Assembly: GCF_004209775.1 (NCBI RefSeq)
Contig: NZ_CP035914.1
Span: 310,001 to 374,000, forward strand
Source: Synechococcus sp. WH 8101
Lineage (GTDB): Bacteria > Cyanobacteriota > Cyanobacteriia > PCC-6307 > Cyanobiaceae
Direction of reading: 5' to 3'
DNA: 64,000 nucleotides
The notes beneath the pieces are model-generated. The model worked only from the letters and a program-made list of their open reading frames with translations, did not search any database and was not told where the DNA came from. The stretch's first letter is position 1. Every line of letters begins with the position of its first letter. Positions 1-64,000 of the stretch are shown in pieces. A program made the translations under genes and the position numbers.

Positions 1-1
1 T

Positions 2-850
2 TCCATCGTGGGAGCGATTGCGGCCTTCGCCGGCACCATGCTCTGGATGCGTGGCATTCGTCTCGGTGCGGAGACCTGGACGGTGACCGTCAGTTTTGAC
101 GATGCCGGCGGCCTGGATGCACGCTCCCCGGTCACCTACCGAGGCATCCTGGTGGGTTCGGTCCGATCGATCAACGTGACCCCGCAGGCCGTGGTGGCCA
201 CGCTCGAGATCAATGAACCCGACCTGCGTCTGCCTCTGCCGGTGACGGCCACCGTGGGTGCTGCGTCGCTACTTGGTGGCGACGCCCAGGTGAATCTGAT
301 CAGCCAGAACAAGCCATTGCCGGCCGATGCGCCGCGGCCCAAGTCGAAGCGCTGTTCAGGAAGCCCTGTTCTGTGCGACGGCGCCAAGATCAGCGGCGTG
401 GAGGCTCCCAGCCTGGATACGGTCACTGCCTCGATGCAGCGGCTGCTGCAACAGGCCGAGAAGGAGAAGCTGGTGAGCAACCTGGTGGGGTCCACCAAGC
501 AGTTCGATGCCACGGCCGAAGACGTGCAGAAGCTGATCGAGCAGCTCAGCCGCGAAGTGGCCAGGGCTCAGCCCACGATCAACAACCTCAACAAGGCCAC
601 GGCGGAGGCCGCTGAAGCTTCGGTGCACATCAAGAACATCGCCGCTGCCTTCGACAATCCTCAAACGGTGAATCAGCTCAAGCAAACCGTGAGCAATGCC
701 CGTTCGATGACGCAGAAATTCGATGCGGTGGGCGGTGATGTGGAGAAGCTCACCTCCGACCCCACCTTCATGAAAGCGGTGCGGGATGTGACCATCGGTC
801 TGGGAGCCTTCTTCCAGGAGCTTTATCCCGCCCAGACCAGCCAACCCTGA
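2..850 (+). CDS. MlaD/MCE-domain lipid-transport protein (5' truncated)
   Basis: MCE-family periplasmic component of an ABC lipid transporter, thought to bind hydrophobic ligands between the cell membranes. The frame is open from base 2 and the first residues are already in the middle of a hydrophobic anchor (IVGAIAAFAGTMLW), so the true start lies upstream of the window; the GTG at base 8 is probably internal. After the anchor comes one MCE domain (about residues 22-100, with the DDAGGL and GILVGSVRSI signatures), a short Cys-containing insert (CSGSPVLCDG), and a long helical, coiled-coil-like C-terminal half. An ABC ATPase and permease would be expected upstream but are outside the window. 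It converges on chlD with only 29 bases between. Family is confident; substrate is unknown. Confidence 0.85.
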   Translation, partial: SIVGAIAAFAGTMLWMRGIRLGAETWTVTVSFDDAGGLDARSPVTYRGILVGSVRSINVTPQAVVATLEINEPDLRLPLPVTATVGAASLLGGDAQVNLISQNKPLPADAPRPKSKRCSGSPVLCDGAKISGVEAPSLDTVTASMQRLLQQAEKEKLVSNLVGSTKQFDATAEDVQKLIEQLSREVARAQPTINNLNKATAEAAEASVHIKNIAAAFDNPQTVNQLKQTVSNARSMTQKFDAVGGDVEKLTSDPTFMKAVRDVTIGLGAFFQELYPAQTSQP

Positions 851-879
851 AGCCGCTGGTTGGTTTCACCTGCTCGTTG

Positions 880-3063
880 TCACACCGAGCTGATCGCCTC
901 CATGGCGATGGCGGCAATCGCTTGGTCGCTGGCCTTGGGCAGTTGCACATATTTGCCACCGGCGGCTTCGGCCAGGTCCTTGCCCATGCCGCTGCCGATG
1001 AACTTGCGCTCGGTGTCGATCACCAGCAGCTTGATGCCCAGTAGCCGGTAGCGGCTCGCGACATCCAGCACCTCCTGTTTGAGGTCGGGCTTCTCCTCCC
1101 CCTCCAGCTGGGGCTGGCCAAGAGACGTGCTCAAGGGCACATTGCCGCGGCCGTCGGTGATCGCCACCACCACCACCTGGCCGAGATCGCCCGTGGCCAG
1201 AGCATTGGCCCCTACCCGGGCTGCCTGGGTGAGGCCATGGGCCAGCGGTGAGCCGCCACCGCAGGGCATCGATTCCAGCCGCCGTCTTGCGGCGGTGATT
1301 GAGCGGGTGGGGGGCAGCAGCACCTCCGCCTGGTCGCCACGGAAGGGGATCAGGGCCACTTCGTCGCGGTTTTCATAGGCCTCGGTGAGCAGCCGGATCA
1401 CGGCGCCCTTGGCGCTCTGCATCCGGTTCAGGGCCATCGATCCGCTGGCATCCACCAGGAAGATCACCAGGGCACCGGCCTTGCGCTGCAGCAGCTTGGC
1501 GCGCAGGTCGGCCTCTTCCACGATCACGGTGCGCTCGGGTTGGCGTGCCCGGCGCGCTTTCTGGTAAGGCGCCGCCGCGCGCAGGGTGGCATCCACGGCG
1601 ATCCGGCGTACGGGGCCGCGGGGCAGCATCGGTTTCACGTAACGGCCGCGGCTGTCGCTGAACACCACCGAACGGCTGCCGCTGCTGCCGCTTTGGCTCT
1701 TGGCGGCGTTGAACAGCAGCAGATCCGGATCGATCGCCACCGCTTCTGGATCGAGCATGAACTCTTCGGGCACCGAGGGAGGCGCTTGGTCTTCTGGAGA
1801 GTCGTCCTCCGGGCTGTCGTCTTGGTCTGGATCGTTGTCGTCGCTGCTGTCGTCGTCGGGCGGGTCGCTCTCGTCTTCACCGGATCCTTCCGGCGGTGGC
1901 GGTTGATTCTCCGGGTTCTGATCCCCCGCCTCCGGTGGCGGCGGGCTCTGGTCCTGCGGCTGCTCGGGGGGAGGTGGCGGCTCCATCTGCTGATCCGGTG
2001 GCGGCAGCTGGGAGGCGCGCGGGGCGATCACCAGAGCCACGGCCACCTGCAGGTCGTCGGCCTCCACCCGGTCGCGTCCGCTCAAGGCGGCATGGGCCTT
2101 GGCGACGCGCACGGCATACAGCTCGGAGCGATGCCCTTCCACGCCGCCCCGAATCGCCTCGGTCACCAGGTATTCGATCTGTTCGCCGCTGATCTGCACA
2201 TCCGGCAGCCATTGGCGTGCCAGCAGCAGCTGCGTGGCCAGGGCATCGGTCTCCTCCCGCCAGCGCTCGGCGAAGCTGCGGCTGCACTGGCCGTGGGCCA
2301 GCACCGCCTCGGTGATCTCCACCCGTTGTTCGGTGCTCACCAGCTGATTGGCGGAAAGGGCGATCGCAAAGCGATCGAGCAGGTGATCGCGCACCGTGCC
2401 TTCCTCCGGGTTGTAGGTGGCGATCAGCAGCGGGCGGCAGGGATGGCTGAGGCTCAGCCCCTCCCGCTCCACCTGGTTCACGCCGCTGCCCACAGCGGCC
2501 AGCAGCAGATTGACGATGCCGTCATCGAGCAGGTTGAGCTCATCCACATAGAGCACGCCGCGATGGGCTTCCGCCAGCAGGCCTGGTTGGAACACGGCGT
2601 TGCCACTGGCCAGAGATGCGGTCACATCCACGGATCCCACGAGACGGTCCTCGGTGACGCCCAGGGGCACCTGCACGAATGGCGCTGGAATCACCCGGGT
2701 GGGCATCAGGGCGTCCGAGCTCCTGTTGTCGGGATCGCCTCCCAGGGCGGTGATGCGTCGCCGAGCGTTTGCGTCCCAGTCGTCCGGCCTGGTGGGGTCG
2801 AGGTTGCGGCCGTGGCTCTGGGGGCCGTCGCCGCCCTCCACATCCAGCACCTCAATCGGTGGCAGCAGGGCATGCAGTCCTCTCGCCAGCACGGATTTGC
2901 CCGTCCCTCTGCCACCGGCGATGATCACGCCACCCAGGCCGGGATCCACCGCCGCCAGCATCAGCGCAAGTTTGAGGGTGCCATGCCCGGTGATCGCAGC
3001 CAGAGGGAAGGCGCGCTTGGCCTGATCCTGGGCTGCCGTGCTGGCCACTCCGCTTGCCACCAT
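880..3063 (-). CDS. chlD: Magnesium chelatase subunit D
   Basis: AAA+ subunit of the ChlH/ChlD/ChlI magnesium chelatase, which inserts Mg2+ into protoporphyrin IX at the branch to chlorophyll. The 727-aa product shows the three parts of the family: an N-terminal AAA+ module with a P-loop (GGRGTGKS, residues 50-57) and Walker B-like LYVDE (171-175); a Pro-rich then Asp/Glu-rich linker (about 353-445, poly-Pro blocks followed by a long [13 protein letters not shown] run); and a C-terminal von Willebrand A domain with the MIDAS motif DASGSM near residue 538. Length is normal for ChlD. The ATG at 3063 is supported by the position of the P-loop. It is divergent from the folK-Nudix gene. Confidence 0.95.
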
Positions 3064-3154
3064 TGATGCGTCCAGCGCTGTTCAGGTGGCTCAGTCTCGC
3101 TGATGCCCCGAAGTGGACGCTGGATCAGGCTGGTTCCCAGCTCGCTGCGCGCGG

Positions 3155-4234
3155 ATGTCCGCCACCCGTCTGGCCATCGCCCTCGGTGCCAACCTCCCTA
3201 GCCCTGCCGGTTCGCCCCGTCAAACCTTGTGGGCGGTGCGGCCGCGGCTGGAGGCGCTGATCGGAGCCTGGGCCGCTCCCGGCTCCGGGGACGCTCCCGC
3301 TTGCGCCTGGTCGCCACTGCTCGACACCGCGCCCATGGGTGGACCGCCCAACCAACCCGGTTATTGCAATGCCGTGGTGCTGGTGAGCGGCGATCTTGGC
3401 GATCCCCATGCTGATCGGGCTCTGGCTTTGTTGGATCAGCTCCATGGGCTCGAACGACAGTTCGGCCGCGACCGTGCCCGGGAGCAGCGCTGGGGACCGC
3501 GCCCGTTGGATCTTGATCTCCTCTTCTGGGAGGAGCTGCGCCTGGAGCACCCGCGCCTGCAGTTGCCCCATCCCCGGCTGCACCTTCGTTCCTTTGTCTT
3601 GGAGCCCCTGCTGGCGGCGATGGCAGCGTCTGGCGCACCCGTCATGCTGGTGCCGAGTCCGCCCCCTGATGTGATGGCATCCCTGCCGGCTTCCGAGCCC
3701 TGCCAGCTGCTCGAAACGCTCGAGACGATGGAGGCCCGCAAAATCCGGTTTGAGCGCCAACGCATCAGGCTGCCGATGGGAGTAGAGGGCACCTTTGGCA
3801 TCATTCGCCATCCCGGCGCCTCCCTGGCGGTGCCGATCACGAACGAGGGCCAGGTGGTGCTGCTGCGCCAGTACCGCTTTGCCGTGCAGGCCCGCCTGCT
3901 GGAGTTCCCCGCCGGCACCCTGGAGGCGGGGGAGGATCCCCTGGAATCAATGCAGCGGGAGCTGGGAGAGGAAGCTGGTTACAGCGCTGCTCGTTGGGAT
4001 GCTCTGGGGCCGATGTTGCCCTGCCCCGGTTACTCCGATGAGGTGATCCACTGTTTCCTGGCCCGCGAGCTCACTCCGCTTGAGAACCCGCCGGCGGGAG
4101 ACGACGATGAAGACCTCGAGGTGGTGCAGATGAGCCCTGCTGAGCTCGATGCTCGCCTGGCCTCCGGCGAGGAGTGGCTCGATGGCAAGAGCGTCACCGC
4201 CTGGTTCCGCGCCAAGCAGCTGCTGGGGCTTTGA
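3155..4234 (+). CDS. folK: HPPK (FolK)-Nudix hydrolase in one reading frame
   Basis: The first ~185 residues are 6-hydroxymethyl-7,8-dihydropterin pyrophosphokinase of folate synthesis: LAIALGANL at the start, RWGPRPLDLDLLFW in the middle and LPHPRLHLRSFVLEPL near the end. The same uninterrupted frame continues into a Nudix hydrolase with a complete Nudix box (GTLEAGEDPLESMQ followed by RELGEEAGY). The Nudix part resembles ADP-ribose pyrophosphatases more than folate-pathway NudB. The ATG at 3155 is chosen over the upstream 3113 because family homology begins there. The 359-aa product could be a genuine fusion, or the Nudix part could be made from an internal start such as the ATG before EARKIRFERQ, as in relatives where I recall separate adjacent genes. 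It ends 5 bases before the photolyase start, suggesting an operon. Confidence 0.85.
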   Translation: MSATRLAIALGANLPSPAGSPRQTLWAVRPRLEALIGAWAAPGSGDAPACAWSPLLDTAPMGGPPNQPGYCNAVVLVSGDLGDPHADRALALLDQLHGLERQFGRDRAREQRWGPRPLDLDLLFWEELRLEHPRLQLPHPRLHLRSFVLEPLLAAMAASGAPVMLVPSPPPDVMASLPASEPCQLLETLETMEARKIRFERQRIRLPMGVEGTFGIIRHPGASLAVPITNEGQVVLLRQYRFAVQARLLEFPAGTLEAGEDPLESMQRELGEEAGYSAARWDALGPMLPCPGYSDEVIHCFLARELTPLENPPAGDDDEDLEVVQMSPAELDARLASGEEWLDGKSVTAWFRAKQLLGL

Positions 4235-4239
4235 AAGCG

Positions 4240-5715
4240 ATGGCACCCACGCTCTTCTGGCATCGCCGCGATCTGCGTCTGGCCGACAACACCGGTCTGC
4301 ACGCGGCTGTCGGCCTCGGCCCCGCCGTCACGGGGGTGGTTGTGCTCGATCCGGCGATCCTCACGCCCCCCCAGCACTTGCCGCCGATGGCGCCGGCCCG
4401 GCTGTGGTTTCTGGTGGAGAGCCTGATTGAGCTGCAGCAGCGCTGGCGTGAGGTCGGCAGCCGATTGTTGGTGGTGGCTGGCGATCCCGTGACCGTGCTG
4501 CCCCAGCTGGCCTCACTGTTGGATGCGCCTGCCGTGGTGTGGAGCCGGGACGTGGAGCCCTACGCCCGAGAGCGCGACCGGGCGGTGGCCAAGGCGTTGC
4601 AGGCTGATGGCCGCAAGGTGCTGGTGGATTGGGACCAGCTGTTGGTGAATCCGGAGCTGCTCAAGACCGGCGGCGGCGATCCCTACCGGGTGTATGGGCC
4701 CTTCCTGCGCAACTGGCGCGGCCAGGTGGAACGCGGCGCGCCCCGCACGGTGGCGCCTCCCAGTAAATTGATCGATCTTGAGCCGGAGACGCTTGCGCTG
4801 ATCAGCAGCGGAGAGGGGGCACTGGGCCGCCTCTGCCTGGAGGGTCAGCGTGAGCTGGAGCGCCTGAGGGCTGAGCATGGCTTCGCGGGCACCGAGCTCT
4901 GCCCTTGCCGGCCCGGCGAATCGGCGGCGGCAGAGCAGCTGGCCACGTTTGTGGACGGCCCGTTGATGGCTTACGAGCCCGATCGCAACTTCCCGGGCGT
5001 GGTAGGCACCTCGTCTCTGAGCGCTGCGTTGAGTGTGGGCACACTGAGCCCCCGCCAGGCCTGGTGTGCCGCTCAGGAAGTGAAGCAGTGTGCGCGCAGC
5101 GAGGAACAGCTCCAGGCGATCACGGTGTGGGAGCAGGAACTGGGCTGGCGCGAGTTCTATCAACAGGCGTTGTTTCACTTTCCCGAGCTGGCGGATGGGC
5201 CCTATCGCCCTCAGTGGCGCCGGTTCCCCTGGGAGAACAACGAGGACTGGTTCGACTTCTGGAAGGACGGCCAGACCGGGATGCCGATCATCGATGCGGC
5301 GATGCGCCAGCTGAATCAAACCGGCTGGATGCATAACCGCTGCCGCATGATCGTGGCCTCCTATCTGGTGAAAGATCTGATCTGCGACTGGCGTTGGGGC
5401 GAGCGCGCTTTCATGGAGCTGGAGGTGGATGGCGATCTGGCCGCCAACAACGGCGGGTGGCAGTGGAGTGCCAGCAGTGGCATGGACCCCAAGCCCTTGC
5501 GCATCTTCAATCCCGCCACGCAGGCGGCCAAATTCGATGCCGAAGGGGAGTACATCCGCTGCTGGCTGCCGGAGCTTCGCCATGTGAACACGAAGGATCT
5601 GCTCAGCGGTGAGATCGGGGCTCTGGAACGGCGCGGCTATCCCGAGCCGTTGGTGAACCACAAAACCCAACAAGCGCGCTTCAAGGCGCTTTATGCCACC
5701 ATTCGCTCCGCTTGA
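4240..5715 (+). CDS. phr: Deoxyribodipyrimidine photolyase (class I-like)
   Basis: Blue-light, FAD-dependent repair of cyclobutane pyrimidine dimers. The 491-aa protein is a complete photolyase: N-terminal alpha/beta antenna domain starting LFWHRRDLRLADN, and C-terminal FAD domain with the WREFYQQ region, GQTGMPIIDAAMRQL, GWMHNRCRMIVASYLVKDL, and the WGERAFME...DGDLAANNGGWQW block that contacts FAD and the lesion. The ATG at 4240 places the antenna strand at residue 4 and lies 5 bases after the Nudix stop, so translation may be coupled. Its 3' end overlaps the convergent aminotransferase gene by 25 bases (5691-5715). Whether the antenna is MTHF or a deazaflavin cannot be told from the sequence by eye. 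Confidence 0.93.
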   Translation: MAPTLFWHRRDLRLADNTGLHAAVGLGPAVTGVVVLDPAILTPPQHLPPMAPARLWFLVESLIELQQRWREVGSRLLVVAGDPVTVLPQLASLLDAPAVVWSRDVEPYARERDRAVAKALQADGRKVLVDWDQLLVNPELLKTGGGDPYRVYGPFLRNWRGQVERGAPRTVAPPSKLIDLEPETLALISSGEGALGRLCLEGQRELERLRAEHGFAGTELCPCRPGESAAAEQLATFVDGPLMAYEPDRNFPGVVGTSSLSAALSVGTLSPRQAWCAAQEVKQCARSEEQLQAITVWEQELGWREFYQQALFHFPELADGPYRPQWRRFPWENNEDWFDFWKDGQTGMPIIDAAMRQLNQTGWMHNRCRMIVASYLVKDLICDWRWGERAFMELEVDGDLAANNGGWQWSASSGMDPKPLRIFNPATQAAKFDAEGEYIRCWLPELRHVNTKDLLSGEIGALERRGYPEPLVNHKTQQARFKALYATIRSA

Positions 5716-6908
5716 GCGTTGCGGGCCAGAAGGGTTCGCAGCACGGCAATCACCTGATCCTGCTGCTCCAGGGATAGTTCCGGGAAGATCGGGAGACTGA
5801 GCACCTCGCTGCAGAGTTGTTCGGTGATCGGCAGGCTGCCGGGTGCCAGTTGCTGGTCGGCGTAGGCCGGCTGACGGTGGATTGGGATCGGGTAGTAGAT
5901 GATCGTGTTGACGCCCTGCTCCTGCAGGCTCTGTTTGAGCCAGTCACGGCAACGACTGCTGGGAAGGCCGAACTCGCTGGTGGCATCGCGGCAGGCGCCG
6001 GCACAATTGGGTTGGCTGTCCGGGCAAAGGCGGACGCGCACCACGTATTGATTCCAGGCATGACCGACACCCGCTGCACATGCGGCATCTGGGAGAGTCA
6101 CGCCGGAACAGCTCTCCAGGGCCTCCCGGTAGCGGGCGGCGATGGCACTGCGGCGCTCCACCCAGCGGCTGAGATGGGGCAGCTTCACATTGAGAACGGC
6201 GGCCTGCAGGGCATCGAGGCGGCTGTTGTAACCCAGCTCGGTGTGCAGGTAGCGGCGGGGCATGCCATGCACCGCGAGTTCGCGCATGCGTTGGGCCAGC
6301 TCCCCATCACGGCAGGTGACGGCGCCGCCATCACCGGCGCCTCCCAGGTTCTTGGTGGGGAAGAAGCTGAAGCAGCCCACATCGCCCCAGCTCCCCACAG
6401 GCTGGCCGTTCCAGCTGGCGCCGGTGGCCTGGGCGCAGTCCTCCACCACCTTGAGGTCATGGCGCCTGGCGATCGCCATCAGCTGATCCATGTCCACCGG
6501 GCGGCCGAACAGGTGAACGGGAATGAGGGCCCGGGTGGCAGGGCTGATCGCCGCTTCGATCTGGTTCAGGTCGATCAGATAGGTGGCGGGATCCACATCC
6601 ACAAACACCGGGGTGGCCCCCACAGCGCTGATCGCCTCCGCGGTGGCAAAGAAGCTGAAGGAGGCGGTGATCACCTGATCGCCGGGGCCGATACCCAGGC
6701 CCCGCAGCGCCAGAATCAGGGCATCGGTGCCGCTGTTGCAGCCCACGGCGTAAGGCGTGCCGACGCTGGTGGCAAACCGTTCCTCGAAGCGTTGAATTTC
6801 GGCGCCGCCGATGTATTGACCACTACGCAGCACCCGCAACACGGCATCGTCGAGCTCCGGCCCCAGATCGGCGAGCTGCTGACTGAGACTGAAGGGAGGC
6901 ACCTGCAT
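5691..6908 (-). CDS. DegT/DnrJ/EryC1/StrS aminotransferase
   Basis: PLP-dependent aminotransferase of the family that aminates nucleotide-linked keto-sugars for surface polysaccharides. Start taken at the ATG (6908) before QVPPFSLSQQL. Seen: substrate/PLP segment CNSGTDALILALRGLG (57-72), VVEDCAQATGA (154-164) with the PLP-pairing Asp, and SFFPTKNLGGAGDGG with catalytic Lys186. Length (405 aa) is slightly above the usual 370-390 because of a Cys-rich insertion between the ...WNQYVVRV strand and the WLKQSLQEQGVN helix; five Cys are found in that insert (CPDSQPNC, GACRD, SSRC). Convergent 25-base overlap with phr. Sugar substrate is unknown. Confidence 0.9.
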   Translation of the reverse strand: MQVPPFSLSQQLADLGPELDDAVLRVLRSGQYIGGAEIQRFEERFATSVGTPYAVGCNSGTDALILALRGLGIGPGDQVITASFSFFATAEAISAVGATPVFVDVDPATYLIDLNQIEAAISPATRALIPVHLFGRPVDMDQLMAIARRHDLKVVEDCAQATGASWNGQPVGSWGDVGCFSFFPTKNLGGAGDGGAVTCRDGELAQRMRELAVHGMPRRYLHTELGYNSRLDALQAAVLNVKLPHLSRWVERRSAIAARYREALESCSGVTLPDAACAAGVGHAWNQYVVRVRLCPDSQPNCAGACRDATSEFGLPSSRCRDWLKQSLQEQGVNTIIYYPIPIHRQPAYADQQLAPGSLPITEQLCSEVLSLPIFPELSLEQQDQVIAVLRTLLARNAQAERMVA

Positions 6909-6977
6909 GTCGGGCACCTTAGGCCGGGTTGCGTCGCCAGCGATCACCATGGTGAAGCGTGAGAGGGCCATCGTTCG

Positions 6978-7532
6978 GTGATGACGCGTTGTTGGACTGC
7001 AGCACGGGTTCTGGTGCTGGTCAGTGGGCTGTTAAGCGGCCTCTTGAGCGGTTGTACGCCGGGCCAGCAGAAACCGAGCTGGAGGATCGTTCCCCTGCAG
7101 CGCAGCCAGCCCCATGACGGCCTCGGCGTGGTGAGCCAGCCGGATGGTTATGGCGTGCACATCTACCTTGAAACCGACACCAGCGACCCGGCGGTCTGCA
7201 AGCCGCGCTGGCTGGCGAGTCCGGCCCGATTGTTCAACGGCAATGGCACCGCTCCCTTCTCATCAGGACTGGCTTCTCAACAGGAATTTTTCGCTGTTGT
7301 GCAGCGCCGCGACGTGCGAGGGGCGCTGAAGCGCGAGCTGGAAGCGCTCTGCCAAGCCCGTGCTCCCCAGGCCCGCTGGCAGTGGCAGGACCCTCCCACT
7401 AAGCCTTCGGAGGTCAGGCCCGTGCGCCTTCCTGCCTGGGAGGAGGAGGATCTGCTGACCGACCCGAGCGAGGAGCGTCGCCGCCAGGATGCTTTGTTGC
7501 AGGGTGATCGGCTCAATGCTGATCAGCCCTGA
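6978..7532 (+). CDS. Putative lipoprotein of unknown function
   Basis: I do not recognise a family. The 184-aa product starts with a basic N-terminus, a hydrophobic stretch (VLVLVSGLLSGLL) and a lipobox LSGC, so it should be exported and lipid-modified on Cys26. The mature part contains VVSQPDGYGVHIYLETDTSD, two further Cys (CKPRW, ALCQAR) that could form a disulfide, and an acidic, charged C-terminus. A second ATG three bases downstream (6981) is an equally good start. It is divergent from the aminotransferase and its 3' end overlaps the convergent photolyase-like N-domain gene by 20 bases. Confidence 0.65.
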   Translation: MMTRCWTAARVLVLVSGLLSGLLSGCTPGQQKPSWRIVPLQRSQPHDGLGVVSQPDGYGVHIYLETDTSDPAVCKPRWLASPARLFNGNGTAPFSSGLASQQEFFAVVQRRDVRGALKRELEALCQARAPQARWQWQDPPTKPSEVRPVRLPAWEEEDLLTDPSEERRRQDALLQGDRLNADQP

Positions 7533-7956
7533 AGCCTTCCCACACGATCGGCTCCGCTTCGCGCCAATAGCGGCTGAACCGCCCGAGCCGGGGTGGCCGA
7601 GGCAAGCGCACGAATGGTTCAGAGTCCAACAACCACACCGGCAGCTCCCGGTCGATGGCCGCCGCGATGCCTTGCAGGCGGGGATCCACCGCTTCACTGG
7701 TGATCACGCCATCGGCGCCGTGGCGACGCGCGAAGCCGATCACCTCGGTGGCCACATCACCGCTGCGGATGCTCACGGGCAGGGCCAGAGCGCACTCGTA
7801 GAGAAAGCCCAGGCGTTTGCGGCTGATGCGTTGCTCGCGGATCCAGCGGCTGTCAAACACGAACAGGGCCGGAGCCCCGGGAGAATCCTCCAGGGCGGGG
7901 TTGCTGGGGCCAAGTGCTTCCTCATGAATCCAGAGGATCGGCTGTTGGAGGTCCAT
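7513..7956 (-). CDS. Stand-alone photolyase N-terminal (antenna-type) domain
   Basis: A 147-aa protein resembling only the alpha/beta N-terminal domain of photolyases: ILWIHEEALGPSNPAL corresponds to the family opening (in phr of this window LFWHRRDLRLADN), then ALFVFDSRWI, a helix with FLYECALALPVSI, SGDVATEVIGFARRHGADGV, and LPVWLLDSEPF. It has no FAD domain. Its ATG overlaps the stop of the upstream FAD-domain gene by one base (TGATG), so the two are very likely co-translated. The gene order is FAD domain first, antenna domain second, the reverse of a normal photolyase. The N-domain assignment is by motif pattern and gene context; the overall identity looks low. Confidence 0.7.
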   Translation of the reverse strand: MDLQQPILWIHEEALGPSNPALEDSPGAPALFVFDSRWIREQRISRKRLGFLYECALALPVSIRSGDVATEVIGFARRHGADGVITSEAVDPRLQGIAAAIDRELPVWLLDSEPFVRLPRPPRLGRFSRYWREAEPIVWEGFRADQH

Positions 7957-8891
7957 CAGCGACGCCTCCGTGCGGTCACGGCCCGCACAGGCCTGGGGGC
8001 GGCGAACAACTGCTGCTCCAGCTGCTCATAGCTGCCGTCAAAGGGGCATTGGGCTGCCCTGGCACAGTCGCGGCAGAAGCGACCGTTGCTGTAACGCTCC
8101 AGATTGTCGCGATTGAAAAAGTAAGGCTTGTGGCTGAAGCTGCTGGCCACCCACTGCCAGCTCAGGTGATTGCTGGCGGGGTCGCCATCGAGCAGGTGCT
8201 CGAGGAACCAGTCGGCGCCGGCCTTCCAGTGGACGCGTCGCCAATGCACCACATAGGCGGCGAACCACATCCGGGCGTGGTTATGCAGCCAGCCGCTGTT
8301 GACCAGTTCCGCCTGGAACGCATCGATGCAGGCCAGTCCGGTGCGGCCATCCCGGATGTCTTCAGGAAGTTCCTCGCCGTAGCTGGCGGGGTCGTGGCCG
8401 GTTTTGAGCTCTTCCTGGCTGTCGTGAATGCGATCGCCGAGGGCTTGCCACATCCGCTGCCAGAAATCCCGCCAGCCCAGCTCATTGATCAATTTGGTGC
8501 CGTCATCGCGGCCCTGCCCTCGCTTCTGCAACTGCAGGAACACCGCATCGCGCACCTCCGCCAGGGAGAGCACCCCATGACGAATCCAAGGTGAGAGACG
8601 GGTCACGGCGCCGTCCAGGTGGTTGCGACTGCGGCCGTAGCGCTTTGCCTCCAGGTGTTGCAGCTGGGCCTCTGCCGCCTGGCGGCCGCCCTGGATCGGG
8701 CTCAGCGGCCCCTCGGCCTCCGGGAACGTGGTCGCGAGCACCTGCTCCAGAGCGTCTCGGCTTGGCAGATCGCGCGGCAGGTCTCCGGGCTCCTCCGGCC
8801 AGGTCAGGGGCGGTGAACTGGGCGGGGTTGGCACCGATGCGTGGGGGCAGGGGCCGTCATCCTGACGGTGATGGGAGAGAATCGCCGCCAT
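7956..8891 (-). CDS. Photolyase/cryptochrome FAD-binding domain protein with Fe-S-type cysteines
   Basis: Encodes only the C-terminal FAD-binding half of a photolyase/cryptochrome (311 aa from the ATG at 8891; an upstream extension to 9026 lies inside fabI and is rejected). Family blocks: LDGAVTRLSPWIRHGVLSL, ELGWRDFWQRMW, GRTGLACIDAFQAELV, GWLHNHARMWFAAYVVHW, DGDPASNHLSWQW. Four cysteines are spaced C-x84-C-x2-C-x5-C: one in LACIDAF and three in FCRDCARAAQCPF near the C-terminus. This mirrors the cluster ligands of Fe-S bacterial cryptochrome/photolyases, where I recall roughly C-x87-C-x2-C-x12-C with the last Cys also followed by PF. Divergent from fabI with 19 bases between. Whether it repairs DNA or senses light is unknown. 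Confidence 0.85.
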   Translation of the reverse strand: MAAILSHHRQDDGPCPHASVPTPPSSPPLTWPEEPGDLPRDLPSRDALEQVLATTFPEAEGPLSPIQGGRQAAEAQLQHLEAKRYGRSRNHLDGAVTRLSPWIRHGVLSLAEVRDAVFLQLQKRGQGRDDGTKLINELGWRDFWQRMWQALGDRIHDSQEELKTGHDPASYGEELPEDIRDGRTGLACIDAFQAELVNSGWLHNHARMWFAAYVVHWRRVHWKAGADWFLEHLLDGDPASNHLSWQWVASSFSHKPYFFNRDNLERYSNGRFCRDCARAAQCPFDGSYEQLEQQLFAAPRPVRAVTARRRR

Positions 8892-8910
8892 AGCCACCAC
8901 CGCCGGTCCG

Positions 8911-9693
8911 ATGCTTCTCGATCTCACGGGCAAGAAGATCCTCGTTACCGGCATTGCCAACAACAAATCGATCGCCTGGGGTATTGCCCAGCAGCTCCGG
9001 GCGGCCGGGGCCGAACTGGGTATCACCTATCTGCCCGATGAGAAGGGCCGTTTCGAAGCCAAGGTGCGTGATCTGACCGCACCCCTGGAGCCCAGCCTGT
9101 TTCTGCCCCTGAATGTGCAGGACGCCGCTCAGATGGAAGCGGTGTTCGCCGAGATCAAGCAGACGTGGGGCGTGCTCGATGGTCTGGTGCACTGCCTCGC
9201 CTTTGCCGGCAAGGAGGAGCTGATCGGCGACTACAGCGCCACCACCGCCGAGGGTTTTGCCCGCGCCCTGGAGATCAGCGCCTATTCCCTTGCCCCCCTC
9301 TGCCGCCACGCCAAGCCCCTGTTCAGCGAGAAGGCCGGCGTGGTCACCCTCACCTATCTCGGCGCTGAGCGGGCGATCCCCAACTACAACGTGATGGGTG
9401 TGGCGAAGGCGGCGCTGGAAGCCTCGGTGCGTTATCTCGCCGCCGAGCTGGGCCCGGACAAGCAGGTGCGGGTCAACGCGATCAGTGCCGGCCCGATCCG
9501 CACCCTCGCCAGCTCGGCCATCGGCGGCATCCTCGACATGATTCACAACGTGGAGGAGAAGGCGCCGTTGCGCCGCACCGTCACCCAGACCGAGGTGGGC
9601 AACACCGCCGCCTTCCTGCTCAGCGAGCTTTCCAGTGGCATCTCCGGCCAAACCCTCTACGTGGATGCGGGCTACTGCATCAATGGCATGTGA
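8911..9693 (+). CDS. fabI: Enoyl-[acyl-carrier-protein] reductase (NADH)
   Basis: Last reduction in each cycle of type II fatty acid synthesis, reducing trans-2-enoyl-ACP. The 260-aa length and layout match FabI: FabI-type cofactor loop GIANNKSIAWGIA (residues 14-26), then the catalytic set Tyr149 in LTYLGAERA, Tyr159 and Lys166 (YNVMGVAKAALE), the Y-x6-K spacing of FabI. ISAGPIRTLAS and the C-terminal GQTLYVDAGY are also typical. The ATG at 8911 is placed correctly for the Rossmann strand (KKILVTG). The VapBC pair sits immediately downstream, ahead of hisB. Confidence 0.97.
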   Translation: MLLDLTGKKILVTGIANNKSIAWGIAQQLRAAGAELGITYLPDEKGRFEAKVRDLTAPLEPSLFLPLNVQDAAQMEAVFAEIKQTWGVLDGLVHCLAFAGKEELIGDYSATTAEGFARALEISAYSLAPLCRHAKPLFSEKAGVVTLTYLGAERAIPNYNVMGVAKAALEASVRYLAAELGPDKQVRVNAISAGPIRTLASSAIGGILDMIHNVEEKAPLRRTVTQTEVGNTAAFLLSELSSGISGQTLYVDAGYCINGM

Positions 9694-9729
9694 GTCCGGC
9701 AAGACACCGCAGGCTCATCCACCGCTGGA

Positions 9730-10170
9730 TCATCGCTCCGCTGCACGCAGTGGATTACAGAAGCGCAGGCCCGCGAAGCGGCGAAAATCGCTGTCAGCCG
9801 AGCAGAGCAGGCAGTTGTGCTCGATCGCCAGCGCAGCCAGGTGCGCATCACTGGTGCGATTGCCCGCCGTGCCAGCGTCCTGAAGCAGCAGGCGCAGTCG
9901 ATCCCAGTGTGTCCGGGACGGCTGCAGCACCTCTACCAGGGGATGCTGCAGCCAGCCTTCCACCAGATCCAGGGCTTGCTCAGGCTTGAGGGGGTGCAAC
10001 ATCAAGCGATGCTGGGTGCTGATGCACAGGACGGCTAACACCACGCTCCAGGGCAGAGCGATGGCTTCGTCGCCATTGAGCGTGGCTTCCAGCCAGGCCT
10101 TCGCGGCGCTGTGATGAGGAGTCTCCCTCAGCGACGCGTAGAGCCAGAGGTTGGTGTCGATCAGAATCAC
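9730..10170 (-). CDS. vapC: VapC-type PIN-domain toxin
   Basis: PIN-fold RNase toxin of a type II toxin-antitoxin pair. The 146-aa product begins with the PIN strand [12 protein letters not shown] (Asp5 acidic ligand), has a LPWSVVLAVL helix, and a DAHLAALAIEHNCLLCSADSDFRRF block carrying the other acidic residues. In the position where many VapC proteins carry a Glu (SVVxEVL) this one has Ala, which I recall as normal for the LPW subfamily. Start is a GTG at 10170 overlapping the antitoxin stop (GTGA, 4 bases). RNA target unknown. Confidence 0.88.
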   Translation of the reverse strand: MILIDTNLWLYASLRETPHHSAAKAWLEATLNGDEAIALPWSVVLAVLCISTQHRLMLHPLKPEQALDLVEGWLQHPLVEVLQPSRTHWDRLRLLLQDAGTAGNRTSDAHLAALAIEHNCLLCSADSDFRRFAGLRFCNPLRAAER

Positions 10171-10433
10171 CGGCTTTGGCGCAGCTTCTCGAGCAGCGCT
10201 TCATCTTCGAGGCCAGCGGCCAGCTGATTGGCTTTGCTGAGATCCACACCCGGTGCCAGGGCTCCGATCGAAAACGTCGGGCAGCGGTAGGGCTGGCGCT
10301 GGGGTGAGGCGGCCTGATGGAGGCCCGCCCGCAGCGTGTCATTCACCACTTGCTTGAACGGCTTGCCGCTGTCGAGCGCCTTCTGACGCAGCTGCCGGAG
10401 CAGAACGTCGTCGATACTGAGCGTGGTTCGCAT
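10167..10433 (-). CDS. vapB: VapB-type antitoxin (ribbon-helix-helix)
   Basis: An 88-aa partner of the PIN toxin. N-terminal ribbon-helix-helix: strand [15 protein letters not shown] followed by helices AKPFKQVV-like (here [16 protein letters not shown]), expected to dimerise on DNA and autoregulate the operon. The C-terminal part ([20 protein letters not shown]) would wrap the toxin. It precedes and overlaps vapC by 4 bases, the usual antitoxin-first arrangement. The strand is opposite to flanking fabI and hisB. Confidence 0.82.
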
Positions 10434-10531
10434 GGCATCAAGATGCTTCTGCGCTGAGCATCATGGCATCACCGCGAAGGCTTCGGCATGATCGAAGTCT
10501 TCGAGTGGGCGCCGCCTGGCGTCGTCTCTTC

Positions 10532-11164
10532 ATGCAGAACGGCAGCTCCCCGACGCCCATGCGCACCGGCACCATCCATCGCATCACCGGTGAAACCGAC
10601 GTGCGCGTCCAGCTCGGGCTCGACGGCAGCGGTCGCTGCAAGGCCGAAACGGGGGTGCCCTTCCTCGATCACATGCTCCACCAGATCAGCAGCCATGGCC
10701 TGATCGATCTGGAGATCGAGGCCAGGGGTGACACGCACATCGACGATCACCACACCAACGAGGATGTGGGCATTGCTGTGGGTCAGGCCCTGGCCCAGGC
10801 CTTGGGTGATCGACGTGGCATTCATCGCTTCGGCCACTTTCTGGCGCCCCTGGATGAGGCGCTGGTGCAGGTGGCCTTGGATTGCTCCGGCCGCCCCCAC
10901 CTGAGCTTCGGTCTGCAGATTCCCGCCCAGAAGATCGGCACCTACGACACCGAACTGGTGAAGGAGTTCTTTGTGGCCGTGGTGAACAACTCCGGTCTGA
11001 CGCTCCACATTCGTCAACTGGATGGGGTGAACTCCCACCACATCGTCGAGGCCTGCTTCAAAGCCTTCGCCCGTGCCCTGCGCCTGGCCACGGAGATCGA
11101 TCCCCGTCGGGCCGGCGCGGTGCCCAGCAGCAAGGGGGTGTTGGAGCAGGCCGGCGTCGGCTGA
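10532..11164 (+). CDS. hisB: Imidazoleglycerol-phosphate dehydratase
   Basis: Sixth step of histidine synthesis, dehydrating imidazoleglycerol phosphate. Monofunctional 210-aa enzyme with the manganese-ligand motifs DHMLHQ and [10 protein letters not shown] in the first half and [14 protein letters not shown] in the second, plus the C-terminal SSKGVL. Two starts are plausible: ATG 10532 (used) and ATG 10559 (before [10 protein letters not shown]), the latter giving 201 aa; neither has a clear Shine-Dalgarno. The frame upstream to 10463 shows no family homology. There is a 76-base gap to the carotenoid oxygenase on the same strand. Confidence 0.93.
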
Positions 11165-11240
11165 ACCGTGCCGCGGGCTCCATGGAGGCCGCGCTTCACA
11201 GTCCGTTACGAGAGGATGGGATCTGCCTCGCCTGCCGCCC

Positions 11241-12773
11241 GTGACCGTTGCTCCCGCCGCTGATCGCTTCAACCGCGAGGACTGGGTCAGCGCGTTCCGC
11301 AATGTGGAGCAGGAGCTCACCGACGTGGCGCTGCAGCCAGTGCGCGGAACGGTGCCGCCAGAGCTGGTGGGCACGCTCTATCGCAACGGTCCCGGTCGCT
11401 TGGAACGGGGTGGCCAGCGCGTGCATCATCCGTTTGATGGTGACGGCATGATCACGGCCCTGCGCTTTGGGGCTGGCGGTGCGGTCAGCCTCAGCAACCG
11501 TTTTGTGCGCACCGCCGGTTGGTTGGCGGAGGAAGCTGCCCAGAAGGTGCTGTATCGCGGGGTGTTCGGCAGTCAGAAGCCCGGGGGGCCGCTGGCGAAT
11601 GCCTTTGATCTGCGCCTGAAGAACATCGCCAACACTGGTGTGGTGCGCCTGGGCGATGCGCTGTTGGCGCTGTGGGAAGCGGCCGAGCCCCATGCCCTCG
11701 ATCCCGACACGCTCGAGACCCGGGGCATCTCCTTGCTCGGTGGCGTGCTCAGCCCCGGCGAGGCCTTCAGTGCCCATCCGCGTTTTGATCCCGGCCATCA
11801 CGGCCGGCCGCGCCTGGTCACCTTTGGCGTCAAGACCGGTCCCCGCAGCACGATCCGGCTGATGGAGTTCGCCACGGAAGACGATGCCGCTGCCGGCATC
11901 CGCGCCGGTGATCTGCTCAGCGAGCGTCGCGACAGCTTCAACGGCTTTGCTTTCCTGCACGATTTTGCGATCACGCCCAACTGGGCCGTGTTCCTGCAGA
12001 ACGCTGTGGCCTTCAATCCCCTGCCGTTTGTTCTTGGTCAGAAAGGTGCGGCCCAGTGTCTGCAGTCCAAGCCCGGCGGCCAGGCGAAGTTCTGGTTGAT
12101 TCCCCGCGATGGCGGTGCCTTCGCTGGCCAGCAGCCGCGGATCATCGACGCCCCGGAGGGCTTCGTGTTTCACCACCTCAACGCCTGGGAGCAGAACGGC
12201 GATGTGGTGGTGGAGAGCATCTATTACAGCGATTTCCCCTCGATCGGCCCGGATGTGGATTTCACGGCCGTGGATTTCGATTTGATTCCTGAAGGGTTGC
12301 TGGAGCAGTGCCGCATCGATCTGGAGACCGGCACGGTGGCAACGCAGCGTTTGAGCGAGCGTTGCTGTGAGTTCGCGATGGTGAATCCCAATAAGGAGGG
12401 CCTGCCCTGCCGCTTCGCCTGGATGGCCGCGGCAGAGCGGGAGCAGGGCAATGATCCACTTCAGGTGATCAAGAAGCTCGATCTCCGCACCGGAGACCGC
12501 CAGATCTGGAGCGCGGCGCCGCGCGGTTTCGTGAGCGAGCCTCTGATGGTGCCCAGGCCCGGTGCGGAAGCAGAAGATGATGGCTGGGTGCTCGAACTGT
12601 TCTGGAACGGGGAACGGCGGGGCTCGGATTTGGTGATCCTGGATGCTTCAGATCTCAGCGAGCTGGCGGTATTTGAGCTCCCCTTGGCGATTCCCCATGG
12701 CCTGCATGGCAGCTGGGTGCCTTCCGTTAATTCGGCACCTGCAGGCGGTTCACCAGGTGGCGCTGCTCCATAG
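11241..12773 (+). CDS. Carotenoid oxygenase (RPE65/apocarotenoid cleavage family)
   Basis: Non-heme Fe(II) dioxygenase cleaving carotenoids or apocarotenoids, often giving retinal in cyanobacteria. The 510-aa protein has the family opening ELVGTLYRNGPGRLERGG, then HHPFDGDGMI, and histidine blocks for the four-His iron site: AHPRFDPG, LHDFAIT, FHHLNAWE and PHGLHGSW near the end. A GTG at 11241 is chosen because homology starts just after it and the longer frame runs into hisB. Substrate is uncertain. It converges with the next minus-strand gene, overlapping it by 47 bases. Confidence 0.9.
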   Translation: MTVAPAADRFNREDWVSAFRNVEQELTDVALQPVRGTVPPELVGTLYRNGPGRLERGGQRVHHPFDGDGMITALRFGAGGAVSLSNRFVRTAGWLAEEAAQKVLYRGVFGSQKPGGPLANAFDLRLKNIANTGVVRLGDALLALWEAAEPHALDPDTLETRGISLLGGVLSPGEAFSAHPRFDPGHHGRPRLVTFGVKTGPRSTIRLMEFATEDDAAAGIRAGDLLSERRDSFNGFAFLHDFAITPNWAVFLQNAVAFNPLPFVLGQKGAAQCLQSKPGGQAKFWLIPRDGGAFAGQQPRIIDAPEGFVFHHLNAWEQNGDVVVESIYYSDFPSIGPDVDFTAVDFDLIPEGLLEQCRIDLETGTVATQRLSERCCEFAMVNPNKEGLPCRFAWMAAAEREQGNDPLQVIKKLDLRTGDRQIWSAAPRGFVSEPLMVPRPGAEAEDDGWVLELFWNGERRGSDLVILDASDLSELAVFELPLAIPHGLHGSWVPSVNSAPAGGSPGGAAP

Positions 12774-13638
12774 AAGCGCGCCAGTTGATCTTCCTCCCCA
12801 CACGCATCCCCACGCTGGCGCCGATTTGCCGAGCTGCAGGGCTGTTGCCGCCGAACAGGGAGCCAATCCTGGCGGCGAGCGATTCGCTGAGGGCTTCCCC
12901 GGCGCTGTCGTCCACCATGCTGTTGAACCAGCGCCGTTTCCCCACACCCTTCCATCCCGTGGTGAGGTCGCTGCCGAGCTGGCCACCGAGCATGCCGCCG
13001 ACGGCAAATCCAGCCAGACCACCCACGGGGCCGGCGATTGCCAGGCCCAGCACTGTTCCAGAGCGGGTGCCCATCTCTTCGCCGAGCTGGGTGGAAAGCC
13101 GATTCCAGGTGAGAGGAAGCACCTGATTGTGGACGGGATTCTTGCCATCCGCCAGGGCGCTGCCCAGCACGGATCCGATCACTGCACCGAACAGGGAGCC
13201 CGTGGCCCCCAGGATCAGGGCGCCTTGGGGGCCGAACAGCACCGCCCCCACCGTGCCGGCGGCCCCCGCCAACAGAACCTGACCGGCCACGGCTCCGATC
13301 ATGCTGCCGCCCACTTCCCGGCTCACCTGATCCCAGCCGCCGGTCGGGGGCGCCGATGGCGCCGGTGCTGTCGCTGGATCGGCATGGGTGACATCGCTCA
13401 GTTGCCAGCCCATGGCGGCCAGTGCGATCTGCCAGCGCACGGCGGTGCAGCCAGGCACCAGCTCAATCACCAGCGATCGGCTTGCTGCTGACCAGCGCAG
13501 CGAGGTCACCCAGGGTTCCGCGAGCAGCATCGATCGCAGGCCCCGCTGCTCCTCTGCGGTCAGATCCGCCGGCCAGCGCAGCCGCAGGCGACCAGGCAGC
13601 TCATGCACCACCTGCAGGGTGTTGGATCGCTGGTTCAT
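12727..13638 (-). CDS. HMA-like, glycine-rich membrane-associated protein
   Basis: Function unknown. The first ~80 residues resemble a heavy-metal-associated-like fold of the HMA2 type (VVHELPGRLRLRWP opening, then LRSMLLAEPWVTSLRW and SRSLVIEL strands) but lack the CxxC metal site. After a Pro/Ala linker there are several Gly/Ala-rich segments (GSMIGAVAGQVLLAGAAGTVGAVLFG, split here as two hydrophobic runs; IGSVLGSALADG; LAIAGPVGGLAGFAVGGMLGG) that look like glycine-zipper membrane helices, and a basic C-terminus. Start ATG 13638. Its 3' end overlaps the carotenoid oxygenase by 47 bases. Confidence 0.65.
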   Translation of the reverse strand: MNQRSNTLQVVHELPGRLRLRWPADLTAEEQRGLRSMLLAEPWVTSLRWSAASRSLVIELVPGCTAVRWQIALAAMGWQLSDVTHADPATAPAPSAPPTGGWDQVSREVGGSMIGAVAGQVLLAGAAGTVGAVLFGPQGALILGATGSLFGAVIGSVLGSALADGKNPVHNQVLPLTWNRLSTQLGEEMGTRSGTVLGLAIAGPVGGLAGFAVGGMLGGQLGSDLTTGWKGVGKRRWFNSMVDDSAGEALSESLAARIGSLFGGNSPAARQIGASVGMRVGRKINWRASMEQRHLVNRLQVPN

Positions 13639-13777
13639 GGCGGCGGATCACCTCACGGCATGCTGCTCGAACCTGGATGGATCTGGTGATGATTGGTGCC
13701 AGACCGGTCACGCCTGCGTCACATCGTCGGCAGCGGAACGACCTAGACAGCCAGGGTCATCGCCGCGCGTCGTCCGG

Positions 13778-14506
13778 ATGCCTCCTCGTTCCCCCCTGTC
13801 TGTTGTGCCTCGGTTGCGCTTGTCTGGCTTTGCCGCGTTGTCGCTTCTTCCCGTGGTCGCCCTGCTGCCCCTGAAGGTTCAGGCCCAGGTGCGCCCCGCA
13901 GCCTGCGCTGGCACGGTGTTGGAGCTGCGTGTGCTGGAGCGGGGGCAGACCCGCACGGATCGTTTCCGCTTTGCCCTGCGCTTGGAGGCGGAGGGGGCCA
14001 CGACGGCGGCGGCACTGGATCAGCTCAACCAGCGGCTCGATGCGACACGCAAAGCGTTACAGGGGCTGGCGCAGGGACCGCTGACGATTCCGGCACCACG
14101 CACCTATGCCAGCGGCGGCGCCAGCCAGGGCCCGCGGCGTCGGCAGGCCAGCACCAGCATCAGCGGTGAGGTGGAGCGGGGCAGCTACGACCAGCTGATT
14201 CAGGTGGCTGGCCGGTTGCCCGGTGTTCGGCTTCAGGGCATCACCTCCTTGGCCTCAACCCAGAACCAGAACGCCTTGGCCGATCAGTTGCTGCAATCGG
14301 CCCTGAAGCAGGGACGGGAGCAGGCTGAGCGCACGGCAGCGGCGCTCGGCCTGCGGCGGGTGGCGCTGCTGCGGATCGATCAGCGTGGGAGTGGCACAGT
14401 GCGGCCCCTGGCCTTTGCCGCCAATGCGGGCCGTCAGTTCCGACCCGAGGAGGCGCCCCAGCCCAGTCAATCCCTGGAGTTGAATCTGGATTACTGCCTG
14501 TCCTGA
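13778..14506 (+). CDS. Secreted SIMPL-domain (DUF541) protein
   Basis: A 242-aa exported protein of the SIMPL/DUF541 family, whose biochemical role is not settled. N-terminus: basic residues, hydrophobic run (LSLLPVVALLPLKVQAQV) with an AxA-type signal peptidase site. Family features: GTVLELRVLERGQTRTDRF in place of the usual GxGxV opening, TAAALDQLNQRLDATRKALQ helix, and the QNQNALADQLLQSALKQGREQAERTAAALGLR helix pair (seen at about 150-185). The ATG at 13778 is chosen because it starts the signal peptide; the frame to 13388 is antisense to the HMA-like gene. Confidence 0.72.
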   Translation: MPPRSPLSVVPRLRLSGFAALSLLPVVALLPLKVQAQVRPAACAGTVLELRVLERGQTRTDRFRFALRLEAEGATTAAALDQLNQRLDATRKALQGLAQGPLTIPAPRTYASGGASQGPRRRQASTSISGEVERGSYDQLIQVAGRLPGVRLQGITSLASTQNQNALADQLLQSALKQGREQAERTAAALGLRRVALLRIDQRGSGTVRPLAFAANAGRQFRPEEAPQPSQSLELNLDYCLS

Positions 14507-14551
14507 TCGGTCCCGCCACAATGACCCTCAGCGGTTCGACTGCTGAACACC

Positions 14552-15751
14552 ATGCGCGCTCCGCTTCGCGCCCGTTTGCTCTGGTGGGTGAGTTTGGTGT
14601 TTGTGGCCTGGATGATCTGGGCGGAAACCAGCTTTCAGACCTACGACCGCTCGCTTGGGCAGGCCTTGAGTCTCACGCCCGCCCAGCTGGCTGCAATTGG
14701 CGGGGCTTTTCTGCTGCCCTACAGCCTGGTGCAGATTCCCGTGGGCTGGCTGCTCGATCGTTGGTCGGTGGAGCGGCTGCTGCTGCTGGGCGCCTTCACC
14801 GCAGCCGCCTGCAGCATCGGTTTCGCTCGTGCGGAGAGCTGGAACGCCTTGCTGTGGCACCGCTTCGGGCTCGGATTGAGCTGCGCGGTGGCCTTCCCGG
14901 CCTCCGGTCTGCTGGCGCGACGTTGCCTACCTCCTCAACGGTTTGCTCTCGCTATGGGAGCCACCGATAGTTTGTTGGGGTTCGGTGCGGTCGTGGCCGT
15001 GCTGATGCCGTTGCTGTTCGGCGGCCTGGGGTGGCGCCAACAGGTGTTGCTGCAGGCGATCGGCCTGATCGCCCTGGTGCTTGTGCCCCTGGCCTGCCTG
15101 CAGCAGCGCATAGCCATGGCCCCAGCCGCTGCGCTTGCGGCGTTGTCGTCGCAGCCTGCTCCAGATCGTCTGGTTACTCCAGATCGATGGACCTCCCGTG
15201 CCCGCCGCAAGGTGGCGCATGCGGCGGCGGTGTATGCCTGGGCCGGTGGGCTGCTGTTTGGGCTCGGGCAATACGGCCTTCTCTCTCAGCTGCAGCACTG
15301 GGGCGAGACGTTGATGCTCAACGTCACCCTGCTGCTTTCACTTGGGCTGGTGGCCGGCATGGTGCTGGCCGGTGCTCTGGGGGGTGTGCCTCACCGGCGC
15401 CGCACTCTGCTGCTGTGCGGGGCGTTGCTCACAGCGCTGGCGCTGGGTTGGCTGGTGCAAGGGGCTGACATTGCCTGGCAGCGCTTGATGGCTGGTGCTT
15501 TGTTCGGTCTTGGTCTCGGCCCTTGTGTGCTCGCTTTCCCGATGGCGGAGACGGCCGCGCCGGTGGGGCGGACCGCAATGGTCGTGGCGATGGTGAACAC
15601 CGCCGGTACGTTCAGCGGGGCGGTGATGACCCTCGTGTCGGGTTGGATGCTGCAACGGGCGGCCCAGGGTGAGCCGCCGCTGCTGTTGCCGATTTATGGC
15701 GCTCTGGCCCTGATGGGTGTGCTGTTGGCTTTGGCGGCCTCAAGACGGTGA
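14552..15751 (+). CDS. MFS transporter
   Basis: Major facilitator superfamily permease, 399 aa, about 12 membrane segments. The loop between segments 2 and 3 carries the family motif in the form GWLLDRWSVERLLLLG. A central basic loop near DRWTSRARRKVAH separates the two six-helix halves. Substrate cannot be deduced. It lies 45 bases after the SIMPL gene and its stop overlaps the convergent BCCT transporter gene by 12 bases (15740-15751). A link to the neighbouring solute operon is possible, but it is on the opposite strand. Confidence 0.85.
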   Translation: MRAPLRARLLWWVSLVFVAWMIWAETSFQTYDRSLGQALSLTPAQLAAIGGAFLLPYSLVQIPVGWLLDRWSVERLLLLGAFTAAACSIGFARAESWNALLWHRFGLGLSCAVAFPASGLLARRCLPPQRFALAMGATDSLLGFGAVVAVLMPLLFGGLGWRQQVLLQAIGLIALVLVPLACLQQRIAMAPAAALAALSSQPAPDRLVTPDRWTSRARRKVAHAAAVYAWAGGLLFGLGQYGLLSQLQHWGETLMLNVTLLLSLGLVAGMVLAGALGGVPHRRRTLLLCGALLTALALGWLVQGADIAWQRLMAGALFGLGLGPCVLAFPMAETAAPVGRTAMVVAMVNTAGTFSGAVMTLVSGWMLQRAAQGEPPLLLPIYGALALMGVLLALAASRR

Positions 15752-17317
15752 AGCCTCCTGTTGGCGCCATTCCTTCCAGGCCAGGCGTGGGGCGCTCCAG
15801 AGACTGGTGAGCACCAGGGGTGTCACGGGGACGGCTGTGATCACGATGAAGGCCTGCAGGGCATCGATCGAAGTGCTGTCGCCCAGGCCGCTGCCGATGC
15901 GCAGCAACACCAGAGTGAGGCTGCCGATCATCAGGGCCCAGAAGAGCCGCAGCAGCGCTGGTGGGGTACGTTGACCACTCACCACCATGGCGGCGGCATA
16001 ACTCATCGAGTCGGCGCTGGTGGCCATGAACAGCACCACCAGCACCAGGCCCACCGGAATCAGCAACCAGGCCAGGGGCAGCTGACCCAGGATCGCCAGC
16101 AGGGCCGCCGCCGCCCCGTTGTCGCTGAGCGGGCCGCTGATACTGCCGCTGTTGTTCAGCTCCAGGGCCATGCCGGTGCCCCCCAGCAGGGTGAACCAGA
16201 GATTGGTGACGATGGGGCAGAGGATGGCCACGGCCAGCACCAACTCCCGCACGCTGCGGCCGCGGCTGACGCCGGCGGTGAACAGGCCCATCAGGGGCGC
16301 GTAACCGAGAAACCAGCCCCAGTAGAAGACGGTCCAGCCATTCACCCAGTTGTCGGAGCGGCTGTTGGCCGCCAGGGCCATCTGGGGCAGGTTGAGCAGG
16401 TAGGTGCCGAAGGCGGTGAGGAAGTGGCGCATCAGCCACAGGCCCGGCCCCAGCAGCAGCAGTCCCGCGGCCATCGCCAGGGTGAGCCACACGTTCAGTT
16501 CCGAGAGCCATTTGATCCCGCGCTGAATGCCGCTCACCGTGGAGCTGGCGAAAATTGCGGTCAGCAGCACCACCACCAGCGATTGCAGGCTGGCGCTGTC
16601 TTGCAGCCCAGGCAGCTGACCGGCCGCATGGCTCAGTTGCAGGGAGAGGAAGCCGAGGGGGCCCACGGTGCCGGCGATCGCCGCCACCACCGACACCCCA
16701 TCGGCCAGATCCCCCATGCCGCCCTCGACCCAGGCCCTTGGCACCAGCCCCACCAGCAGCGATCGGGGCCGCAGCGGTTCGCCGCGACGCTCGCGAATCG
16801 AGAGGGTGATGGTGACCGTGGTCGCCACGAGCGCCCAGGCCAGAAACCCCCAGTGCAGAAAACTCACGGCCAGGGCTGGATCCACGGCCGCTGCCGTGGA
16901 TCCTTTGATGCCTGCGAAATAGGGCGCCGGCGTCTGGAAATGGAACAGGGGTTCGGCCGCCGACCAGAACACGCCACCGCCGGCCAACAGGGTGCAGATC
17001 AGAACGGCACACCAGTCGAAGAATTTCAGGCTCGGCTTGGCGTCAACGCCGCCCAGGCGCAGGCGGCCGATCGGACTGATCGCGAGCCCCACGGCGATCA
17101 GAAACAGCACCAAGGCCATCCACTGCCAGAGGCTGCCCAGCAGGGCACTGCTGAACGCTTTACCCGACTCGGTGAATGCTCTGGCGACCGCCAGGTCGGC
17201 CGCCGCCAGGATCAGAAAGAGCACCAGTGGAAGGGCCCCGATCCAGAGTGGGGGCTGGCGCCACCAGGGGCGCGGAACGTTGGGAGATGACGTCACGGAG
17301 TCAGGCGCGAACGGCAT
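15740..17317 (-). CDS. BCCT-family betaine-type transporter
   Basis: Secondary transporter of the betaine/choline/carnitine family, 525 aa, about 12 membrane helices. The third-helix glycine-rich segment reads GGGVFWSAAEPLFHF (canonical GIGLMFYGxxEPL). The substrate-binding Trp box reads YWGWFLGYAP where BetP has YWAWWISWSP: two of the four Trp positions are Phe and Tyr, still aromatic. GLFTAGVSRGRSVREL and the SADSMSYAAAMV segment are typical. The C-terminal tail is short, unlike the osmosensing tail of BetP. It is last in the four-gene operon; the ATG at 17317 overlaps the oxidase stop by 17 bases (a GTG at 17296 would avoid overlap). It probably moves the zwitterion made by the operon. Confidence 0.92.
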   Translation of the reverse strand: MPFAPDSVTSSPNVPRPWWRQPPLWIGALPLVLFLILAAADLAVARAFTESGKAFSSALLGSLWQWMALVLFLIAVGLAISPIGRLRLGGVDAKPSLKFFDWCAVLICTLLAGGGVFWSAAEPLFHFQTPAPYFAGIKGSTAAAVDPALAVSFLHWGFLAWALVATTVTITLSIRERRGEPLRPRSLLVGLVPRAWVEGGMGDLADGVSVVAAIAGTVGPLGFLSLQLSHAAGQLPGLQDSASLQSLVVVLLTAIFASSTVSGIQRGIKWLSELNVWLTLAMAAGLLLLGPGLWLMRHFLTAFGTYLLNLPQMALAANSRSDNWVNGWTVFYWGWFLGYAPLMGLFTAGVSRGRSVRELVLAVAILCPIVTNLWFTLLGGTGMALELNNSGSISGPLSDNGAAAALLAILGQLPLAWLLIPVGLVLVVLFMATSADSMSYAAAMVVSGQRTPPALLRLFWALMIGSLTLVLLRIGSGLGDSTSIDALQAFIVITAVPVTPLVLTSLWSAPRLAWKEWRQQEASPS

Positions 17318-18488
17318 CCCGCTGGTGGCTCCAGCAGGTGAGATCCACCGCCGGTGCGCGGCCCGACGCGAGTCGGGCGAGCGACTCACCGATCAGAGGC
17401 GCAAACTTGAAGGCCTGTCCGGAGCCGCCCGCGAACAGACTGAGGCTGGGGGTGAGTCGGTCGAGCACGAAATTCACATCGCTGGCCATGGAGTAAGGGC
17501 TGATCACGGTCTCCACCCGCTCCTGCACGCCCTCGAGTGCTTCGAACAGGAAGGTGTCGAGCAGTTCCAGAAGTCGAGTCGGTGCCTCCCGGGTCATCGC
17601 GTTGGGGTCCTGCACCCGCAGTGCTTCGGGAGCCCAGTCGATGCCCGCCTTGATTCGGGGTCGACCATCGGCGGTGGTGCTCAATACCGGGAAGCCGTAA
17701 TACAGGCCGCCGTCATCGCCCCGTTCCCGTTGGAAGCAGAACCATTGCGGATAGCGGTCGGCAAGGCCCGGATCCACGGTGTAGTGCGCCCAGAGCATGG
17801 GCCACACCTCCAGCTTCGGGGCGAGACCGAGGGGAGTGAGCAGTAACTGGCTCCAGATGCCACAGGCCACCACCACCTGATCAGCGCTGATGTGGCTGCC
17901 GTTCTCCAGGGTCACGCCTCCACCCTGGGCATCGATGCTGGCCACCGGGCAGTGTTCAACCAGTTGATGGCCGGCAGCGCGGGCGGTGCGGATCCAGTGG
18001 GCCACCACCTTGTCGCTGCGCACGGCCCCGGCGGTCGGTTCAAACAGGCCGGTGAAGTTGGGTTGCGGTCGGAGCGGGAAGCGGGCGGCGATCTCCTCCG
18101 CGTTCAACGCTTCATAGGGAATGCCTTGATCGTCCATCACCCGTTGGGCGCCGGGGATCGAACCCTCGATCGTCTCCTCCTCCCAGCTTTCGCCATAAAA
18201 CAGAAGGCCATGGGGTTCACGCAGCGCTTCGCCAGCGTGGCGTTCCTCCTCGCGCCAGAGCCGGTTGGCTTCCTGCGCCAGGCGGCAGAGCACGGGATCG
18301 GAATACATTTCCCGATACATGCGCGATTCACCGAAGCTGCTGGCCCCCGCATGGGCCAGTGTTCGCGCCTCCAGCAGCACCACATCGCCCACGCCCTGGC
18401 GGGCCAGGGCGGCTGCGCAGCTGAGGCCAGCCATGCCGCCGCCCACGATCACAACGGCAGCGCGCTCGGGGAGCGCGGTGATGGTCAT
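17301..18488 (-). CDS. FAD-dependent amine oxidase, MSOX/SolA/NikD/pipecolate-oxidase family
   Basis: A 395-aa flavin oxidase of the sarcosine/N-methyltryptophan/pipecolate oxidase family. Seen: dinucleotide motif VVIVGGGMAGLSCAAAL (GGGMAG at 16-21), SSFGESRMYREMY (51-62, the MSOX Arg region), YYGFP...RIKAGID with Lys280 at the place of the O2-activating Lys of MSOX, and GGSGQAFKFAPLIGE near the C-terminus. The Cys that covalently binds FAD in MSOX aligns with Ser330 (SPYSM), so FAD may be non-covalent. The family includes NikD, which oxidises piperideine-2-carboxylate to picolinate, a good match to the neighbours. The start overlaps the dehydrogenase stop by 4 bases (ATGA). Exact substrate is inference. 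Confidence 0.88.
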   Translation of the reverse strand: MTITALPERAAVVIVGGGMAGLSCAAALARQGVGDVVLLEARTLAHAGASSFGESRMYREMYSDPVLCRLAQEANRLWREEERHAGEALREPHGLLFYGESWEEETIEGSIPGAQRVMDDQGIPYEALNAEEIAARFPLRPQPNFTGLFEPTAGAVRSDKVVAHWIRTARAAGHQLVEHCPVASIDAQGGGVTLENGSHISADQVVVACGIWSQLLLTPLGLAPKLEVWPMLWAHYTVDPGLADRYPQWFCFQRERGDDGGLYYGFPVLSTTADGRPRIKAGIDWAPEALRVQDPNAMTREAPTRLLELLDTFLFEALEGVQERVETVISPYSMASDVNFVLDRLTPSLSLFAGGSGQAFKFAPLIGESLARLASGRAPAVDLTCWSHQRDAVRA

Positions 18489-19549
18489 GCTGCCTCTCCG
18501 AAACTGAGGCCGATGGGGTCAACGCCGCAACCGGCCGTGACCCGCTCGAGGGCAGCGTCAACGGTGAGTCCATCACCGCGTTGGGCCAGGAACTTGGTGG
18601 CCCGTTGCCGCACTGCATCGCGCACAAAGCGATACACCTCATCGGCTGTGGCCGATTTCCAGGCCTCGGGAGCGAAACGCTCGATCGAATCGGCAATCAC
18701 GGCGCCTGCATTCACCAGCGGATCCGGCAGCACCCGCACGCCGCGGCGGCGCAGGTCATCCGCCAGTTGGGGCTGCTGAAAGGGAGCGTTGGCCGCCGGC
18801 ACGATCGCCTTTACGGGCAGGGCCGAGGCCATCTCCACGTTGATCAGTCCGGAAATCGAGCAGGGAAGTAGCAGATCAAGCGTCAGCTCCCACCAGGGAC
18901 AGTCGAGCGGTAGCGGTGTGGCGCCAGCAAAACTGGCTCGCTCCCGGTCCACGTCAACGGTGAACACGGTCCAGCCATGGGCGACCAGCACCCGGGCGAC
19001 GGTGCCACCGACGGCGCCGCAGCCGTGCACCAGCGCGCGGCCGGGTCTGGCATCGTCTAATCCCTCACCCAGCACCGCTTCGACCGCCCCCAGGGTTCCA
19101 TGGGCCGTGGCGGCACTGGCATCCACAGGGCTGCCGACGGCGGCGAGCACATGGGGCGTCAACTCCGTCAGACGCTCCATGTCTTCCAGGCTGGTGTTGA
19201 GATCACAGCCGGTGATCATCGAACCATCCAGAGAGTCGAGCAGCGCTGCGGTCACGCTGATCAGTTCCTCTTTGACCGCTGCAGGTTCCGCGGCGCGGGC
19301 CACGATCTTGCCGCCGGCGAAACCGGTGCCATACAAATCATGTTTGTGGGTCATCAGGCCCGCGAGGCGCTCGCCATCGGCGATGCAGGCTTCGTCTGAG
19401 GGGTAATTGAGAAGGCGCAGGCCACCGTTGGCTGGCCGACCGGTGGTGGTGTCTTCGGCCACCACAAACACCGAGAGATGGTCGGAGACGTGCTCAGCCA
19501 ACACCGACACCGCAGTCGCGGTGGGTGTGGCGATGCTCGATGTGCTCAT
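18485..19549 (-). CDS. Glu/Leu/Phe/Val-type amino acid dehydrogenase
   Basis: NAD(P)-dependent oxidative deaminase of the leucine dehydrogenase group, 354 aa. Conserved catalytic layout: NGGLRLLNYPS (41-51), MTHK with Lys69 (substrate carboxylate), GGK with Lys81 (catalytic), and CDLNTS with Asp116; the spacing 69/81/116 equals the 68/80/115 of leucine dehydrogenase. The Rossmann motif is HGCGAVGG (175-182). All catalytic residues are present, so activity is likely, but the specificity pocket cannot be read by eye. In this operon a lysine alpha-deaminase role, giving piperideine-2-carboxylate, would fit. The start shares one base with the methyltransferase stop (TGATG) and the stop overlaps the oxidase start. 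Confidence 0.88.
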   Translation of the reverse strand: MSTSSIATPTATAVSVLAEHVSDHLSVFVVAEDTTTGRPANGGLRLLNYPSDEACIADGERLAGLMTHKHDLYGTGFAGGKIVARAAEPAAVKEELISVTAALLDSLDGSMITGCDLNTSLEDMERLTELTPHVLAAVGSPVDASAATAHGTLGAVEAVLGEGLDDARPGRALVHGCGAVGGTVARVLVAHGWTVFTVDVDRERASFAGATPLPLDCPWWELTLDLLLPCSISGLINVEMASALPVKAIVPAANAPFQQPQLADDLRRRGVRVLPDPLVNAGAVIADSIERFAPEAWKSATADEVYRFVRDAVRQRATKFLAQRGDGLTVDAALERVTAGCGVDPIGLSFGEAA

Positions 19550-20586
19550 CAGGCCAGCTTCTCCATCATTTGGTGGTGCTCGACGTAATCCAGGCTCCAG
19601 TCGCTCGGGGCTTCGGCAATGCGCTGTTCCAGGCGCTGATACACCGCGTCGGCCGCTGCGTCACCAGCGGCGTTGGCGAAGCTGTGCCGGCTCCAGCTGC
19701 GGATCGTGGCCATCAGGCCGGTGGCGAAGGCGGCGGTGTCGCCGTCAGTGTTCCAGCGCTGTCTGTAGGGGCAGCGCACGTGGACGGTGCGTTCATCCAC
19801 CAGGCGCAGGCCGTTGCGGTAAGGGGCCGAGCTGGCATCCTTCAGCGGCGCCATGAATTCCTCGGGCGACTTGTAGAAGTTCAGGATCGTGCCGTTGCGG
19901 TACTGCTCCTCGCTGATCACCTCCTCATCGGCGAGGCCCCGCCAGATGCGGTGCAGTTCATCGTGGACGTTGCGCGTTTCGCCACCGTTGTGGCCCAGAT
20001 AGCGGCCCTCTGAATCGCGGGAGAGGTTCACCGTCAGCAGCCTGCCTCCCGGTTGCAGTTCGCGGCTGCGCAGCTCGAGAATCGCTGTCCAGTCCTTCAG
20101 CGCCTGGGCGGTGAAGCGCTGCATTGCGTCGGCATCACCAGACGCGAGCACATGGGTGTGGTTGTGCAGTGGGCCTGGGGATTCGCTCAGCCAATGCATG
20201 GCGGTAGCTGAGAAACCGAAGCTCACGCTGTTTGGAGCCACCGAGGGCTCGTAGAAGCTGCGCGCACTCACCAGCACGGTGGGCTTCGGTGGCCTGGGGA
20301 TCTGGAGGGCCAGATTCGCCGCCAGAGCAATGTTGTCATTGCTGGGTAGATCGTTTCCGATCAGCGTCAGGTGGGCGTTCGGCTGCTGGGTGTGGAGGTG
20401 ATCGAGCACCTGATTCCAGAGGCCAACGGCGGTACCGCCATCGGCAGCGCCGTAATCGATCAGAACGTGGTGGTTCTGGTGGGGAAGTTGTTCAACACAA
20501 GTCAAGGCCCAGTCGGAGGCGGCATCGATGCAGAGACGTGCGCCTTCGGTCTGTGCGCTGTAACCCGTGGTCATGGCAATGGCCAT
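19549..20586 (-). CDS. SABATH-family SAM-dependent methyltransferase
   Basis: A 345-aa enzyme of the SABATH family (Methyltransf_7), best known in plants for carboxyl methylation of salicylate/jasmonate and N-methylation in caffeine and trigonelline synthesis. Signature pieces: DYGAADGGTAVGLW (44-57, SAM motif I), LIGNDLPSND (75-84), SARSFYEPSVAPNSVSF (107-123), the diagnostic ATAMHWLSESP (127-137), and ELQPGGRLLTVNLSR. First gene of the operon. The ATG at 20586 is preferred because GAGG lies 3 bases upstream; a second ATG is 12 bases further in. An inverted repeat lies 41 bases upstream. N-methylation of a pyridine carboxylate would fit the context; acceptor is unproven. Confidence 0.82.
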   Translation of the reverse strand: MAIAMTTGYSAQTEGARLCIDAASDWALTCVEQLPHQNHHVLIDYGAADGGTAVGLWNQVLDHLHTQQPNAHLTLIGNDLPSNDNIALAANLALQIPRPPKPTVLVSARSFYEPSVAPNSVSFGFSATAMHWLSESPGPLHNHTHVLASGDADAMQRFTAQALKDWTAILELRSRELQPGGRLLTVNLSRDSEGRYLGHNGGETRNVHDELHRIWRGLADEEVISEEQYRNGTILNFYKSPEEFMAPLKDASSAPYRNGLRLVDERTVHVRCPYRQRWNTDGDTAAFATGLMATIRSWSRHSFANAAGDAAADAVYQRLEQRIAEAPSDWSLDYVEHHQMMEKLA

Positions 20587-20626
20587 AGACCTCGTCAGCG
20601 ACAGGGTTCACCGTACAGGGTGGGTC

Positions 20627-20644
20627 TGTCAGGGCTTCGTGACA
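20627..20644. promoter_or_regulatory. Inverted repeat TGTCA-N8-TGACA upstream of the SABATH operon
   Basis: A perfect 5+5 base inverted repeat with an 8-base centre lies 41 bases upstream of the methyltransferase ATG, in the only non-coding gap (20587-20674) before the operon. Spacing suits a dimeric regulator. A weak -10-like TACGGT (minus strand, near 20609-20614) lies between it and the start. No factor can be named; short repeats of this size also occur by chance. Confidence 0.35.
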
Positions 20645-20674
20645 GAGAACACGCTGCGATGCTCCCTGCAGATC

Positions 20675-21262
20675 TCAACCCTGCTGGAGAAGTTGCTGCA
20701 GCTGGGGCTCCAAGAGGGCGAAGGCCCGGCCGCGATGTCCGTGACATCTCTTCTCCTCGAGGCTCATCTCGGCAAAGGTCAATCCGGTGCTGGCGACTTC
20801 AAAGATCGGGTCGTAGCCGAACCCTTGGTCGCCGCGGGGGGCTGTGGTGATGCGTCCGGGACAGCGACCTTCCACTTCGGCCAGAACGCGACCATCGGGT
20901 GCGGCAATGCAAAGGGCGGCACTGAAGTGTGCGGCTCGATCGGACCGGGATTCAAGGGCGTTGAGGAGACGCTCAATCCGTTCCGGGTCGCTGGGGGCGT
21001 AGCGGGCCGAGTAGACGCCGGGAGCACCTCCGAGGGCTTCCACCGCCAGGCCGGAATCGTCGGCGAGAGCCCAGTGGCCCGTGGCGGCTGCCACGGCGCA
21101 GGCTTTGAGACGGGCATTGGCAGCAAATGTGGTGCCGGTCTCTTCCACCTCGAGATCCTCAGGCTGGGCCTCGATCGTGACGGGCAGGGCGTCCAGCAGA
21201 CGGGCAAATTCGCGGAGCTTGCCGGCGTTGCCGCTGGCGATCACCAAGGTGCGCTGGCTCAT
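20675..21262 (-). CDS. rdgB: dITP/XTP pyrophosphatase (RdgB/HAM1)
   Basis: House-cleaning enzyme that hydrolyses deaminated purine nucleoside triphosphates. 195 aa from the ATG at 21262 (MSQRTLVIASGNAGK); the frame extension to 21340 lies in the neighbouring gene. Family motifs: ASGNAGKLREF (substrate loop), ETGTTFAANARLKA, ADDSGLAVEALGGAPGVYSARYA and GFGYDPIF. It follows the phosphohexomutase by 5 bases and precedes the SABATH operon by 88 bases, so read-through into that operon is possible. Confidence 0.95.
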   Translation of the reverse strand: MSQRTLVIASGNAGKLREFARLLDALPVTIEAQPEDLEVEETGTTFAANARLKACAVAAATGHWALADDSGLAVEALGGAPGVYSARYAPSDPERIERLLNALESRSDRAAHFSAALCIAAPDGRVLAEVEGRCPGRITTAPRGDQGFGYDPIFEVASTGLTFAEMSLEEKRCHGHRGRAFALLEPQLQQLLQQG

Positions 21263-21267
21263 CGTGA

Positions 21268-22737
21268 TCAAACCGACGTCGCAACGGCGCGGGCCCAAGC
21301 GAGCACCTCGGCCACCCGTGCTTCGTCTGGGCCTTCGCAATAAAGGCGCAGCAACGGTTCGGTGCCCGAGAAGCGCAGCATCAACCAGTGACTGGGCCCC
21401 AGTCGCAGCTTCACACCATCGGTGCGGATCACCTCTTGAACAGGGGCTCCCGCCACCTCCTCCGGCGGCTGTTCTGCCAGCAGGGTCTCCAGGCGCCGGC
21501 GGCAGCCCATGTCGGCCAGGCGCAGATCGAGCCGGTCGTAGTGGCTGGCGCCGCCACAGCGCTGCTGCAGGGCGTGGATCCTCGCGCCTAGGGGTTGGCC
21601 GCCTTCCACCAGGGCTTCCAGCACCAGCAAGGCTGCAAACAGGGCGTCCCGCTCAGGAAGATGCATGCCGAAGCCCACGCCTCCGGACTCCTCTCCACCG
21701 ATCAGCACCTCGCCAGCCAGCATCTCGGCGGCGATGTATTTGAAACCCACGGGCAGTTCAAGCACCTCGCGGCCCAGGTCTTCCGCCACCAGCCGCATCA
21801 GATCGGAACCACTCACGGTTTTCACCACGGAGCCGGGGAGTTGTCGGGCTCGGGCCAGGTGGTCAATGAGCAACGGCATCAGCTGCTGGGTGCTGCAGAA
21901 CCGCCCCTGTTCATCCACGGCGGCGATGCGATCACCATCGCCATCGAAGACCAGGCCAACTGCGTGCTGGCCCTCTGCGGCTGCTCCCTTCACCGCGGCG
22001 ATCAGATCGCCCAGGTAGGGAGCGAGTGGTTCGGGTGGGTGACCTCCGAAGAGGGGATCGCGCTGACTGCGGATTTCCTGCACCAGCTGGTGATCGCCGA
22101 CCCCATCGCCGAGTAGTTCGGCCACGCAGCCTGCCGCCGAGCCATGCATCGGATCCACGATCACGCGCAGATTCATCGCCTCCAGGCCGCGACAGAGGGC
22201 GGGCAGATCCAGCTTGCGGCGCAGCCCATCGAGATGCTCGCCTCTCCCGTCGAATCGGGGGGTCTCCCCTCCAACGGGTGGGGTGATGCCACCGGCGCGC
22301 AGACGCTGTTCCACGGCCGCCGTGAAATCCCCTTCCACGGAGCCGCCGAACGGACCTTTGATTTTCAGCCCCAGCCACTCGGGCGGGTTGTGGCTGGCGG
22401 TGATCACCAGGGCGCCGAGGGCCTGGCGCTGGACCACCGCCCAGCTGCAGGCCGGCGTGGGAACGGCGGTGTCGGTGAGCAGGGGCTCAAGGCCGCAGCC
22501 ACGGACGGCGGCGGCGATCGCCGCCGCCAGCTCAGGGGCGAGAAAGCGGCGGTCGTAGCCGATCACCACGGTGCGGCTGCGCAAGCCGTCGGGCGCCCGA
22601 GCAGCCAGCTCCTGGGCTGAAGCGGCCGCCACTGGCAACAGGCGCTCCACGGTGATGTCCACGCCGAGGATGCCGCGCCAGCCATCGGTGCCGAACTTGA
22701 TCGGAGCAGCAGCCAGAGGCAGGGGAGCGGAGGCCAT
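21268..22737 (-). CDS. Phosphoglucomutase/phosphomannomutase family protein
   Basis: Alpha-D-phosphohexomutase interconverting hexose 1- and 6-phosphates. 489 aa from the ATG at 22737, just before the KFGTDGWRG opening. The four active-site loops are visible: TASHNP with the phosphoserine, FDGDGDRI metal loop, GGEESGG sugar-binding loop and RFSGTEP phosphate-binding loop. Exact sugar specificity (glucose, mannose or glucosamine) is not decided by these motifs. Divergent from the TM0106-type nuclease; 5 bases from rdgB. Confidence 0.92.
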   Translation of the reverse strand: MASAPLPLAAAPIKFGTDGWRGILGVDITVERLLPVAAASAQELAARAPDGLRSRTVVIGYDRRFLAPELAAAIAAAVRGCGLEPLLTDTAVPTPACSWAVVQRQALGALVITASHNPPEWLGLKIKGPFGGSVEGDFTAAVEQRLRAGGITPPVGGETPRFDGRGEHLDGLRRKLDLPALCRGLEAMNLRVIVDPMHGSAAGCVAELLGDGVGDHQLVQEIRSQRDPLFGGHPPEPLAPYLGDLIAAVKGAAAEGQHAVGLVFDGDGDRIAAVDEQGRFCSTQQLMPLLIDHLARARQLPGSVVKTVSGSDLMRLVAEDLGREVLELPVGFKYIAAEMLAGEVLIGGEESGGVGFGMHLPERDALFAALLVLEALVEGGQPLGARIHALQQRCGGASHYDRLDLRLADMGCRRRLETLLAEQPPEEVAGAPVQEVIRTDGVKLRLGPSHWLMLRFSGTEPLLRLYCEGPDEARVAEVLAWARAVATSV

Positions 22738-22801
22738 GGGCTGCTGGTGACAGGGAGTCTCTGAACAGGGATCTAGCAGCTGGCCGCCGTAACGTCGTTT
22801 C

Positions 22802-24331
22802 ATGGGTGACACCCCTGCTGCTGACAAGCCCGAAGGGCGGGTGCTGAGTGATCGCCTGCTGCGCAGCTGGTTGCGCTGCCGGCGTCGCGCCTGGCTCGAT
22901 CGGTACGGCGATCCCGTTGACCGTCGTTATACGGCCCATCGCACCCTCCAGCTCGATGATCAGCAGCGCTGTTTCGTGGCCCTGCTTCCGGAGAAGCCAC
23001 GCCACGGTCTGCGGGCGATGGAAGCGGGCGCGGCCTCTGTGGTGGGGGTGCGCCTGCGCGGTCAGGGGCCGCAGGGCTGGGTGCTCGAGTGCCACCCGGC
23101 CCTACTGCAGCGGGTGCCGGGCCAGAGTCGCTGGGGCGGTTTCGCCTACCGGCCGGTGTTGGCGCGCCAGGGGCGTCGCCTGACCCGCGAGCATCGATTG
23201 CCTCTGGCCCTGGCCGGGCGGCTACTGGCTCCTCTTCAAGCAGCGGCCGTCCCGGAGGCGTTGGCGGTGGCCGGCGCCGGGCGCCGCCTGGAGGCCGAGC
23301 GTCTGCCCCTCAGCCATGGCCTGCAGAGTCAGTTGGATGAGGCCCTCCGCAAGCTGGCGCAGGATCTGCAGCGGGACGCCTTGCCGCCCCTGGCGGCGGA
23401 TCGGCGCAAATGCACGCTGTGTAGCTGGCGTGGCGTCTGCAATCGGGAGGCGGCAGAGCAGGGGCACCTCAGCGAGGTGAGCGGCATCGGTGCCAAGCGT
23501 CGGGAGATGCTGCAAGAGCTCGGGTTCGCCGGGCTCGCCGATCTGGCGGCTGCTGACCCGAAGCAGCTCGCGGCACGCTTGGAGCGCTTCGGTGAGCAGC
23601 ACGGAGCGATGGCCGAACCCCTCGTGGCCCAGGCCCGGGCCCAGCGGGATGGACGGGTGGAACATCTCGATCCCCGGCCCGCGTTGCCGGAGCTGACCCA
23701 CGCCCCCGGAGTGCTGCTCTACGACATCGAATCAGATCCGGATGCCCGCGATGACTTTCTGCATGGTTTTCTGCGGCTTCCCCGCGATCCCGCCGGTGGC
23801 TGGGCACTGGAGCAGGCGCGCTATCACCCGCTGCTGACGCTCCAGGAGCAGGGGGAGCGGCCCTGCTGGCGGCGGCTCGAGCGCCTGCTCGATCGCTACG
23901 GCGACTGGCCCGTGCTCCATTACGGCGAAACCGAATCCCTGGCCTTGAGGCGGATGGCCCAGCGCCAGGGGGTGGGCGAGGCGGGGCAGGCCGCCATCCG
24001 GGCGCGGCTGGTGGATGTGCATGAACGGGTGCGCCGCCACTGGCGCCTGCCTCTGAACAGCTATGGCCTCAAAACGGTGGCGGCCTGGCGGGGATTCCGC
24101 TGGCGGCAGCCGGGGGTGGACGGGGCGCGGGCCCTGCTCTGGTGGCGGCAGTGGCGGGGCTCCGGTCGCCAGGACCGCGGCCACGTGCAGGCGTTGCGCT
24201 GGATCTTTGCCTACAACCACGACGACAACCTGGCCACCTGGGCTGTGGCGCAATGGCTGTCAGAGCAAGACAGCCTGATGACTCAGGACGATTCCGCCAG
24301 ATCGCGGAACCCCGTTGGTGGCGAGATCTGA
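22802..24331 (+). CDS. TM0106-type RecB-like nuclease with Fe-S cysteines and RNase H-like domain
   Basis: Putative nuclease, 509 aa. The N-terminal half resembles Cas4/RecB-type PD-(D/E)XK proteins: first Cys in SWLRCRRRAWLDRYGD (about 22-37) and a distal CTLCSWRGVC cluster (about 203-212), together a four-Cys [4Fe-4S]-like set. Then a helix-hairpin-helix (VSGIGAKRREMLQELG). The C-terminal half resembles the YprB RNase H-like domain, starting LLYDIESDPD with acidic residues, then VLHYGETESLAL. No Cas genes or repeats are near. Its last 49 bases overlap the convergent ygfZ gene. Cellular role unknown. Confidence 0.82.
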   Translation: MGDTPAADKPEGRVLSDRLLRSWLRCRRRAWLDRYGDPVDRRYTAHRTLQLDDQQRCFVALLPEKPRHGLRAMEAGAASVVGVRLRGQGPQGWVLECHPALLQRVPGQSRWGGFAYRPVLARQGRRLTREHRLPLALAGRLLAPLQAAAVPEALAVAGAGRRLEAERLPLSHGLQSQLDEALRKLAQDLQRDALPPLAADRRKCTLCSWRGVCNREAAEQGHLSEVSGIGAKRREMLQELGFAGLADLAAADPKQLAARLERFGEQHGAMAEPLVAQARAQRDGRVEHLDPRPALPELTHAPGVLLYDIESDPDARDDFLHGFLRLPRDPAGGWALEQARYHPLLTLQEQGERPCWRRLERLLDRYGDWPVLHYGETESLALRRMAQRQGVGEAGQAAIRARLVDVHERVRRHWRLPLNSYGLKTVAAWRGFRWRQPGVDGARALLWWRQWRGSGRQDRGHVQALRWIFAYNHDDNLATWAVAQWLSEQDSLMTQDDSARSRNPVGGEI

Positions 24332-25134
24332 AGCGTGAGCCCCTCGCCGCCCAGCTGCAGCTGCGGAGCCTCCAGGGCGGCTCGACGCACCAGGGCCAGC
24401 CCTTGCCAGCCGCCTGGGGTGTGCAGTGCTGAGGTGATCACGCCAGCCCGTTCGTTGTTGAGACGCAGGGGGGTTCCCGGTTCGATCGTCAAGCCGATGG
24501 GGGCATCGACCAGCTGCCAGTGGCGCAGTTTCTGTTTGACGCCATCGCGTGCCGTCAGCTTGGCGATGGTTTCCTGCCCCAGGTAGCAACCCTTGCTCAG
24601 GCTCAACCAGTCGCCCAGCCCCAGCTCCAGCGGATTGGTGTCTCCGTTGAGTTCGGCGGGGTGGCCTGGCAAACCAACCCGCAGCCGCCAGGCTTCCAGG
24701 GCGCTGGCCTCGGCCCTCGGCAGCGCCTCCCATGCCGCCGGAACGGAACTGTCGTCGCACCAGAGCACGTCGTCACACCAGGGGCGATCGACGCCTGGGG
24801 CCTGCAGGCGCTGAAGCCGTCGTTGCTGCGCTAGCGGCAACAGGCGCACCCGATCGGCCGGGAAGATCACCCGATCAAAGCCGCTGGCCAGCGCTGCCGC
24901 GTCTCCGCTCAGCACCAGCACATCGGCGCCCTCGTCATCGAGTCGCACCTCCAGCAACGCCTGCACCCGTCCGGTGGCCGTCAACCAGCAGCTGCGGATC
25001 AGGGCATGGTGGGCGGCCTGTTGCAGGTCGGCACTGGTCTGCCCATGCAGGAAGTCGCGGGAGCCATCGCCCTGCAGGCGCAGCAGGGGAAAGGTGGCAT
25101 CCCAGAGCAATGCGTCAGTGGTTGGTGCCGTCAT
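24283..25134 (-). CDS. ygfZ: YgfZ/GcvT folate-binding protein
   Basis: Tetrahydrofolate-dependent factor used in assembly or repair of iron-sulfur enzymes. 283 aa with the defining KGCYLGQE motif carrying the conserved Cys, and the N-terminal [12 protein letters not shown] segment typical of the family. The start overlaps the pyrE stop by 4 bases (ATGA), indicating co-translation on the minus strand; the 3' end overlaps the convergent nuclease gene by 49 bases. Confidence 0.92.
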
Positions 25135-25715
25135 GCCGCCAGCTCCTGGGCGCGGGCTGCCACCTCGCTGAGTCGAAACAGGCTCACCAACTCCAGTTCG
25201 GCGGCGGTCATGGCGGCGGCGCCCCCTTCCTCCCGGTCGACGATCGTCACCACCCGGCTCACCTGATAGCCCGCCTCTCGCAGCTGGGTCACGGCCTTGA
25301 TCGAGGAGCCGCCGGTGGTGACCACGTCTTCGAGCACGGTCACCCTGGCGCCGGCTCCTGGCAGGGGCCCCTCCAGCCAGGCACCGGTGCCATGGCCCTT
25401 GGCCTCCTTGCGCACGATCAGGGCGTCGAGATCGCGCCCCTGCTGGGCCGCGGCCATGGCCACGCAGCTCACCAGCGGATCGGCTCCGAGGGTGAGTCCG
25501 CTGACGGCGACGGCATCGGCGTCCACCAGGTCGAGCAGAGTGGGGCCAAGCAGGGCGAGGCCGCTGCCGCTCAGAGCCACCGGCTTGCAGTTCACGTAAT
25601 GGGCACTGCTGCGGCCAGAGGCGAGCGTGAACTGGCCGTGGCGGTAGGCCTCCAGGGCGAGGCGGCTGAGCAGTTGATCGCGCGCCTCAGGAAGGCCGGT
25701 GGATGGGGTGCTCAT
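25131..25715 (-). CDS. pyrE: Orotate phosphoribosyltransferase
   Basis: Pyrimidine synthesis, joining orotate to PRPP to give OMP. 194 aa; the PRPP-binding signature [18 protein letters not shown] is near residue 125, with the flexible-loop [10 protein letters not shown] before it and [18 protein letters not shown] at the N-terminus. ATG at 25715. It is coupled to ygfZ by a 4-base overlap. The 56-base gap to the divergent secreted protein probably holds both promoters. Confidence 0.95.
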
Positions 25716-25771
25716 CAGGGCTGGTGCGGGCAGCGTTCTGTGCCTAGTTTGCGTCTAGCCATCTGTGATTC

Positions 25772-26305
25772 GTGGCCCGGTTTTTCACCTCCCTGGCCCT
25801 GCTTCCCCTGGGCGCTGTGCTGGCAACGGCGGCCCGGGCCAACACGGTGGTCTGCACCACCACGCTGGAGGCGCCGTCAGGCCTGGCGCCGGTGGCTGCC
25901 GTTGAGCCGGCGGCCCCGGTGGAGGTGAGTCGCTGCGCCCCGGTGCAGACCACCGACGCTCTGGTGGTGAACCGCTTCTACACCTGGACCGCGCCCTACG
26001 CCCGTGGCGTCGATCTGATCCATCAGGTCACCGATCTGCTTGGAATTGCCATGGCCGGACCGGAAGGCAATCGCCTGATGGGCCTGGGTTTCCCCGACCA
26101 GACGATCATCTGGGATGGATCGGCGCTGCAGAACACCTACCAGGTGTTGCTGGAGCAACAGAGCGCACCGATTCCCTGGCGCACGGTCGATATCTCCAGT
26201 GGTTTCAGCGGCAGCCTCGCGGCGGAGCAGGCGCAGCCGGACGAGAGCCTGGAGGTGCTGATCCCGGTGGAGGCTTCGGCTCAGCCGGTGCGCGGCCTGT
26301 GGTAA
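25772..26305 (+). CDS. Secreted protein of unknown function
   Basis: I do not recognise a family. 177 aa starting at GTG 25772. The N-terminus is a signal peptide (FFTSLALLPLGAVLATAARA, cleavage likely after ARA). The mature part begins NTVVCTTTLEAP and includes a second Cys (SRCAPVQTTDALV), FYTWTAPYARGVDLIHQVTDLLG, MGLGFPDQTIIWDG and an acidic C-terminal part. Two Cys may pair. It ends 14 bases before a tRNA gene on the same strand. Confidence 0.6.
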   Translation: MARFFTSLALLPLGAVLATAARANTVVCTTTLEAPSGLAPVAAVEPAAPVEVSRCAPVQTTDALVVNRFYTWTAPYARGVDLIHQVTDLLGIAMAGPEGNRLMGLGFPDQTIIWDGSALQNTYQVLLEQQSAPIPWRTVDISSGFSGSLAAEQAQPDESLEVLIPVEASAQPVRGLW

Positions 26306-26319
26306 TCCTGTGGCGACCC

Positions 26320-26392
26320 GGGGGTCTAGCAATCTGGTGAATGCAGCGAACTCATAATTCGCCTAAGGCGAGTTCGATCCTCGCGACCCCCA
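26320..26392 (+). tRNA. tRNA with CAT anticodon (elongator Met likely; Ile2 possible)
   Basis: 73-base cloverleaf: acceptor GGGGGTC/GACCCCC (26320-26326 with 26385-26391), D arm GCA...TGC (26329-26344), anticodon stem GCGAA/TTCGC with loop CTCATAA (26351-26357, anticodon CAT at 26353-26355), variable CTAAG, T arm GCGAG-TTCGATC-CTCGC, discriminator A; CCA is not encoded. A G1-C72 pair and no GGG/CCC anticodon stem argue against initiator tRNA. Elongator Met is likely, but lysidine-modified tRNA-Ile2 has the same anticodon. Confidence 0.9.
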
Positions 26393-26405
26393 TTCACCTC
26401 ACCTG

Positions 26406-27713
26406 ATGCGCCTGCTGCTGCTGCTCGTCTTGCTGGCCTTGCCAGCGTTCTTCGCAGCGGTTGAAGTCGCGCTGTTGCGCTTGCGACCCAGCCGTGTGCA
26501 GGTGCTGAGCGAGGAGGGGGTGGCGGGGGCCCCTTCGGTGCAACGTCTGCAAGGCCGTCTGCGCCGGGCACTGTTGATGTCACAGCTCGGTGTCACCCTG
26601 TCGCTGGTGGCTCTTGGCTGGGTGGCGCGCAGCATCGCCCAGAGCTGGTGGTCACAGGCTGCGGCGGCCGGCCGTTGGTGGGATCTGCTCTGGTTCCTGA
26701 TGCTTGTTGCTGTGTCAACGCTCCTGGCCGGGTTGTTACCACGCGCCTGGGTGCTCAACCGTCCGGAACGGGCGGCCCTGCAGCTCGCCCCAGTCCTGGA
26801 GGCGGTGATGCGTGTGCTTCGCCCTCTGCTCACCCTGCTCGAGACCTGCGCTTCGGTGCTGCTCCGACTCGTGGGACTGACGCCCCGGTGGGATGCCCTG
26901 GTGCCTGCTCTCACCGCCGGAGAGCTGGAAACATTGATCGAGAGCGGTGGTGTCACCGGGTTGCGACCGGATGAGCGCAACATCCTTGAAGGGGTGTTCG
27001 CCCTGCGCGACACCCAAGTGCGTGAGGTGATGGTGCCGCGCTCCGGCATGGTCACCCTGCCGGTGAGTGTGCGCTTCGCTGAGTTGATGGATGCGGTGCA
27101 TCGCACCCGCCATGCCCGCTTTCCGGTGATCGGCCAGTCGCTGGATGATGTGCGCGGGGTGCTCGACCTGCGTCGTCTGGCGGAACCGATCGCCCGCGGG
27201 GTGTTGCAGGAGGATTCTCTGCTCGAACCCTATCTGCTGCCGGCGCAACGGGTGCTGGAAACGAGCACCCTGGCGGAATTGCTGGCCCTGATCCGCAGCG
27301 GCCATCCTCTGCTCCTGGTGGTGGATGAGCATGGCGGCACGGAGGGATTGGTGACCGCCGCCGACCTCACCGGGGAGATCGTCGGTGATGAGCTGGAGCC
27401 TGAGCCCGCTGTTCCCGACCTGCAGGCTGTGCCTGACCAATCCGGCGTCTGGCTCGTGGCAGGGGACCTGGAGATCTTTGAACTCAACCGCCAGCTGGGT
27501 CTGGAACTGCCGGAAGCCACCGATCACCACACCCTGGCCGGATTCCTGCTCGAACGCCTCCAGCACATTCCGGCGCCTGGCGAGGCGCTGCGTCATCAGG
27601 GGGTGCAGTTCGAAATTCTGGAGATGGAAGGACCGCGGATCGTGCGGGTGCGCATGGTCCTGCCTGAGGAGCGGGCGCCTTCTTTAGCGGAACCGGTTCA
27701 GGATCACCGATAA
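26406..27713 (+). CDS. CNNM/HlyC-type membrane protein with CBS domains
   Basis: Hemolysin C/CorC-like protein, 435 aa, thought to handle divalent cations such as Mg2+. Layout: CNNM membrane domain with about 3-4 helices (MRLLLLLVLLALPAFFAAVEVALL opening, residues 1-24 in two runs), linker TAGELETLIESG and LRPDERNILEGVF, the CBS pair starting VREVMVPRSGMVTLP and ending DEHGGTEGLVTAADLTGEIVGD, then a CorC_HlyC domain (VAGDLEIFELNRQLG...HHTLAGFLLERL). It starts 14 bases after the tRNA. The ion and direction are not known for this subgroup. Confidence 0.88.
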   Translation: MRLLLLLVLLALPAFFAAVEVALLRLRPSRVQVLSEEGVAGAPSVQRLQGRLRRALLMSQLGVTLSLVALGWVARSIAQSWWSQAAAAGRWWDLLWFLMLVAVSTLLAGLLPRAWVLNRPERAALQLAPVLEAVMRVLRPLLTLLETCASVLLRLVGLTPRWDALVPALTAGELETLIESGGVTGLRPDERNILEGVFALRDTQVREVMVPRSGMVTLPVSVRFAELMDAVHRTRHARFPVIGQSLDDVRGVLDLRRLAEPIARGVLQEDSLLEPYLLPAQRVLETSTLAELLALIRSGHPLLLVVDEHGGTEGLVTAADLTGEIVGDELEPEPAVPDLQAVPDQSGVWLVAGDLEIFELNRQLGLELPEATDHHTLAGFLLERLQHIPAPGEALRHQGVQFEILEMEGPRIVRVRMVLPEERAPSLAEPVQDHR

Positions 27714-27739
27714 TCTGCTGCGATCCTGCACCTTCGCCG

Positions 27740-28744
27740 ATGACCGTCCCCATGGTTCCGGTGAAGGTCGGCGTGATCGGCATCGGCAACATGGGTTGGC
27801 ACCACGCCCGGGTGCTCAGCCTGCTCAAGGACGCGGAGCTGGTCGGTGTTGCAGATCCCGATGCCGAGCGCGGCCAGCTGGCCACCGAACAGTTCGGATG
27901 TCGCTGGTTCGCGGATTACAACACGATGCTTTCGGAGGTGGAGGCGGTCTGCATCGCCGTGCCCACTCTGCTCCACCAGGCCGTTGGTCTGGCCTGTCTG
28001 GATGCCGGCCTTCATGTGCTGATCGAAAAGCCGATCGCCGCCAGCCAAGACGAGGCCGCCACCCTGATCGCGGCGGCCAGCCGCAACGGTCGCCTGCTTC
28101 AGGTGGGTCACATCGAGCGCTTCAATCCCGCCTTCCGCGAACTCACCAAGGTGGTGGCCAATGAGGAAGTGGTGGTGCTCGAGGCACGGCGCCACAGCCC
28201 CCATGCCGATCGCGCCAACGATGTGTCGGTGGTGCTGGATCTGATGATTCACGACCTCGACCTTGTGCTGGAGCTGGCCAGAGCGCCGGTGGTGCGCCTC
28301 GCTGCTGCTGGTGGAGCCAGCGCCGAAGGACCGCTCGATTATGTGAATGCCACGCTCGGTTTCGCCAACGGTGTGGTGGCGAGCCTCACCGCCAGCAAGA
28401 TGAGTCACCGCAAGATCCGCAGCCTCAGCGCCCACTGCCGGGCCAGCCTGGTGGAAACCGATTTCCTCAATCACACCCTTCACATCCACCGGCGTGCCCA
28501 CGAGTGGTATTCCGCTGATCATGGTGAGTTGCTGTATCGCAACGATGGCTTCATCGAGGAGGTGAGCACCACCTCGATCGAGCCGCTTTACGCCGAACTG
28601 GAGCACTTCCTGCAGTGTGTTCGCGGCCGTGAAACGCCGGCGGTGGATGGTCAGCAGGCCTCACGGGCCCTGCGTCTGGCCGATCTGATTGAACAGGCCG
28701 TCGCCCATCCCGGCATGGGCGTTCCCCTCAGCGAGCCGATCTGA
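27740..28744 (+). CDS. Gfo/Idh/MocA-family oxidoreductase
   Basis: NAD(P)-dependent dehydrogenase acting on a sugar or related substrate, 334 aa. N-terminal Rossmann fold with VKVGVIGIGNMGWHHARVL, VADPDAER, and the conserved EKPIA motif with the family Lys; QVGHIERFNPAF and the DLMIHDLDLVLEL catalytic-like segment (His/Asp) follow. Substrate not identifiable. It lies 26 bases after the CNNM gene, and its 3' end overlaps the convergent GH15-like gene by 17 bases. Glycan-related neighbours (GH15-like protein, WecG-type transferase) hint at sugar metabolism. Confidence 0.88.
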   Translation: MTVPMVPVKVGVIGIGNMGWHHARVLSLLKDAELVGVADPDAERGQLATEQFGCRWFADYNTMLSEVEAVCIAVPTLLHQAVGLACLDAGLHVLIEKPIAASQDEAATLIAAASRNGRLLQVGHIERFNPAFRELTKVVANEEVVVLEARRHSPHADRANDVSVVLDLMIHDLDLVLELARAPVVRLAAAGGASAEGPLDYVNATLGFANGVVASLTASKMSHRKIRSLSAHCRASLVETDFLNHTLHIHRRAHEWYSADHGELLYRNDGFIEEVSTTSIEPLYAELEHFLQCVRGRETPAVDGQQASRALRLADLIEQAVAHPGMGVPLSEPI

Positions 28745-31700
28745 TCAGCTCGCGCAGCGCAGCGATCTGCCAGCGGCGGCAATCCGCCGGGGACGCCCGA
28801 TAGAAGTGATCCCAGGCTTCCGCCTTGTGGGCTCCGTAAGCACTGGGTTCGATCTCTGGATGGGAGAGCAACCAGCCGACGCGAACGGCATGGCCGATCA
28901 CCACATCGAGGGCGACGTCATCGTCGATGTGCACGGAGGGGTTGGTGGCCACGAAGGCCATCAGGGAGAGCAGGCATTCAGTGCACAGCTGCCGGTATTC
29001 CGGAGCGGGGATCCGACTGAGCAGGTGCTCCACCAGGGTGGCGAAATTGCGCTCTCCGGCGGTTTTCTCCAGCAGTAGAGCACTGGTGAGCCGGTTGCGA
29101 CGTTCGAGTTTGTCGCCGATCACCAGGCCGCGGCAGTGCTGCAGCAGCGACCAGATCCCGGCATGGAAATCCTTGGGCACCCGTTGCAGCGAGCCCAGCC
29201 GGATGCGGTGCTGCAACCAGTCGCCACCACTGGGGGATTCCTCCAGGGGCGCCGGAACGGCCCACTGCACTGGACCACGCAGATGCAATTGTTCGTTGCG
29301 CTGCAGAGAGGCGTGGGCCTGGTCCAGATCGGTCAGCACGGCCCGCAGGCGGCTGCCGATCGTGTGGGGTGGTTCGCTGCAGAGGGCCTCAAAGGCTTCG
29401 TCCTGGCTGCGTCCTGTTTCCGCTGCCAGCTCCGAGGTCAGCATGAGCATCAGCTGTCCGAGCTGCAGCGTCAGCGTGCCGCTTAGCTGCTGCGGTTCCC
29501 GTCGGGCAATGCCATCGAGGGCCAGCAGTAGCTCCTGCTGCAAGGCCTGCTCCCTGGTGTCGTGGCCGCAGGTGCGGCGGATCCGTGCGGCGATCAAGGC
29601 GCTGGAGAGGGGGGTGGCCAGCAGGGAATCACTGCTGTAGCTGCGACCCACCACCACGGTTTTCTGGCGGGCGAGCAGATCGATCAGGGCATCCTCCAGT
29701 TGCGGGTGCACCAGGCCCAGCACACCGGCGCAGCGGCGCACCACATTCCAGTCCTGCTGATTCAGGCCGCGGTGATAGATCTCCTCCAGCAGGCTGCGCA
29801 GCTCCACCGGGGCGCCACCGGGAGCCTGAAGGATCGCTGCATCACCCAGGTGGCGATGCAGCAGTTCCAGCACCTCCGCCTGCTCGCGCAGGGAGGAGCT
29901 GCTCCAGAGGCGCTCGCGCAGTTCCGGCAGGGAGATTTCATCCAGCTCCTGTTCCTGCGCGGCGGTGAGATCCTGCAGATCGGTCGAGGCCTGCAGCAGG
30001 GCGGCAGCGCTCGATGCCGCGGCTGCGGGCCTGGCGATGGGGGCCTGGGTCGGTTCGGGCAGCACCAGCCATTGCCCCTGGCTTGCCAGTTCTTTGAGCG
30101 GGGCGAGCTGCACGGCCACCCCATCCACCTCTCCGCTGGCCAACCGGGCGGCCAACTGCTGCACACTCTCGAGTCCCCGTTCCAGCAGCGTGGGCTCGAT
30201 CGGAATCAGCAAGAGGGGGGCGCCGGTACCACGCCAGTGGCGCTGCAGCAGATGCAGTTCATTCACCACCGTGTCCACCAAATGTTCGGGGTCATCCGCC
30301 AGGTAGTAGGTGTCTTCCTCCAGCACGGCTGGCAGGAAGGCCAGCTGCTCCTCTCCCTGTCGATAGAACCGTGCCGTGGCGGCGGTTTCAGCGCGGAGCG
30401 GCGGATGGCCGCTCAGGCCGAGGGCTGAGTTGGCACCGAGTTGCTGCAACCGTTCGCTCAGGCGCTCCGATGGCAGCACCCGGATCGGGCCGTGGTCTGG
30501 GTCGCTCACCGGTAGCCCGAGGCCTTGCAGGCGCTCCGCCACGGCTGATGTGCCGGGAATCAGGGCCACCAGCACCTCCTCGGCGCCGAGGGGCTGGGGC
30601 AAGCGTCGGCCACAGGGGTCCAGATCCTCCGGAAGGAGCAGGCCGTTGAGCAGCATCTCGCCCAGCCAGGCCAGGCTCTGGGTCCAGAGCAGGGGGATGT
30701 TGTCGTTGGCCTGACGGCGCTGACTGCCGGGCGAGCGGCGTTCCGGCTCCACGGCCGCTTCCGGCACCAGGTAGAGCTCGGGATACAGCCGCTGTCCATC
30801 CTGGTCAACGGCAAGAACGTTCAGGCGCTCGCGCCAGTGGCACGCCTCCTCCCAGCGTTCTTCGCAGCAGGCGGTGACCAGTTCATACGCGAGGAACAGA
30901 GGCCATTCCGACTCGATTCCCTCGAAGGTGGCCAATTCATCACGCTCGTAATGCAATCGGCTCACGTCCTCCACCACGGTCTGATGGCCGTCGCGCAGGA
31001 ATCGTTTGTAGCCATAGGCGCCTCCGAGCAGGCGGCGGATCCGCTCGCAGGTGCGCTGCACCAGCTGGGGATCCTCCACCGCCCAGGCCGGGTAGCCCAC
31101 CACCGAAAGGCAGGCACTGTCAGCTTCCTTGCTGGCGGATTCGCGCGGCAGCAACCCCTGCAGGGCCCGGCGCAGGCGCACCACCGCCCCCTGGGGAATC
31201 AGCACCTGCAGGCTGCCATCGCCATGCACGCCGAAAAGGTCGAGACCATCGAGGGCCTCCAGTGCCGCCTTGGCCATGCCGATCGAGCTGGCATTCCGTT
31301 CCGGCAGGCCGTGGTTGCCTTTGTCGCCCCGTTCCCAGATGCCGTAGTCGGGCACCCGATAGGCCCGGGCCACGTAGTAGATCAGGTTCTGAATGAAGTC
31401 CGCTTCATGGCGGCTGCGCAGCACCGTCAGTCCGCCGCGGGTGAGCTGGGCGAGCTGAAGCAGGAACAGGGAGGTGGCATCAATCTGGAGATGCCCCCAG
31501 CCGTCATCGGGCACCACGGTGTCGCCGCTGGCGGTGTCGTATTTGGCGTGGAGAGCATCGAGGGGGTCAAGGCTCTGCTTGAACCGCTCCACCTTCTCGG
31601 CCTGGCGCATCATCGCGTTCAGCACCCCGCGCATCAGGGCGAGCACACGCTGCTCCAGCTCCCACGACCGGCTGGTACGGCCGTTGTTCAGGCGTCGGTG

Positions 31701-31934
31701 GGCCAAGGCCAGGCCCCAGACGCACTGGATGGAATACACGCAGTCGCGCACCCAGGCATCGCCGTAATTGCCATGCACGGTGTGGGCCGTGCTGGCGGGC
31801 AGCAGGCCGGTGATCGGATGCTGACGCTGCAGCACCACCCGGTCGATCGCCGCGTCCAGGCTGTCCAGCAAGGCCCAGCGCTCGTCGTCGGAGCAGGTGT
31901 GAGGGTTGAGGGAGGTGGGGGGCGACAGAACCAT
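28728..31934 (-). CDS. GH15-like / phosphorylase kinase alpha-beta subunit-like protein
   Basis: Very large (1068 aa) protein of the glucoamylase-like family that includes the regulatory alpha/beta subunits of eukaryotic phosphorylase kinase. The N-terminal ~430 residues form the (alpha/alpha)6 glucoamylase-like domain: HGNYGDAWVRDCVYSIQ (about 54-70), DDGWGHLQIDATSLFLL, VPDYGIWERGDKGNHG, ASSIGMAKAALEALDG, and NDNIPLLWTQSLAWLGEML. The remaining ~600 residues (helical, Leu-rich, with ARIRRTCGHDTREQALQQEL) correspond to the C-terminal region of the kinase subunits rather than to simple glucoamylases. No kinase domain is encoded nearby. It may act on or sense alpha-glucan. ATG at 31934. Confidence 0.85.
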   Translation of the reverse strand: MVLSPPTSLNPHTCSDDERWALLDSLDAAIDRVVLQRQHPITGLLPASTAHTVHGNYGDAWVRDCVYSIQCVWGLALAHRRLNNGRTSRSWELEQRVLALMRGVLNAMMRQAEKVERFKQSLDPLDALHAKYDTASGDTVVPDDGWGHLQIDATSLFLLQLAQLTRGGLTVLRSRHEADFIQNLIYYVARAYRVPDYGIWERGDKGNHGLPERNASSIGMAKAALEALDGLDLFGVHGDGSLQVLIPQGAVVRLRRALQGLLPRESASKEADSACLSVVGYPAWAVEDPQLVQRTCERIRRLLGGAYGYKRFLRDGHQTVVEDVSRLHYERDELATFEGIESEWPLFLAYELVTACCEERWEEACHWRERLNVLAVDQDGQRLYPELYLVPEAAVEPERRSPGSQRRQANDNIPLLWTQSLAWLGEMLLNGLLLPEDLDPCGRRLPQPLGAEEVLVALIPGTSAVAERLQGLGLPVSDPDHGPIRVLPSERLSERLQQLGANSALGLSGHPPLRAETAATARFYRQGEEQLAFLPAVLEEDTYYLADDPEHLVDTVVNELHLLQRHWRGTGAPLLLIPIEPTLLERGLESVQQLAARLASGEVDGVAVQLAPLKELASQGQWLVLPEPTQAPIARPAAAASSAAALLQASTDLQDLTAAQEQELDEISLPELRERLWSSSSLREQAEVLELLHRHLGDAAILQAPGGAPVELRSLLEEIYHRGLNQQDWNVVRRCAGVLGLVHPQLEDALIDLLARQKTVVVGRSYSSDSLLATPLSSALIAARIRRTCGHDTREQALQQELLLALDGIARREPQQLSGTLTLQLGQLMLMLTSELAAETGRSQDEAFEALCSEPPHTIGSRLRAVLTDLDQAHASLQRNEQLHLRGPVQWAVPAPLEESPSGGDWLQHRIRLGSLQRVPKDFHAGIWSLLQHCRGLVIGDKLERRNRLTSALLLEKTAGERNFATLVEHLLSRIPAPEYRQLCTECLLSLMAFVATNPSVHIDDDVALDVVIGHAVRVGWLLSHPEIEPSAYGAHKAEAWDHFYRASPADCRRWQIAALRELIRSAR

Positions 31935-31983
31935 GACCTCCAGGCCAACCGGATCTAAATTCTCCCCTGCAGCTCAACCGCGG

Positions 31984-32730
31984 ATGGACGCCGTCAGTAC
32001 CGATCCGTGTGATCAGCACCGCTACCGGGTGCTGGGTGTGGGCGTGGATGCCTGTCGGGATGTGCGCGCGGCCGCCATTGGCCTGCATGCCCGCGGCGGC
32101 GGCCAGATCGTCACCCTCAATGCGGAGATGACGATGACGGCCCGGGCCAATCCGGCCCTGGGTGCCGCGATTGCGGCAGCGGACCTGGTGATCCCCGATG
32201 GTGCCGGAGTGGTCTGGGCCCTGCGGCGTCAGGGGGTTCGGGTGCGTCGCACCCCTGGCATTGAACTGGCGCGCGCGCTCCTCTCCTATGCCGAAGCTCA
32301 CGGCTGGAATGTGGCCCTGATCGGTGCGGCCCCGGAGGTGATGGAGCAGTTGAAGAGGCGCCTGCTTGAGGAGTTGCCGTCCCTGCGCCTGGTGCTGGCG
32401 GAGCATGGCTATCAAGCTGCTGAAGCCTGGCCCCAGCTCGAGCAACGCCTGCTGAGCCTGAAGCCCGATCTGGTGCTGGTGGCTCTCGGAGTTCCCCGGC
32501 AGGAAACCTGGACCCAGCGGCTGCATGCCGGGCAACCAGGGATCTGGATGGGCGTGGGCGGCAGCTTTGACGTGTGGGCCGGTGTCAAGCAACGGGCACC
32601 GGAATGGATGAGCCGACTCCAGGTGGAATGGGCCTACAGACTGATCCAGGAGCCGAGCCGGTGGCGACGCATGCTGTCGTTGCCGGCGTTTGCCTGGCAG
32701 GTGTTGCGCCGCGGTGAACGCCGACGCTGA
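31984..32730 (+). CDS. WecG/TagA/CpsF-family glycosyltransferase
   Basis: GT26 glycosyltransferase adding a sugar to a polyprenyl-linked intermediate in surface polysaccharide synthesis. 248 aa from ATG 31984. Family motifs: GQIVTLNAEMTMTARAN, AADLVIPDGAGVVWALR, LIGAAPEVMEQL, LVLVALGVPRQETW and MGVGGSFDVWAGVKQRAPEW. An upstream in-frame ATG (31906) lies within the divergent GH15-like gene and is rejected. It may act after the WecA/TagO-like transferase at 48148. psbK follows on the opposite strand. Confidence 0.92.
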   Translation: MDAVSTDPCDQHRYRVLGVGVDACRDVRAAAIGLHARGGGQIVTLNAEMTMTARANPALGAAIAAADLVIPDGAGVVWALRRQGVRVRRTPGIELARALLSYAEAHGWNVALIGAAPEVMEQLKRRLLEELPSLRLVLAEHGYQAAEAWPQLEQRLLSLKPDLVLVALGVPRQETWTQRLHAGQPGIWMGVGGSFDVWAGVKQRAPEWMSRLQVEWAYRLIQEPSRWRRMLSLPAFAWQVLRRGERRR

Positions 32731-32745
32731 ACCACCGATGCGGCC

Positions 32746-32889
32746 TCAGCGGAAACCGACGGAGGCTTGCCACACGAAAGCGAGCAGCAGGAAGAAGAGA
32801 GGGATGATCGGCAGGATGTCGACCAGCGGACCGAAGGCCTGGTAGGCCTCGGGCAGTTGGGCCAGCAAATCGAGTGTGGTGGCGGCCAT
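32746..32889 (-). CDS. psbK: Photosystem II reaction center protein K
   Basis: Found by direct reading. A 47-aa product starting [19 protein letters not shown], then [20 protein letters not shown] and QASVGFR. The conserved mature N-terminus (LPEAYQAF), the PLVD-LP motif and the single membrane helix ending in WQASVGFR are diagnostic of PsbK, a low-mass photosystem II subunit bound near CP43. The residues before LPEAYQ are the cleaved leader. Start ATG at 32889, stop TGA at 32746-32748. It follows tgt (stop 32920) by 30 bases on the same strand. Confidence 0.95.
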
Positions 32890-32919
32890 CCCGGCGATGT
32901 CATGGGCGATGAGCGGACG

Positions 32920-34038
32920 CTACCACGTGTGATGGGCGGGCGACTCCGGCAGCCAGGGAGCGAAATCCTCTGCAAAACAACCGTCCTGAATCGCCCGTCC
33001 CATCGCGGTGGTGAACCGGATCAGATGGGTGAGGTTGTGGAGGCTGAGCAGGGTGAGCCCCAGCAGTTCCTCGCTGCGGATTAGGTGGTGCAGATAGGCG
33101 CGGCTGTGGCGCGTGCAGGCGGTGCAGGGGCAGGTCGCATCGAGGGGGGTGTGGTCATGGCGAAAGCGGGCATTGCGCAGATTCCAGCGTTCGCCGCCCA
33201 CCAGTGCCGTGCCATGGCGCCCGAGACGGGTGGGCAACACGCAGTCGAAGAGATCGATGCCATTGGCCACCGCCACTGCCATCTCCCGCAGGGTGCCGAT
33301 GCCCATCAGATAGCGGGGGCGGTCTGCCGGCAGCAGGGGCGTCACCTGCCGCACGATCCGATGCATCTCCTCCACCGGTTCCCCCACACTCACGCCGCCG
33401 ATGGCGATGCCGGGCAGGTCGAAACCGGCCACGGCGCGAGCGCTCTCCTCCCGCAAACGGGGATAGCAGCCTCCCTGCACGATCCCGAACAGGGCCTGGT
33501 CGGGCCGGCTGTGGGCGGCGGCGCAGCGTTCCAGCCAGGCGTGGGTGCGGCGGCAGGCCTCCTCCACATCGTTTTCTGTGGCGGGATAGGGAGGGCATTG
33601 ATCGAAGGCCATCGCCACATCCGCACCCAGGGCCATCTGGATCTGCATCGAGCGCTCTGGTGTCAGCAGGATGCGGCTGCCGTCGCGGGGATTGCGGAAA
33701 TCGACGCCGTGATCATCGATCCGGTTCAGGTCGCCGAGGCTGAACACCTGGAAGCCGCCGGAGTCGGTGAGCATCGGCCCGTCCCAGGCCATGAAGCGAT
33801 GCAGGCCACCGGCCTCCGCCACAACGGCTTCTCCGGGCTGCAGGTGCAGGTGGTAGGTGTTGGATAACACCATTTGGGCGCCGGTCTCCGCCAGCTGGCT
33901 GGTGGTCACCCCCTTCACGGTTCCCAGGGTGCCAACGGGCATGAACCGCGGCGTGGAAACCGGTCCGTGGGGGGTCTGGAAACAGCCGCAGCGCGCCTGG
34001 GTGTGCGGGCAGTGGGCGTCGATCTGAAAGCGGAACAC
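32920..34038 (-). CDS. tgt: tRNA-guanine transglycosylase (queuine/preQ1)
   Basis: Exchanges guanine-34 for a queuosine precursor in GUN-anticodon tRNAs. 372 aa from GTG 34038 ([16 protein letters not shown]), which matches the family N-terminus; the frame to 34086 adds residues without homology. Motifs: [27 protein letters not shown] with catalytic Asp, [16 protein letters not shown], the nucleophile region [13 protein letters not shown], and the zinc site [17 protein letters not shown]. Divergent from cobS with 64 bases between starts; psbK lies downstream. Confidence 0.95.
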
Positions 34039-34102
34039 GGGCCGGCGGGCACCATCCCTGACCCTACGGTGAGCCCCTGCCACCACCTTGGCGCCGTCGT
34101 CG

Positions 34103-34909
34103 ATGGCCTCCGTTCCGTTCTGGTTGTGCGATCTGGCTGGCGCCTGGGTGTTCTACAGCGTGCTGCCGGCCTGGCCCTGGCTTCAGCCGGGCTTCCGCCG
34201 CATCGCCCGTTTCGCGCCCTGGATCGGTTTGGTGATCGGTGTCCTCGCCGGGCTTCTCTGGCTGCTCCTGGAGCAGCTCGGCTGGCCTACAGCGTCCCGG
34301 GTGTTGGTGGTGCTGGGGTTTGAGGCCTGGATCACGGGTGGCCTCCATCACGATGGGGTGATGGACACCGCCGACGGTCTGGCCGCCGGGGAGGAGCGGC
34401 GCCTGGCGGCGATGGAGGACAGTCGGGTGGGCGCCAGTGGGGTGTTGGCATTGCTGCTGGCGCTCCTGCTCCAGGGTGCGGCCCTCTTGGCCCTGGCGGA
34501 ACGGGCGTCGGCGTCGCAGGCGGTGCTGCTGCTTCCCGGTTGGCTGGTGGCCGCTGCCTTCTGGGGCCGGTGCGCCCCGCTCTGGGCCCTGTTGCGTTTT
34601 CCCTATCTCCGTGACGGCGGAACCGCTGGCTTTCACCGGGCCCAGGCCCGGGGGGGATGGGAGCTGCTTCCGGCTGGATTGGCTGTGCTGCTGGGGCTGG
34701 CGCTGGCTCTGGTCCTTCCCCAAGCCCGGCTGCTTCTGTGGAGTGTGCCCATGGGCTTGGGGTCGAGCTGGTGGGTGGCGTGTTGGCTGGGGCGACGCCT
34801 CGGCGGTCACACCGGTGACAGCTATGGCGCCTGTGTGGTGTGGACGCAGGCCTTCATGTTGATGCTGATGGCGCTTCTGCCGATGCCGGCGCCGGTTGGG
34901 GCAGCCTGA
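34103..34909 (+). CDS. cobS: Adenosylcobinamide-GDP ribazoletransferase (cobalamin synthase)
   Basis: Late step of (pseudo)cobalamin synthesis: joins the lower-ligand nucleotide to adenosylcobinamide-GDP in the membrane. 268 aa, about six hydrophobic helices. Signature acidic motifs: [18 protein letters not shown] near residue 77 and GHTGDSYGA near the C-terminus. The ATG at 34103 is used in preference to an in-frame TTG at 34088. Its 3' end overlaps the convergent histidine kinase gene by 56 bases (34854-34909). I recall the psbK-tgt-cobS-kinase order as conserved in picocyanobacteria. Confidence 0.93.
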
Positions 34910-36002
34910 GCACGAAGGCATTGCCCTCCTCCGGCAGAGAAGGATCCAGCTGACGGGGGCTGCAGCAGAGATTGAGGCTGCCGCTGCGCTCCTCAGCCAA
35001 ACGCCGGGCCAGCGCCAGCCCGAGGCCACTGCCGGGTCGGTCCTGACTGCGGTGTCCCCGCACGCCCTGCTGGAAGATCCGCTCCCGTTCGGCGGCGGCG
35101 ATGGTGGGCCCCCCATCCCAAACGCAGATCCAGTCATCGCCCAGCAGCAGTCCGAGCGGTGCGTTGGCTGGGCTGTAGCGGAAGGCGTTCTCCAAGAGGT
35201 TGGCGATGATTTCCGCCACCACCTGATCCTCCGGTGCGCGTTGGCTGGCACTCCAGCCGGGCCAGTCTTCTGGGCCCAGCCAGCGTCGACCCTGGAGTGC
35301 CGCCGTGGCGGCGGCACGCTCGGTCAGGGGAAGCAACAGATCTTTCAGGGTCACCCCAGTCCCGCCGGGGAGCCCTGGTGGGAGCAGCAGGGCCTGATGG
35401 CCTCCGTCGGCGATCACTGGCGTGTCCTGGCCGATGCGGTCGAGGCTGCTGATGTAGTGATCCAGCTGCGCCTGCTCCTCGAGAAGGTGTTGCACCAGGG
35501 GGCGATGGCGACTGTCGGGGTCGAGGCGCCTGAGCAGGAGCTGGGCGTAGGTACGCAGGGCCGCCAGAGGATTTCTGAGCTGATGCACCAGCAATTGCAG
35601 CTGCTCCCGTTGCGCTTCGAGCTGGTCGAGCAGGCGCCGGCGTTCCAGGTCAAAGCTCAGGCCTTGGGCCAGAGCTGCGGCACAGGCCTGAAGGCGCCGG
35701 TCCAGGCGCGGGTCCCAGTCTTCGTTGGCATGGCGTTCCGCCCGCAGGGCTCCGAGCAGAAGATCGCCTTGGCGCAGGGGATACCAGCGTCGCTCTGCGG
35801 CCGGAGTGCGCAGGGCGGGATCCGACTCCACCGGCGGTAGCTGCCCTTCGCTCCTGGGCCATTGCTGCACCGCGTCGAGGCGGGGATCCGCCCCCTGACT
35901 GCCCTGGGCGACATACAGCACCAGCCGCGCCATGGCGGCTTCCCCTTCAAAACTGCTCAGCTGCTGCTGGGCAAGAGCCAGAAACGGTTCGGAGAGAAGC
36001 AT
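34854..36002 (-). CDS. Sensor histidine kinase (soluble)
   Basis: Two-component kinase, 382 aa from ATG 36002; no membrane segment is visible, so it is probably cytoplasmic. N-terminal ~150 residues look like a GAF/degenerate sensor region (RRWYPLRQGDLLLGALRAE). The H-box is LLVHQLRNPLAALRTYAQLL with the phosphoacceptor His near residue 175, followed by an N-box NLLENAFRYSPANAPLG, G1-like VWDGGPTIAAAERERIF and G2 GSGLGLALARRLAEE. No response regulator gene is adjacent, so it is an orphan. The frame upstream of 36002 (to 36107) lacks family features. Signal unknown. Confidence 0.88.
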   Translation of the reverse strand: MLLSEPFLALAQQQLSSFEGEAAMARLVLYVAQGSQGADPRLDAVQQWPRSEGQLPPVESDPALRTPAAERRWYPLRQGDLLLGALRAERHANEDWDPRLDRRLQACAAALAQGLSFDLERRRLLDQLEAQREQLQLLVHQLRNPLAALRTYAQLLLRRLDPDSRHRPLVQHLLEEQAQLDHYISSLDRIGQDTPVIADGGHQALLLPPGLPGGTGVTLKDLLLPLTERAAATAALQGRRWLGPEDWPGWSASQRAPEDQVVAEIIANLLENAFRYSPANAPLGLLLGDDWICVWDGGPTIAAAERERIFQQGVRGHRSQDRPGSGLGLALARRLAEERSGSLNLCCSPRQLDPSLPEEGNAFVLRLPQPAPASAEAPSAST

Positions 36003-36058
36003 GGAACCGAAACGTGCTGTCGAACACAGACAAGTGGCGGGCAGCCCCAGCACGGGGC

Positions 36059-36086
36059 TTGTCAATCTGGGAAAAAGTCTTAAGAT
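36059..36086 (+). promoter_or_regulatory. Predicted sigma70-type promoter
   Basis: TTGTCA (36059-36064), 16-base spacer, TAAGAT (36081-36086), each 5/6 or near-consensus on the plus strand. A start near 36093 would give a leader of about 255 bases before the DUF3155 gene, unusually long for this compact genome. It could alternatively drive a small RNA. Confidence 0.5.
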
Positions 36087-36325
36087 CAGATGATCGACCG
36101 ATAGCACGCCCCCTCCGAGAGGCGGAACTTCGGTATCGAATCTGCTGAGGTTGCGCTTTCTTCGCTGCCAAGGCTACAGCAGAGGTTGGTGCGTCTTCTG
36201 TTGTGCTTTGGCTCTGCCAAGGCTTTCGATGCTGCGAGTCCTCGGTCAGCGTGGGTTGTTCACGTTGACCTGTCTCCCGGATTGCTGACGTCTGGACGCT
36301 TTGCGTCGCCCCTGCTCCTCTCCTG
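36087..36325 (+). other. Long untranslated leader or small-RNA candidate
   Basis: Part of the longest gene-free stretch of the window (36003-36348). I see no convincing coding frame. It contains an 11-base direct repeat CTGCCAAGGCT at 36166-36176 and 36214-36224 (48 bases apart) and follows a good promoter. No tRNA, Rfam-type motif or known riboswitch was recognised. It is probably the 5' leader of the DUF3155 gene. Confidence 0.35.
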
Positions 36326-36343
36326 CTCCCGTCCGGGAGTTTT
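36326..36343 (+). promoter_or_regulatory. Hairpin enclosing the ribosome-binding site of the DUF3155 gene
   Basis: CTCCC (36326-36330), loop GTCC, GGGAG (36335-36339), then TTTT (36340-36343). The GGGAG arm is the likely Shine-Dalgarno, 9 bases before the ATG at 36349, so pairing would hide it; the T run also gives the look of a weak intrinsic terminator. Function in control is inference. Confidence 0.45.
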
Positions 36344-36348
36344 CTGCC

Positions 36349-36717
36349 ATGTCCAAAAAGCGCAAGCGGATCAGCCGCCGCCGTCTCGCCGGTCAGCGTG
36401 TGCTTGCCCACGTGCCCACCTACAACCTTGAAACGGGCGAACACAAGCCGGTCACGGCCGGTCGTCGCTTCATTGCCGAAAACGGCATCACGCCACCGGC
36501 CCTGCTGAAGGTTCGCCGCAACGAGCACACCACCGACCACTTCTTCTGGGGTGAAAAGGGTCTGTTCAGTGCCCAGTACGCCGAAGAAAACCACTTCCTC
36601 TTCCCCTCCTTGCGTTGCATTGTCGACCGCATCGGCGAAGACACCCTGTTTGAGGGGCTGGAGCTTGTCGCCGATGACTGGGAGGAAATGGAGGAATACG
36701 AATACGCCTTCGTCTGA
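36349..36717 (+). CDS. Conserved cyanobacterial protein, DUF3155-like
   Basis: 122-aa small protein without membrane segments. A strongly basic N-terminus (MSKKRKRISRRRLAGQRVL) suggests nucleic-acid or ribosome contact, followed by YNLETGEHKPVTAGRRFI, LLKVRRNEHTTDHFFWGEKG, YAEENHFLFPSL and a very acidic C-terminus (DDWEEMEEYEYAFV). The pattern matches what I know as DUF3155, conserved in cyanobacteria and of unknown function. The ATG at 36349 is used because of its GGGAG site and the basic start; the in-frame ATG at 36301 is in the leader. Confidence 0.8.
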   Translation: MSKKRKRISRRRLAGQRVLAHVPTYNLETGEHKPVTAGRRFIAENGITPPALLKVRRNEHTTDHFFWGEKGLFSAQYAEENHFLFPSLRCIVDRIGEDTLFEGLELVADDWEEMEEYEYAFV

Positions 36718-36722
36718 TCGGT

Positions 36723-37334
36723 TCAGGTCCACCAGCGGCTGAGGGCCGCCTGGATCCCGGGAAGCGATTCAGCCGCGATCGTGTGCCCTTCCCCTGACGC
36801 CTGCAGTTCCGCTCTCGGAGACAACGCGTCACCGTTGAGCAGGGACTGCAGTTTTTCGCTGGCACTGAACGGCACCACCTCATCCCGTGTCCCGTGCACC
36901 AAAAGAACAGGTGGACGCTCGTGTGGTGGTGTCCAGCCGGGGTGGGGATAGCCACTGCAAGCGATCAGCCCTGCCAGTGGCAGGTCGCAACCGCTCGCCA
37001 GAGCCATGGCAGCCCCCTGGGAAAACCCGAGCACCACCGTTCTCTCCAGGGGCCGATCCCCATCGCTGAGTGATTGAAGGCGTTGACTTAGCTCCTGGCA
37101 TGCCGCGGGTACCGCGCTCCAATCCGCTGGGAAGAGCCCATACCACTGGCGTCCAACGCCCTGCGGATGCAGCTCTGGGGCCCGGAGCGCCACCAGCTCC
37201 ACCGGCTTGGGCAGATCGGCCGTGAGGGCTTCCCCGAGCGGTAGCAGGTCTTCGGCATCGGCACCCCAACCATGCAGGAGCACCAACCGATGTTGGGCTC
37301 CGGGACGGGAGCGCAGCAGGTGGTCGTTGGTCAT
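36723..37334 (-). CDS. Serine hydrolase, carboxylesterase/phospholipase family
   Basis: Alpha/beta hydrolase of 203 aa from ATG 37334 (MTNDHLLRSRPGAQHRL). HGWGADAEDLLPLGEAL provides the oxyanion region, GFSQGAAMAL the nucleophile elbow (G-x-S-x-G), HGTRDEVVPF the acid, and GEGHTI the catalytic His. The length and order match the short carboxylesterase/lysophospholipase-like group (YpfH-type). Substrate unknown. Divergent from purH with an 88-base gap; convergent with the DUF3155 gene at a 5-base distance. Confidence 0.88.
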   Translation of the reverse strand: MTNDHLLRSRPGAQHRLVLLHGWGADAEDLLPLGEALTADLPKPVELVALRAPELHPQGVGRQWYGLFPADWSAVPAACQELSQRLQSLSDGDRPLERTVVLGFSQGAAMALASGCDLPLAGLIACSGYPHPGWTPPHERPPVLLVHGTRDEVVPFSASEKLQSLLNGDALSPRAELQASGEGHTIAAESLPGIQAALSRWWT

Positions 37335-37422
37335 GGCGGCGGGCCTCAGGTGGAGCGTGGAGTCTTGGCTCTTCGCAGGACGTCCTGCTGCGTAGGTTGG
37401 CCCATGGAATCCATCTGCTGCC

Positions 37423-39024
37423 ATGGCACCCACCGCCCTGCTGAGCGTGTCCGACAAGCGTGGGCTGGTGCCCCTGGCGGAGGCCCTGCATCGCCGCCAT
37501 GGCTTCCGGCTGCTCTCCAGTGGAGGCACCGCTGCGGTGCTCGAGCAGGCCGGTCTTCCTGTGACTCGGGTGGCGGATCACACCGGTGCACCGGAGATCC
37601 TGGGCGGCCGAGTGAAAACGCTGCACCCCCGCATTCATGGCGGCATCCTGGCGAAGCGGGGCGATCCCAACCACGACGCCGATCTGGCGGCGCAGCAGAT
37701 CGATCGGATCGATGTGGTGGTGGTGAACCTGTATCCCTTCCGTGAAACGGTGGCCGATCCAGACGTGACTTGGGATGTGGCGATCGAAAACATTGATATC
37801 GGTGGGCCCACCATGGTGCGCTCGGCTGCCAAAAACCATGCCGATGTGGCGGTGCTCACCAGCCCTGAGCAATACGACAGGGTGATCGCAGCCCTCGACC
37901 GCCCCGGTGGGATCGATGCCGGCTTGCGGCGCCGGCTTGCGCTCGAGGCGTTTGCCCATACCGCCGCCTACGACACCGCCATCAGCACCTGGATGAACAC
38001 CCGGATGCAGAAGGCCGAGAATGCCACTGGGGCACAGGAAGGCGCTGACGAGGGTGCTGCGCTGCCCTGGCTGGAAGCCGTTCCCCTGCGTCAGCGCCTG
38101 CGCTATGGCGAAAACCCCCATCAGCAGGCCAGTTGGTACAGCAGCCCCCGCGGCGGTTGGGGGGGTGCCCTGCAACTGCAGGGCAAGGAGCTCAGCACCA
38201 ACAACCTTCTCGATCTTGAGGCGGCCCTCGCCACCGTGCGCGAGTTCGGTTACGGCAGCGACGGGCGTTATCCCGCCCAGCAACCAGCCGCCGTGGTGGT
38301 GAAGCACACCAATCCCTGCGGTGTGGCCGTCGCCGATGCGGTGGCTGCGGCGCTCACCCGGGCTCTGGATGCGGATCGGGTGAGTGCTTTCGGCGGCATC
38401 GTGGCACTCAACGGCGTGGTGGAGGAGGCGGCGGCCCGGGAACTCACCGGCTTGTTCCTGGAGTGTGTGGTGGCCCCGGGCTACACCGCAGAGGCGCGCG
38501 ACATCCTGGCGGCGAAAGCCAACCTGCGCCTGCTGGAACTGGCACCAGATGCCATCGACGCTGCCGGCCATGCGCACGTGCGCAGCATCCTCGGCGGGCT
38601 GTTGGTGCAGGACCTCGATGATCAGCCGATCGATCCCTCCAGCTGGACCGTGGCGACGCAACGTCCGCCCACGGCCCAGGAGCAGGCAGATCTGCGCTTC
38701 GCCTGGCAGTTGGTGCGCCATGTGCGCTCGAACGCGATTGTCGTGGCCAGAGCTGGACAGAGTCTGGGGGTGGGGGCCGGCCAGATGAACCGGGTCGGCT
38801 CCGCTCGCCTGGCGCTCGAGGCGGCCGGGGATCAGGCCCGGGGAGCGGTGCTCGCCAGCGACGGCTTTTTCCCCTTCGACGACACGGTGCGCCTGGCTGC
38901 GAGCCATGGCATTACCGCAGTGATTCACCCCGGCGGCAGCCTGCGCGATGCCGATTCGATCAAGGCCTGCGATGAGCTCGGTCTGGCGATGCTGCTCACC
39001 GGCCGCCGTCATTTCTTGCACTGA
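37423..39024 (+). CDS. purH: Bifunctional AICAR formyltransferase/IMP cyclohydrolase
   Basis: Final two steps of de novo IMP synthesis. 533 aa: N-terminal MGS-like IMP cyclohydrolase domain ([47 protein letters not shown]) and C-terminal formyltransferase domain with [16 protein letters not shown] and the end segment SDGFFPFDD...[11 protein letters not shown]. Full normal length; ATG at 37423. Followed after 50 bases by the DUF4079 gene. Confidence 0.97.
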
Positions 39025-39074
39025 GGCCTGACCCCCTAGCCTCCCTCTCACGTGTCCTTCTGCTTGGTTGATTG

Positions 39075-39536
39075 ATGACCCTCGCTGCCCTTCCCTTCGC
39101 TGCGAATTTCCTGCATCCGTTGATGATGTGGGCGCTGCTTGCCGGCGGTGGCTACGCCCTTTATCTGGGTGTGCAGGCGAAGAAGGTTCGCACCGGTACG
39201 CCGGAGGAGCGCAAAGCCCTGATCCCTGGCAAATTTGCGCAGCGTCATTACCTGTGGGGGAGCGTGCTGCTGGTAGTGATGGTGTTCGGCACCCTGGGCG
39301 GGATGGCCGTCACCTACCTCAACAACGGCAAGCTGTTCGTCAGCCCTCATCTGATCGTCGGCCTGGCGATGACGGGCCTAATCGCCGCCGCTGCCGCTCT
39401 CTCACCGCTGATGCAGCAAGGCAATCTGCTGGCCCGCAAGGCCCATGTGGGCCTCAACATGGGCGTGCTGACGCTGTTCCTGTGGCAGGCCGTGACCGGC
39501 ATGCAGATCGTGAACAAGATCTGGGCAAACCGCTGA
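39075..39536 (+). CDS. DUF4079 membrane protein
   Basis: 153-aa integral membrane protein with about four helices: FLHPLMMWALLAGGGYALYLG, LWGSVLLVVMVFGTLGGMAV, LIVGLAMTGLIAAAAALS, VGLNMGVLTLFLWQAVTGMQIV. Conserved His/Arg positions (NFLHPLMMW, KFAQRHYLWG, RKAHVGLN) recall the cytochrome b561/ferric reductase-like fold suggested for DUF4079; heme binding is not shown. The ATG at 39075 is preferred to the preceding TTG (39072). Confidence 0.8.
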   Translation: MTLAALPFAANFLHPLMMWALLAGGGYALYLGVQAKKVRTGTPEERKALIPGKFAQRHYLWGSVLLVVMVFGTLGGMAVTYLNNGKLFVSPHLIVGLAMTGLIAAAAALSPLMQQGNLLARKAHVGLNMGVLTLFLWQAVTGMQIVNKIWANR

Positions 39537-39580
39537 GGGTTCGCGCCAAGACTGAATTCAAGCCACAAGAGGCGGCGCGC

Positions 39581-40252
39581 TCAGAAAGCGGCCCGTCGCC
39601 TCGGTGGGCAGATCAAGCCACGGTTGGCGTGAAAATCTTCCTGCACCTTCCAGGTGAGCTTGCGTGAGATCTGGCGCACGATCTGCCTGAGCAGGTGATC
39701 GCCGCTTGATTGCACCAGTTGCTCCGGCAACATGGTGATCACTTTCGGCAGCCGGATCCACACCGAGAGATCCAGGCTCCAGCTCACGTTGGTGGCTTCC
39801 GCTACAGCGTCCTGATGCGGATCCTCGTCGAGGCTCAGTTCGGCCTGGAAGTCCACGTCGTAGAGCGTTGTCAGCGCCGGGTCGGCATCCGGCACTGGCA
39901 CCGTGACGATCGCATAGGTGCCCTGGTGCTGTGGCAGCAGGCGTAACCCGATCATCGGTTCGACCTCAAAGCCAAAGTTCCCGTAGCGCCCGAGCTTCAA
40001 GGCATAGGCCTGGGCGTCGATCGGATCCACGTCCATCGGCGCTGCGCAGCGACGAAACCAGCCTTCGTGGCAATCGAGATAGGCCGCGACCTGGTGGCGC
40101 GGGGCCAGCATCTCCATGCGGTCAGCGAATTGGCTGCGATAGCAGCGCACCTGGGGATCGTCGCTGTGGCGCAGGGTTTCGGCCGGAGTTCTCGTCAAGA
40201 GCAGCACGGATGGGGGTCCCTCGCCGGGGGTGGTCCCCGCTAGATCAACCAA
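39581..40252 (-). CDS. DUF1997 family protein
   Basis: 223-aa protein of a family conserved in cyanobacteria and plastid-bearing eukaryotes, function unknown. Diagnostic middle part: YLDCHEGWFRRCAAPMDVD, YALKLGRYGNFGFEVEP, followed by WSLDLSVWIRLP and DHLLRQIVRQISRKL near the C-terminus. The frame opens with TTG at 40252, an uncertain start; a GTG at 40207 (VLLLTRTPAE) or the ATG before EMLAPRHQV are alternatives. It lies 18 bases downstream of ispH on the same strand, so it is probably co-transcribed. Confidence 0.75.
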   Translation of the reverse strand: MVDLAGTTPGEGPPSVLLLTRTPAETLRHSDDPQVRCYRSQFADRMEMLAPRHQVAAYLDCHEGWFRRCAAPMDVDPIDAQAYALKLGRYGNFGFEVEPMIGLRLLPQHQGTYAIVTVPVPDADPALTTLYDVDFQAELSLDEDPHQDAVAEATNVSWSLDLSVWIRLPKVITMLPEQLVQSSGDHLLRQIVRQISRKLTWKVQEDFHANRGLICPPRRRAAF

Positions 40253-40270
40253 TGTAAAGCGGCCTGGCCT

Positions 40271-41467
40271 TCAGCTTTCGCTCAGGGCGATCAGACGCTG
40301 AATCACCTGCTCCACGGCCCGGTCTGGTGTGGAGGCACCGGAGGTGATGCCCACCGTGACCGGTCCGGGCGGCAGAAAATCCGTCTCGTGCACCAGATCG
40401 CCTCCCAGGGGTTTGTGCTCGATGCTGTTGTCGGGATCGATCCGTTCCGGCGTGTCGATATGGAAGGAGCGGATGCCGCGGCTGATGGCGATCTCCTGCA
40501 GGTGGGTGGTGTTGGAGGAGTTGTAGCCCCCGATCACCACCATCAGGTCGAGGGGCTCATCCACCAGGGAGAACATGGCGTCTTGCCGCTCTTGCGTGGC
40601 ATCGCAGATGGTGTTGAAGGCGAGGAAGTGCTCATTCAGGCGGGTCGGTCCGTACTTGCTGAGCATGGTGCGCTCGAACAGACGACCAATTTCTTCGGTT
40701 TCGCTCTTGAGCATGGTCGTCTGGTTGGCCACGCCCAGTCGTTGGAGGTCGCGATCGGGATCGAAGCCCGGGGAGCAGGCCCGGGCGAAGCGGGCCATGA
40801 AGGCCTCCCGATCCCCCTGGCCGAGGATGTAGTCCGACACCAGGCGCGCCTCCTCCAGATCCAGCACCACCAGATAGGTGCCGGCGAAGGAGCTGGTGGC
40901 CAGCGTTTCTTCGTGCTTCACCTTGCCGTGAATGATCGAGGTGAATGCATGCTTCTTGTGCTTCTCCACGGTGGTCCACACCTTGGATACCCAGGGGCAG
41001 GTGGTGTCCACGATGTGGCAACCACGCTCATTGAGCAGTTGCATTTCCTGCACGGTGGCACCGAAGGCCGGCAGGATCACCACATCGCCGGAGGCCACGT
41101 CTGAAAAGTCCTTCACCCCCTGATCCACGGGAATGAACTGCACATCCATCTCGCGCAGGTGGTCGTTCACCGAGGGGTTGTGGATGATTTCGTTAGTGAT
41201 CCACAGCCGCTCACTCGGATAGTGGCGTCGGGTTTCGTAGGCCATCGCCACCGCCCGTTCCACACCCCAGCAAAAGCCGAAGGCCTCGGCCAGCCGCACT
41301 GTGAGCCGGCCTTGCGTGAGCCGGTAGTCGTTGTCTCGGATGGAGCCGATCAGGCCACTCTGATAGGCCTGTTCGAGGCTGCCGGCCACCTCGTCGGCTC
41401 GCCCGAAGCCACGGCGGTTGTAGCGATCGGAGTGATGCAGCGAGCGCTTGAAGGCGTGGGTATCCAT
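40271..41467 (-). CDS. ispH: 4-hydroxy-3-methylbut-2-enyl diphosphate reductase
   Basis: Last step of the MEP isoprenoid pathway, making IPP and DMAPP with a [4Fe-4S] cluster. 398 aa, the longer cyanobacterial/plant-type form with an N-terminal extension. Cluster cysteines: Cys66 in [10 protein letters not shown], Cys157 in [10 protein letters not shown], Cys288 in [10 protein letters not shown]. Catalytic region: [10 protein letters not shown] and [12 protein letters not shown]. In this pigment-rich organism it feeds carotenoids, phytol and quinones. ATG at 41467. Confidence 0.97.
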
Positions 41468-41505
41468 GGCGCGGCGTCGGCGGTGGGGTGACTCTATGGG
41501 CCCAG

Positions 41506-41534
41506 AACAAAACCCGGCCCCATGGGAGCCGGGT
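41506..41534 (-). terminator. Rho-independent terminator of the ammonium transporter gene
   Basis: Read on the minus strand: ACCCGGC, loop TCCCATGGG, GCCGGGT, then TTTTG. The 7-bp GC-rich stem lies 32 bases downstream of the amt stop, and the T run follows in the direction of amt transcription. Confidence 0.7.
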
Positions 41535-41565
41535 CGAGAGGGTCAGCGGATGCTGAAGCGAGACT

Positions 41566-43032
41566 TCAGTTGCTGGCTGAGGCGAAATCCGGATAGGCCT
41601 CCATGCCGTGCTCACCGATGTCGAGACCTTCGATCTCTTCTTTCTCGGTGACGCGAATGCCACCGAAGATGCCACCGATGATCGACCAGGCGATCCAGCA
41701 GGTGATCAGCGTCCAGATGGCATAAGCCGCGCAGCCCAGGGCCTGAATGCCCAGCTGGGAGATGCCGCCGCCGTTGAAGAGGCCGATGCCAGCAGCACCG
41801 GCATCCATGCCGTCAACGCCCCAGAGACCGATCACAAGGGTGCCCCAGATGCCGCAAACGCCGTGCACTGAAAAGGCACCCACAGGGTCGTCAATCTGAG
41901 CCGCATCGACTGCAGCCACTGCAAACACCACGATGATGCCGCCGATCGCACCGGTCACCCAGGACCCCACCAGGGTCATGTTGCCGCAACCGGCAGTGAT
42001 GCTCACCAGGCCGGCAAGAATGCCGTTGATGATCATCGTCAGATCTGGCTTGCCGGAGGTCATGGTGGACACCACTGTCGCGCCGATGGCGCCACCGGCA
42101 GCAGCCAGGGTGGTGGTCACAGCCACGTAGGCCACGTATTGATCCATGGCCAGCTCGGAGCCAGGGTTGAAGCCATACCAGCCGATCCACAGGATCAGAG
42201 CGCCGAGGGTGGCGATGGCCATGTTGTGACCGGGGAGTGCCTGAGGCTTGCCATCGACAAATTTGCCGATGCGAGGTCCGAGCAGCATGGCGCCGACCAA
42301 ACCGGCCCAAGCACCCACAGAGTGCACGATCGAGGAACCAGCGAAATCGATGAAGCCCAGCTCACTCAGCCAGCCACCATTCCACTGCCAGGACCCGGAG
42401 ATCGGGTAAATCACAGCGGTGAGCACCAGGGCGAAGATCACGAACTCGCCGAACTTGACGCGCTCAGCCACAAGGCCCGACACGATCGTGGCCGCGGTGC
42501 CGGCGAAAGCCGCCTGGAAGAGGAAGTCAACCGAGGGCACCAGACCGCCCTCAGCGATCAGTTCCGGAGTGACGGTGGGGTCAAAGAACAGGCCGCTGAA
42601 ATAGAGCCAGCCTGCGGCCACCGGATCGCCATACATCAGCGAGTAACCGATGAACCAGTAGGCGGTCACCGCCAGGGCGAACACAAACAGATTCTTAGCG
42701 AGAATGTTCACCGCATTTTTCTGGCGGCACATCCCGGCTTCGACCATGGCGAAACCGGCGTTCATGAAGATCACCAGGATCGTGGCCACCAGCAACCAGA
42801 GGTTGTTGGCCAGGAAAGCGGCATTCAACTCGGGCATCTCGGCGGCATGGGCCGAGAGGTTGAACAGTCCGAGACCGAAAAGGGCGACAGGCACGCAGGC
42901 CAGCCACATCAGGGAACGATTCGACTTGAAGCCGCGAATGCTGCGCAAGAGGAGCATGGGGCCATCCAGAAGACTGGCGTCCTGGAGGCGTGTCTTGCCC
43001 CGCCTTGCAGGCGAGTGCAGAGCAGTTGTCAT
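41566..43032 (-). CDS. amt: Ammonium transporter (Amt family)
   Basis: Ammonium channel/transporter, 488 aa, about 11-12 membrane helices with an N-terminal signal-like region (WLACVPVALFGLGLFNLSAHA). Family features: LWLLVATILVIFMNAGFAMVEAG, CRQKNAVNILAKN, DFAGSSIVHSVGAWAGLVGA with the first pore His, WYGFNPGSEL, and FSVHGVCGIWGT with the second pore His. The C-terminal tail EGLDIGEHGMEAYPDF is the GlnK-responsive form. ATG at 43032 chosen from family N-termini; upstream frame to 43110 is non-homologous. An NtcA-like site lies 85 bases upstream and a terminator follows. Confidence 0.96.
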   Translation of the reverse strand: MTTALHSPARRGKTRLQDASLLDGPMLLLRSIRGFKSNRSLMWLACVPVALFGLGLFNLSAHAAEMPELNAAFLANNLWLLVATILVIFMNAGFAMVEAGMCRQKNAVNILAKNLFVFALAVTAYWFIGYSLMYGDPVAAGWLYFSGLFFDPTVTPELIAEGGLVPSVDFLFQAAFAGTAATIVSGLVAERVKFGEFVIFALVLTAVIYPISGSWQWNGGWLSELGFIDFAGSSIVHSVGAWAGLVGAMLLGPRIGKFVDGKPQALPGHNMAIATLGALILWIGWYGFNPGSELAMDQYVAYVAVTTTLAAAGGAIGATVVSTMTSGKPDLTMIINGILAGLVSITAGCGNMTLVGSWVTGAIGGIIVVFAVAAVDAAQIDDPVGAFSVHGVCGIWGTLVIGLWGVDGMDAGAAGIGLFNGGGISQLGIQALGCAAYAIWTLITCWIAWSIIGGIFGGIRVTEKEEIEGLDIGEHGMEAYPDFASASN

Positions 43033-43116
43033 GAAAGGAGAGCAGGGCTGCAGAACGGGCTGGACGCTGAGGTCCGGCTTCCGCTGACAAAGTGCTCGCT
43101 TATGAACCATTCCCAG

Positions 43117-43130
43117 GTGGCGATTGTTAC
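43117..43130. promoter_or_regulatory. Possible NtcA binding site upstream of amt
   Basis: GTG-N8-TAC (plus strand), one base off the NtcA consensus GTA-N8-TAC, with the most conserved GT...AC intact. It lies 85 bases upstream of the amt ATG, across the 3' end of sfsA. NtcA control of amt is known in cyanobacteria. However, the CATAAG -10-like element is only 12 bases away, closer than the ~22 expected for class II sites. Confidence 0.35.
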
Positions 43131-43891
43131 CGAATCGCCGATTGATGGGTCAGCACCGGCCTGAGGCCATCCCAGAGAATGCGATCGGCTTCGAAGCGGA
43201 AGGCGCAGGGCAGCACCTCAACGCCGGCGTCCAGGCCTTGGCGGAACAGCTCGCCATAGCGCGGATCGGCGCTGTCGCCAGGAGCGAAGGCGGTCACATC
43301 CGGTCGGCTCAGGCAGGGCACCAGCACGGCCCTGGCGTCCGGCAGCAGGGCACGCAGCTCCTCCAGGTGCTTCTGCCCCCGTTCGGTGACCGTGTCTGGG
43401 AACAGGGCGAGATGGCCCTCGCTCCAGGTGGTGTTCTTCACTTCCACATAGATCGCTCTGGGGTCGGCGGCCTGCGCATCCGGTGAGAGCAGCAGATCGA
43501 TGCGGCTGCGGCGGTCTTTGCCGTAGGGCACTTCGCCCCGGATCGTGGCGATCGGTCCCAGCTGGTCGTCCAGGCAGCCGGCTTCGATCGCGGCCCGGAT
43601 CAGCCGATTCGGTAGAGCGGTGTTGATGCCCACCCAGCAGGGGGTGCCATCGGCCCCGGGCACCTCCGCCTGCTCCCAGGTCCAGGCGAGCTTGCGGGTT
43701 GGTGAGGGGGCATGGCGCAGCCGGACCCGGCCTCCGGGGTGCAGCACGCCAGTCATCGGTCCGGTGTTGGCGCAGTGGGCGGTCACTTCACGGCCGTCAT
43801 CGAGGCGAACATCGGCCAGGAAGCGTTTGTAGCGCTTGAGCAGCACGCCCTCCTGCAGAGACTCGAAGCTGAGAAGCGGTTGACCGGGCAT
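43127..43891 (-). CDS. sfsA: DNA/RNA nuclease SfsA
   Basis: Sugar-fermentation-stimulation protein family, a PD-(D/E)XK-type nuclease-like protein. 254 aa: N-terminal OB-fold-like part (LLKRYKRFLADVRLDDG, VTAHCANTGPMTGVL), then the catalytic-type core SRIDLLLSP...IYVEVKNTTWSEGHLALFPDTVTERGQKHLEEL (shown in two pieces), where Asp, Glu and Lys form the nuclease motif. ATG at 43891. Physiological role is unclear. Transcribed toward amt; the amt upstream signals overlap its 3' end. Confidence 0.92.
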   Translation of the reverse strand: MPGQPLLSFESLQEGVLLKRYKRFLADVRLDDGREVTAHCANTGPMTGVLHPGGRVRLRHAPSPTRKLAWTWEQAEVPGADGTPCWVGINTALPNRLIRAAIEAGCLDDQLGPIATIRGEVPYGKDRRSRIDLLLSPDAQAADPRAIYVEVKNTTWSEGHLALFPDTVTERGQKHLEELRALLPDARAVLVPCLSRPDVTAFAPGDSADPRYGELFRQGLDAGVEVLPCAFRFEADRILWDGLRPVLTHQSAIR

Positions 43892-44004
43892 GGCAGCGCA
43901 GCACCAGGGACACAGATGGTGGTCATGGTGGCCCCTGGCGTGAGGCTGGCGGGCTGAAGCGGTCGAGAATGCCGCCCAGTTCAGCAGTGCCGGCCGGGCC
44001 GTCG

Positions 44005-45612
44005 ATGGCGAGATCCCTCAAACGCATCGCCCTCGTGGTGACCTACGGCACCATGCTCAGCAAGCTGGGCGGTCTCGTGCGGCAGCTGGTGATCGCCGCC
44101 GCCTTCGGCGTCGGGGCCGCCTACGACGCCTACAACTACGCCTATGTGTTGCCGGGATTTCTGCTGATCCTGCTCGGTGGCATCAATGGCCCGTTTCACA
44201 GCGCCATGGTGAGTGTGCTCAGCCGCCGGCCGCGGCAGGAGGGGGCCCACATCCTCGCCACCCTCAACACGATGGTGAGTGCGCTGTTGCTGGTGGTCAC
44301 GCTGCTGCTGGTGCTGGCGGCCGACCCCCTGATCACGCTGGTGGGGCCGGGGTTGAGTGCTGAGCTGCACCACAACGCCGTGCTGCAGCTCCAGGTGATG
44401 GCTCCGATGGCGTTGCTGGCTGGATTGATCGGTCTCGGTTTCGGTTCTCTCAATGCCGCCGATGAGTTCTGGATCCCGGCGATCTCACCGCTGATGTCGA
44501 GCCTGGCCCTGATCCTTGGGGTCGGTGTGTTGTGGTGGCAGCTCGGTGATGCGATCGCCACGCCGGCCTTCGCGATCCAGGGCGGTGTGGTGCTGGCGCT
44601 CGCCACTTTGGTGGGGGCCCTGCTGCAGTGGCTCCTGCAGCTGCCGGCCCTCGCCCGTCAGGGTCTGGCACGGTTGCGTTTCGTTTGGGATTGGCGCCAC
44701 CCGGGAGTTCAGGAGGTGTGGCGTGTGATGGGGCCGGCCACCCTCTCTTCAGGGATGTTGCAGATCAATGTGTTCACCGATCTGTTCTTCGCTTCCGCCC
44801 TGGTGGGGGCTGCCGCTGGCCTGGGCTACGCCAATCTGCTTGTGCAGACCCCTCTGGGGCTGATCTCCAATGCCCTGTTGGTACCTCTGCTGCCCACCTT
44901 CTCCCGCCTGACGGCACCAGAGGATCGGCCGGCTCTGGTGGAACGGATTCGCCAGGGGTTGATGCTCTCGACTGCATCGATGCTGCCTCTGGGGGCCCTG
45001 TTCGTCGCCCTTGGGGGCCCGATTGTGGCGCTTGTCTACGAACGGGGGGCCTTTGATCAGCAGGCTGTGCAGCTGGTGACCGGGTTGCTGATGGCCTATG
45101 GCGTCGGCATGCCGGCCTATCTGGGCCGTGATGTGCTGGTGCGGGTGTTCTATGCCCTTGGCGATGGCACAACGCCGTTTCGGCTTTCCATGGCGGGGAT
45201 CGGTCTGAATGTGCTCTTCGACTGGGTGCTGGTGGGAGGCCCGAGCCCCTGGGGGCCCCAGCTGCCCTTCAGCTTCGGCGCGCCAGGCCTGGTGCTCGCC
45301 ACCGTGGCGATCAACCTGATCACCTGCACCGCCCTGTTGCTCGTGTTGCAGCGGCGCCTGGGTGGTCTGCCTCTGTTCGCCTGGGGCCGGGACGCCCTGG
45401 CCCTGGGCTTCGCAGCGGTGCTCGCCGGTGTGGCGGCCTGGGCGGTGAGCCTCGGCTGGGTCTGGGCTGCTGATGCGCCGGGGCGGATCCTGCAGGTGGG
45501 CGTCTCGGCCTCAGTGGGGCTGCTGGTTTTCGTGCTGGTTGGTCTGCGCAGTGGCGTGCCGGAGCTGGCGGATCTGGTGCGGGGGATTCGGCGTCGGATC
45601 AGCTCTCGCTGA
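44005..45612 (+). CDS. murJ: Lipid II flippase MurJ
   Basis: MVF-family exporter that flips the peptidoglycan precursor lipid II across the cytoplasmic membrane. 535 aa, about 14 helices. Seen: ALVVTYGTMLSKLGGLVRQL, AYDAYNYAYVLPGFLLILLG, QINVFTDLFFASAL, YERGAFD (helix 9-10 loop) and LGRDVLVRVFYALGDGTTPF, all typical MurJ blocks. ATG 44005 (MARSLKRIAL) fits the family; an in-frame ATG at 43969 adds 12 residues. It overlaps the next, convergent, small gene by 14 bases. Confidence 0.93.
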   Translation: MARSLKRIALVVTYGTMLSKLGGLVRQLVIAAAFGVGAAYDAYNYAYVLPGFLLILLGGINGPFHSAMVSVLSRRPRQEGAHILATLNTMVSALLLVVTLLLVLAADPLITLVGPGLSAELHHNAVLQLQVMAPMALLAGLIGLGFGSLNAADEFWIPAISPLMSSLALILGVGVLWWQLGDAIATPAFAIQGGVVLALATLVGALLQWLLQLPALARQGLARLRFVWDWRHPGVQEVWRVMGPATLSSGMLQINVFTDLFFASALVGAAAGLGYANLLVQTPLGLISNALLVPLLPTFSRLTAPEDRPALVERIRQGLMLSTASMLPLGALFVALGGPIVALVYERGAFDQQAVQLVTGLLMAYGVGMPAYLGRDVLVRVFYALGDGTTPFRLSMAGIGLNVLFDWVLVGGPSPWGPQLPFSFGAPGLVLATVAINLITCTALLLVLQRRLGGLPLFAWGRDALALGFAAVLAGVAAWAVSLGWVWAADAPGRILQVGVSASVGLLVFVLVGLRSGVPELADLVRGIRRRISSR

Positions 45613-45862
45613 GTCGCACGTTGCGTTCTTCGCGCACATGGATCGGCAGCTCGAGCTGCTGACGGCCCACCACCTGAGGCCCTTGAACCGAGAGAATCCG
45701 TGCCTCGATGCCGAAGTCGCGAAAGGCGGTTTCCAGCTCCTGGATCAGGGCTTTCTCCACCTGCGCCTCCGCATCCACCACCTTGCCGATCAGCCGCCCG
45801 CCAAGACGCCCGATCCGCTGCCGCACCACCTCGCGTGCGTTGGTGACCTCGATGATCAGCAC
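45599..45862 (-). CDS. Small conserved-looking protein of unknown function
   Basis: 87-aa protein, not recognised. From GTG 45862 (LIIEVTNAREVVRQRIGR...), with a GGAG 8 bases upstream; the frame to 45925 adds a low-complexity Ser-rich stretch overlapping the next gene. Visible: predicted beta strand VLIIEV, helix with AREVVRQRIGRLGGRLIG, long helix EAQVEKALIQELETAFRDFGI, strand ARILSVQGP and ELPIHVREERNVRL. A soluble alpha/beta fold with acidic-helical centre. Its 3' end overlaps murJ by 14 bases. Confidence 0.65.
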   Translation of the reverse strand: MLIIEVTNAREVVRQRIGRLGGRLIGKVVDAEAQVEKALIQELETAFRDFGIEARILSVQGPQVVGRQQLELPIHVREERNVRLSES

Positions 45863-45887
45863 AGGAACTCCGGAGGTGCTTGCAACC

Positions 45888-46178
45888 TTATCGGCAGTGC
45901 TCCTCGAGGATCTCCTCGAGATCACGAAGCTGCACAGCTGGAATCAGTCGTGCCAGGGGCAGCCGGGTGCTTCCGCCGGCGAGGGGAACCTGCACCGCCT
46001 CCAGGGCCTGGCGAGCGGCAACCGCCGCTCCCTGGTCGAGGCGGGCACTGCATTCAATCGCCAGGGCTTCCGCCAAACCGGCGTCACCCAGATAGAGATG
46101 CCAGTTGGCGATTTGCAGATAAAGCCGATCGCTGAGGCTGGTGGTCAGCTCGCGCAGATCGGCGGCATCGAGGCTCAT
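45888..46178 (-). CDS. DUF3181-like small protein
   Basis: 96-aa protein starting at ATG 46178, which shares its first base with the stop of the upstream gene (TGATG). SLSDRLYLQIANWHLYLGDAGLAEALAIEC, split as an N-terminal helical part, is followed by LDQGAAVAARQALEAVQVPLAGG and STRLPLARLIP. I associate this pattern with DUF3181, a family of picocyanobacteria/cyanobacteria of unknown function. It is mid-operon with two other small genes. The frame extension to 46307 is antisense-like and rejected. Confidence 0.72.
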   Translation of the reverse strand: MSLDAADLRELTTSLSDRLYLQIANWHLYLGDAGLAEALAIECSARLDQGAAVAARQALEAVQVPLAGGSTRLPLARLIPAVQLRDLEEILEEHCR

Positions 46179-46450
46179 CAGTCGTTCGGGGCGGAGGACG
46201 AGACACTGGCAGCCGCGTCGGATGCCGGGCGAAGCCGCAGCACCACGAGAAGGTGCGCGATCAGCAGCACCAGCCAGATCTCGGTGACAAGAGACAGATG
46301 CTGCCAAGGGTGACGCAGGCCCTGCACGAACCAGAGACCGCTGTTGACGGCAGCAAAGGCCATCCCATGCAGGGTCAGATTCACCACACGACTGAAGTGT
46401 CGGTAGGTCGGATCCGCCGGGTTGGCGGGGCCGTACCAGCGAATGGGCAT
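46178..46450 (-). CDS. Small two-helix membrane protein of unknown function
   Basis: 90-aa product from ATG 46450 (MPIRWYGPANPADPTYR). Two membrane segments: LTLHGMAFAAVNSGLWFVQG and LVTEIWLVLLIAHLLVVLRL, joined by LRHPWQHLS. Family not recognised. Its stop overlaps the DUF3181-like start by one base, so the two are likely co-translated. The in-frame ATG at 46531 adds residues without clear homology. Confidence 0.68.
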   Translation of the reverse strand: MPIRWYGPANPADPTYRHFSRVVNLTLHGMAFAAVNSGLWFVQGLRHPWQHLSLVTEIWLVLLIAHLLVVLRLRPASDAAASVSSSAPND

Positions 46451-46517
46451 GGACACCCGAGGGCTGCTCCCTGAATTCTCGCCCCCGGGCTGGCCTGGCC
46501 GCATCCCTGTGTCCTGG

Positions 46518-46547
46518 TTGACGAAGGGCACCTCGATAGGGTCAGAT
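46518..46547 (+). promoter_or_regulatory. Possible promoter of tRNA-Arg
   Basis: TTGACG (46518-46523), 18-base spacer, TCAGAT (46542-46547). The -35 is 5/6 consensus, the -10 only 3/6. Position fits a start about 6-8 bases before the tRNA at 46560. Confidence 0.35.
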
Positions 46548-46559
46548 GGTTGGGCGTAA

Positions 46560-46633
46560 GCGCTTGTAGCTCAGCGGATTAGAGCATCTGACTACGGATC
46601 AGAGGGTCGGGAGTTCGAATCTCTCCAGGCGCG
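46560..46633 (+). tRNA. tRNA-Arg (anticodon ACG)
   Basis: 74-base cloverleaf: acceptor GCGCTTG/CAGGCGC (one G-T pair), D arm GCTC...GAGC, anticodon stem TCTGA/TCAGA with loop CTACGGA (anticodon ACG), T arm GGGAG-TTCGAAT-CTCTC region, discriminator G; CCA not encoded. The ACG anticodon is A34 (inosine) and would read CGU/CGC/CGA. A clear terminator follows. Confidence 0.95.
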
Positions 46634-46639
46634 TTTCCC

Positions 46640-46664
46640 AACTGCCCACGGGCAGTTTTTTTTT
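46640..46664 (+). terminator. Rho-independent terminator after tRNA-Arg
   Basis: Stem AACTGCC/GGCAGTT with loop CACG, followed by a run of nine T (46656-46664). It lies 6 bases after the tRNA and about 100 bases before glyA, separating the two transcription units. Confidence 0.9.
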
Positions 46665-46765
46665 GGCCATGCATCCACGCAGCGCTCGCTCGCGGTGTGT
46701 TGCGCCGGTGGCGCGGTCTGGCGCGGTTCTGTTGCTTACGATCAGTAGGCCGCCGGTTCGTGTCG

Positions 46766-48058
46766 ATGTCTCAGCGCCTTTCCTCTGCCATCAATGCCGC
46801 CCTGGTGGATGTCGACCCCGCCATCTCCGGCCTGATCGGCAAGGAACGGGAGCGTCAGGAGACCCATCTGGAGCTGATTGCCTCAGAGAATTTCGCCTCC
46901 AGGGCTGTGATGGAAGCCCAGGGATCGGTGCTCACCAACAAATATGCGGAGGGCCTCCCCCACAAGCGCTACTACGGCGGTTGTGAGCACGTGGATGCGA
47001 TCGAAGAGCTGGCGATCGCTCGCGCCAAAGAGCTTTTTGGTGCCGCCTGGGCCAACGTGCAGCCGCATAGCGGCGCTCAGGCCAACTTCGCCGTGTTCCT
47101 GGCCCTGCTCAAGCCCGGTGACACGATCATGGGCCTGGACCTCAGCCATGGCGGCCATTTGACCCATGGATCGCCGGTGAATGTCAGCGGCAAATGGTTC
47201 AACGTGGTGCAGTACGGGGTTGATCGCGACACCCAGCGCCTCGACATGGAGGCGATCCGCCAGCTGGCACTGGAGCATCGTCCGAAGTTGATCGTGTGCG
47301 GTTACTCCGCCTATCCCCGCACCATCGATTTTCAGGCCTTCCGCGCCATCGCTGATGAGGTGGGTGCCTATTTGATGGCCGACATGGCCCACATCGCTGG
47401 ACTTGTGGCGGCCGGTGTGCATCCCAGCCCTGTGCCGGTCTGTGATGTGGTGACCACCACCACCCACAAGACCCTTCGCGGACCGCGGGGGGGACTCATT
47501 CTCTGCCGTGATGCCGACTTCGCACGCCAGTTCGACAAGGCGGTCTTCCCCGGCACGCAGGGCGGCCCTCTCGAGCATGTGATTGCCGCCAAAGCCGTGG
47601 CCTTCGGGGAAGCGTTGCAGCCCAGCTTCAAGACCTACGCCCAGCAGGTGGTGGCCAACGCCCAGGCTCTGGCGTCCCGGCTGCAAGAGCGGGGGATCGC
47701 CGTGGTGAGTGGTGGCACTGACAACCACGTGGTGCTGCTCGATCTGCGCAGCATCGGCATGACCGGCAAGGTCGCCGACCTCTTGGTGAGTGATGTGCAC
47801 ATCACCGCCAACAAGAACACGGTTCCCTTTGACCCAGAGTCACCTTTCGTGACCAGTGGCCTGCGTCTTGGCACAGCGGCGCTCACCACCCGTGGTTTTG
47901 ATCAGGGCGCCTTCCAGATCGTGGCTGATGTGATCGCCGATCGTCTGCTCCATCCCGAAGACGATGCGATGCAGGCCCGTTGCCTCGAACGCGTGCGTGA
48001 TCTCTGCCAGCGCTTTCCCCTCTACGCCCCTTCCCCCGTGGCACCGGCGCTTGCCTGA
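46766..48058 (+). CDS. glyA: Serine hydroxymethyltransferase
   Basis: PLP enzyme interconverting serine and glycine with transfer of a one-carbon unit to tetrahydrofolate; also used in photorespiration. 430 aa from ATG 46766 ([10 protein letters not shown]). Motifs: [49 protein letters not shown], and [15 protein letters not shown] with the PLP-binding Lys235. Upstream frame to 46697 lies between the tRNA terminator and the gene and has no homology. Confidence 0.97.
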
Positions 48059-48147
48059 CTGTCCAATGCGTCTTGGTGCGTCGCATTAGGGCTGCCTAGG
48101 ATTTTGAGTACTGACCCTTCGGGGTGGTCCCCTCCACGGAGTTCTCT

Positions 48148-49320
48148 GTGATCCTCGCGAGCAGCCCTCTGGCCGTGGCCGTGGCGAGCTTCGCTCTGGC
48201 TGCGGGGATCACCACCGTGATCGTGCCCCGGGTGCGCTCGTTAGGGCTGCGCTACGGGTTCACCGATCAGCCGGATCCACGCAAGCAACACTCCACCCCG
48301 ATGGTCCGCCTCGGCGGGGTGGGCATGATGCTCGGCTTCAGCTTTGCTCTCGCGGTCACCTGGATACTGGGGGGATTCGGGCTCTTGGCGCCCGATCGGG
48401 ATCAATTGATCTGGACCACCCTTGCCGGATCGCTCTGCTTTTTCATCATCGGATTGGCCGATGACCTCTTTGCTCTCTCGCCCTGGCCTCGGCTCGCGGG
48501 GCAGGTGGCGGTGGCTGTGGTGGTCTGGTCGCAGGGTGTCCGCATCGGGGCGATTGATTTCCCCTGGTTGATGGAGGCCGGCAGCCCGTTGGTGCTGCCT
48601 GAGCCGCTCAGTCTGGTGGCCACGGTGATCTGGTTGGTGGGCATCACCAATGCGATCAACTGGCTTGATGGGCTCGATGGCCTGGCCGCGGGAGTCGCGG
48701 GAATCGCGGCCGTGGGTCTGGTGTCGGTGAGTTTTTCCCTGCACCAGGTGGCGGCAGGGTTTCTCGCTGCCGCCTTGGCCGGCTGCTGTTTTGGCTTTCT
48801 GCGCCACAACTTCAATCCGGCCCGGATCTTCATGGGTGATGGCGGGTCGTATTTCCTGGGATTCACCCTGGCGGCGATCAGCATTGTGGGGCCCGCCAAG
48901 GGGCTCACCACCGTCAGCCTGTTGCTACCACTGCTGATTCTGTCCTTGCCCCTCGCCGACATGAGCGCCGTGATCATGGGTCGGCTTCGGGAGGGGCGTT
49001 CACCCTTCTATCCAGACCGACGCCATCTGCACCATCGGCTGCTGCGGGCTGGCTTCAGTCATCGCCGCACGGTGCTTTTGATCTACGTGTTCACCCAATG
49101 GCTGGCCGCACTGGCCATGGTGGTGGCCAATGTGGAGCTGCGGTTTCTCTGGCTCGCTCTGGCAACGGCCATTCTGGTGGGAACGGTGGTGGTGTTGCGC
49201 CGGCGGCAGCAGGTCGAACTGGAGGAGCGACGGCAGTTGACTGCGCATCCATCGGATCCTGCGGCCTCTGAAACGGTGGCGCATCCCGGGGGGTGTATCG
49301 CCCCTCAGTCCCACGAGTAG
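48148..49320 (+). CDS. WecA/TagO-like undecaprenyl-phosphate sugar-1-phosphate transferase
   Basis: MraY/WecA-type membrane transferase that loads the first sugar-1-phosphate (often GlcNAc-1-P) on undecaprenyl phosphate. 390 aa, about 10-11 helices. GTG 48148 is used: GGAG lies 6 bases upstream; an in-frame GTG at 48124 has no such site. Family motifs: [66 protein letters not shown], and the WecA-type [13 protein letters not shown] loop that sets this group apart from MraY. The C-terminal tail is Gln/Glu-rich and cytoplasmic. Followed by cinA after 8 bases. Confidence 0.92.
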
Positions 49321-49328
49321 GAGCGGCC

Positions 49329-50600
49329 ATGGGGTCCAGCTCCAGGGGGGTTGAGCTGCTCTGCGTGGGCACGGAGTTGCTGCTCGGCAACATCCTCAAT
49401 GGCAATGCCCGCTGGATTGCGGAGCAGCTGGCGTCACTCGGCATGCCCCATTTCCGGCAGTCGGTGCTCGGCGACAACCGCGAGCGTCTGATCGCTTTTG
49501 CGCGGGAGGCGGCGGAGCGTTCCCGGGTGCTGATCACCACAGGCGGGCTCGGTCCAACTCCGGATGACCTCACCGCCGAGGCTCTGGCCGCTGCTTTTGC
49601 GGTGCCACTGGAAGAGCGACCGGAGGTCTGGGCCGACATTGAGGCGAAGCTGGCCGCTCGCGGCAAGGTGCCCTCCCCCAGCCTGCGCAATCAGGCCCTG
49701 CTGCCCAAAGGCGCAGCTGTGCTTCCCAATCCCACCGGCACGGCCCCAGGAATGATCTGGACGCCTCGTGAGGACTTCACGATCCTCACCTTTCCCGGAG
49801 TGCCCAGCGAAATGCGGGCGATGTGGACCGAATCCGCGGCTCCCTGGTTGCGTGCCGCGGCGCTGACGCAGGGCGTGATCGCCAGTCGTCAGCTGCATTT
49901 CTGGGGCATCGGTGAATCCAGGCTGGCCGAGCAGGTCGAGGATCTTCTCTCTGGCACCAATCCCACCGTGGCTCCTTACTCCGGTGGTGGCGAGGTGATG
50001 CTGCGGCTGACAGCTCAGGCGTCGTCCGAGCCGGAGGCCCAACGGCTGTTGGACCCTCTCGAGCAGGAGCTGCGGCAGCGCAGCGGTCGTCTGTGCTTTG
50101 GGCGGGATGGGGAGACGCTGGCGTCTGTTGTGCTCGCGCTTCTGCAGCAACGGGGGGAGACCCTGGCCGTGGCTGAATCCTGCACCGGAGGAGGGCTCGG
50201 CGCTGCCCTGACGGAGGTGCCGGGGGCTTCGGCTGTGCTTCTGGGCGGTGTTGTCGCCTATGCCGATGCTGTGAAGCAGCACCTCCTCGGAGTATCGGCT
50301 GAGCTGCTGGCCTGCCATGGCGCCGTGAGTGATCCGGTGGCTGAGGCGATGGCGGAGGGCGTGCGCCGTTGCACCGGCGCCGACTGGGGTGTGGCCATCA
50401 CCGGGATCGCCGGCCCAGGCGGTGGCTCCGCGACGAAGCCGGTGGGTCTGGTGCATCTGGCTGTGGCGGGTCCGGACGGCTGCCGGAGTGGAGCGGAGCG
50501 TTTCGGCTCCAGCCATGGCCGCAGCTGGGTGCGGCGCCTCAGCGTGGGTGAAGCGCTCAATCGCCTGCGCCTGCGCCTGCTCGATGCCCCCCCTGGCTGA
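49329..50600 (+). CDS. cinA: CinA-family protein (competence/damage-inducible; NMN deamidase domain)
   Basis: 423 aa from ATG 49329, with GGAG 5 bases upstream. The N-terminal MoaB/MoeA-like COG1058 domain shows [34 protein letters not shown] and FPGVPSEM. The C-terminal PncC-type domain has [22 protein letters not shown] (first part seen at about 285), [16 protein letters not shown] and [18 protein letters not shown]. The family carries NMN deamidase/ADP-ribose pyrophosphatase activities and is linked to competence in some bacteria. Its TGA shares a base with the ATPase ATG (TGATG). Confidence 0.95.
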
Positions 50601-53296
50601 TGCGGTCACCCGACGCCATTCGCCCTCCCCATGCCAGCTCTTTGGCCGAGCTGCTGCAGAGCCTCGGGAGCGATGGCGATCGTGGTATGGCGGCCCATGC
50701 TGTGGCGCTGCGTCAGCAGCAGGAGGGCTGGAATCGGCTGTCTGAGCGGCGGCGGCGGCCGTTAGCGCTGCGCTTTCTGCAGCAATTTCATGATCCGCTT
50801 CTTTACACCCTGCTGGCGGTGGGCGCCGTCAAGCTGCTGAGCGGGTCGCCCCGGGAAGCTCTGGCGGTCTGGAGCGTCACCCTGATCAATGGTGTGATCG
50901 GCTTTGTGCAGGAGAGCCGCGCCGAAACAGCGATTGCAGCCCTGGCCAGTGCGGTGCGCACGGAGGTGGAGGTGGTGCGGGAAGGCCAGCATCAGCGTCT
51001 GGCCTCCGATCAGCTGGTGCGCGGTGACCTCGTCTGCCTGGCCGCCGGCGACAAGGTGCCGGCGGATCTGCGCTTGTTGCGGGGGCGGGATCTGCGGGTG
51101 GATGAATCGGTGTTGACTGGTGAATCGCTGCCGGTGAGCCGAGATCCGGCGCCGCTCCCGGCCGACACCCCCTTGCCGGAGCGGGCTTCGATGCTGCATG
51201 CCGGCACTTTTGTGGTGGCCGGTCAGGGGGTTGCGGTCGTCACGGCGATCGGCGATGCCACCGAGGTGGGGAAGATCTCCACCTCTCTGCAGGATCAGCC
51301 AAGCCTGAGTACGCCGCTCACCCGGCAGATCCAGCGTTTCGGACGCCGTCTGCTCCAACTCATCGTCGGCCTGGCGCTCATGACCTTCGTGATCGGGGTC
51401 TGGCGGGGGCGCGAACCGCTGGAGATGTTCGATGGAGCCGTTGCCCTGGCGGTGGGTGCGATTCCGGAGGAACTGCCAGCGATCGTCACGATCATCCTGG
51501 CGATCGGTGTGCATCGCATGGCCGCACGCAACGCGATCATCCGGCGCCTGCCGGCGGTGGAGGCCCTCGGAAGCACCACCGTGATCTGTTCCGACAAAAC
51601 CGGCACCCTCACAGAGAACCGGATGACCGTGCAGGAGATCCATGCCGGGGGCGAGAGTCGTGCGCTCGCGTCCCTCTGGGCCGGCGATGGCGACGATGCG
51701 CTCAGTCGGAATCAGGCCCTGCGCGACACCCTGCTGGCCGGTCTGCTTTGCAATGACGCCAGCTTGGTGCGCGAGGACGGCAAGTCGTCGCAGGCGACTC
51801 CGCAGGCGATCGGCGATCCCACGGAAACGGCTCTGTTGCTGGCGGCGGATCGTGCCGGATTCGATCAGCACCAGATCCGGCACCATCACCCCCGGCTCGA
51901 TGGCATCCCCTTTTCATCAGAGCTGCAATTCATGGCCACCCTGCACGGCAGCCGCCGCATTCTTCTGAAGGGTTCGGTGGAGGCACTGCTGCCCCGCTGT
52001 AGCCGGCAACGCGCGGCCGACGGCGCCGCCGAGCCCCTCGATCGGCAGGCCGTTGAGAGCGCCGTGGCGGCGATGGCCTCCCGGGGGCTGCGGGTGCTGG
52101 CGTTTGCGATCGGCGTGCCCGAGCCCGATCAGGAGCGCCTCGAGCTTGAGCATGTGGAAGGCGGCCTCGACTTTCTCGGGCTTCAGGGCTTGATGGATCC
52201 ACCCCGGACTGAGGCGATCCGCGCCGTGCGGGTCTGCCGCCGCGCCGGCATTCGCGTGGTGATGATCACCGGTGACCATGCCGGCACGGCCCGAGCGATT
52301 GCTGAGAGGTTGGGCCTCCGGGCCGACACCGTCCTGGAGGGCCGGCAGCTGGACGCTCTGGATGCGGCGGGGCTCGCTGAGGCGGTGAGCGGTTGTGATC
52401 TGTTTGCGCGGGTGGCTCCAGCCCAGAAGCTCGCGCTGGTGCAGGCCCTGCAGAGCCGGGGCGAGGTGGTGGCGATGACGGGGGATGGCGTGAATGATGC
52501 GCCGGCTCTGCGTCAGGCCGATATCGGCATCGCCATGGGACGCGGCGGCACGGAGGTGGCGCGTGAATCGGCAGCCATGCTGCTCACCGATGACAATTTC
52601 GCCACGATCGAAGCGGCCGTGGAGGAAGGGCGGGCGGTGTACGTCAATCTGCGACGCACCCTGGCGTTTCTGCTGCCCGTCAACGGTGGGGCGTCGATGA
52701 CGATCCTGCTCGGTGCCCTGTTGGGGCTGGAGTTGCCGGTCACGGCCCTTCAGGTGCTTTGGCTCAACATGGTGAGTTCGCTCACCATGTCGGTGCCGCT
52801 CGCCTTTGAGCCCCCCGCTCCGGGGCTGATGGACCGCCCGCCTCGCCCCGTGCATCAGCCCTTGCTGACCAGGCCGTTGCTGCTGCGGGTGCTTCTGGTG
52901 TCGATCTTCAACTGGCTGTTGCTGTTCGGTTTGTTTTCACTGGTGATCGAGCGCAGCGACGATCTGGCGCTGGCCCGCACGATGGCGGTGCAGGGCCTGG
53001 TGTTGTCTCAGGTGGTGTATCTGATCGGCATCAGTCGCATCAGCCATGGCCCCTGGCCTGGAGGCCCTACCTGGCGGCGCCTGCGGCAGGCTTCGGTGTT
53101 GCTGATCGGCCTGGCCCTGGCGCTGTGCCTGCAGGTGCTCTACAGCCAAAGCCATTGGCTGAATGCCTTCTTCGGCACGGTGCCTCTCAACCTGAACCAG
53201 TGGGGGGTGTGCATGGTGCCGATGCTGCTGATGCTTCCCCTCTCCGCCCTCACGCGCTGGCTTGATCCGATCGATCGCACCAACATCACCGCCTAG
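50600..53296 (+). CDS. P-type cation-transporting ATPase (P2-like)
   Basis: 898-aa P-type ATPase. Seen: N-terminal cation ATPase domain, actuator motif LTGES, phosphorylation motif CSDKTGTLTENRMTV (Asp near residue 334), nucleotide-domain MASRGLRVLAFA, DPPRTEAIRAVRVCRRAGI, MITGDHAGTA and hinge MTGDGVNDAPALRQADIGIAMG. About 10 membrane helices. The M4 ion-site motif is IPEELPA (Glu where Ca2+ pumps have Gly: PEGLPA), and M6 reads LWLNMVSSLTMSVPLAFEP without the Asp of Ca2+ pumps, so the ion is uncertain and may be H+, Na+ or another. Translationally coupled to cinA by a 1-base overlap. Confidence 0.92.
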   Translation: MRSPDAIRPPHASSLAELLQSLGSDGDRGMAAHAVALRQQQEGWNRLSERRRRPLALRFLQQFHDPLLYTLLAVGAVKLLSGSPREALAVWSVTLINGVIGFVQESRAETAIAALASAVRTEVEVVREGQHQRLASDQLVRGDLVCLAAGDKVPADLRLLRGRDLRVDESVLTGESLPVSRDPAPLPADTPLPERASMLHAGTFVVAGQGVAVVTAIGDATEVGKISTSLQDQPSLSTPLTRQIQRFGRRLLQLIVGLALMTFVIGVWRGREPLEMFDGAVALAVGAIPEELPAIVTIILAIGVHRMAARNAIIRRLPAVEALGSTTVICSDKTGTLTENRMTVQEIHAGGESRALASLWAGDGDDALSRNQALRDTLLAGLLCNDASLVREDGKSSQATPQAIGDPTETALLLAADRAGFDQHQIRHHHPRLDGIPFSSELQFMATLHGSRRILLKGSVEALLPRCSRQRAADGAAEPLDRQAVESAVAAMASRGLRVLAFAIGVPEPDQERLELEHVEGGLDFLGLQGLMDPPRTEAIRAVRVCRRAGIRVVMITGDHAGTARAIAERLGLRADTVLEGRQLDALDAAGLAEAVSGCDLFARVAPAQKLALVQALQSRGEVVAMTGDGVNDAPALRQADIGIAMGRGGTEVARESAAMLLTDDNFATIEAAVEEGRAVYVNLRRTLAFLLPVNGGASMTILLGALLGLELPVTALQVLWLNMVSSLTMSVPLAFEPPAPGLMDRPPRPVHQPLLTRPLLLRVLLVSIFNWLLLFGLFSLVIERSDDLALARTMAVQGLVLSQVVYLIGISRISHGPWPGGPTWRRLRQASVLLIGLALALCLQVLYSQSHWLNAFFGTVPLNLNQWGVCMVPMLLMLPLSALTRWLDPIDRTNITA

Positions 53297-53322
53297 GGTG
53301 AAACGCTTCTCAACTGGCCGGT

Positions 53323-54744
53323 ATGAGCAGCGGCACGCTTTACGACAAGGTCTGGGATCTTCATCGTGTGGCTGAGCTGCCGGGAGGATCGACCCAGCTC
53401 TTCATTGGCCTCCACCTCATCCATGAGGTCACCAGCCCGCAGGCTTTCGCCGCCCTTGAAGACAAGGACCTCAGCGTGCGCTGCCCGGAACGCACAGTGG
53501 CCACCGTCGATCACATCGTGCCCACCACCAGTCAGGCTCGACCCTTCGCCGATCCCCTCGCCGAGGAGATGCTCAGCACGCTGGAGCGCAACTGCGCCCG
53601 CCATGGCATCACCCTGCATGGCCTGGGCAGCGGCCGTCAGGGCATCGTGCATGTGATTGCGCCGGAGCTCGGTCTCACCCAACCGGGGATGACGGTGGCC
53701 TGCGGTGATTCCCACACCTCCACCCACGGCGCCTTCGGTGCGATCGCCTTCGGCATCGGCACCAGCCAGGTGCGCGATGTGCTGGCCAGCCAGAGCCTGG
53801 CGATGAACAAGCTCAAGGTGCGCAGAATCTGGGTCGACCATCAGCTCGGATCGGGGGTCTTCGCCAAAGACCTGATCCTGCACGTGATCCGCACCCTGGG
53901 GGTCAAGGCGGGTGTGGGCCATGCCTATGAATTCGCCGGACCGGCGATTGAAGCGCTCTCGATGGAGGAGCGCATGACCCTCTGCAACATGGCGATCGAA
54001 GGTGGTGCTCGCTGCGGTTACGTCAATCCCGACCAGGTGACCATCGATTACCTCGCAGGACGCCCGGGTGCGCCCAGCGGCGAGGCCTGGGATAGGGCTG
54101 TGGCCTGGTGGCGTTCGCTGGCGTCTGATCCTGATGCCAACTTCGATGACGAGGTGCGTTTCGATGCTGCAGCGATTGCCCCCACCGTGACCTGGGGGAT
54201 CACCCCTGGGCAGGGCATCGCCGTGAATGAGGCGGTGCCGACCCCGGAGCAGCTTGAACCCTCCGAGCGCCCGATCGCCGAGGAGGCGTATCGCTACATG
54301 GATCTCACCCCCGGGCAGCCGATCGCCGGCGTGCCGGTGGACGTGTGTTTCATCGGCAGCTGCACCAACGGCCGCTTGAGTGATCTGCAGGCGGCGGCGG
54401 TGGTGGCGCGGGGGCGCCAGGTCTCCCCCGGGATCCGGGCGTTTGTGGTGCCCGGTTCCGAGCAGGTGGCCCGGGCCGCCGAAGCTGAGGGCCTTGATGC
54501 GGTGTTCCGTGCGGCGGGTTTCGAATGGCGTGAGCCGGGCTGTTCGATGTGTCTGGCCATGAATCCGGATCGCCTGGAGGGTCGGCAGATCAGTGCCAGC
54601 TCCAGCAACCGCAATTTCAAAGGCCGGCAGGGGTCGGCGAGTGGTCGCACGCTGCTGATGAGCCCGGCCATGGTGGCGGCCGCCGCAGTCACCGGACAGG
54701 TGACGGATGTGCGCCATCTCGCGGCCCTGCCGGCCACGGCTTGA
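53323..54744 (+). CDS. leuC: 3-isopropylmalate dehydratase large subunit
   Basis: Leucine synthesis: isomerises 2- to 3-isopropylmalate with a [4Fe-4S] cluster. 473 aa. [29 protein letters not shown], cluster ligands in [15 protein letters not shown] and [24 protein letters not shown] near the end. Normal length, ATG at 53323. leuD follows after a 55-base gap. Confidence 0.97.
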
Positions 54745-54799
54745 GGCACCCCGCCATCACGCTGTTGTTGTTTCCTGCAATTCCCTCCTTACGCCGTTC

Positions 54800-55417
54800 A
54801 TGACCTCTCCCGGCAGCTTCCCCCAGGGTGAAATCCGCCAGATCAGCGGGTCTGCCTTCACATTGCGCGGTGATGACATCGATACCGATCGGATCATTCC
54901 CGCCCGTTTTCTCAAGTGCGTCAGCTTTGAGGCGCTCGGCGATCAGGTGTTTGCCGACGATCGCAGCGAGCTGGGCGGTACTCACCCCTTCGATCAGCCC
55001 GCCCATGCCGGTGCCTCGATTCTTGTGGTGAACGGCAACTTCGGCTGCGGTTCCAGTCGTGAGCACGCCCCCCAGGCGTTGATGCGTTGGGGGATCCGTG
55101 CCCTGATCGGCGTCAGCTTCGCTGAGATCTTTCATGGCAATTGCCTGGCGCTCGGGATTCCCTGCGCCACAGCCACGCCGGAGCAGGTGCTGGCGCTTCA
55201 GGCTGCTGTGGAGGCCGACCCCGGCCGCCGCTGGACGCTCAATCTGGAGGCCAACGCCTGCAGTGAGCCCCAGGCCGGTAGCTGGTCGATCAGCCTGGAT
55301 CCCGGTGCCCGGGAGATGCTGCTCACTGGCCGCTGGGATGCGACATCGCAGCTGGTGGCCCGCGATGCAGAGCTCAGGGCGACCATGGCCACGCTTCCTT
55401 ACCTGAACGGGTTTTAG
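54800..55417 (+). CDS. leuD: 3-isopropylmalate dehydratase small subunit
   Basis: Partner of LeuC carrying the swivel domain. 205 aa from ATG 54800 (MTSPGSFPQGEIRQ); upstream frame to 54707 overlaps leuC without homology. Motifs: GDDIDTDRIIPARFLK, VNGNFGCGSSREHAPQAL, ALIGVSFAEIFHGN and GIPCATATPEQV. Same-strand and adjacent to leuC, so an operon. Confidence 0.95.
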   Translation: MTSPGSFPQGEIRQISGSAFTLRGDDIDTDRIIPARFLKCVSFEALGDQVFADDRSELGGTHPFDQPAHAGASILVVNGNFGCGSSREHAPQALMRWGIRALIGVSFAEIFHGNCLALGIPCATATPEQVLALQAAVEADPGRRWTLNLEANACSEPQAGSWSISLDPGAREMLLTGRWDATSQLVARDAELRATMATLPYLNGF

Positions 55418-55469
55418 GGCTGCGGACACTTGCTGGAGTGTCTATGAAGGAGAGAGAGGCTCCTTGGCC

Positions 55470-55949
55470 ATGGATCGCTTCCCCGCTCAACTCACGCCGC
55501 TGACTGGTTGCCTTGCCCTGCTCCTGGTCATGGCCTCTCCGCTGCCAGCGGCCGAGATGGTGCCGCTCCGGGTGGAGCCGTTTCAGGACCCTCGCCAGCA
55601 GTTGCTGAGCACGGGGGCTTGCGCGGGCTGTGACCTGCGAGGCGTGGATCTGGTCGGTGCCCATCTGATCGGTGCCGATCTGCGGGAGGCCGACCTACGC
55701 GGTGCCCGCCTGGATGAAGCCAATCTCGAGGGGGCCGATCTCAGTGGCGCGCGCCTCGATGGGGCTGGCTTGAAGGGCGCAACGCTCACCAATGCCGAGC
55801 TGGCGGGAACGGATCTTCGCCGTGCCGATCTGCGAGAGGCGGTGGTGATCAACGCCTATGCGCCGGGAGTGCGCACCGAGGGGATGCAGTTTGCCGGTTC
55901 TGATCTCACCGGCAGCCATCTGATCTACGGCGGCGGCCCCGAGGAGTGA
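55470..55949 (+). CDS. Exported pentapeptide-repeat protein
   Basis: 159 aa from ATG 55470 (an ATG two codons upstream, 55464, is equally open). Signal peptide LTGCLALLLVMASPLPAAE. The mature protein starts with a Cys pair (GACAGCDLRG) and then about 14 pentapeptide repeats of the A(D/N)LxG type (ADLREADLRGARLDEANLEG and onward), forming a right-handed beta-helix. The Cys-x-x-Cys entry and lumenal/periplasmic destination resemble thylakoid-lumen pentapeptide proteins. Binding partner unknown. Confidence 0.82.
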   Translation: MDRFPAQLTPLTGCLALLLVMASPLPAAEMVPLRVEPFQDPRQQLLSTGACAGCDLRGVDLVGAHLIGADLREADLRGARLDEANLEGADLSGARLDGAGLKGATLTNAELAGTDLRRADLREAVVINAYAPGVRTEGMQFAGSDLTGSHLIYGGGPEE

Positions 55950-55965
55950 TCCGCCAGAGGCGTGG

Positions 55966-58900
55966 TCAGAACGGCCGGTTTTCCAGTTCGTTCGGCAGAT
56001 TGCGAGGGGTGTAGGGAATAAACGGCACGCCGGTGCCCGTGAAGTTGAAGTCGTTGAGGCGGAAGCGGAAGCCGCCGATGCCTTCGTAAGGGTTGTAGTA
56101 GAAGCCGAAGTCGTAACTGCGGCGCTGCCAACGCACCTCAATGTTGGAATTGATCACATCGCCGTAGAACTCGGAGGCCGGATCCACGTTGAGAGCCACG
56201 CCGGCGCTGATCAACAGCGGCCCGGCGATCTGCTGGGTGAGGCCGACACCCAGGGTTCCGAGATCCACCGCCTGGTCGAAATCGAAGGGGCTCGCACCCT
56301 GTTTGAGCGTTCCGCCACCCGTGACCGAAAGTTGGGTGTAGTCGAGGAACGGCTTGCTGAACGTGCCCAGGGTCAATGTGGGGCCACCCGAGAGGCTGAT
56401 GGTGTTTTGTTGATTGCCATCGCCGTAGGCAGCGAGCAGCGTATTGACATTGGTGTTGAGGCTCAGGCCGGGAACAATGGCCACCGGCGAGTAGCGATAG
56501 GCCCGCTCTGGTGTGAGTGGGGCCGGTTGTCCGCGCCAGAGCGGATAGCTGCTGTTAATCGAACCGAAGATATTGGCCCGCCAAAGGTCGGCGAGATTAG
56601 TGCTCGTAAAGCTCTCGGCCTGATAGTTGCCGACGCCAGCACGCCAGAGATAAGAGTTTTCGAGTTTGCCGAGGTTGAAGTTTCCTTTCTGTTCGGCGAA
56701 AGCGCCATAGGCGGAATACACATCGGTTTCTCCAAGTGATCCGTTCCAGGTTCGATAGCGGTAGGCTCCAAACAAACGCGTGCTGATGCCCCCCAGCCAG
56801 GGAAGTGTGAAGCGATTCCTCACATCTCCCCAGTAACGACTGCCATTGGCAATGTTCTCTGCGCTGAAGGTGCTGATGTCAGCATTGAAGTTAGTCTTCC
56901 ATCCCCAGACCTGGCCGTTGAGCTTTGCTTCCAGGCCGAAGAGGTCGCCGATTGTTGTGGGCTGCGTCACCGTGCCACTGTCCACGGAAGAGCCGGGGGC
57001 CACGTAGCTATTGGTTTCACCGTTGATGGCACGTTGCAGAAGGAACTGTGGTTGAAGGCTCAGGGTGTAATCGGTTGTGAGCTCAATCGGTTTGAGGTTG
57101 CGGCCGATGAAAAAGCCGTTGCGGTCTTCATTGTCGATGCCGAACACCCAGCGGTTCTCCACTTCCTCTTCCTTCTGAATACGTTGAGTGCGACTCACGG
57201 GAATCGGCAGTCGCTCTTCCACAATCAGGCGGTTGCGCTCACTCTTGATCAGGATGTCGCCATTGGCTTGTTCCGTTGCTACTACACCATCGGCATCGAT
57301 CCGGGTCTGGGCCGGTGTAAAGGGGTCATTGGTGAAGCCCATGCGATCCGCCCTCCAACCGTCGGGGGTGATGCGCACGCGCGCTGCCTGGATGCGCCAG
57401 CGGCTGATGGCGCCAGTGATCAACTGCGTGCGCCCCAGTTGATCCAGTTGTGATGGCTGAACAGCTCCATAGGTGTTCTGCTCTTCGACATCGTTGTTGC
57501 GCAGGGAGCTCGGGACACCGATGCGACGGTCGATGGTGAGGGATTGCTGGAACTGGATGCTTGTGATGCGTTGATCAATTGCTGCGATTGCCTTGTCTCG
57601 AAGTGCTTCCTGTTCACGCAGCGACAAGCGTGACTCATTGGTATGCGCCAAGGGTGTAGATGCTTGCGAACCTGCTGCCTCGACTCCAGTCGACGTTGGG
57701 GTCGGCGCGCCGAGGGTGATGTCATTGAGCTGTTCGTTGAGAGTCTGAGGCTCGACGCGACTGGCTCGATCCGGATCCGGGCAACCGAGTGGTGGTGGGA
57801 CGTCGGTCTGCTCTGGGGCTGCTGGATCCTGGCCCCAGCGGTAACGCAGGCCAATCAGGTAGGCGTTGCTGCCTTCACGTACGCCGCTGTAGGTGCCGAA
57901 TGCGCCGGAGCGGTGGTGGATTCTCCCAACCAAAGACACCTCATCCGAGACGGCAGCTTCCAGTTCAAAGGCGAGATAGTTCAGCAGTTGGGCGTAGTTC
58001 TCCCTGTAGGTTCGCTCGTAGTTACTGACGGCCGAGTTGTAGCTGATTCCCTCCACAAACCCGAAGCTCAGCCAGGGTTGGATCCACAGCCGGGCTCCTA
58101 GTCCAAGAATCCCCTCGGCGAATGTCTGAGAGGCCGTGTCGGCATTCGGAACCGCTTGGTTGTAAGGACCGCCCGCTTGCTCATAGGCGTGATGGCCAAA
58201 GAGGTCTGCTTCCAGTTCGAGGGAGAAGGGGCCGGCGCGCCAGATCCGTTTCTGCATGCTGACGCCGAGCAGGTATTCCGGTCGCATGCGGCCGTTGAAT
58301 AAAAACGTATCGCCGAAGTTGGAATCGATCATTTGGCCGCCCCACGCGGTCACGGCCCAGGGGTGGGGTTGCCAGGCGGGAATTGGCGGCAGCACCGGGG
58401 GACAGGCCATCCCCAGCTCAGGCTTCTGGGGAGCGGCGGTCTCTGGCACTAGCCACTCCGGTGCCGGCGGCAGTTCCAGATCCCAGAACGTGCTGCCATC
58501 ATCCTGGGGATTGAGCCGTTCTGGGCTGTTCGCTTGCAGCTCCAGCTCCAAGGCCGTCGGGAAACCGAGGCTGCTGGATTCGACGACCGGCAGCAGAGGT
58601 GGGGGGCTTGAGGTGATGGGCCCGGATGAGGCACTGCCGCTGGTGGGGTTGAAATCCAGCGCCGCACTGTCGAGATCAAGAACGCCGTAAACGTCGCTGA
58701 GTTCACCTTCGTTCTGGATCAGGCTGAAATGAAGGGTGCTGGCCTGGAAATATTGCGAACCTCGGCGGAAACGCACACTCCCCCGGGCGTAGAGGGTGCT
58801 GAAAGCGCTGTCGAACTCGATGCGGTCGGCCTGCAGGACGCCACCATTGAGCACAGCGCGCACATTGCCCTCGGCGATGAAAAGGTTGCGCCGTACATCA

Positions 58901-59223
58901 AAGCTCTGACGATCTGCTTGCAGCTTGATGTTCAGTGGCGGCCTTTTCTGCGCGGCAGCCACCTGATTGCTCGGAGATGGCTGAGTCGGGGCATCTGTCG
59001 TGACCTCGGCAAGGACCTCTTTCAGGCTTGGTTGAGGCTTGTCTGAACCTGGATCCCTATCAAAGCCGTTAGCGGAATCGTCGCTCCACTCGCTGCCGTC
59101 ATCGAGTATCTGGGCTTGCAGGGGTCGAGGCCCACCGATTAACACAACACTCAAAGCGGTGAGTGCAATCCCTCGACTCAGCCACCATCGCGTCGAATCT
59201 GTAGTGGCGGTGCTGGCCGACAA
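55966..59223 (-). CDS. DUF3769 outer-membrane protein (LptD-like)
   Basis: 1085-aa exported protein. After a signal peptide (GIALTALSVVLIGGPRPLQA) and an acidic/Pro-rich linker comes an OstA/LptA-like segment: LQADRQSFDVRRNLFIAEGNVRAVL (about 101-125, in two runs) and LQADRIEFDSAFSTLYARG. A second such block occurs near residues 600-690 (ARVRITPDGWRADRMGF; RIDADGVVATEQANGD). The C-terminal ~400 residues look like an outer-membrane beta-barrel with many aromatic-ended strands and end in NDFNFTGTGVPF. It matches DUF3769, regarded as the cyanobacterial counterpart of LptD for lipopolysaccharide insertion. psbI lies 63 bases upstream on the same strand. Confidence 0.85.
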   Translation of the reverse strand: MSASTATTDSTRWWLSRGIALTALSVVLIGGPRPLQAQILDDGSEWSDDSANGFDRDPGSDKPQPSLKEVLAEVTTDAPTQPSPSNQVAAAQKRPPLNIKLQADRQSFDVRRNLFIAEGNVRAVLNGGVLQADRIEFDSAFSTLYARGSVRFRRGSQYFQASTLHFSLIQNEGELSDVYGVLDLDSAALDFNPTSGSASSGPITSSPPPLLPVVESSSLGFPTALELELQANSPERLNPQDDGSTFWDLELPPAPEWLVPETAAPQKPELGMACPPVLPPIPAWQPHPWAVTAWGGQMIDSNFGDTFLFNGRMRPEYLLGVSMQKRIWRAGPFSLELEADLFGHHAYEQAGGPYNQAVPNADTASQTFAEGILGLGARLWIQPWLSFGFVEGISYNSAVSNYERTYRENYAQLLNYLAFELEAAVSDEVSLVGRIHHRSGAFGTYSGVREGSNAYLIGLRYRWGQDPAAPEQTDVPPPLGCPDPDRASRVEPQTLNEQLNDITLGAPTPTSTGVEAAGSQASTPLAHTNESRLSLREQEALRDKAIAAIDQRITSIQFQQSLTIDRRIGVPSSLRNNDVEEQNTYGAVQPSQLDQLGRTQLITGAISRWRIQAARVRITPDGWRADRMGFTNDPFTPAQTRIDADGVVATEQANGDILIKSERNRLIVEERLPIPVSRTQRIQKEEEVENRWVFGIDNEDRNGFFIGRNLKPIELTTDYTLSLQPQFLLQRAINGETNSYVAPGSSVDSGTVTQPTTIGDLFGLEAKLNGQVWGWKTNFNADISTFSAENIANGSRYWGDVRNRFTLPWLGGISTRLFGAYRYRTWNGSLGETDVYSAYGAFAEQKGNFNLGKLENSYLWRAGVGNYQAESFTSTNLADLWRANIFGSINSSYPLWRGQPAPLTPERAYRYSPVAIVPGLSLNTNVNTLLAAYGDGNQQNTISLSGGPTLTLGTFSKPFLDYTQLSVTGGGTLKQGASPFDFDQAVDLGTLGVGLTQQIAGPLLISAGVALNVDPASEFYGDVINSNIEVRWQRRSYDFGFYYNPYEGIGGFRFRLNDFNFTGTGVPFIPYTPRNLPNELENRPF

Positions 59224-59286
59224 GCGAAAGAACTGCTGTGGCCGGTGATCCTGCCACGTTCATCCAGCCCTGACGCGCAGGGAGGG

Positions 59287-59406
59287 TCAGTCTTCCAGGT
59301 CCTTACGGCTGGGGGTGCGGCTGGGATCGCTTGCCAGGAAGCCGAACACGAAGATCCCGAGGAAAAAGAAGACAACCGAGTAAACGGAGATCTTGAGGGC
59401 GAGCAT
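59287..59406 (-). CDS. psbI: Photosystem II reaction center protein I
   Basis: Read directly. 39 aa beginning [19 protein letters not shown], then [20 protein letters not shown]. The MLxLKIxVY start, single membrane helix, and FGFLxxDPxRxPxRKDLE end are diagnostic of PsbI, a small subunit beside D1 in photosystem II assembly. ATG at 59406, TGA at 59287-59289. Divergent from the alpha-mannosidase with 61 bases between the starts. Confidence 0.95.
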
Positions 59407-59467
59407 GGAGACCGACCGGCGTCTGGGACAGCGCCATCATCCTATGGGGCAAGGATTGGGAAACACG

Positions 59468-62452
59468 ATGCAGACCCCGCTCCAGGCGCGGCGATTGGCG
59501 TGGATTGAAACGTTTCGACGTCGGTCTCGTCTCGAGCTGCTCGATCGTTGGATCCGGTCTGATCGGCCTGATTCAGGGCCGGCCCTGGCTGCTCCCTGGT
59601 GCAGGGAGCATCGGCCGGACTGGCATGCGCGGGGCTTGCTGGCCTGGCCTCGGGGTGGCCGTTGGTGTCGGCTGCAGCAGGAGGTCACCTGTCCTGAGGC
59701 CTGGCGTGGCGAGCCAGCTCAGGCCCGTCTGGTGTTGAGCTGGTGGGCGGACGCTGTGCGCCTCTGGGTGGATGGTCAGCTTGTGCACGAAGGCGATCTG
59801 TTCGACACACGCTGTCGCTGGCCCCTGCCGCAGCGTTGGCACGACGGCGCTCCACTCCGCTTTGACCTGGAGCTGCGCAGCCCCTGTCATGACGACGGCG
59901 CCCTGATCAGCAGCGCGATCGTGCGGGAACCGCGTGAGGCCGGCCGGGATCCTGCCCAGCTGTTGCTTCCTGAGGCTCTGGCCCTCTCGCAGGCAGTGTT
60001 GCCCGATGCCGTGTTGGCGCTGGATCCCTTGACGGCCGAGGCCGGCACGGCGGTGGCGACCACCCTGCAGACTCTGGCACCGGCCACTGGTGCGGTGCAC
60101 TGGGTGGGGCATGCCCATCTCGATCTCGCCTGGCTCTGGCCAGTGGCCGACACCTGGGAAGCGGCGGAGCGGACCTTCCGCTCCGCACTGGATCTGATGG
60201 ACCGTTTTCCGGAGCTCCATTTCGCCCACTCCACGCCGGCTCTGTACGCGTGGATGGAACGGTTCCGCCCGGCCCTCTTCGCCCGGATCCGGGCCGCGAG
60301 TCAGGCGGGTCGCTGGGAGCCGATCAATGGCCCCTGGGTGGAAAGCGACTGCGTTTTGGTGAGCACGGCGTCCTTGCGACAGCAATTCGCCCTCGGCCAG
60401 GCCTACAGCCGAAGCACGTTCCCGGAGTGGCGCCACGATCTGGCCTGGCTGCCCGACAGTTTCGGTTTCGGCGCTGGTCTGCCGGCGGTGGCGGCGGCGG
60501 AGGGGGTGCGCTGGTTCTGCACCCATAAATTGGCCTGGAATAGCTCCCAGCCCTTCCCCCACCGTCTGTTTCGTTGGCGTAGTCGCGGTGGCGGCGAGCT
60601 TCTGGCGTTGATGCTGCCGCCGATCGGCACCGATGCCGATCCCCAGGCGATCCAGGCCGAGCAGCGCGCCTTTGCCCAGGCCACTGCCATCGAACGGTCG
60701 CTCTGGATTCCGGGTGTGGGCGATCACGGCGGTGGCCCCACCGTCGAAATGCTCGAGCATCTCCAGCTTTGGCGGGATCACCCTCAGGTGTCGGCGCGGC
60801 AGCCGGGCACCGTGCGTGGGTATCTCCAGACCCTGGAGGCGCATGCCGACCATTGGCCGGTGTGGCGCGATGAGCTGTATTTGGAGTTGCATCGCGGCTG
60901 TGCCACCAGTCGCCCGGATCAGAAGCGGCACAACCGCAGCCTGGAGCGGCTGCTGCGGGAGGCGGATCTGACGGCGGCTCTGCTGGCATCGGCTCGGCAG
61001 GGCACCGTTCAAGGCGCTGTTCAAGGCGCCGAGATCGAAGCGACCGACTGGCGGCCATTGCTGTTTCAGCAATTTCACGACATCCTCCCTGGCACCTCGA
61101 TCCCGGAGGTCTTTGAGCAGGCTGAGCCGATCTGGCGCCGCTCCCGTCGCCAGGCGGCGCGACTTCGGACTGGGCAGCTGCAGCAGCTGCTGGGCAGCCC
61201 TGAAGCGGATCACAGTTGGGCCTGGGTGGGACTCCACCCCCTGGCCCGATGGAGTCCGCTCGTGCGCCTCCCCCGCGGTCGCTGGTCCAGCGTTGGACAG
61301 GCCTTGCCCGTTCAGGAGGCCCCCGGCGGGGGCACCTGGGTGCAGTTGCCTCCCCAGCAGGGTGTGGTGGCCGTGCCCCTCACACGTGGCTCCCAGGGCA
61401 TAGCCGCGCCGGTGCGTTGCCCCGTGCGGGCGGAGCGGCAGCCCGGTGGGGGATGGCATCTCAGCAATGGCTGGGTATCGGCATCCATCGATGCGTCAGG
61501 TCTGCAGCAGGTGTGGGATCGGGAGGGCGTCGCCCAGTTGGCGGCCCCCCTGGTACTGCAACGTTTTATTGACCATGGCGAGTTCTGGGATGCCTGGGAT
61601 CTGGCTGCGGACTATCGCGACAAGCCCCTCCCCATCGGTGAGCTGGAGGCGCCGCCTGAACTGGTCGAAACCGGCCCGCTGCTGGCGCGGCTGGTCTGGC
61701 GGTGCCGGGCTGGCGCCAGTCTGATTCGGGTGGATCTGCAGCTGCGTGCCGACCATCCCTGGCTGGAGCTTATTTGCAGCATTGACTGGCGTCAGACCCA
61801 TGAACTGCTGCGGCTGGAGGTGCCGTTGAAGGCGACAGCTGTGCGCTGGGCTGCCGACACCAGCGGTGGTGTGCTCGAGCGTCCGGCCCAGGCCCTCACC
61901 GCCAGAGAACAGGCGCGCTGGGAGGTGCCGCTGATCTCCTGGTTCGCGAGTCAGGCGGCGGCACCCGCAGGCGGTCTTGCGGTGCTGCTCGATGGTCCGC
62001 AGGGTGTGGATGTGCAACCGCATCGGCTCGGCGTGTCGCTCTTGCGCGGACCCACCTGGCCTGATCCCTCCGCTGATCGGGGGCGCCATCGTCTGCGGGT
62101 GGCGCTGATGCCGTTGCCATCCGGCTGGGCGGAGGACGCCGTGCCCCAGGCCGCTGTCGCCTTCAGGGAGTCCGGCTGGTGGGGGCCGGTGGGGTCGATG
62201 CCGGCCGTGCGCTCACTGCTGCCAGCCCTTCCTGATGCACTGGTGCCGATCCGGGTCAGTCGCGCTCAGGCCTCTGGCGTTGTGCTGCTGCAGGTGTTGA
62301 ATCCGGGCGCGAAGCGTGTGCGCTGGAACCTGGTGGACGAGGCGGCCTGGCAGATGCGTCGACTGGGAGTGGAGGGCCTCACCCGGGAGCTGGTGCTTCG
62401 GCCCGGTGAACTGGCCGACCTGGAACTGTCGCCTGCGCCTCAGTCGTCGTGA
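59468..62452 (+). CDS. GH38 alpha-mannosidase
   Basis: Glycoside hydrolase family 38, 994 aa from ATG 59468. N-terminal ~200 residues form the beta-sandwich extension of class II alpha-mannosidases. Catalytic domain: [13 protein letters not shown] (zinc ligands, about 213-225), [19 protein letters not shown], and [12 protein letters not shown] with the nucleophile Asp330; [13 protein letters not shown] and [15 protein letters not shown] follow, and beta-rich C-terminal domains end the protein. Lacks a signal peptide, so probably cytoplasmic, acting in turnover of mannose-containing glycans or storage oligosaccharides. Its 3' end overlaps psbN by 13 bases. Confidence 0.92.
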
Positions 62453-62580
62453 TCGTCGAACGGGTCATCCAGTCGTTTGGAGGGCGGGCCGAAGGCGGTG
62501 TAGATGCCGAAACCGGTCAGCCCGAGCAGAACGGCGAGCACCGCGATCGCCACCGTGAGCGCTGGGGAGGAGGTTTCCAT
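62440..62580 (-). CDS. psbN: PsbN (photosystem II assembly protein)
   Basis: 46-aa protein: [20 protein letters not shown], then [20 protein letters not shown] and an acidic end. The single helix followed by [22 protein letters not shown] is diagnostic. PsbN assists photosystem II reaction-centre assembly and repair rather than being a stable subunit. It is encoded antisense to, and divergent from, psbH, the classical arrangement. ATG at 62580; its 3' end overlaps the mannosidase by 13 bases. Confidence 0.95.
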
Positions 62581-62664
62581 CACATCTCTCGACAGGTTCG
62601 ACCCGTTCCGGGCCATGGCCCCTACAGTATCCAGACCGAACCTCACCCGAGACCCAAGCCCGTC

Positions 62665-62865
62665 ATGGCGCAACGCACTCGACTGGGAGATCTCCTCCGT
62701 CCCCTCAACTCCGAGTACGGCAAGGTGGTGCCCGGCTGGGGAACCACCCCTGTGATGGGCGTGTTCATGGCCCTGTTCCTGGTGTTCCTGCTGGTGATCC
62801 TGCAGCTTTACAACAAGTCGCTGATCCTTGAGGGCATCAACGTCAACTGGAACGGTTTCGGTTGA
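62665..62865 (+). CDS. psbH: Photosystem II reaction center protein H
   Basis: 66-aa protein: [60 protein letters not shown] and NWNGFG. This is PsbH, one membrane helix, needed for photosystem II stability and quinone-side electron flow. A TACAGT -10-like element is at 62623-62628, 36 bases upstream. The start of a plus-strand unit psbH-tatA-pth-DUF3146. Confidence 0.96.
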
Positions 62866-62874
62866 GGTAGGGCG

Positions 62875-63150
62875 ATGAATGTCTTCGGCATCGGCCTTCC
62901 TGAAATGGCCGTGATTGGTGCGGTGGCCCTGCTGGTGTTTGGGCCCAAGCGCCTGCCGGAGCTGGGGCGGACTCTTGGTAAAACCCTGAAGGGGTTCCAG
63001 TCTGCCTCCAAGGAATTTGAGCGTGAGATCAACAAGGCGATGGCGGAACCCGAGCCGATCGATCAAGCTCCTCTACCGCCTGCCGCAGAAGCTTTGCCTC
63101 ACGATGCAGTCGCTGGTGAGAGCGTGAAGCCAGGCGATCCCGCCTCCTGA
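62875..63150 (+). CDS. tatA: Sec-independent translocase subunit TatA/E
   Basis: 91-aa Tat component: MNVFGIGLPEMAVIGAVALL with one short membrane helix, the hinge VFGPKRLPELGRTLGK (the FGPKxLPE motif), amphipathic helix GKTLKGFQSASKEFEREIN, and a Pro/Glu-rich tail. Exports folded proteins across the thylakoid/cytoplasmic membrane. Nine bases after psbH. Its TGA shares a base with the pth start (TGATG). Confidence 0.95.
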   Translation: MNVFGIGLPEMAVIGAVALLVFGPKRLPELGRTLGKTLKGFQSASKEFEREINKAMAEPEPIDQAPLPPAAEALPHDAVAGESVKPGDPAS

Positions 63151-63773
63151 TGCAGGCAGGACAGCTGCGGCTCCTCGTTGGGCTCGGCAATCCAGGTGAT
63201 CGCTACCACGGCACCCGCCACAACGTGGGATTCATGGCGTTGGAAGCGCTGGCCCGCCGCAACTCCAGCGCCTTTCGATCAATGGCCAAGCTGCAAGGGC
63301 AGGTGGCGGAGATCGGCTTTGGGCCAGGCCGGTTGCGGCTGCTCATGCCGCAGACCTTCATGAATGAGAGCGGTCGCTCGATTCGTGCCGCCCTGGATTG
63401 GTTCCAGTTCGATGTCGATCAGTTGCTGGTGGTGGTGGATGATATGGACCTGCCCCTGGGACGTCTGCGTCTTCGCGCCAAGGGCGGCGCCGGTGGCCAC
63501 AACGGCTTGCGCAGCACCATTCAGCATCTGGGCACCGAGGCCTTTGCCCGGCTCCGAATTGGCATCGGTGCCCCGGGGCGCACGGCGGCGGAGCGTCGTG
63601 CCCGCACCGTGTCCCATGTGCTTGGTCGCTTCAGCCAAGCGGAGCAGCCCCTCCTGGATCAGGTGATCGACGCGGTGGTGCAGGGTGTGGATCAGATCCA
63701 GCGCCAGGGATTGGAGCGCGCCGGCAACCATCTCAATGGTTTGCAGCTGGCAGATGGGGAGAGCGGCGCATGA
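63150..63773 (+). CDS. pth: Peptidyl-tRNA hydrolase
   Basis: Recycles tRNA from dropped-off peptidyl-tRNA. 207 aa with LLVGLGNPGDRYHGTRHNVGF (start region, catalytic His and Asn), LLMPQTFMNESG, VVVDDMDLPLG with the conserved Asp, KGGAGGHNGLRS and FARLRIGIG. ATG at 63150 overlaps tatA by one base, and the stop overlaps the next gene by 4 bases (ATGA). Confidence 0.96.
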   Translation: MQAGQLRLLVGLGNPGDRYHGTRHNVGFMALEALARRNSSAFRSMAKLQGQVAEIGFGPGRLRLLMPQTFMNESGRSIRAALDWFQFDVDQLLVVVDDMDLPLGRLRLRAKGGAGGHNGLRSTIQHLGTEAFARLRIGIGAPGRTAAERRARTVSHVLGRFSQAEQPLLDQVIDAVVQGVDQIQRQGLERAGNHLNGLQLADGESGA

Positions 63774-64000
63774 GTGCGTTACCGGTCACCACGGCCCATC
63801 TCCGGGTCCTGCGTCAGAGCTTTCAGCAGCAGCGCCTGGAGGGCGAGGTGCAGGCCGGGGGCTTCGCCTGGGAATTCTGCTGGTTGTTTGATCGCGGTGA
63901 ACTGCATGTGGAGCCTTCGCTGGGGCGGGCCTTGATTGAGGATGCCCTGCTCCGCTTTCTCGTGAAGGCCGATTACCACCTGGAACCGGGAGGCGACTAC
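63770..64000 (+). CDS. DUF3146-like protein (3' truncated by window end)
   Basis: Open from ATG 63770, overlapping the pth stop (ATGA), to the end of the window; 77 residues seen. MSALPVTTAHLRVLRQSFQQ, QRLEGEVQAGGFAWEFCWLF, DRGELHVEPSLGRALIEDAL and LRFLVKADYHLEPGGDY resemble what I know as DUF3146, a short cyanobacterial family of unknown function. Only the C-terminal end is missing. Confidence 0.75.
   Translation, partial: MSALPVTTAHLRVLRQSFQQQRLEGEVQAGGFAWEFCWLFDRGELHVEPSLGRALIEDALLRFLVKADYHLEPGGDY

Follow-up and report, generated by a model that had tools for sequence, protein, structure and literature searches.

In this study, we have described a four-gene operon in the window (the whole 64,000-nucleotide stretch of Synechococcus sp. 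WH 8101 DNA that was analysed) that probably makes homarine (N-methylpicolinate) from lysine. Four genes of recognizable families stand in a conserved linkage, and their products carry active-site residues that can be matched to those of characterized enzymes (Table 1). In the proposed route, the dehydrogenase (DH) would oxidatively deaminate the alpha-amino group of lysine, and the resulting keto acid would cyclise to piperideine-2-carboxylate. The oxidase (OX), judged by its likeness to NikD, would then use oxygen to convert piperideine-2-carboxylate to picolinate, and the methyltransferase (MT) would move the methyl group of SAM onto the ring nitrogen of picolinate to give homarine. Finally, the BCCT transporter may import or retain homarine; in Prochlorococcus the locus would do without it. 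This sequence of intermediates had been put forward in an earlier note on this DNA, and it now fits better because OX carries two NikD-specific residues, MT lacks the Gln of O-methyltransferases, the three-gene core is conserved, and Synechococcus WH7803 has both the cluster and homarine; the claim about active sites that accompanied it had to be corrected, as outlined below.

Table 1. Genes of the operon, with positions in the window, Pfam evidence and proposed roles
Gene	Position	Strand	Pfam match (E value)	Proposed role
MT, SABATH-type methyltransferase	19549..20586	-	Methyltransf_7 (6e-21)	Proposed picolinate N-methyltransferase
DH, Leu/Glu-type amino acid dehydrogenase	18485..19549	-	ELFV_dehydrog (3.6e-15), ELFV_dehydrog_N (1.6e-6)	Proposed lysine alpha-deaminating dehydrogenase
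OX, MSOX/NikD-family flavoprotein	17301..18488	-	DAO (3.7e-48)	Proposed oxidase, piperideine-2-carboxylate to picolinate
BCCT-family transporter	15740..17317	-	BCCT (5.8e-127)	Proposed betaine (homarine) carrier

The overlapping arrangement on one strand that the earlier note had reported was recovered in full, as were its four family assignments, each of which has a Pfam match. The MT/DH junction reads TGATG and the DH/OX junction ATGA, and OX and BCCT overlap by 17 bases, from the BCCT ATG at 17317 to the end of the OX stop codon at 17301. For comparison, we collected loci with an MT at least 45% identical to that of the window and more than 3.8 kb of downstream sequence, which gave 66 loci, with some genomes counted twice. 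The order and strand of MT, DH and OX are kept in all 66 (from Synechococcus, some Prochlorococcus and a Myxococcales MAG), and the operon junctions therefore exceed what chance would produce; the MT/DH overlap is 1 base in 52 of these loci and 4 bases in 14. Within one genus of 34 genomes, the 28 with a strong OX match were exactly those carrying MT, and the same 6 genomes lacked both. Compared with its WH7803 counterpart, the window MT differs mostly at third codon positions (11.3, 7.5 and 42.6% at positions 1, 2 and 3, respectively). No relative of MT or DH was found in viral contigs, and no RNA element scored above the Rfam thresholds across positions 14000 to 22900.

The most informative residues lie in OX. 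NikD, an enzyme of the nikkomycin pathway that works with NikC as its partner, is the best PDB match by sequence (2oln, 5.4e-36), and in a VIA fold search it ranked ahead of MSOX by only 1.7 Z (3hzl, Z 37.2, versus 1zov, Z 35.5); by analogy, OX may catalyse the same reaction. OX residues R59, E108, Y264, K280, D284 and K361 are kept in 51 of 51 orthologs. Of these, R59, E108, D284 and K361 correspond to R53, E101, D276 and K358, which we take to be the NikD active-site residues, and Y264 corresponds to NikD Y258. R59, Y264 and K361 are common to MSOX, but E108 and D284 are not: the MSOX row has Ala and Asn at these positions, the Asn coming from a His269Asn mutant chain. The register that pairs D284 with D276 was obtained with phmmer, and MAFFT shifts D276; E108 falls in a loop (residues 104 to 112) with a pLDDT below 50 in the predicted model, and its spatial placing is therefore unconfirmed.

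OX is not, however, NikD itself, because it has lost the flavin-attaching Cys and has Gln in place of Trp355. NikD Cys321 aligns with OX Val328 or Ser330, depending on the register, and Gln358 stands at the Trp355 position in all 51 orthologs. Ser330 also occupies the position of the flavin-attaching C315 of MSOX in 50 of the 51 orthologs, with Asn in the other one. Furthermore, NikD Arg272 is replaced by Lys (K280, in the phmmer register), and whereas NikD is paired with an aminotransferase, OX is paired with a dehydrogenase. The best NCBIfam model for OX, N-methyl-L-tryptophan oxidase, scored 185.3 bits, below its cut-off of 257.

DH has the two Pfam domains of LeuDH, ScyB and glutamate dehydrogenase, together with their conserved Lys, Lys and Asp (K69, K81 and D116, in 68 of 68 sequences), as expected of a Glu/Leu/Phe/Val dehydrogenase, and its Asn254 matches the Asn of glutamate dehydrogenases. 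It differs from the leucine, tryptophan and glutamate enzymes at or near three pocket positions: Asn (N41, in 67 of 68, with one X) replaces LeuDH L40, Gly (G114, in all 68) replaces LeuDH A113, and an invariant Asp (D287, in all 68) falls, in several registers, on LeuDH V294 or on the GluDH Ser that corresponds to it. The D287 region is ungapped in MAFFT, in phmmer alignments with 6acf and 7vid, and against four glutamate dehydrogenase rows; however, phmmer with 8gxd and 3vpx, and also hhalign, insert two residues and set D287 two residues later, and the equivalence of D287 and V294 is thus graded as probable from the alignments. At the LeuDH residue printed as Asn262, DH has Ala (64 sequences) or Gly (4 sequences). 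Against the NCBIfam equivalog for ScyB, a tryptophan dehydrogenase, DH scored 91.9 bits, where the cut-off is 600. The earlier statement that the catalytic residues are intact consequently holds for the Lys, Lys and Asp of DH, but not for its LeuDH Asn262 position, nor for the flavin-attaching Cys and Trp355 positions of OX.

An unlikely alternative is that deamination, ring oxidation and methylation, combined in the same way, yield some other N-methylated compound, a cyclic amino acid or a pyridine betaine, such as N-methylpipecolate or trigonelline. Families and residues are what is in hand, and from these MT would be specific for some pyridine acid; in addition, a related MT in a cable bacterium lies beside NadA and NadB, which could feed it nicotinate or quinolinate. 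On the other hand, alpha-deamination of lysine followed by a NikD-like oxidase would lead to picolinate, not nicotinate, and OX has the counterparts of NikD E101 and D276. The product recorded in PMC8269262 for both Synechococcus strains, WH7803 and WH8102, is homarine. In the culture data given there, as corrected by PMC10134881, axenic WH7803 contained about 0.2 mM homarine, compared with 18 mM in WH8102. WH7803, which carries the cluster (locus L031), is the one strain for which cluster and measured homarine were compared, and both are present; since its homarine lies far below that of WH8102, the homarine level depends on more than the presence of the cluster.

It is improbable, though somewhat less so than the O-methylation discussed below, that the operon is catabolic, with BCCT importing a methylated solute, OX demethylating or oxidising it as a sarcosine-like amine and DH recovering the nitrogen. 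MSOX and MTOX remove the methyl group of N-methyl amino acids, OX K280 matches MSOX Lys265 (presumably the oxygen-activating Lys), and in the fold alignment the sarcosine oxidase 7exs is 34% identical to OX, versus 30 to 31% for NikD. The operon also includes a transporter: BCCT is a full-length family match (424.5 bits against a Pfam cut-off of 27), similar throughout to the trimethylamine transporter 8zw8, its best PDB match, and then to DddT and BetP. It keeps F360 and Y363 in 27 of 27 sequences (numbered from the 549-aa open reading frame starting at 17389), and it reads FYWGWF where 8zw8 and DddT read FYWAWW, with that Phe in 27 of 27. Nevertheless, every counted locus opens with a SAM methyltransferase gene, NikD leads for OX by both E value and Z, and the absence of any BCCT homologue from the fetched flank of 15 Prochlorococcus-type loci (13 distinct genomes) weakens the case for breakdown of an imported solute.

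MT belongs to the same Pfam family and fold as the SABATH methyltransferases (salicylate, loganate and fatty acid O-methyltransferases and xanthine N-methyltransferases), scoring 75.4 bits against Methyltransf_7, for which the curated cut-off is 29.8. In the VIA search its model matched FAMT best (5f2k, Z 40.0), with the tea N-methyltransferase CkTcS at Z 35.9; the top 13 entries, which we take to be SABATH enzymes, span Z 30.6 to 40.0, and the next entry has Z 19.6. Like SAMT, with its Trp151, MT has a Trp at that position in 102 of 102 relatives. Unlike SAMT, LAMT and FAMT, the three solved O-methyltransferases compared here (two others are 8wwq and 3b5i), which have Gln at the SAMT Gln25 position, all 102 relatives have Ala (Ala16); in four plant N-methyltransferases, counting from a shared Tyr, the residue there is Asn or Thr. 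Ala16 is weakened as a sign of N-methylation by its presence in an uncharacterized proteobacterial branch, which the 102 relatives include, and the nearest solved relative, a fatty acid O-methyltransferase, counts against N-methylation. That MT is a carboxyl O-methyltransferase forming a methyl ester from picolinate or from some other acid is very improbable, since, although its best solved relatives are O-methyltransferases, their Gln is replaced throughout and a betaine-type transporter occurs with MT in 51 of the 66 loci. A further 35 loci (L076-L110), with methyltransferases 34 to 38% identical, had no homologue of the window DH, OX or BCCT in their flanks, which were short for some; their methyltransferases form a separate branch of the tree and were left out of functional inference.

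Ocean particles contain homarine as a widespread nitrogen osmolyte, for which the levels first reported were later cut 25-fold, and two 2021 papers describe its synthesis genes as unknown (PMC8269262; PMC8269247). In agreement with the remark of the earlier note that no gene set had been described, our search for homarine or N-methylpicolinate found none among the papers listed, with preprints and most subscription journals outside that coverage; searches on NikD, salt and annotation names found nothing on this cluster. With a gene marker, metagenomes and transcriptomes could reveal which organisms make homarine, and Prochlorococcus strains could be singled out for testing. The idea is directly testable because natural variants exist: near-complete genomes without the cluster (G225 is among the genomes lacking it) and one other genome with a frameshifted methyltransferase.

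A second genomic context was found in Ca. Electrothrix gigas, whose MT, 39% identical to that of the window, lies 8 bases after a NadA gene and 2.3 kb before the only NadB of that genome above the cut-off. NadA and NadB make quinolinate, a pyridine acid, and this context counts in favour of the homarine reading. Against the lysine route, work cited in PMC8269262 derived homarine from quinolinate in a shrimp. The idea that the NadA linked to MT is an additional, dedicated copy was considered and rejected: of 37 further genomes searched, 28 encode a full-length NadA of that type (37 to 43% identity). The other NadA of the Electrothrix genome matches the linked one only in pieces, and either copy may be the housekeeping one. 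The whole neighbourhood may be housekeeping, because NAD synthesis must also draw on the only NadB and this NadA type is common in the order. We tentatively speculate that a single branch of bacterial methyltransferases serves to make pyridine betaines from two sources that are unrelated. In marine picocyanobacteria and a myxobacterium the source would be lysine, processed by a dehydrogenase and by a flavin oxidase whose flavin is not covalently bound, and in a cable bacterium it would be quinolinate, supplied by NadA and NadB; some high-light Prochlorococcus strains would then make homarine too. A quick tree built from 50 rows, in which long branches were flagged, placed the cyanobacterial, myxobacterial and Electrothrix MT sequences together on the same side of a branch that has an SH-aLRT of 100.

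Homarine (N-methylpicolinate) is the most likely product of the operon, and we regard this assignment as probable. The enzymes are of known kinds; their combination was not found described in the literature searched. An ORF check of the window bore out the positions and strand that the earlier note had assigned to the four reading frames, the junctions that it had described (TGATG, ATGA, and a 17-base overlap) were all found in the sequence, and Pfam placed the products in Methyltransf_7, ELFV dehydrogenase, DAO oxidoreductase, and BCCT. The genome is a single contig (2,630,292 bases), in which the neighbors of the operon, by Pfam, are a Ham1-type gene upstream and a convergent MFS gene downstream; the latter has a counterpart, at 46 to 54% identity, in the loci of some relatives only. 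Read by eye, a PIN-like gene and the small partner upstream of it resemble a VapBC-type toxin-antitoxin pair.

Coordinates of the operon genes and other features (window positions unless a locus is named)
Feature	Position	Strand	Remark
PIN-like gene and small partner	9730-10433		
MFS transporter gene	14552-15751		convergent to operon, adjoining
BCCT-family transporter	15740-17317	-	
MSOX/NikD-family oxidase	17301-18488	-	
Leu/Glu-type dehydrogenase	18485-19549	-	
SABATH-type methyltransferase	19549-20586	-	
NadA, methyltransferase, P-type ATPase, NadB in a row	L073:5865-11971		Ca. Electrothrix gigas; methyltransferase 39% identical

Of 73 loci with a methyltransferase of at least 45% identity, linkage was counted in the 66 whose downstream sequence exceeds 3.8 kb; the seven with a shorter flank were left out. 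The dehydrogenase and oxidase genes follow that of the methyltransferase, in the same order and on the same strand, in 66/66 loci, and the BCCT gene comes next in 51, the myxobacterium among them; the other 15, all Prochlorococcus-type, showed no BCCT homologue within the available flank. Because loci were selected for methyltransferase presence, the species are related, and some genomes are in twice (e.g., L031 and L118), these are 66 loci and not independent events. No BCCT gene was seen near Prochlorococcus clusters L061, L063 to L071, and L074; the upstream sides of L061 and L066 differ, and tRNA genes lie upstream of the cluster in L061 and L069. Two Synechococcus genomes, G242 (L120, about residue 109) and G231 (L119, about residue 154), have a frameshift that divides the methyltransferase gene, and the oxidase of G112 is spread over two frames; sequencing error may be the cause.

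Lys69, Lys81, and Asp116 of the dehydrogenase are kept in 68/68 sequences, and Asn254 occupies the position of the Asn in glutamate dehydrogenases, whereas Asn262 of LeuDH is replaced by Ala or Gly. At Leu40, Ala113, and Val294 of LeuDH, which we take to be pocket positions, the family has Asn (67/68, one unread), Gly (68/68), and, in some registers, Asp287, which falls two residues later in others. A pocket that is polar and contains an Asp would be suited to basic side chains, for example, that of lysine.

The best solved relative of the oxidase by sequence is NikD (5.4e-36), whose four entries also head the fold comparison (Z 36.9 to 37.2, 30 to 31% identity), ahead of MSOX (Z 35.5, 25%) and sarcosine oxidase 7exs (Z 34.2, yet 34% identity); the predicted model has a mean pLDDT of 78, with loop 104-112 below 50. 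NikD residues R53, E101, Y258, D276, and K358 correspond to R59, E108, Y264, D284, and K361 in 51/51 orthologs, D284 by the phmmer register (MAFFT shifts that loop). R53, Y258, and K358 are also common to MSOX, but E101 and D276 are not; the counterpart of MSOX Lys265 is K280. The sequence says that the enzyme would work like NikD; we call it NikD-like, not NikD, because it has neither the flavin Cys nor NikD Trp355 and the top NCBIfam model is that of N-methyl-L-tryptophan oxidase, with a score below its cutoff.

Structure comparison assigned the methyltransferase model (pLDDT 92.5) to the SABATH fold. Position 16 is Ala in 102/102 relatives, including the proteobacterial branch, whereas the O-methyltransferases SAMT, LAMT, and FAMT have Gln and, counting from the shared Tyr, the N-methyltransferases XMT and DXMT have Asn and CkTcS and CkTbS have Thr; the solved members 8wwq, 3b5i, and 8uzd lie outside this comparison. 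In a quick tree, the cyanobacterial, myxobacterial, and Electrothrix sequences fall together on the same side of a branch (SH-aLRT 100), the latter two being flagged as long branches. Loci L076 to L110 hold a separate SABATH-type branch (Mesorhizobium, Phreatobacter, and other bacteria) in a different context.

Ca. Electrothrix gigas alone carries the methyltransferase among 146 genomes of its order. There the gene starts 8 bases past that for NadA and is followed by those for the ATPase and then NadB, a neighborhood that points to a pyridine carboxylate as a possible substrate class of this branch. The genome has a second NadA gene away from the cluster; the only NadB over the cutoff is that of the cluster. 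None of the 37 other genomes searched holds a close relative of the linked NadA (full-length matches of 37 to 43% in 28; best partial match, 46%), but it is of the type that most of them carry; therefore, the cluster may be partly housekeeping. Chance may also explain the arrangement.

The methyltransferase was matched in 72 of 400 genomes and 7 of 59 genera of the family, including distant members at 24 to 25% identity in G102 and G194, of one genus. It is present in 30/31 genomes listed from the window's own genus and in 28/34 of another genus of the family, g5, where exactly those 28 have a strong oxidase match; the remaining 6 have neither, and two of these are 99% (G225) and 98% (G267) complete. 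In the Prochlorococcus-type genus, the trait is patchy, since only 13/249 genomes (5/83 of the better ones) carry it. Among the best 80 of 173 relatives retained in a named-genome scan, the cyanobacterial carriers are WH7803, RCC307, other Synechococcus, and Prochlorococcus MIT9401, MIT9201, and HNLC1/2; the others are a Myxococcales MAG, Ca. Electrothrix gigas, and more distant proteobacteria. Heal et al. report homarine in Synechococcus WH8102 and WH7803, from cultures described as axenic (PMC8269262), with corrected levels of up to 18 mM and about 0.2 mM, respectively (PMC10134881). The cluster is intact in WH7803 (L031).
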